From positions 1 to 11,276 of the forward strand of contig JAGBGV010000075.1 in assembly GCA_017935805.1 (NCBI GenBank): 11,276 nt of DNA, written 5' to 3'. The notes beneath the pieces were generated by a model. That model had not been told where the DNA came from and did not search any database. It was given only the letters and a program-made list of their open reading frames with translations. Shown here piece after piece: positions 1 to 11,276 of this stretch (its first letter is position 1; the number at the start of each line of letters is the position of its first letter). The translations under genes and the position numbers were made by a program. This stretch comes from Clostridia bacterium (GTDB lineage: Bacteria > Bacillota_A > Clostridia > Oscillospirales > CAG-272).

Positions 1-189
1 GCCAACGAGGATACTCTTCTCTACGGCGTGGAAGTCAAGTTCTATAACATGGAAGTTGAAGTGAACGACAAGCTGGAATCCAAGCATGAGGGACTGTACA
101 TAATCGGTGACGGCAGCGGTATCACTCACTCCCTGTCTCATGCGTCAGCCAGCGGCGTTTATGTTGCAAGAAACATTGCCGGAAAATAA
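1..189 (+). CDS. FAD-dependent dehydrogenase, COG2509-like (3' end only)
   Basis: Only the last 62 residues and the TAA stop are inside the window; the frame is open from base 1. The segment GLYIIGDGSGITHSLSHASA followed by SGVYVARNIAGK is the C-terminal FAD-contacting strand and helix of two-dinucleotide-binding flavoproteins. In that strand the GDG/GDA motif contacts the flavin, and the following A-x-x-x-G helix closes the site. The form with GDGSGIT and ASASGVYVAR matches the uncharacterised COG2509 dehydrogenases better than thioredoxin reductases, which have GD-x-x-x-x-x-RQ-x-x-TA. Substrate and electron acceptor cannot be inferred from this fragment. The gene is closed by the hairpin at 206-234, so it is transcribed separately from the next gene. 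Confidence 0.75.
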   Translation, partial: ANEDTLLYGVEVKFYNMEVEVNDKLESKHEGLYIIGDGSGITHSLSHASASGVYVARNIAGK

Positions 190-205
190 CTAACCTAACA
201 TCGCT

Positions 206-234
206 AAAGCCTTACCGATCGGTGGGGCTTTTTT
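206..234 (+). terminator. Rho-independent terminator after the FAD dehydrogenase
   Basis: The left arm AAAGCCTTACC (206-216), loop GATC (217-220) and right arm GGTGGGGCTTT (221-231) form an 11-bp stem containing two G-U pairs. It is followed by more T residues to 234. It lies 17 bases after the stop codon at 187-189. It is the first member of the terminator family that recurs four more times in the window. Confidence 0.85.
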
Positions 235-248
235 CACGCGGTGGAGTG

Positions 249-270
249 GGAAAATATGGACGTATTTTCC
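249..270. promoter_or_regulatory. Perfect 8-bp inverted repeat upstream of the SPT-like operon
   Basis: GGAAAATA (249-256) and TATTTTCC (263-270) are exact reverse complements separated by the six bases TGGACG. The repeat lies 60 bases before the -35 box at 331, in non-coding DNA. It has the size of a repressor or activator operator, but no known consensus is recognised, and a chance AT-rich hairpin remains possible. Confidence 0.3.
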
Positions 271-299
271 TACAATAATACATAATTCCAATATTTTAA

Positions 300-312
300 T
301 CAAAAATTTTGA
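300..312. promoter_or_regulatory. 13-base palindrome just upstream of the SPT-like promoter
   Basis: TCAAAA-A-TTTTGA is a perfect palindrome around one central base, ending 18 bases before the -35 box. The position suits an operator or activator site. The surrounding sequence is strongly AT-rich, so chance occurrence is a real alternative. No regulator gene lies next to it. Confidence 0.25.
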
Positions 313-330
313 ATTATTTTCCCGAATATA

Positions 331-359
331 TTGACTTTTTGCCTCTGTTCTATTACAAT
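331..359 (+). promoter_or_regulatory. Sigma-A-type promoter for the SPT-like/SDR operon
   Basis: The -35 box TTGACT (331-336) is separated by exactly 17 bases from the -10 box TACAAT (354-359). Each box differs from consensus at one position. Transcription would start near 366, leaving a leader of about 50 bases before the ATG at 417. A ribosome site, AGGAG (405-409), lies 7 bases before that ATG. Confidence 0.8.
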
Positions 360-416
360 AAGTACGGAAATGATTAAAAAAATTGAATCATAATACAATA
401 CTTCAGGAGATTTTCT

Positions 417-1613
417 ATGAGCGCAGACATTTTTGAAAAATGCAGAAAACGTTCCCGAGTAGACGAGGCAAAAGAGAAGGGTATATACCCTTATTTCCAT
501 GCACTTGAGACAAGACAGGACGTAGAGGTGGTTATGGAAGGCAAGCGTCGCATTATGCTTGGCTCTAACAACTACCTTGGTCTTACCACCAACCCGGAGA
601 TCATGGAAGCGGGCATCAAGGCTATTGAGCAGTACGGCACAGGTTGCTCAGGCTCACGTTTTCTCAACGGTACGCTGAAGATGCACCTTGAACTTGAAGA
701 AGAACTTGCCGAATTTGTTCGAAAGGAAGCGGTAATGACCTTCTCCACAGGCTTCCAGTCCAACCTTGGTATTATCAGTGCCCTTGTGGGTATTCATGAT
801 TACGTCATTTGCGACAGAGAAAACCATGCATCAATATACGACGGATGCAGACTTGGATTCGGTAAGCTGCTCATGTATAAGCACTCCGATATGGAGGACC
901 TTGAAAGACTTCTCCAGAAGGTGCCGGACACAAGAGGCTGCCTGATCGTTACCGACGGTGTGTTCTCCATGGGCGGTGATATTGCAAAGCTGCCGGAGAT
1001 CTGCGCACTGGCTGAAAAATACGGCGCAAGAGTCATGGTAGACGATGCTCACGCTCTCGGTGTTATCGGTGAGGGCGGTCGCGGTACTGCAAGTCATTTC
1101 GGACTTGAGGATAAGGTTGACATTTACATGGGAACATTCTCAAAGTCTCTCGCATCTCTTGGCGGCTATATGGCGGCATCCCGAGAGGTTGTGGAATATG
1201 TTAAGCACGTTTCCCGTCCTTTCATCTTCTCCGCATCTATTACCCCCGCATCCGCTGCAGTTGCCCTTGCATCACTTCGCCATCTGAAGAGCCATCCCGA
1301 GATCGTTAAGAACCTTGCGGACATCAGCGCATACTTCAGAAAATGCCTGCATGAGCGCAATGTAAAGATCATTGATGCGGACACTCCCATAGTGCCCATA
1401 TATACATACACCGAAGAGAATACCTTCATCCGCGCGCGCATGATGTATGAAGCGGGAGTTTATCTTAACCCTGTTATCACACCTGCCTGTGCTGAGGGTG
1501 AATGCCTGCTCCGTGCGACTTGCATGGCAACACATACAAAGGCGCTGATCGATGAGGCATCCGATATTATTGCCGCAATGATCGACGCACCAGTGCCCGG
1601 ATATGAAAAATAA
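417..1613 (+). CDS. Alpha-oxoamine synthase, serine palmitoyltransferase-like
   Basis: This 398-residue PLP enzyme belongs to the fold-type I family that condenses an amino acid with an acyl thioester and releases CO2 (serine palmitoyltransferase, BioF, Kbl, ALAS). The PLP-binding lysine is K243 in GTFSKSLASLGG. The cofactor aspartate and partner histidine are D209 and H212 in VDDAHALG. The stacking histidine is H137 in ENHASIYDG, and SGSRFLNGT (78-86) forms the entry loop. R366 in LLRATC sits where the substrate-carboxylate arginine is expected. Length is normal for soluble bacterial homodimers. From memory, HASIYDG, FSTGF, YPYF near the N-terminus and the NPVITPAC...MATHTK tail match Bacteroides and Sphingomonas serine palmitoyltransferases better than BioF or Kbl. 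No other biotin gene and no threonine dehydrogenase lies nearby. The overlapping SDR supports a ketosphinganine pathway by context. Family is certain; substrate is inferred. Confidence 0.8.
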   Translation: MSADIFEKCRKRSRVDEAKEKGIYPYFHALETRQDVEVVMEGKRRIMLGSNNYLGLTTNPEIMEAGIKAIEQYGTGCSGSRFLNGTLKMHLELEEELAEFVRKEAVMTFSTGFQSNLGIISALVGIHDYVICDRENHASIYDGCRLGFGKLLMYKHSDMEDLERLLQKVPDTRGCLIVTDGVFSMGGDIAKLPEICALAEKYGARVMVDDAHALGVIGEGGRGTASHFGLEDKVDIYMGTFSKSLASLGGYMAASREVVEYVKHVSRPFIFSASITPASAAVALASLRHLKSHPEIVKNLADISAYFRKCLHERNVKIIDADTPIVPIYTYTEENTFIRARMMYEAGVYLNPVITPACAEGECLLRATCMATHTKALIDEASDIIAAMIDAPVPGYEK

Positions 1614-2397
1614 GGTAATTCTTATAACAGGAGGCAGCTCCGGTATCGGTAAAGCGGCTGCGGAGGCACTTCTTGCCCGTGGATGCACCGTTTATGAGGG
1701 TAGCCGTCGGGTCAGCAACATTCCCGGTGTGACTCATCTTCACCTTGATGTGACGGATGAGTGCTCTGCGAGGGAAGCGGTAAACGAGGTTGTAGCGCGT
1801 GAGGGCAGGATAGATGTTCTCATCAACTGCGCCGGTGCAGGGATCTCCGGGGCTGTGGAATTCACCGAGCATGATAGAGTCCTTTGGCAGCTTGACGTAC
1901 TTTTCATGGGGGTAGACAACATGACAAGAGCTGCACTGCCTCATATGAGACTGGCGGGCGGCGGAAGAATCGTCAACATCAGCTCCGTTGCGGCGGAATT
2001 TCCCATCCCGTTTCAGACATATTACTCCGCATCGAAGGCGGCAGTCAACGCTTATTCTGCCTCTCTTGCCAACGAGGTACGCCCGTTTGGGATCACGGTG
2101 ACTGCGGTACAGCCGGGAGACATCAAAACAGGATTTACTGCGACAAGAGCGAAATCAGCCGCAGGTGATGATGTATACGGCGGCAGGATAGCCCGAAGCG
2201 TGGAGCGAATGGAAAAGGATGAGCAAAACGGAATGAAGCCGGAGGCGGCAGGCAAAGCCATCGCCCGAATTGCCATGAAGCGGAGGGTGAAGCCGCTATA
2301 CACCATAGGAATCTCCTATCAGCTTCTCGGAATAGTCAAAAGGATACTTCCGTGTGCTCTTGTAAACCGACTTGTCGGTATGATATACGGAAAGTGA
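1603..2397 (+). CDS. Short-chain dehydrogenase, candidate 3-ketosphinganine reductase
   Basis: This 264-residue classical SDR has the cofactor motif TGGSSGIG (9-16), NCAG at 75-78, Ser128 and the Y141-x3-K145 pair. Basic residues after the second beta strand (SRR, 34-36) favour NADPH over NADH. The catalytic-tetrad Asn, normally in a V-N-x-x-G motif, is replaced by Leu100 in VLFMG, which is unusual. The C-terminal 30 residues are hydrophobic and basic (YQLLGIVKRILP and on) and could touch membrane or lipid. The ATG at 1603 lies inside the 3' end of the preceding gene, and the 11-base overlap implies translational coupling. Reduction of the 3-keto product of the upstream synthase is the natural role, but it is inferred from context. 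A generic alcohol or ketone reductase is the alternative. Confidence 0.8.
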   Translation: MKNKVILITGGSSGIGKAAAEALLARGCTVYEGSRRVSNIPGVTHLHLDVTDECSAREAVNEVVAREGRIDVLINCAGAGISGAVEFTEHDRVLWQLDVLFMGVDNMTRAALPHMRLAGGGRIVNISSVAAEFPIPFQTYYSASKAAVNAYSASLANEVRPFGITVTAVQPGDIKTGFTATRAKSAAGDDVYGGRIARSVERMEKDEQNGMKPEAAGKAIARIAMKRRVKPLYTIGISYQLLGIVKRILPCALVNRLVGMIYGK

Positions 2398-2401
2398 AAC
2401 T

Positions 2402-2436
2402 AAAAAAGCCTTACCACATCGGTAGGGCTTCATTTT
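2402..2436. terminator. Bidirectional terminator between the SDR and the NTF2-like gene
   Basis: AAGCCTTACC (2406-2415) pairs with GGTAGGGCTT (2421-2430) across a five-base loop, with one T-G wobble. The + strand tail is weak (CATTTTG). On the minus strand the run of six A becomes a strong T tract, so the hairpin also suits transcripts arriving from the gene at 2598-2999. It starts five bases after the SDR stop codon. Confidence 0.75.
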
Positions 2437-2445
2437 GCTTATATA

Positions 2446-2575
2446 CAACCACCAGTCATACAGGTGGTGGACCAATGCTTTAGCTTTAAGGCTCCTTTCG
2501 GCCATAACTTCGTTATAGGGGGCTGTCACGAAGTGACTGAGGGAGAGTGCATACCACCAGTTTCACTGGTGGTTT
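2446..2575. repeat. Multi-hairpin interspersed element with terminal inverted repeats
   Basis: The element is framed by AACCACCAGT (2447-2456) and its exact reverse complement ACTGGTGGTT (2565-2574). Each end also carries an inner inverted copy, so each end folds into its own hairpin. Between them lie two more small hairpins with three-base loops: ATAAC-TTC-GTTAT (2504-2516) and GTCAC-GAA-GTGAC (2525-2537). The stretch GGGGGCTGTCACGAAGTGAC followed by TGAGGGAG resembles an extragenic repeat I recall from many gut clostridial genomes. No protein-coding frame is convincing here. It could be a MITE-like or REP-like element, and its + strand end doubles as a terminator. Confidence 0.55.
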
Positions 2576-2580
2576 TGATT
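2553..2580 (+). terminator. Hairpin terminator at the right end of the repeat element
   Basis: ACCACCAGT (2553-2561) pairs perfectly with ACTGGTGGT (2565-2573) over a three-base loop and is followed by TTTGATTATTT. It would stop + strand transcripts that read through the weak-tailed hairpin at 2402-2436, before the oppositely oriented gene ending at 2598. Confidence 0.55.
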
Positions 2581-2597
2581 ATTTGATAGACTATGCG

Positions 2598-2999
2598 TTA
2601 CTTTTCTCCCCAGATTGCCAGGATTGTACCGTCTGATTTCATGATCACGTCATAAGCACCGCCAAGCACTGGAGGAAAGAGTTGATATGTTCGAACATAA
2701 TATACGTCATTTACTTGGTCATACTGAACGTCGCAGCCCATCCACTTAAAAATGCTGCCAGTTGAATCCTCAAAGTGTTCTGCAATGGCAGCTTTTCCTT
2801 CTGCTGCGGCTGATTTGTAATCATTTAATCTGCCATAAGTTTTTTCAGTTTGGAAGTCTATGTTTTCGATTTTGTCAGAAAAATTGCTTATGGAAAATTC
2901 GCCTGTGTATTTCGATGTAGTCGTGGCAAAATACAAAGCGGCATACACAATAGAAAGTGATACAATAACAATAATGAGGACTATAATACGTTTTTTCAT
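2598..2999 (-). CDS. Membrane-anchored NTF2-fold immunity-like protein (YbbC/YhhH type)
   Basis: This small 133-residue protein opens with MKKR and a single hydrophobic helix (about 4-24), so it is probably a membrane-anchored protein or lipid-free signal-anchor protein with an outside domain. The C-terminal half has the pattern YD-x-x-NDVYYVR, then PPVLGGAYDVIMKSDG (109-124) and ILAIW. This resembles the NTF2-fold domain of the YbbC/YhhH group, some members of which sit beside Rhs or polymorphic toxins as putative immunity proteins. No toxin gene is next to it. A ribosome site AAAGGAGA precedes the ATG on the minus strand, and it has its own promoter. Composition is clearly more AT-rich than the flanking enzymes, and it abuts a repeat element, so acquisition by transfer is plausible. 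Function is not established. Confidence 0.7.
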   Translation of the reverse strand: MKKRIIVLIIVIVSLSIVYAALYFATTTSKYTGEFSISNFSDKIENIDFQTEKTYGRLNDYKSAAAEGKAAIAEHFEDSTGSIFKWMGCDVQYDQVNDVYYVRTYQLFPPVLGGAYDVIMKSDGTILAIWGEK

Positions 3000-3044
3000 G
3001 ATATTTCTCCTTTCGAAAAAAACGGATTTCTTTTACTAAATATT

Positions 3045-3073
3045 AGTATATCATATATTTGTTAAGTTGTCTA
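3045..3073 (-). promoter_or_regulatory. Promoter of the NTF2-like gene with adjacent palindrome
   Basis: Read on the minus strand, TAGACA (3068-3073) is followed after 17 bases by TATACT (3045-3050). Transcription would begin near 3038, about 40 bases before the ATG. The perfect palindrome ACTAA-ATA-TTAGT (3035-3047) overlaps the downstream edge of the -10 box and the start point, where a repressor could bind. Confidence 0.6.
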
Positions 3074-3121
3074 CCTAGCCAGATGAATAATGCCAGATTG
3101 TTGTTGCAGGGGAAGTGCATC

Positions 3122-3156
3122 AAAAAAGCCTTACTTTACAGTAGGGCTTTTCTTTA
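3122..3156. terminator. Bidirectional terminator-like hairpin upstream of the ceramidase-like gene
   Basis: AAGCCTTACT (3126-3135), loop TTAC, and AGTAGGGCTT (3140-3149) form a ten-base-pair stem with T tracts on both strands. It lies between two divergently oriented promoters and follows no gene on either strand. It may insulate the two units, or be left over from a gene lost from this spot. Apart from this hairpin and the promoters, the gap 3000-3259 holds no gene I can support. Confidence 0.6.
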
Positions 3157-3185
3157 TATTCTAAAGCTGTTTTTTCAAAAATCAC

Positions 3186-3214
3186 TTGACTCGAACGGAT
3201 GGGTGGTGTATAGT
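3186..3214 (+). promoter_or_regulatory. Sigma-A-type promoter for the ceramidase-like/GH operon
   Basis: TTGACT (3186-3191), a 17-base spacer and TATAGT (3209-3214) give a strong promoter. The expected start near 3221 leaves a leader of about 40 bases before the ATG at 3260. This placement shows that the open frame extending back to 3059 is not translated. Confidence 0.8.
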
Positions 3215-3248
3215 TGTAATATGAAAAAATCGAGCATCAACCTCGGTG

Positions 3249-3254
3249 AGGAGG
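3249..3254 (+). promoter_or_regulatory. Ribosome binding site fixing the start at 3260
   Basis: A perfect AGGAGG lies five bases before ATG 3260. An earlier in-frame ATG at 3221 falls at the predicted transcription start and has no such site. The protein begins MKIGFGVADITP, which is where this family normally begins. Confidence 0.8.
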
Positions 3255-3259
3255 AGCAC

Positions 3260-4657
3260 ATGAAGATAGGATTTGGAGTTGCCGACATTACTCCGGCGGG
3301 CAAGGTTGCGCTGCAGGGACAGTTCAACGTTCGTATAGCTGACGGCATCCATTCAAGATTATATACCACAGCTATGGCGGTGGAAACAGAGGGCAAGGTG
3401 ACTGTATGGGCATCCGTTGACCTGCTCCACATTATGCCGCCTGTGCCTGAAATGGCAGCGGAGCGGATCAGCAGAGTATTGCCCGGCTTTACGAAGGACG
3501 ACCTTGCTGTATCCGCCACACACACTCACACAGCCCCGTATGTTGGTAGAGAGCAGGAATGTATGCTTTGCTCATTCAAGGCGGAGGAGAAGCTGTACAA
3601 CGATCTGACGACGCCTGAGGAGTACGCTGAGCTTGTGGCTGATAAAATAGCCGAGGCGGCGCTTTCTGCTGTCTCGTCAATGGAGGAGTGCTATACAGAG
3701 GTGGCGGTGTCACGAATGACCACGTCATATTCTCGCCGCACGGTGTACAAGGACGGTCACGCAGTCATGTACGGCTCAACTCATGAGGACGATTTCCTCC
3801 GAATGGAGAATCACGACAGCGGTCCGTCAAGCTTCCTTTATGCATGGCGGTTGTCTGACGGGGAGCTCGTCGGTATTCTGGCAAATGTTCCTTGTCCCGC
3901 GCAGATTATTGAGAATCAGTGTGTTGTCTCCTCTGACTTCTGGGGATACGCACGGGATTACATAAAAACTCACCTTGGCAACGTGCCTCTTCTGCCGATT
4001 ACAGGCTCTGCAGGGGATCTCTCACCACGAGACCTGCTTGTAACTATCCCCGGTGAGAAAAGCATGTGGGATGAAGAGGGCTGCCGCGATCTCGGAGAGA
4101 AGATTGCTCGCGAGATCATCAGACTGAAAGACGCACCCCTTTACCGCCACAGCGGTGAGGCGTATCACATGGTGAAGCACGTTCCACTGCCAATTTGGAA
4201 TCCCACGGATGAGGAATTTGAGAAAGCACAGGCTGACATGGCCGGATTTATGAAAAAGTACGGCAAAAAAGACGGCGAGATCATCATATTCGAGGAGACT
4301 GACGGCACAGACGTGTTCGAGCTTTGCAGTGCTGACACAATAATCGGACGGCAGAAGCGTGGCAGAGTGACCGTTGACGGTTCAGTACACCTTTTGCGGC
4401 TCGGAAATGCGGTTCTGCTGTCCAACCCCTTTGAACTGTTCGTTGAATATGCTGACAGGATCAAGGCGGCATGCCCTGATGCTCATATTTTCGACGTGCA
4501 GATGACGGACGACGACCTGAACTACCTGCCTACCCCTTGGGCAATGAAGGCAGGCGGCTACAGCGCGGTGATATTTGCCTGCCAGTGTGCCGCTGATGCA
4601 GGTGAGCTGCTTGTCCGCGAGAGCATAAACGCAGTACGAGAGATAATGAGTAAGTAA
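3260..4657 (+). CDS. Neutral/alkaline ceramidase-fold hydrolase, cytosolic
   Basis: This 465-residue protein has the N-terminal domain of the neutral/alkaline non-lysosomal ceramidase family: VADITPAG (7-14), GIHSRLYTTAMAV, SVDLL and SATHTH (85-90). Neutral ceramidases are zinc amidases that release fatty acid from ceramide. Compared with the Pseudomonas enzyme as I recall it, the following align: first zinc His = H88, nucleophile Ser = S255 in AGDLSP, zinc Glu = E392 in NPFELF, zinc Tyr = Y422 in LNYLPT. The second zinc His (HPT motif) aligns with C212 in VPCPAQ, so the metal site differs. There is no signal peptide and no C-terminal immunoglobulin-like domain, unlike secreted ceramidases. 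It is co-transcribed with a glycoside hydrolase 18 bp downstream, which suggests an N-acyl or ester sugar substrate as much as ceramide. Fold is confident; substrate is open. Confidence 0.8.
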   Translation: MKIGFGVADITPAGKVALQGQFNVRIADGIHSRLYTTAMAVETEGKVTVWASVDLLHIMPPVPEMAAERISRVLPGFTKDDLAVSATHTHTAPYVGREQECMLCSFKAEEKLYNDLTTPEEYAELVADKIAEAALSAVSSMEECYTEVAVSRMTTSYSRRTVYKDGHAVMYGSTHEDDFLRMENHDSGPSSFLYAWRLSDGELVGILANVPCPAQIIENQCVVSSDFWGYARDYIKTHLGNVPLLPITGSAGDLSPRDLLVTIPGEKSMWDEEGCRDLGEKIAREIIRLKDAPLYRHSGEAYHMVKHVPLPIWNPTDEEFEKAQADMAGFMKKYGKKDGEIIIFEETDGTDVFELCSADTIIGRQKRGRVTVDGSVHLLRLGNAVLLSNPFELFVEYADRIKAACPDAHIFDVQMTDDDLNYLPTPWAMKAGGYSAVIFACQCAADAGELLVRESINAVREIMSK

Positions 4658-4675
4658 CATAAAGGAGAAATTACA

Positions 4676-6646
4676 ATGTCAAGATATATTCCATTTCCCG
4701 CAGACCCGAACGACGCTCCCTTTGATATAAGTTTCATTTTTGAGGATGAGAAGCCTGCAGGCAAGCACGGTTTTCTTAAAGCAGACGGAGACAGATTCGT
4801 GTTCGAGGACGGCACGGTCGCAAGATTCTGGGGAACTAACGTAAACAGCGGTCACAACTTCCCCGACTACGATTACGCGGAAAAATTCGCTAAGCGCCTT
4901 GCAAAATTCGGCTGTAACATCGTCAGACTCCATCAGCTCGACGCAGAGTGGGCGACACCGAACATTTTCCAGTTCACTAAAGGTCCTCACCAGAAGAACA
5001 CACAGACCTTTGACCCCGAGAGCATGAGACGGCTGGACTATCTCATCTACTGCCTCAAGGAAGAGGGTATCTACGTTTACATGGACATGTACACCTACCG
5101 CAAGTTCAAGACAGGGGATGGAGTTGAGAACGCGTTCCTGCTCAAGGACGGCGGCAAGCCTTACAACTACTTCGCGCCTCGCCTTGTTGAGCTGCAGAAG
5201 AAGCTGGCGTATGATCTGTGGAATCATGTTAACGAGTTCACGGGAGTGGCATACAAGGACGAGCCTGCTATCGTGCTTGCAGAGATCGTCAACGAGAGTG
5301 ATTTCTCCATTTACAAGATAGACATTGAGCCTTACGCAACTATTTACCGCGACATGCTTGACAAGTGGGCAAAGGAAAACGGCATGGACATTGATGCATA
5401 CACCTGCAACATCAACGATTTCGATGATCCCATTCAGTCCGCGTTCCGAGTAAAGCTGCAAGAGGACCACTACATTGACATGATGAACTGCCTCCGGGAG
5501 ATCGGGGTGAAAATTCCCATCTGCGGCACAAACTGGGCAGTTACAAACGAGCAGAGAAAGCCCAACAACGTGTGCGATTTCAACGACAGCCACTTCTATT
5601 TCTACGATTGGCGTTGGAATCCGGGGGATCAGCGCTTCCTCAATACTGCACTTACACAAGCACCCGACGGATTCCTTCATCACATGGCGGCGGCTCGCTC
5701 CTTCGGCAGACCCATGTTCTGCTCCGAGTGGGATCTGCCATGGCCTAACGAGTACAGAGCAGAGTCTCCTGTCCTCTTCGCTGCGGCAGGACTGCTTCAG
5801 GGCTGGTCAGGCTTTGCTATTCACACATATGCTTACTCATCTCACCTTGAGAGGATGACCATGCTCGGCAAGGAGATCAGCGCGGAATCCATTGGCGGCA
5901 CAGCTTACCGCGAGGGTATCTTCTCCACCTGGAACGACCCCGCAAAGTTCGGTCTGTTCTATCATGCGGCACTTATCACCAGACGCGGGGACGTAAAGGA
6001 ATCTCCAAACACCACAGCAATGAAGGCGCTGACCATGAACACCTGCCCCTTTGATGAGCTTTCCGCTGTGTCCGAGTACACAAAGATCGGAATGGAATAC
6101 GAGCCCGGTGAGTCTACGGCTGACCGCGTGATCGACGAGAAAACTTGCCTTGTGGATCTCTCAAAGAAGGAGGTCCGCTCCGATACAGGGGAGATGTACC
6201 GCAACTGGGACAAGAACTACGGCACCATCGACACACCCAGATCCAAGTGCATTTACGGATTCCTGGAAAAGAACGGCAAGATTGAAATAGACGGCTTATC
6301 CGTTCAGGGCAAGACTGATTTCTCCGTTATCGCTGTTTCCTCTCTGTCCGACGAGGCGCTTGACAAGTGTGACAACATGCTGCTCACCGCTGTAGGCAGA
6401 GCAAAGAATACTGACGCTAAGTTTGACGGAGACCTGATGCTTGAATACGGAAAGGCCCCCATTACGGTTGAGGTTATTGAGGCTGATATCGAGATCCGCA
6501 CATCCTGTCCCACCATGAGAGTATGGGCGGTAAGTGCAGAGGGCTTCTACATCGGTGCGCTTCCCACTACTTACGAAAACGGCGTCCTCCGCTTCACTAT
6601 CGGCAAGGATTACCCGTCCATGTATTACCACATAAGAGAAGAATAA
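4676..6646 (+). CDS. Clan GH-A (GH5-like) glycoside hydrolase, intracellular
   Basis: This 656-residue protein has a (beta/alpha)8-barrel glycosidase domain over roughly residues 30-400. FWGTNVNSGHN (51-61) and NIVRLHQLD (81-89) are early barrel strands. The acid/base is E207 in LAEIVNESD, the Asn-Glu signature of clan GH-A after strand 4. The likely nucleophile is E351 in FCSEWDLP on strand 7. A beta-rich tail (about 470-656) probably packs against the barrel. No signal peptide, carbohydrate-binding module or dockerin is visible, so it acts inside the cell on imported oligosaccharides. The ribosome site AAAGGAG (4661-4667) precedes the ATG. The spacing from the ceramidase-like gene shows one operon. 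It resembles proteins annotated as cellulase-family hydrolases, but the exact family and linkage specificity cannot be told. Confidence 0.75.
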   Translation: MSRYIPFPADPNDAPFDISFIFEDEKPAGKHGFLKADGDRFVFEDGTVARFWGTNVNSGHNFPDYDYAEKFAKRLAKFGCNIVRLHQLDAEWATPNIFQFTKGPHQKNTQTFDPESMRRLDYLIYCLKEEGIYVYMDMYTYRKFKTGDGVENAFLLKDGGKPYNYFAPRLVELQKKLAYDLWNHVNEFTGVAYKDEPAIVLAEIVNESDFSIYKIDIEPYATIYRDMLDKWAKENGMDIDAYTCNINDFDDPIQSAFRVKLQEDHYIDMMNCLREIGVKIPICGTNWAVTNEQRKPNNVCDFNDSHFYFYDWRWNPGDQRFLNTALTQAPDGFLHHMAAARSFGRPMFCSEWDLPWPNEYRAESPVLFAAAGLLQGWSGFAIHTYAYSSHLERMTMLGKEISAESIGGTAYREGIFSTWNDPAKFGLFYHAALITRRGDVKESPNTTAMKALTMNTCPFDELSAVSEYTKIGMEYEPGESTADRVIDEKTCLVDLSKKEVRSDTGEMYRNWDKNYGTIDTPRSKCIYGFLEKNGKIEIDGLSVQGKTDFSVIAVSSLSDEALDKCDNMLLTAVGRAKNTDAKFDGDLMLEYGKAPITVEVIEADIEIRTSCPTMRVWAVSAEGFYIGALPTTYENGVLRFTIGKDYPSMYYHIREE

Positions 6647-6648
6647 AC

Positions 6649-6678
6649 AAAAAAGCCTTACCTTACGGTAGGGCTTTT
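6649..6678. terminator. Shared bidirectional terminator between convergent operons
   Basis: AAGCCTTACC (6653-6662), loop TTAC, and GGTAGGGCTT (6667-6676) are flanked by an A run on the left and TT on the right, so both strands get a T tract. It begins three bases after the GH stop and ends 13 bases before the minus-strand stop at 6691. Confidence 0.9.
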
Positions 6679-6690
6679 GATTTGCTGATA

Positions 6691-8019
6691 TCAGAATATC
6701 TTGCGCTTTGAATCCTTCGGGAGTCTTATTGTCCAGCTTTGGAGACGGCATCTGTCGGAGATATATTCATCCTTGAAGGAGTCGGAATGTACCCACCAGC
6801 CTGCAAGACGCTGATTGCGCAGGGTTGGGAATTCGTTCAGGTCTATCTGCCACTTGTCAGGCACAACTGTGAACTCGCGCTCGCCGGAAAGGATCGCAAG
6901 TGCGGCACGGAGCCAATCTGCGGGACCCAGCTTTTTGCCGCCAACTGTGATCTCTGTGGGAAGGAAGGTGCCGTCGGGTATCTGATTTGCGGACTCGCGC
7001 ATCTCGTCTGCTGTAACTCTTACAGGGTGGGGGATAGCGTAGGGAACATCAAGGAATCCGAACACCTTTCCGCATACGTGCTCCTCTTTTCCCTGCAAAA
7101 AGTCGCGGCAGGCAAGGAGAATGTCACTGATACACAGGGATTCGGGTGTTGTTACCGGGAAGAAGTCATCGCAAAGCGCTTTTCTCAGCTCAGGTATCAT
7201 GTCCGGAGTAATAACTCTGTGAGAGCGAAGCTTATCCGCAAGAGCGTTGTATGTAGTGACGTTGAAGCGGTCATCCGCCTTGATCTTTTCCAGGAAGAAA
7301 CGCAGATTTTCTTCAAAGCGTTCAACTTCTTCCTCAGTACACAGATCGCTTTTCACCCACTCGCCCTGATTGTTTTCCTTGTAGAAGTTCTGTCTGTCGG
7401 TAAATGTGGTGACAACGTGCATCTGCGGGTGATGCAGACATATGCATACGTCAAGCTCCGCCATTTCTTCAATAAGCTTAAGAACATCATCCTTTGAGCA
7501 TTTTCCGAAATTATCGTAGCAGGATTTCAGCAGAATATTCCAAAGATTGCAGAAGGATACCGGTCTTGAGCGGACTATATCATGTGTGAGTCCACCCTCA
7601 AAGATCTCAACTCCCATATCTGCGTAACCGTACAGTGCTACATAAGAGTCTGATACGCCGGGAGGGGATGCGGCTCCGATGCGATGTTCACCGAGGATAC
7701 GCTTCAGAATATCAAAGCACTCGTCTTCTTCTTTTCGGAAGTGCTTCATTGCCTCGTCAAAGTCCTCGATATCTGTGTATTCGTTTATTGTCGGGTGAAA
7801 TGAATGCTTGAGAGAGTGGGTGTGTATTTCGCACTTCTTCAGCTCCTCGATGCAGTCTGTTCTGCCCCATTTTTGGAGAGCCTCTGCAAGCCAACCCACA
7901 ACATTGTGGCATGGTGTGAAGCCTGCCTCGCGTATGATTTTTGAAGCTCTGACTATTCCGTCAGCTCCTTTTTCGTTGACATAGTCTTCTGTATCAAAGG
8001 TAAAGATAAGGTCTGTCAT
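6691..8019 (-). CDS. NodB-like polysaccharide deacetylase-fold protein with repeated C-terminal domain
   Basis: This 442-residue protein starts with FTFDTED (6-12), the metal-binding aspartate motif of NodB-type deacetylases. It then has HSLKH (68-72), which fits the HSxxH metal motif, and LHHPQMH (195-201), which fits the later LxH motif. The domain spans about 1-265; these enzymes remove N- or O-acetyl groups from glycans. The C-terminal part carries two related segments, DFFPVTTPES...DILLACRDFL (285-308) and GTFLPTEITVGG...DWLRAALAIL (350-377). The second resembles pseudomurein-binding repeats. No signal peptide is seen, so the protein is probably cytosolic. The ribosome site AAGGAGGA (minus strand, 8026-8033) precedes the ATG. 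It lies 92 bp downstream of the isomerase gene and is probably co-transcribed with it. Catalytic activity and acetylated substrate are inferred. Confidence 0.65.
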   Translation of the reverse strand: MTDLIFTFDTEDYVNEKGADGIVRASKIIREAGFTPCHNVVGWLAEALQKWGRTDCIEELKKCEIHTHSLKHSFHPTINEYTDIEDFDEAMKHFRKEEDECFDILKRILGEHRIGAASPPGVSDSYVALYGYADMGVEIFEGGLTHDIVRSRPVSFCNLWNILLKSCYDNFGKCSKDDVLKLIEEMAELDVCICLHHPQMHVVTTFTDRQNFYKENNQGEWVKSDLCTEEEVERFEENLRFFLEKIKADDRFNVTTYNALADKLRSHRVITPDMIPELRKALCDDFFPVTTPESLCISDILLACRDFLQGKEEHVCGKVFGFLDVPYAIPHPVRVTADEMRESANQIPDGTFLPTEITVGGKKLGPADWLRAALAILSGEREFTVVPDKWQIDLNEFPTLRNQRLAGWWVHSDSFKDEYISDRCRLQSWTIRLPKDSKRKIF

Positions 8020-8111
8020 GTATTATCCTCCTTGGGAGTGGTTGCCGTGCTAATGAGTTGTTACAATATTTGTTCCGTTAGTTGCTGCCTGTCAAGACTG
8101 CTGCGGAAGGC

Positions 8112-8948
8112 TTACGCTTCAGCCATCCATTTTTTGAGCAGATCTCTTGCCATGGCAATATCACGCTTCTGCTGTTCACCTACGATCTCACGCTCAATGG
8201 TAAGGGTGCCTGTGTAGCCAAGCTCGCCCAGCTTTTTGATTACTGCGGGGAGGTTAGCCTTGCCCTGACCTGCGGGAGTTTCAGAACCAAGCTGCATACC
8301 GTCGGTGGGGTAGAGACCGTCCTTAATGTGAGTTTCCATAACGTACTGACCGAAAACGTCCAGTGCGTCGAGAGTATTAGCCTTGCCGTAAAGGATAAGG
8401 TTGGCGGTGTCGAAGTTAATGCCTACGTTGCCGGTGCCTATTGCCTGAATAGTGCGGAGCATGGTGACAGGAGTTTCCTGACCTGTTTCAAAGAGGAAAT
8501 GCTGTCCTTTAGCGTCCATGAATCGACAAAGATCGCGAAGAGCCGCAACAGTGCCTGTGAAATTAGGATCGTCGGGATTCTCGGGAATGAATCCAACGTG
8601 TGTTACCACTTTCTTAACACCGATCATTTCCGCAAATTCGGATGCTCTTTTCAGGGCGTTGAGACGTGCAAATCTATATGCCGGAGGAACAAGTCCGATG
8701 GTAGCGGGGCCGTCCGTGAAGTTCCATTCGCAGGGACCGTCCCAGCCTGCCCATACGGTAGTGATCTCAAATCCCGTTTCCTCGACAGCGTCGTTAACAG
8801 CTTTTGCGTATTCTGCGGTGAACATGGATTCATCCCAAATGCAGAGCTGGCATGACTGAATTTCCATTTCTATAGCTGCCTTGAATGCTGCTACCAGGTC
8901 TGTTCCCTTGCCGTAGTTCACCTGAACACCGATCTTATTATTCATCAT
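8112..8948 (-). CDS. Sugar phosphate isomerase/epimerase, xylose-isomerase-like TIM barrel
   Basis: This 278-residue protein belongs to the AP-endonuclease-2/xylose-isomerase-like TIM-barrel family. Four expected metal or catalytic residues are visible: E154 in FLFETGQETP, D180 in NFDTANLILYG, H207 in THIKDG, and E252 in LTIERE. The glycine-rich SETPAGQGKANL is a typical substrate loop. Family members epimerise or isomerise ketoses, inosose or sugar phosphates. Two adjacent ATGs (8948 and 8945) are possible starts; GAGG lies upstream with nine bases before the first. It has a clear promoter and is the first gene of the minus-strand arm of the locus. With the GH and NodB-like partners it suggests processing of sugars released inside the cell. 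The precise sugar is unknown. Confidence 0.8.
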   Translation of the reverse strand: MMNNKIGVQVNYGKGTDLVAAFKAAIEMEIQSCQLCIWDESMFTAEYAKAVNDAVEETGFEITTVWAGWDGPCEWNFTDGPATIGLVPPAYRFARLNALKRASEFAEMIGVKKVVTHVGFIPENPDDPNFTGTVAALRDLCRFMDAKGQHFLFETGQETPVTMLRTIQAIGTGNVGINFDTANLILYGKANTLDALDVFGQYVMETHIKDGLYPTDGMQLGSETPAGQGKANLPAVIKKLGELGYTGTLTIEREIVGEQQKRDIAMARDLLKKWMAEA

Positions 8949-8985
8949 TTATGTTTACCTCATGCTTTTGTTTTCAGTTAACTAC

Positions 8986-9014
8986 ATTATATCTCGCAAC
9001 CGGAGAAAAATCAA
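8986..9014 (-). promoter_or_regulatory. Sigma-A-type promoter for the isomerase/NodB-like operon
   Basis: On the minus strand TTGATT (9009-9014), a 17-base spacer and a consensus TATAAT (8986-8991) form a strong promoter. Transcription would start near 8979 with a leader of about 30 bases. It is oriented towards the GH operon, so the two promoters face each other. Confidence 0.85.
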
Positions 9015-9059
9015 TAGATTATGGGAGATATACTTGAGGGAAAAACCGAACAGAATAAG

Positions 9060-9091
9060 AAAAAGCCTTACTGTCAAAGCAAGGCTTTTTT
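9060..9091 (-). terminator. Terminator after the phosphate-transport genes
   Basis: AAGCCTTACT (9063-9072) pairs with AGCAAGGCTT (9078-9087) around a five-base loop, with one A-C mismatch in the stem. The minus-strand T run follows directly. It lies 27 bases past the stop of the DUF47 gene and 46 bases upstream of the next minus-strand promoter. The + strand T run is also good. Confidence 0.85.
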
Positions 9092-9117
9092 GCGGTAAAC
9101 CGATATTCTTCTATGTA

Positions 9118-9738
9118 TCAGGTGTTCTTCATGATGATCGAGCCGATGCAGTCGCTGACGTGCTCGCAAGCATCTGCACATTCCTCGAGACAGTCGAAGA
9201 TGTTGTACCAGCACAGCTTGTCATGGGTATTAAGAGAGCCCATTGTGATGCTGCGCATAGCAGTTATGTAAAGCTTGTCACATTCCTCTTCAACATCGTT
9301 ACATTCGATAATAAGAGAACGGATCTTCTTGGACTTTTTGAAGTTGCTGAATTCGCCCATTATGGAGCACAAAAGATCACATCCGCGAACGAGATTCTTG
9401 GCATATTCAACAGCGGCAGCTTCGACAGCCTTGATATCGTAGATATACATCTTCTGGAGAACCTCCTCCATAATATCGAGAACGTTGTCAAGCTGGTAGC
9501 TCATCATATCAAGATCTTCGCGGTCAACGGGGGTTACAAAGGCTTTAGCCAACGCTTCACCCATTTCGTGCTTCTTCTTGTCAGCGCTGTGTTCAATGGA
9601 ATGCATCTTATTAAGCATTTCTTCAAGCTTATCTGCATCGTAATTTTCAAGGCAGAAAACAAGATACTCTGCCGCCTGCTTGGAAAGTGAAGCACATTCC
9701 ATGAAATTATCAAAATAGAATTTATCGCCTTTAGCCAT
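9118..9738 (-). CDS. DUF47/PhoU-like accessory protein of PiT transporter
   Basis: This 206-residue all-helical protein is of the DUF47 (PhoU-divergent) family, at the usual length. Acidic metal-binding motifs characteristic of PhoU folds are visible: HSIEHSADKKKHEM (46-59), PVDREDLDMMSYQLDNVLD (70-88), NDVEEECDKLY (147-157) and DCLEECADACEHVSD (182-196). Such proteins are cytosolic partners that are thought to regulate or support low-affinity PiT phosphate transport. The gene follows the PiT gene with a 31-bp gap and an AAAGGA ribosome site. That PiT-then-DUF47 order is the typical two-gene unit. No Pho-box-like repeat was recognised. Confidence 0.9.
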   Translation of the reverse strand: MAKGDKFYFDNFMECASLSKQAAEYLVFCLENYDADKLEEMLNKMHSIEHSADKKKHEMGEALAKAFVTPVDREDLDMMSYQLDNVLDIMEEVLQKMYIYDIKAVEAAAVEYAKNLVRGCDLLCSIMGEFSNFKKSKKIRSLIIECNDVEEECDKLYITAMRSITMGSLNTHDKLCWYNIFDCLEECADACEHVSDCIGSIIMKNT

Positions 9739-9769
9739 CGTTATAATTCCTTTCCGTTATGTAGTGTGT

Positions 9770-10819
9770 TTAAGCAAATATCATAATAAACAGCTTTGTC
9801 ATGAGGAAACCGATAAGACCGCAACCGGGGAAGGTAAGCACCCATGTGAGCACCATTTCCTTTACAACGCCGAAGTTGATTGCGGAAACACGCTTTACTG
9901 CACCAACGCCCATGATGGAAGTGGTCTTTGCGTGTGTAGTTGAAACGGGGAGGCTGAGCAGGGAGCAAATAAGACGTGAGGTGGAAGCGGCAAGGTCTGC
10001 AGAGAAGCCCTGGTATTTTTCCAGCTTAACCATATCCATACCGACGGATTTGATGATCTTTTTGCCGCCCATTGCTGTTCCGAGTGCCATGATGACCGAG
10101 CAGAGGATCATGATCCAATGAGCGGGCTGCATGTTCTGGGGGATAGGCTCACCGTTTGACATATACAGGCAAAGGATGATAATACCCATGAACTTCTGCC
10201 CGTCCTGTGCACCGTGCATGAATGCAGAATAGGCAGCACCTGCGATCTGTGCACCACGGAAGAAGGGCTCTGTTTTCGGGCGGTTTGCTTTTCTGAACAG
10301 GAGGGTTGTCAGCTTGCAGGTGATCCAACCGAGACCGAATCCGAGCACTACGGAAATACCGATTCCGTATACTACCTTGACCCATTCGTTCGGGTTTACG
10401 CCGCTGAGGCTGTTGTTTATTGCGATTGCACTACCGGTGAGGCCGGCAATGAGTGCATGGCTTTCGCTGGTGGGGATACCGAATACCCATGCCAGTGTCG
10501 CCCAGAGAACGATCGCAAAGAGCGCGGCACTGAGAGCTATAACTGCCATGTCGGGATCATCTCCGAAATCCACCATCTTGGTGATCGTTTCAGCAACGGT
10601 TGCGTTCAAGAGCGTCATTACGAAAACGCCGAGGAAATTGAACACCGCAGCCATAAGGATAGCCGCTTTAGGTGGCATACATCTTGTAACTACGCAGGTT
10701 GCAATGGCGTTTGGAGCATCTGTCCATCCGTTTACAAGGATAACGCCGAGAGTCAGCATTACCGCAAGGAACAGAAGGGGATTTGCCGTCATTTGATTCC
10801 AAAAATATAAGATATCCAT
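9770..10819 (-). CDS. pit: PiT family inorganic phosphate transporter
   Basis: This 349-residue polytopic membrane protein has the inverted-repeat PiT architecture. The first half has GWTDAPNAIATCV (31-43) and GIPTSESHALIAG (114-126). The second half has HGAQDGQKFMG (202-212) and LPVSTTHAKTTSIMGVGA (290-307), the paired phosphate- and cation-binding signatures. About ten hydrophobic segments are apparent. PiT proteins move inorganic phosphate, as a metal-phosphate complex with protons or with sodium, into the cell. Length suits the compact bacterial form without a large central loop. GGGAAGG precedes the ATG by five bases. The gene upstream is a component of a sodium-exporting pump, so sodium coupling is possible, but the sequence does not decide this. 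Confidence 0.92.
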   Translation of the reverse strand: MDILYFWNQMTANPLLFLAVMLTLGVILVNGWTDAPNAIATCVVTRCMPPKAAILMAAVFNFLGVFVMTLLNATVAETITKMVDFGDDPDMAVIALSAALFAIVLWATLAWVFGIPTSESHALIAGLTGSAIAINNSLSGVNPNEWVKVVYGIGISVVLGFGLGWITCKLTTLLFRKANRPKTEPFFRGAQIAGAAYSAFMHGAQDGQKFMGIIILCLYMSNGEPIPQNMQPAHWIMILCSVIMALGTAMGGKKIIKSVGMDMVKLEKYQGFSADLAASTSRLICSLLSLPVSTTHAKTTSIMGVGAVKRVSAINFGVVKEMVLTWVLTFPGCGLIGFLMTKLFIMIFA

Positions 10820-10865
10820 ATAAACCTTCCCTTGGTATTAGTATATTTGATGGGGCAAGAGAGAA

Positions 10866-11048
10866 TTATTTGGAAAACAGGTAATTTATCATGCTGATTG
10901 CCAGAATAATGATACCGATTACTGTGAAGATAACCAGCATGCCTATTCCCATATATCTTAGGTTGTAAACAAAGTTGCTCAGATTAAAGGTGATATCCGG
11001 AAGAGATTCGCCTGCTGCAGAAAGTAAAATATTATATAAGAAATTCAT
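10866..11048 (-). CDS. Small OadG-like gamma subunit of sodium-pump decarboxylase
   Basis: This 60-residue protein has one strong transmembrane helix (about 33-57) with the segment YMGIGMLVIFTVIGIIILAI, which matches the single-helix pattern of oxaloacetate decarboxylase gamma chains. It lacks the proline/alanine linker and C-terminal zinc-binding part found in longer gamma subunits. Its position directly after the beta subunit gene, with a 27-bp gap, supports the assignment. Its role would be to hold the membrane and cytosolic parts of the pump together. The ribosome site is weak (GGAAAGTGAG, far upstream). A generic small membrane protein remains possible. Confidence 0.65.
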   Translation of the reverse strand: MNFLYNILLSAAGESLPDITFNLSNFVYNLRYMGIGMLVIFTVIGIIILAISMINYLFSK

Positions 11049-11075
11049 ATGCTTGTTTTCTCACTTTCCGAAAAA

Positions 11076-11276
11076 TTACGAGAACAGATTCAGGATGATA
11101 CCGCCTGCAATAACAGAGGCGATCTGACCTGAAACGTTAACGCCGATGGAATGCATAAGCAGGAAGTTCTGAGGGTCTGCCTCCAGTCCCATCTTGTGAA
11201 CGATACGTCCGGACATGGGGAATGCTGAAATACCTGCAGCACCGATCATGGGGTTGATCTTTTTGCCCTTTGGTAA
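11076..11276 (-). CDS. Sodium-translocating decarboxylase beta subunit (C-terminal end)
   Basis: The last 66 residues and the stop are present; the gene continues past the right edge. The sequence [20 protein letters not shown], then [20 protein letters not shown] and [13 protein letters not shown], is a hallmark of the OadB/GcdB/MmdB family. These membrane proteins decarboxylate carboxybiotin and export sodium ions. Whether the carboxylic substrate is oxaloacetate, glutaconyl-CoA or methylmalonyl-CoA depends on the carboxyltransferase gene, which is not in the window. The small gamma-like gene and phosphate transporter lie downstream on the same strand. Confidence 0.92.

Follow-up and report, generated by a model that had tools for sequence, protein, structure and literature searches.

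We propose that two overlapping genes in the DNA analysed here, an 11,276-nucleotide stretch from a Clostridia bacterium hereafter called the window, form one unit for making a sphingoid-type long-chain base. The first gene product would join serine to a long-chain acyl thioester, and the resulting 3-keto base would be reduced by the second. We put the probability of this explanation at about 75%. The sequence-only reading, which had pointed to synthesis of sphingoid bases or related long-chain amino-ketones, largely holds.

A proposed two-gene unit with overlapping reading frames

The first gene (417..1613, forward strand, ATG start) encodes a 398-residue serine-palmitoyltransferase-like (SPT-like) alpha-oxoamine synthase, identified by its open reading frame, profile scores, alignment, tree and structural match. 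The second gene (1603..2397, forward strand, ATG start) encodes a 264-residue classical SDR, a candidate NADPH-dependent 3-ketosphinganine-type reductase identified by its open reading frame, profile scores, motifs and an AlphaFold2 model. The gene order and the 11-bp overlap of the two frames (1603..1613, forward strand) were as first described. The frames also overlap in 44 of the 58 SPT/SDR pairs measured among relatives, with start codons picked by script, and the arrangement may couple translation of the two products.

A Shine-Dalgarno-like AGGAG (405..409, forward strand) lies 7 nt 5’ of the synthase ATG, and the open reading frame upstream ends at 189. The earlier suggestion that the pair has its own promoter is plausible, with a candidate sigma-70-like promoter (331..359, forward strand) consisting of TTGACT (331-336) and TACAAT (354-359) separated by 17 nt and matching 10 of 12 consensus positions. 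The number of such sites is not above that in shuffled sequences, however, with 5 promoter-like sites in the region compared to 3.3 ± 1.8 in the shuffles. A terminator-like hairpin 3’ of the SDR gene (2406..2430, forward strand), with a 10-pair stem followed by a T-rich tail, would close the two-gene unit; terminator-like sites numbered 3, compared to 1.9 ± 1.3 in the shuffles. Since the promoter-like sites are not clearly above the shuffles, we regard the promoter and the hairpin as the anatomy of the unit and not as proof of it.

Assignment of the synthase

Sequence comparison places the product of 417-1613 in the SPT branch among the alpha-oxoamine synthases. Among the NCBIfam models it scored 527 with SPT (CFB), 390 with TIGR01825, 385 with glycine C-acetyltransferase, 374 with SPT (beta), 365 with BioF, 310 with SPT (alpha) and 272 with ALAS. 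The score of 527 bits misses the cut-off of 640 for NF047600 (SPT, CFB group equivalog) and places the protein outside this equivalog. The shortfall does not discriminate, because the Bacteroidota SPT-branch proteins that were scored (L103, L117 and L139) also fell below 640, with 491, 461 and 482, respectively. The Kbl-type proteins L130, L141, L142 and L146 reached 632-700 with the two glycine C-acetyltransferase models, compared to 324-363 with the SPT model.

Across 141 aligned proteins, the identity of the synthase was 50.0% with Sphingobacterium multivorum SPT, 38.6% with Sphingomonas SPT, 33.8% with both SulA and E. coli Kbl, and 29.3% with E. coli BioF. Its best structural match was S. 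multivorum SPT (PDB 3a2b, 8guh), with which it aligned free of gaps in HMMER and shared the residue at eight checked positions (N51, S110, H137, D209, H212, K243, A273 and R366). These include residues conserved in bacterial SPTs, namely the PLP lysine K243, D209, H137, H212, R366 and N51. The four residues named in the sequence-only reading (K243, D209, H137 and R366) were confirmed and, together with H212, are identical in all 72 aligned clostridial relatives, a set that excludes L048, L065, L071 and L074 and includes L047. Residue A273 occupies the position of Lys281 in SulA, as described for that enzyme (PMC9304779). Ala was present there in 71 of the 72 clostridial rows (Thr in the other), in all 32 Bacteroidota SPT-like rows and in both reference SPTs. 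SulA and L153 have Lys at this position, E. coli Kbl and L130 have Asn, E. coli BioF has Thr and L136 has Ser.

The choice of amino acid deserves separate consideration. An SPT-branch long-chain amino-ketone synthase favouring alanine or glycine over serine would give bases of the 1-deoxy or 1-deoxymethyl type for the SDR to reduce. Position 110, the Ser of ‘FSTGF’, varies among the 72 clostridial rows (Ser in 57, Pro in 12 and Gly in 3), the amino acid is not fixed by sequence alone, and 1-deoxyceramides are reported from bacteria (PMC11334938). The match to S. multivorum SPT at all eight checked positions argues against such a preference, although loop 356-359 differs, being PACA in the synthase and PAVP in S. 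multivorum SPT. We consider the use of alanine or glycine in place of serine unlikely, and serine the probable substrate of the synthase. A ‘PACA’ loop is reported for Prevotella (PMC10865984); the loop was given no weight as evidence, Cys being found there in 19 of the 72 clostridial and 0 of the 32 Bacteroidota rows of our alignment.

Phylogeny of the alpha-oxoamine synthases

We built maximum-likelihood trees from two hand-picked subsets of the 141 aligned rows, one of 86 rows and a more careful one of 41 rows. Both the alignment and the trees leave out L077, which is cut by a contig end, and L129, a bad extraction. Reference labels were taken from model scores or PDB matches for L130, L136, L141-L143, L146, L150, L153 and L154, from annotation for the E. 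coli proteins L127 and L128, and from identity together with the tree for L137, L131, L132 and L147 (TIGR01825, Kbl), L149 and L151 (BioF) and L152 (SulA). The protein L148, with NF047600 as its best model at 313 bits, was labelled SulA because of where it fell in the tree.

The clostridial proteins formed one clade in the 41-row tree (98/100), and this clade fell with both reference SPTs and the SPT-like proteins of Bacteroidota on one side of a branch (96/94), with Kbl, BioF, TIGR01825 and SulA on the other side. The 86-row tree concurred (SH-aLRT 92). A phylogeny had been proposed earlier as a check on the sphingoid-base interpretation, and both trees placed the synthase on the SPT side, outside Kbl and BioF. 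The deep order is uncertain because branches are long for the Sphingomonas SPT and for the BioF rows, which moreover do not form one group, and because some of the reference labels are unscored. Two proteins, L048 (labelled Kiritimatiellae) and L071 (labelled Verrucomicrobia), were nested within the clostridial clade of the 86-row tree, reflecting either transfer or mis-binning. Titles that fit poorly were also noted for L047 (Sutterella), L065 (Syntrophus) and L074 (Saprospiraceae).

The trees bear directly on whether the synthase could be a Kbl or BioF serving ordinary threonine or biotin metabolism; it belongs to their fold family and, as given above, is 34% identical to Kbl and 29% to BioF of E. 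coli. The window protein lies outside both clades, and Ala at position 273 is neither the Asn of Kbl nor the Thr of BioF. Gene content in 16 genomes, each traced from a different one of the 77 related loci (see below) and each having an SPT-type protein, points the same way. A match to bioB above cut-off was found in 0 of these 16 genomes compared to 7 of 14 control genomes, so that the biotin operon lacking its own bioF, which had been raised as a possible refutation, was not encountered. A second full-length synthase was found in 4 of the 16 genomes (G006, G010, G011 and G012), each time adjoining a threonine-dehydrogenase match; one of the four matches exceeded the Tdh cut-off of 458 bits and the other three scored 427-457. 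The one second synthase that was scored, L130 of G012, was above the Kbl cut-offs, and L130, L131 and L132 of the tdh-adjacent synthases belong to the Kbl clade. Where these genomes have a Kbl, a gene of its own next to tdh encodes it; this synthase and the window protein are of one superfamily. Profile annotation recognised no biotin or threonine-degradation gene in the window, tdh included, in agreement with the sequence-only reading. A role as Kbl or BioF appears highly improbable.

We also considered a cysteate acyltransferase (SulA/CFAT) opening sulfonolipid synthesis. Superfamily and fold are common to SulA (PDB 7u7h) and the window protein, and an SDR, the 3-ketocapnine reductase, is also next in that pathway. 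Identity to SulA 7u7h is low (34%), the window protein has Ala in place of Lys281, and the SulA proteins branch as a clade of their own, making this assignment scarcely credible. Residue 273 and the tree thus disfavour SulA, BioF and Kbl, and an SPT remains the preferred identity of the synthase.

The SDR and the proposed reaction sequence

The best curated match of the SDR was NF049977 (3-ketodihydrosphingosine reductase KdsR) with 256 bits, the next model scoring 219. The cut-off of 400 for NF049977 was missed by the window SDR, and no protein in 391 genomes of the class exceeded it. The SDR carries the classical signature (TGxxxGxG, Ser, YxxxK) as TGGSSGIG at 9-16, S128, Y141 and K145, and G10, G14, G16, R35, S128, Y141 and K145 were invariant across 21 SDR rows. 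An arginine of the R35 kind, after the second strand, points to NADPH, which is probably the cofactor of the window SDR. The AlphaFold2 model of the SDR (pLDDT 91.8) retrieved a Streptomyces avermitilis SDR first by E-value, and the top query TM-score among the best 50 listed was 0.90, with human 17-beta-HSD type 1. The likeness of the model to 17-beta-HSD type 1 would fit a lipophilic ketone substrate and proves nothing.

In the proposed sequence, L-serine would join the PLP held by K243 as an external aldimine, and its decarboxylative Claisen condensation with a long-chain acyl group, bound as a thioester to either CoA or ACP, would release CO2 and yield a 3-keto long-chain base of the 3-ketosphinganine type. 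The SDR encoded at 1603-2397 would then convert this ketone into an amino alcohol of the sphinganine type, with NADPH as the probable reductant. The overlap of the frames would hold both products in step and avoid a build-up of the ketone.

Linkage and co-occurrence of the two genes

We gathered 77 related loci with the window protein as query, and these lean toward its kin. An SDR gene was co-directional and just downstream of the SPT gene in 59 of the 77. In a second, evenly drawn sample of 391 class genomes, an SPT at no less than 52% identity was present in 47 (52 at E<=1e-100) and the SDR at E<=1e-45 in 52. The SDR was present in 38 of the 47 SPT-bearing genomes compared to 14 of the 344 others (Fisher p 1.8e-32, with kinship not corrected for), and 12 class genomes had the SDR but no SPT among the matches listed. 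Thirty of the 38 pairs were adjacent, in three gene orders, with the SDR downstream in 7, upstream in 4 and divergent in 19. Nine SPT genomes lacked the SDR at E<=1e-45; five of these (G031, G207, G208, G268 and G337) matched NF049977 at E<=1e-62, and the match was divergent from the SPT in G208 and G337. The recurrence of the linkage in differing gene orders argues for a joint function of the two proteins, and the SDR is a partner of the SPT across many genomes, though not in every close relative.

The remaining 18 of the 77 loci lack a downstream SDR, and each was traced into its genome. An SDR of 45-56% identity was located elsewhere in the genome for five (L029, L040, L067, L069 and the truncated L077), the best SDR was 36-39% identical for seven (L002, L010, L018, L028, L043, L044 and L076), and the remaining six (L003, L031, L048, L060, L071 and L074) had no SDR in the genome at E<=1e-30. 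The genetic tie to an SPT that would be expected of a 3-ketosphinganine reductase was found, with L002 and L003 as exceptions. These two are among the three closest relatives of the window, with SPTs 92% identical to its own, and neither has an adjacent SDR; the L002 genome has one of 38% identity and the L003 genome none. Either the gene is missing from these metagenome-assembled genomes (MAGs), or an SPT of this kind can work without this SDR. Not every close SPT, then, requires the SDR as its neighbour, or perhaps at all. We lowered our confidence in the paired reading to the value given at the outset because of these two loci.

The same two loci favour the possibility that the neighbouring SDR does another job, with the SPT product not its substrate and the pairing due to some other cause. 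The promiscuity of SDRs and the score of the window SDR below the cut-off of its model also agree with this possibility. The co-occurrence and the adjacency in three gene orders speak against it, and an assembly gap in L002 and L003 could hide the SDR. We therefore find an unrelated role for the SDR very unlikely and favour reduction of the SPT product as its function.

Hosts and genomic neighbourhood

The titles of the carriers include Oscillospiraceae, Lachnospiraceae, Ruminococcus, Parasporobacterium, Sporobacter and other Clostridia. The 77 loci come almost wholly from MAGs, many of them from ruminant, horse and deer guts. The closest locus, L001 from an Oscillospiraceae MAG, has an SPT and an SDR 94% and 74% identical to those of the window, and the products of the window genes at 1-189, 3059-4657, 4676-6646 and 6691-8019 have identities of 94, 79, 93 and 88% in L001. 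Contamination by Bacteroidota DNA is disfavoured by the separate clostridial clade (98/100), by the neighbours in L015 and L056, which include CdaA-YbbR and Na+-pumping decarboxylase genes, and by the location of the G208 SPT on a contig of 2,974,379 bases in a genome of about 3.0 Mb. LpxC had no match at E<=1e-10 in any of 61 SPT-bearing genomes, compared to its presence in 2 of 2 Bacteroidota controls, and the SPT-bearing Clostridia are for this reason probably without lipid A.

A longer conserved operon was not found in the annotated loci, where the genes 3’ of the pair vary by lineage and include a c-di-AMP cyclase group, a Na+-pumping decarboxylase, EamA and nucleoside-gate proteins. We set aside the ceramidase-like gene at 3059-4657 as a member of the unit; its Pfam match of 33.1 is barely above the cut-off of 32.1, a PDB search at E<=0.001 returned no relative, and L001 is the only one of the 77 loci that also has the gene. 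No ceramide synthase or other N-acylation gene, no head-group gene and no further gene of sphingolipid synthesis was recognised among the annotated neighbours of the pair. The lack of a recognised dedicated N-acyltransferase or head-group gene beside the pair could suit a condensing enzyme for a small secondary metabolite, such as an acyl amino-ketone signal or antibiotic, in place of membrane lipids. The annotated neighbours are, however, mostly ordinary metabolic and transport genes that vary by lineage and form no biosynthetic cluster. There is little reason to expect a secondary metabolite, and a lipid long-chain base remains our preferred product.

Relation to known systems

The window SPT resembles S. 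multivorum SPT in its side of the tree, the eight shared residues and 50% identity, and differs from it in the overlap with an SDR gene, in the PACA loop and in a host class where no LpxC was found. The Bacteroides/Prevotella pathway also consists of SPT followed by an SDR-type 3-ketosphinganine reductase (spt BT_0870, KDSR BT_0972; PMC9278070, PMC10865984), and the reduction by KDSR is established in Bacteroides (PMC9278070). As judged from the locus tags, spt and KDSR are far apart in Bacteroides, whereas the window genes overlap. In 24 Bacteroidota genomes with an SPT, NF049977 had no match at E<=1e-60; as judged through this model, the window SDR and BT_0972 are probably not close orthologs. 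In the phylum of G418, NF049977 matched at E<=1e-60 in 6 of 148 genomes. The Caulobacter pathway of Spt, bCerS and CerR begins with the same type of enzyme as the window pair, but reduction is proposed there to follow N-acylation and to involve a periplasmic reductase (PMC11087976), in contrast to the window, where the SDR is encoded directly after the SPT.

The KDSR step is termed unusual in bacteria beyond Bacteroides and Prevotella in PMC12134224, which also names Actinobacteria. Gram-positive candidates are touched on briefly in PMC11087976, and for ketocapnine-reductase homologs a human-microbiome survey reports a prevalence of 14.4% in Firmicutes and 12.3% in Firmicutes_A (PMC11211663). 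The sequence-only reading had placed the pair outside the usual phyla. This is correct for the producers it named, Bacteroidetes and alphaproteobacteria, but the taxonomic surprise is smaller than implied because Spt-like genes from 38 phyla are reported in a Black Sea survey (PMC11334938). The main text of that survey contains no word starting with Firmicutes, Bacillota or Clostridi. In the open literature searched, we came across no account of linked SPT and KDSR genes in Clostridia. The occurrence of the pair in this class, whose members appear to be without LPS, is unexpected.

Implications for gut sphingolipids

The gut sphingolipid studies cited here assign bacterial production to Bacteroidota (PMC10865984, PMC12816596), and in PMC12816596 the abundance of Bacteroides spt was taken from the orthologous group COG0156. 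As a superfamily, COG0156 would also include clostridial genes of the kind described here. We see a somewhat better than even chance that a considerable share of the Clostridia (47 of the 391 class genomes), with no lipid A gene found, makes sphingoid bases through a linked SPT-reductase pair and constitutes a second large source of long-chain bases in animal guts besides the Bacteroidota; the bases may be N-acylated by a route other than bCerS, or may stay free or 1-deoxy. If Clostridia do make long-chain bases, sphingolipid data and spt gene counts from the gut and rumen would need to be re-read, and one could ask what role such lipids play in cells that have no outer membrane with LPS.

Genes surrounding the SPT-SDR pair

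An open reading frame at 3059-4657 of the window gave a marginal Pfam match to the N-terminal domain of neutral/alkaline ceramidase (33.1 against a cut-off of 32.1), and its true start probably lies downstream of the listed TTG. Among the 77 related loci this frame was common to L001 only, the closest locus, where the counterpart product is 79% identical. The closeness of the ceramidase-like frame to the gene of the serine-palmitoyltransferase-like enzyme (SPT) is suggestive, though shared with L001 alone. The large protein encoded at 4676-6646, with a weak GH5 match below the Pfam cut-off, shares 93% identity with its L001 counterpart. A 442-aa protein encoded at 6691-8019 (-) is also kept near the pair in L001 (88%) and had no match in Pfam or NCBIfam (E<=0.001). 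The DUF47/PhoU-like gene and the adjoining PHO4-family phosphate transporter gene at 9118-10819 are an ordinary pair.

Related loci and the reductase model

Two SPTs with 92% identity to that of the window, L002 1003-2193 and L003 5724-6941, have no adjacent SDR (the candidate reductase); the sole SDR match in the L002 genome was 38% identical, and none was found in the L003 genome (E<=1e-30). NF049977, the NCBIfam model of 3-ketodihydrosphingosine reductase, gave no matches at E<=1e-60 in 24 Bacteroidota genomes with SPT; matches at E<=1e-62 occurred in 53 of the 391 genomes of the class, none of them above the model's cut-off.

One contig, L027, carries two similar SPT-SDR pairs in inverted order, probably an artefact of assembly. 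In L071 (1355-6542, on a contig titled Verrucomicrobia), genes for UbiA, a radical SAM protein and a diacylglycerol-kinase-like protein come after a clostridial-type SPT gene, and this stretch may be a larger lipid cluster. Directly 3' of the SDR gene, five loci with divergently oriented SPT and SDR genes encode a cysteine-rich protein of 170-190 aa (L156 5579-6100, L157 8766-9281, L164 8801-9355, L176 8504-9037 and L177 8912-9484). The L156 copy had no Pfam match. The cysteine-rich protein is possibly a third member of the SPT-SDR unit in those lineages.
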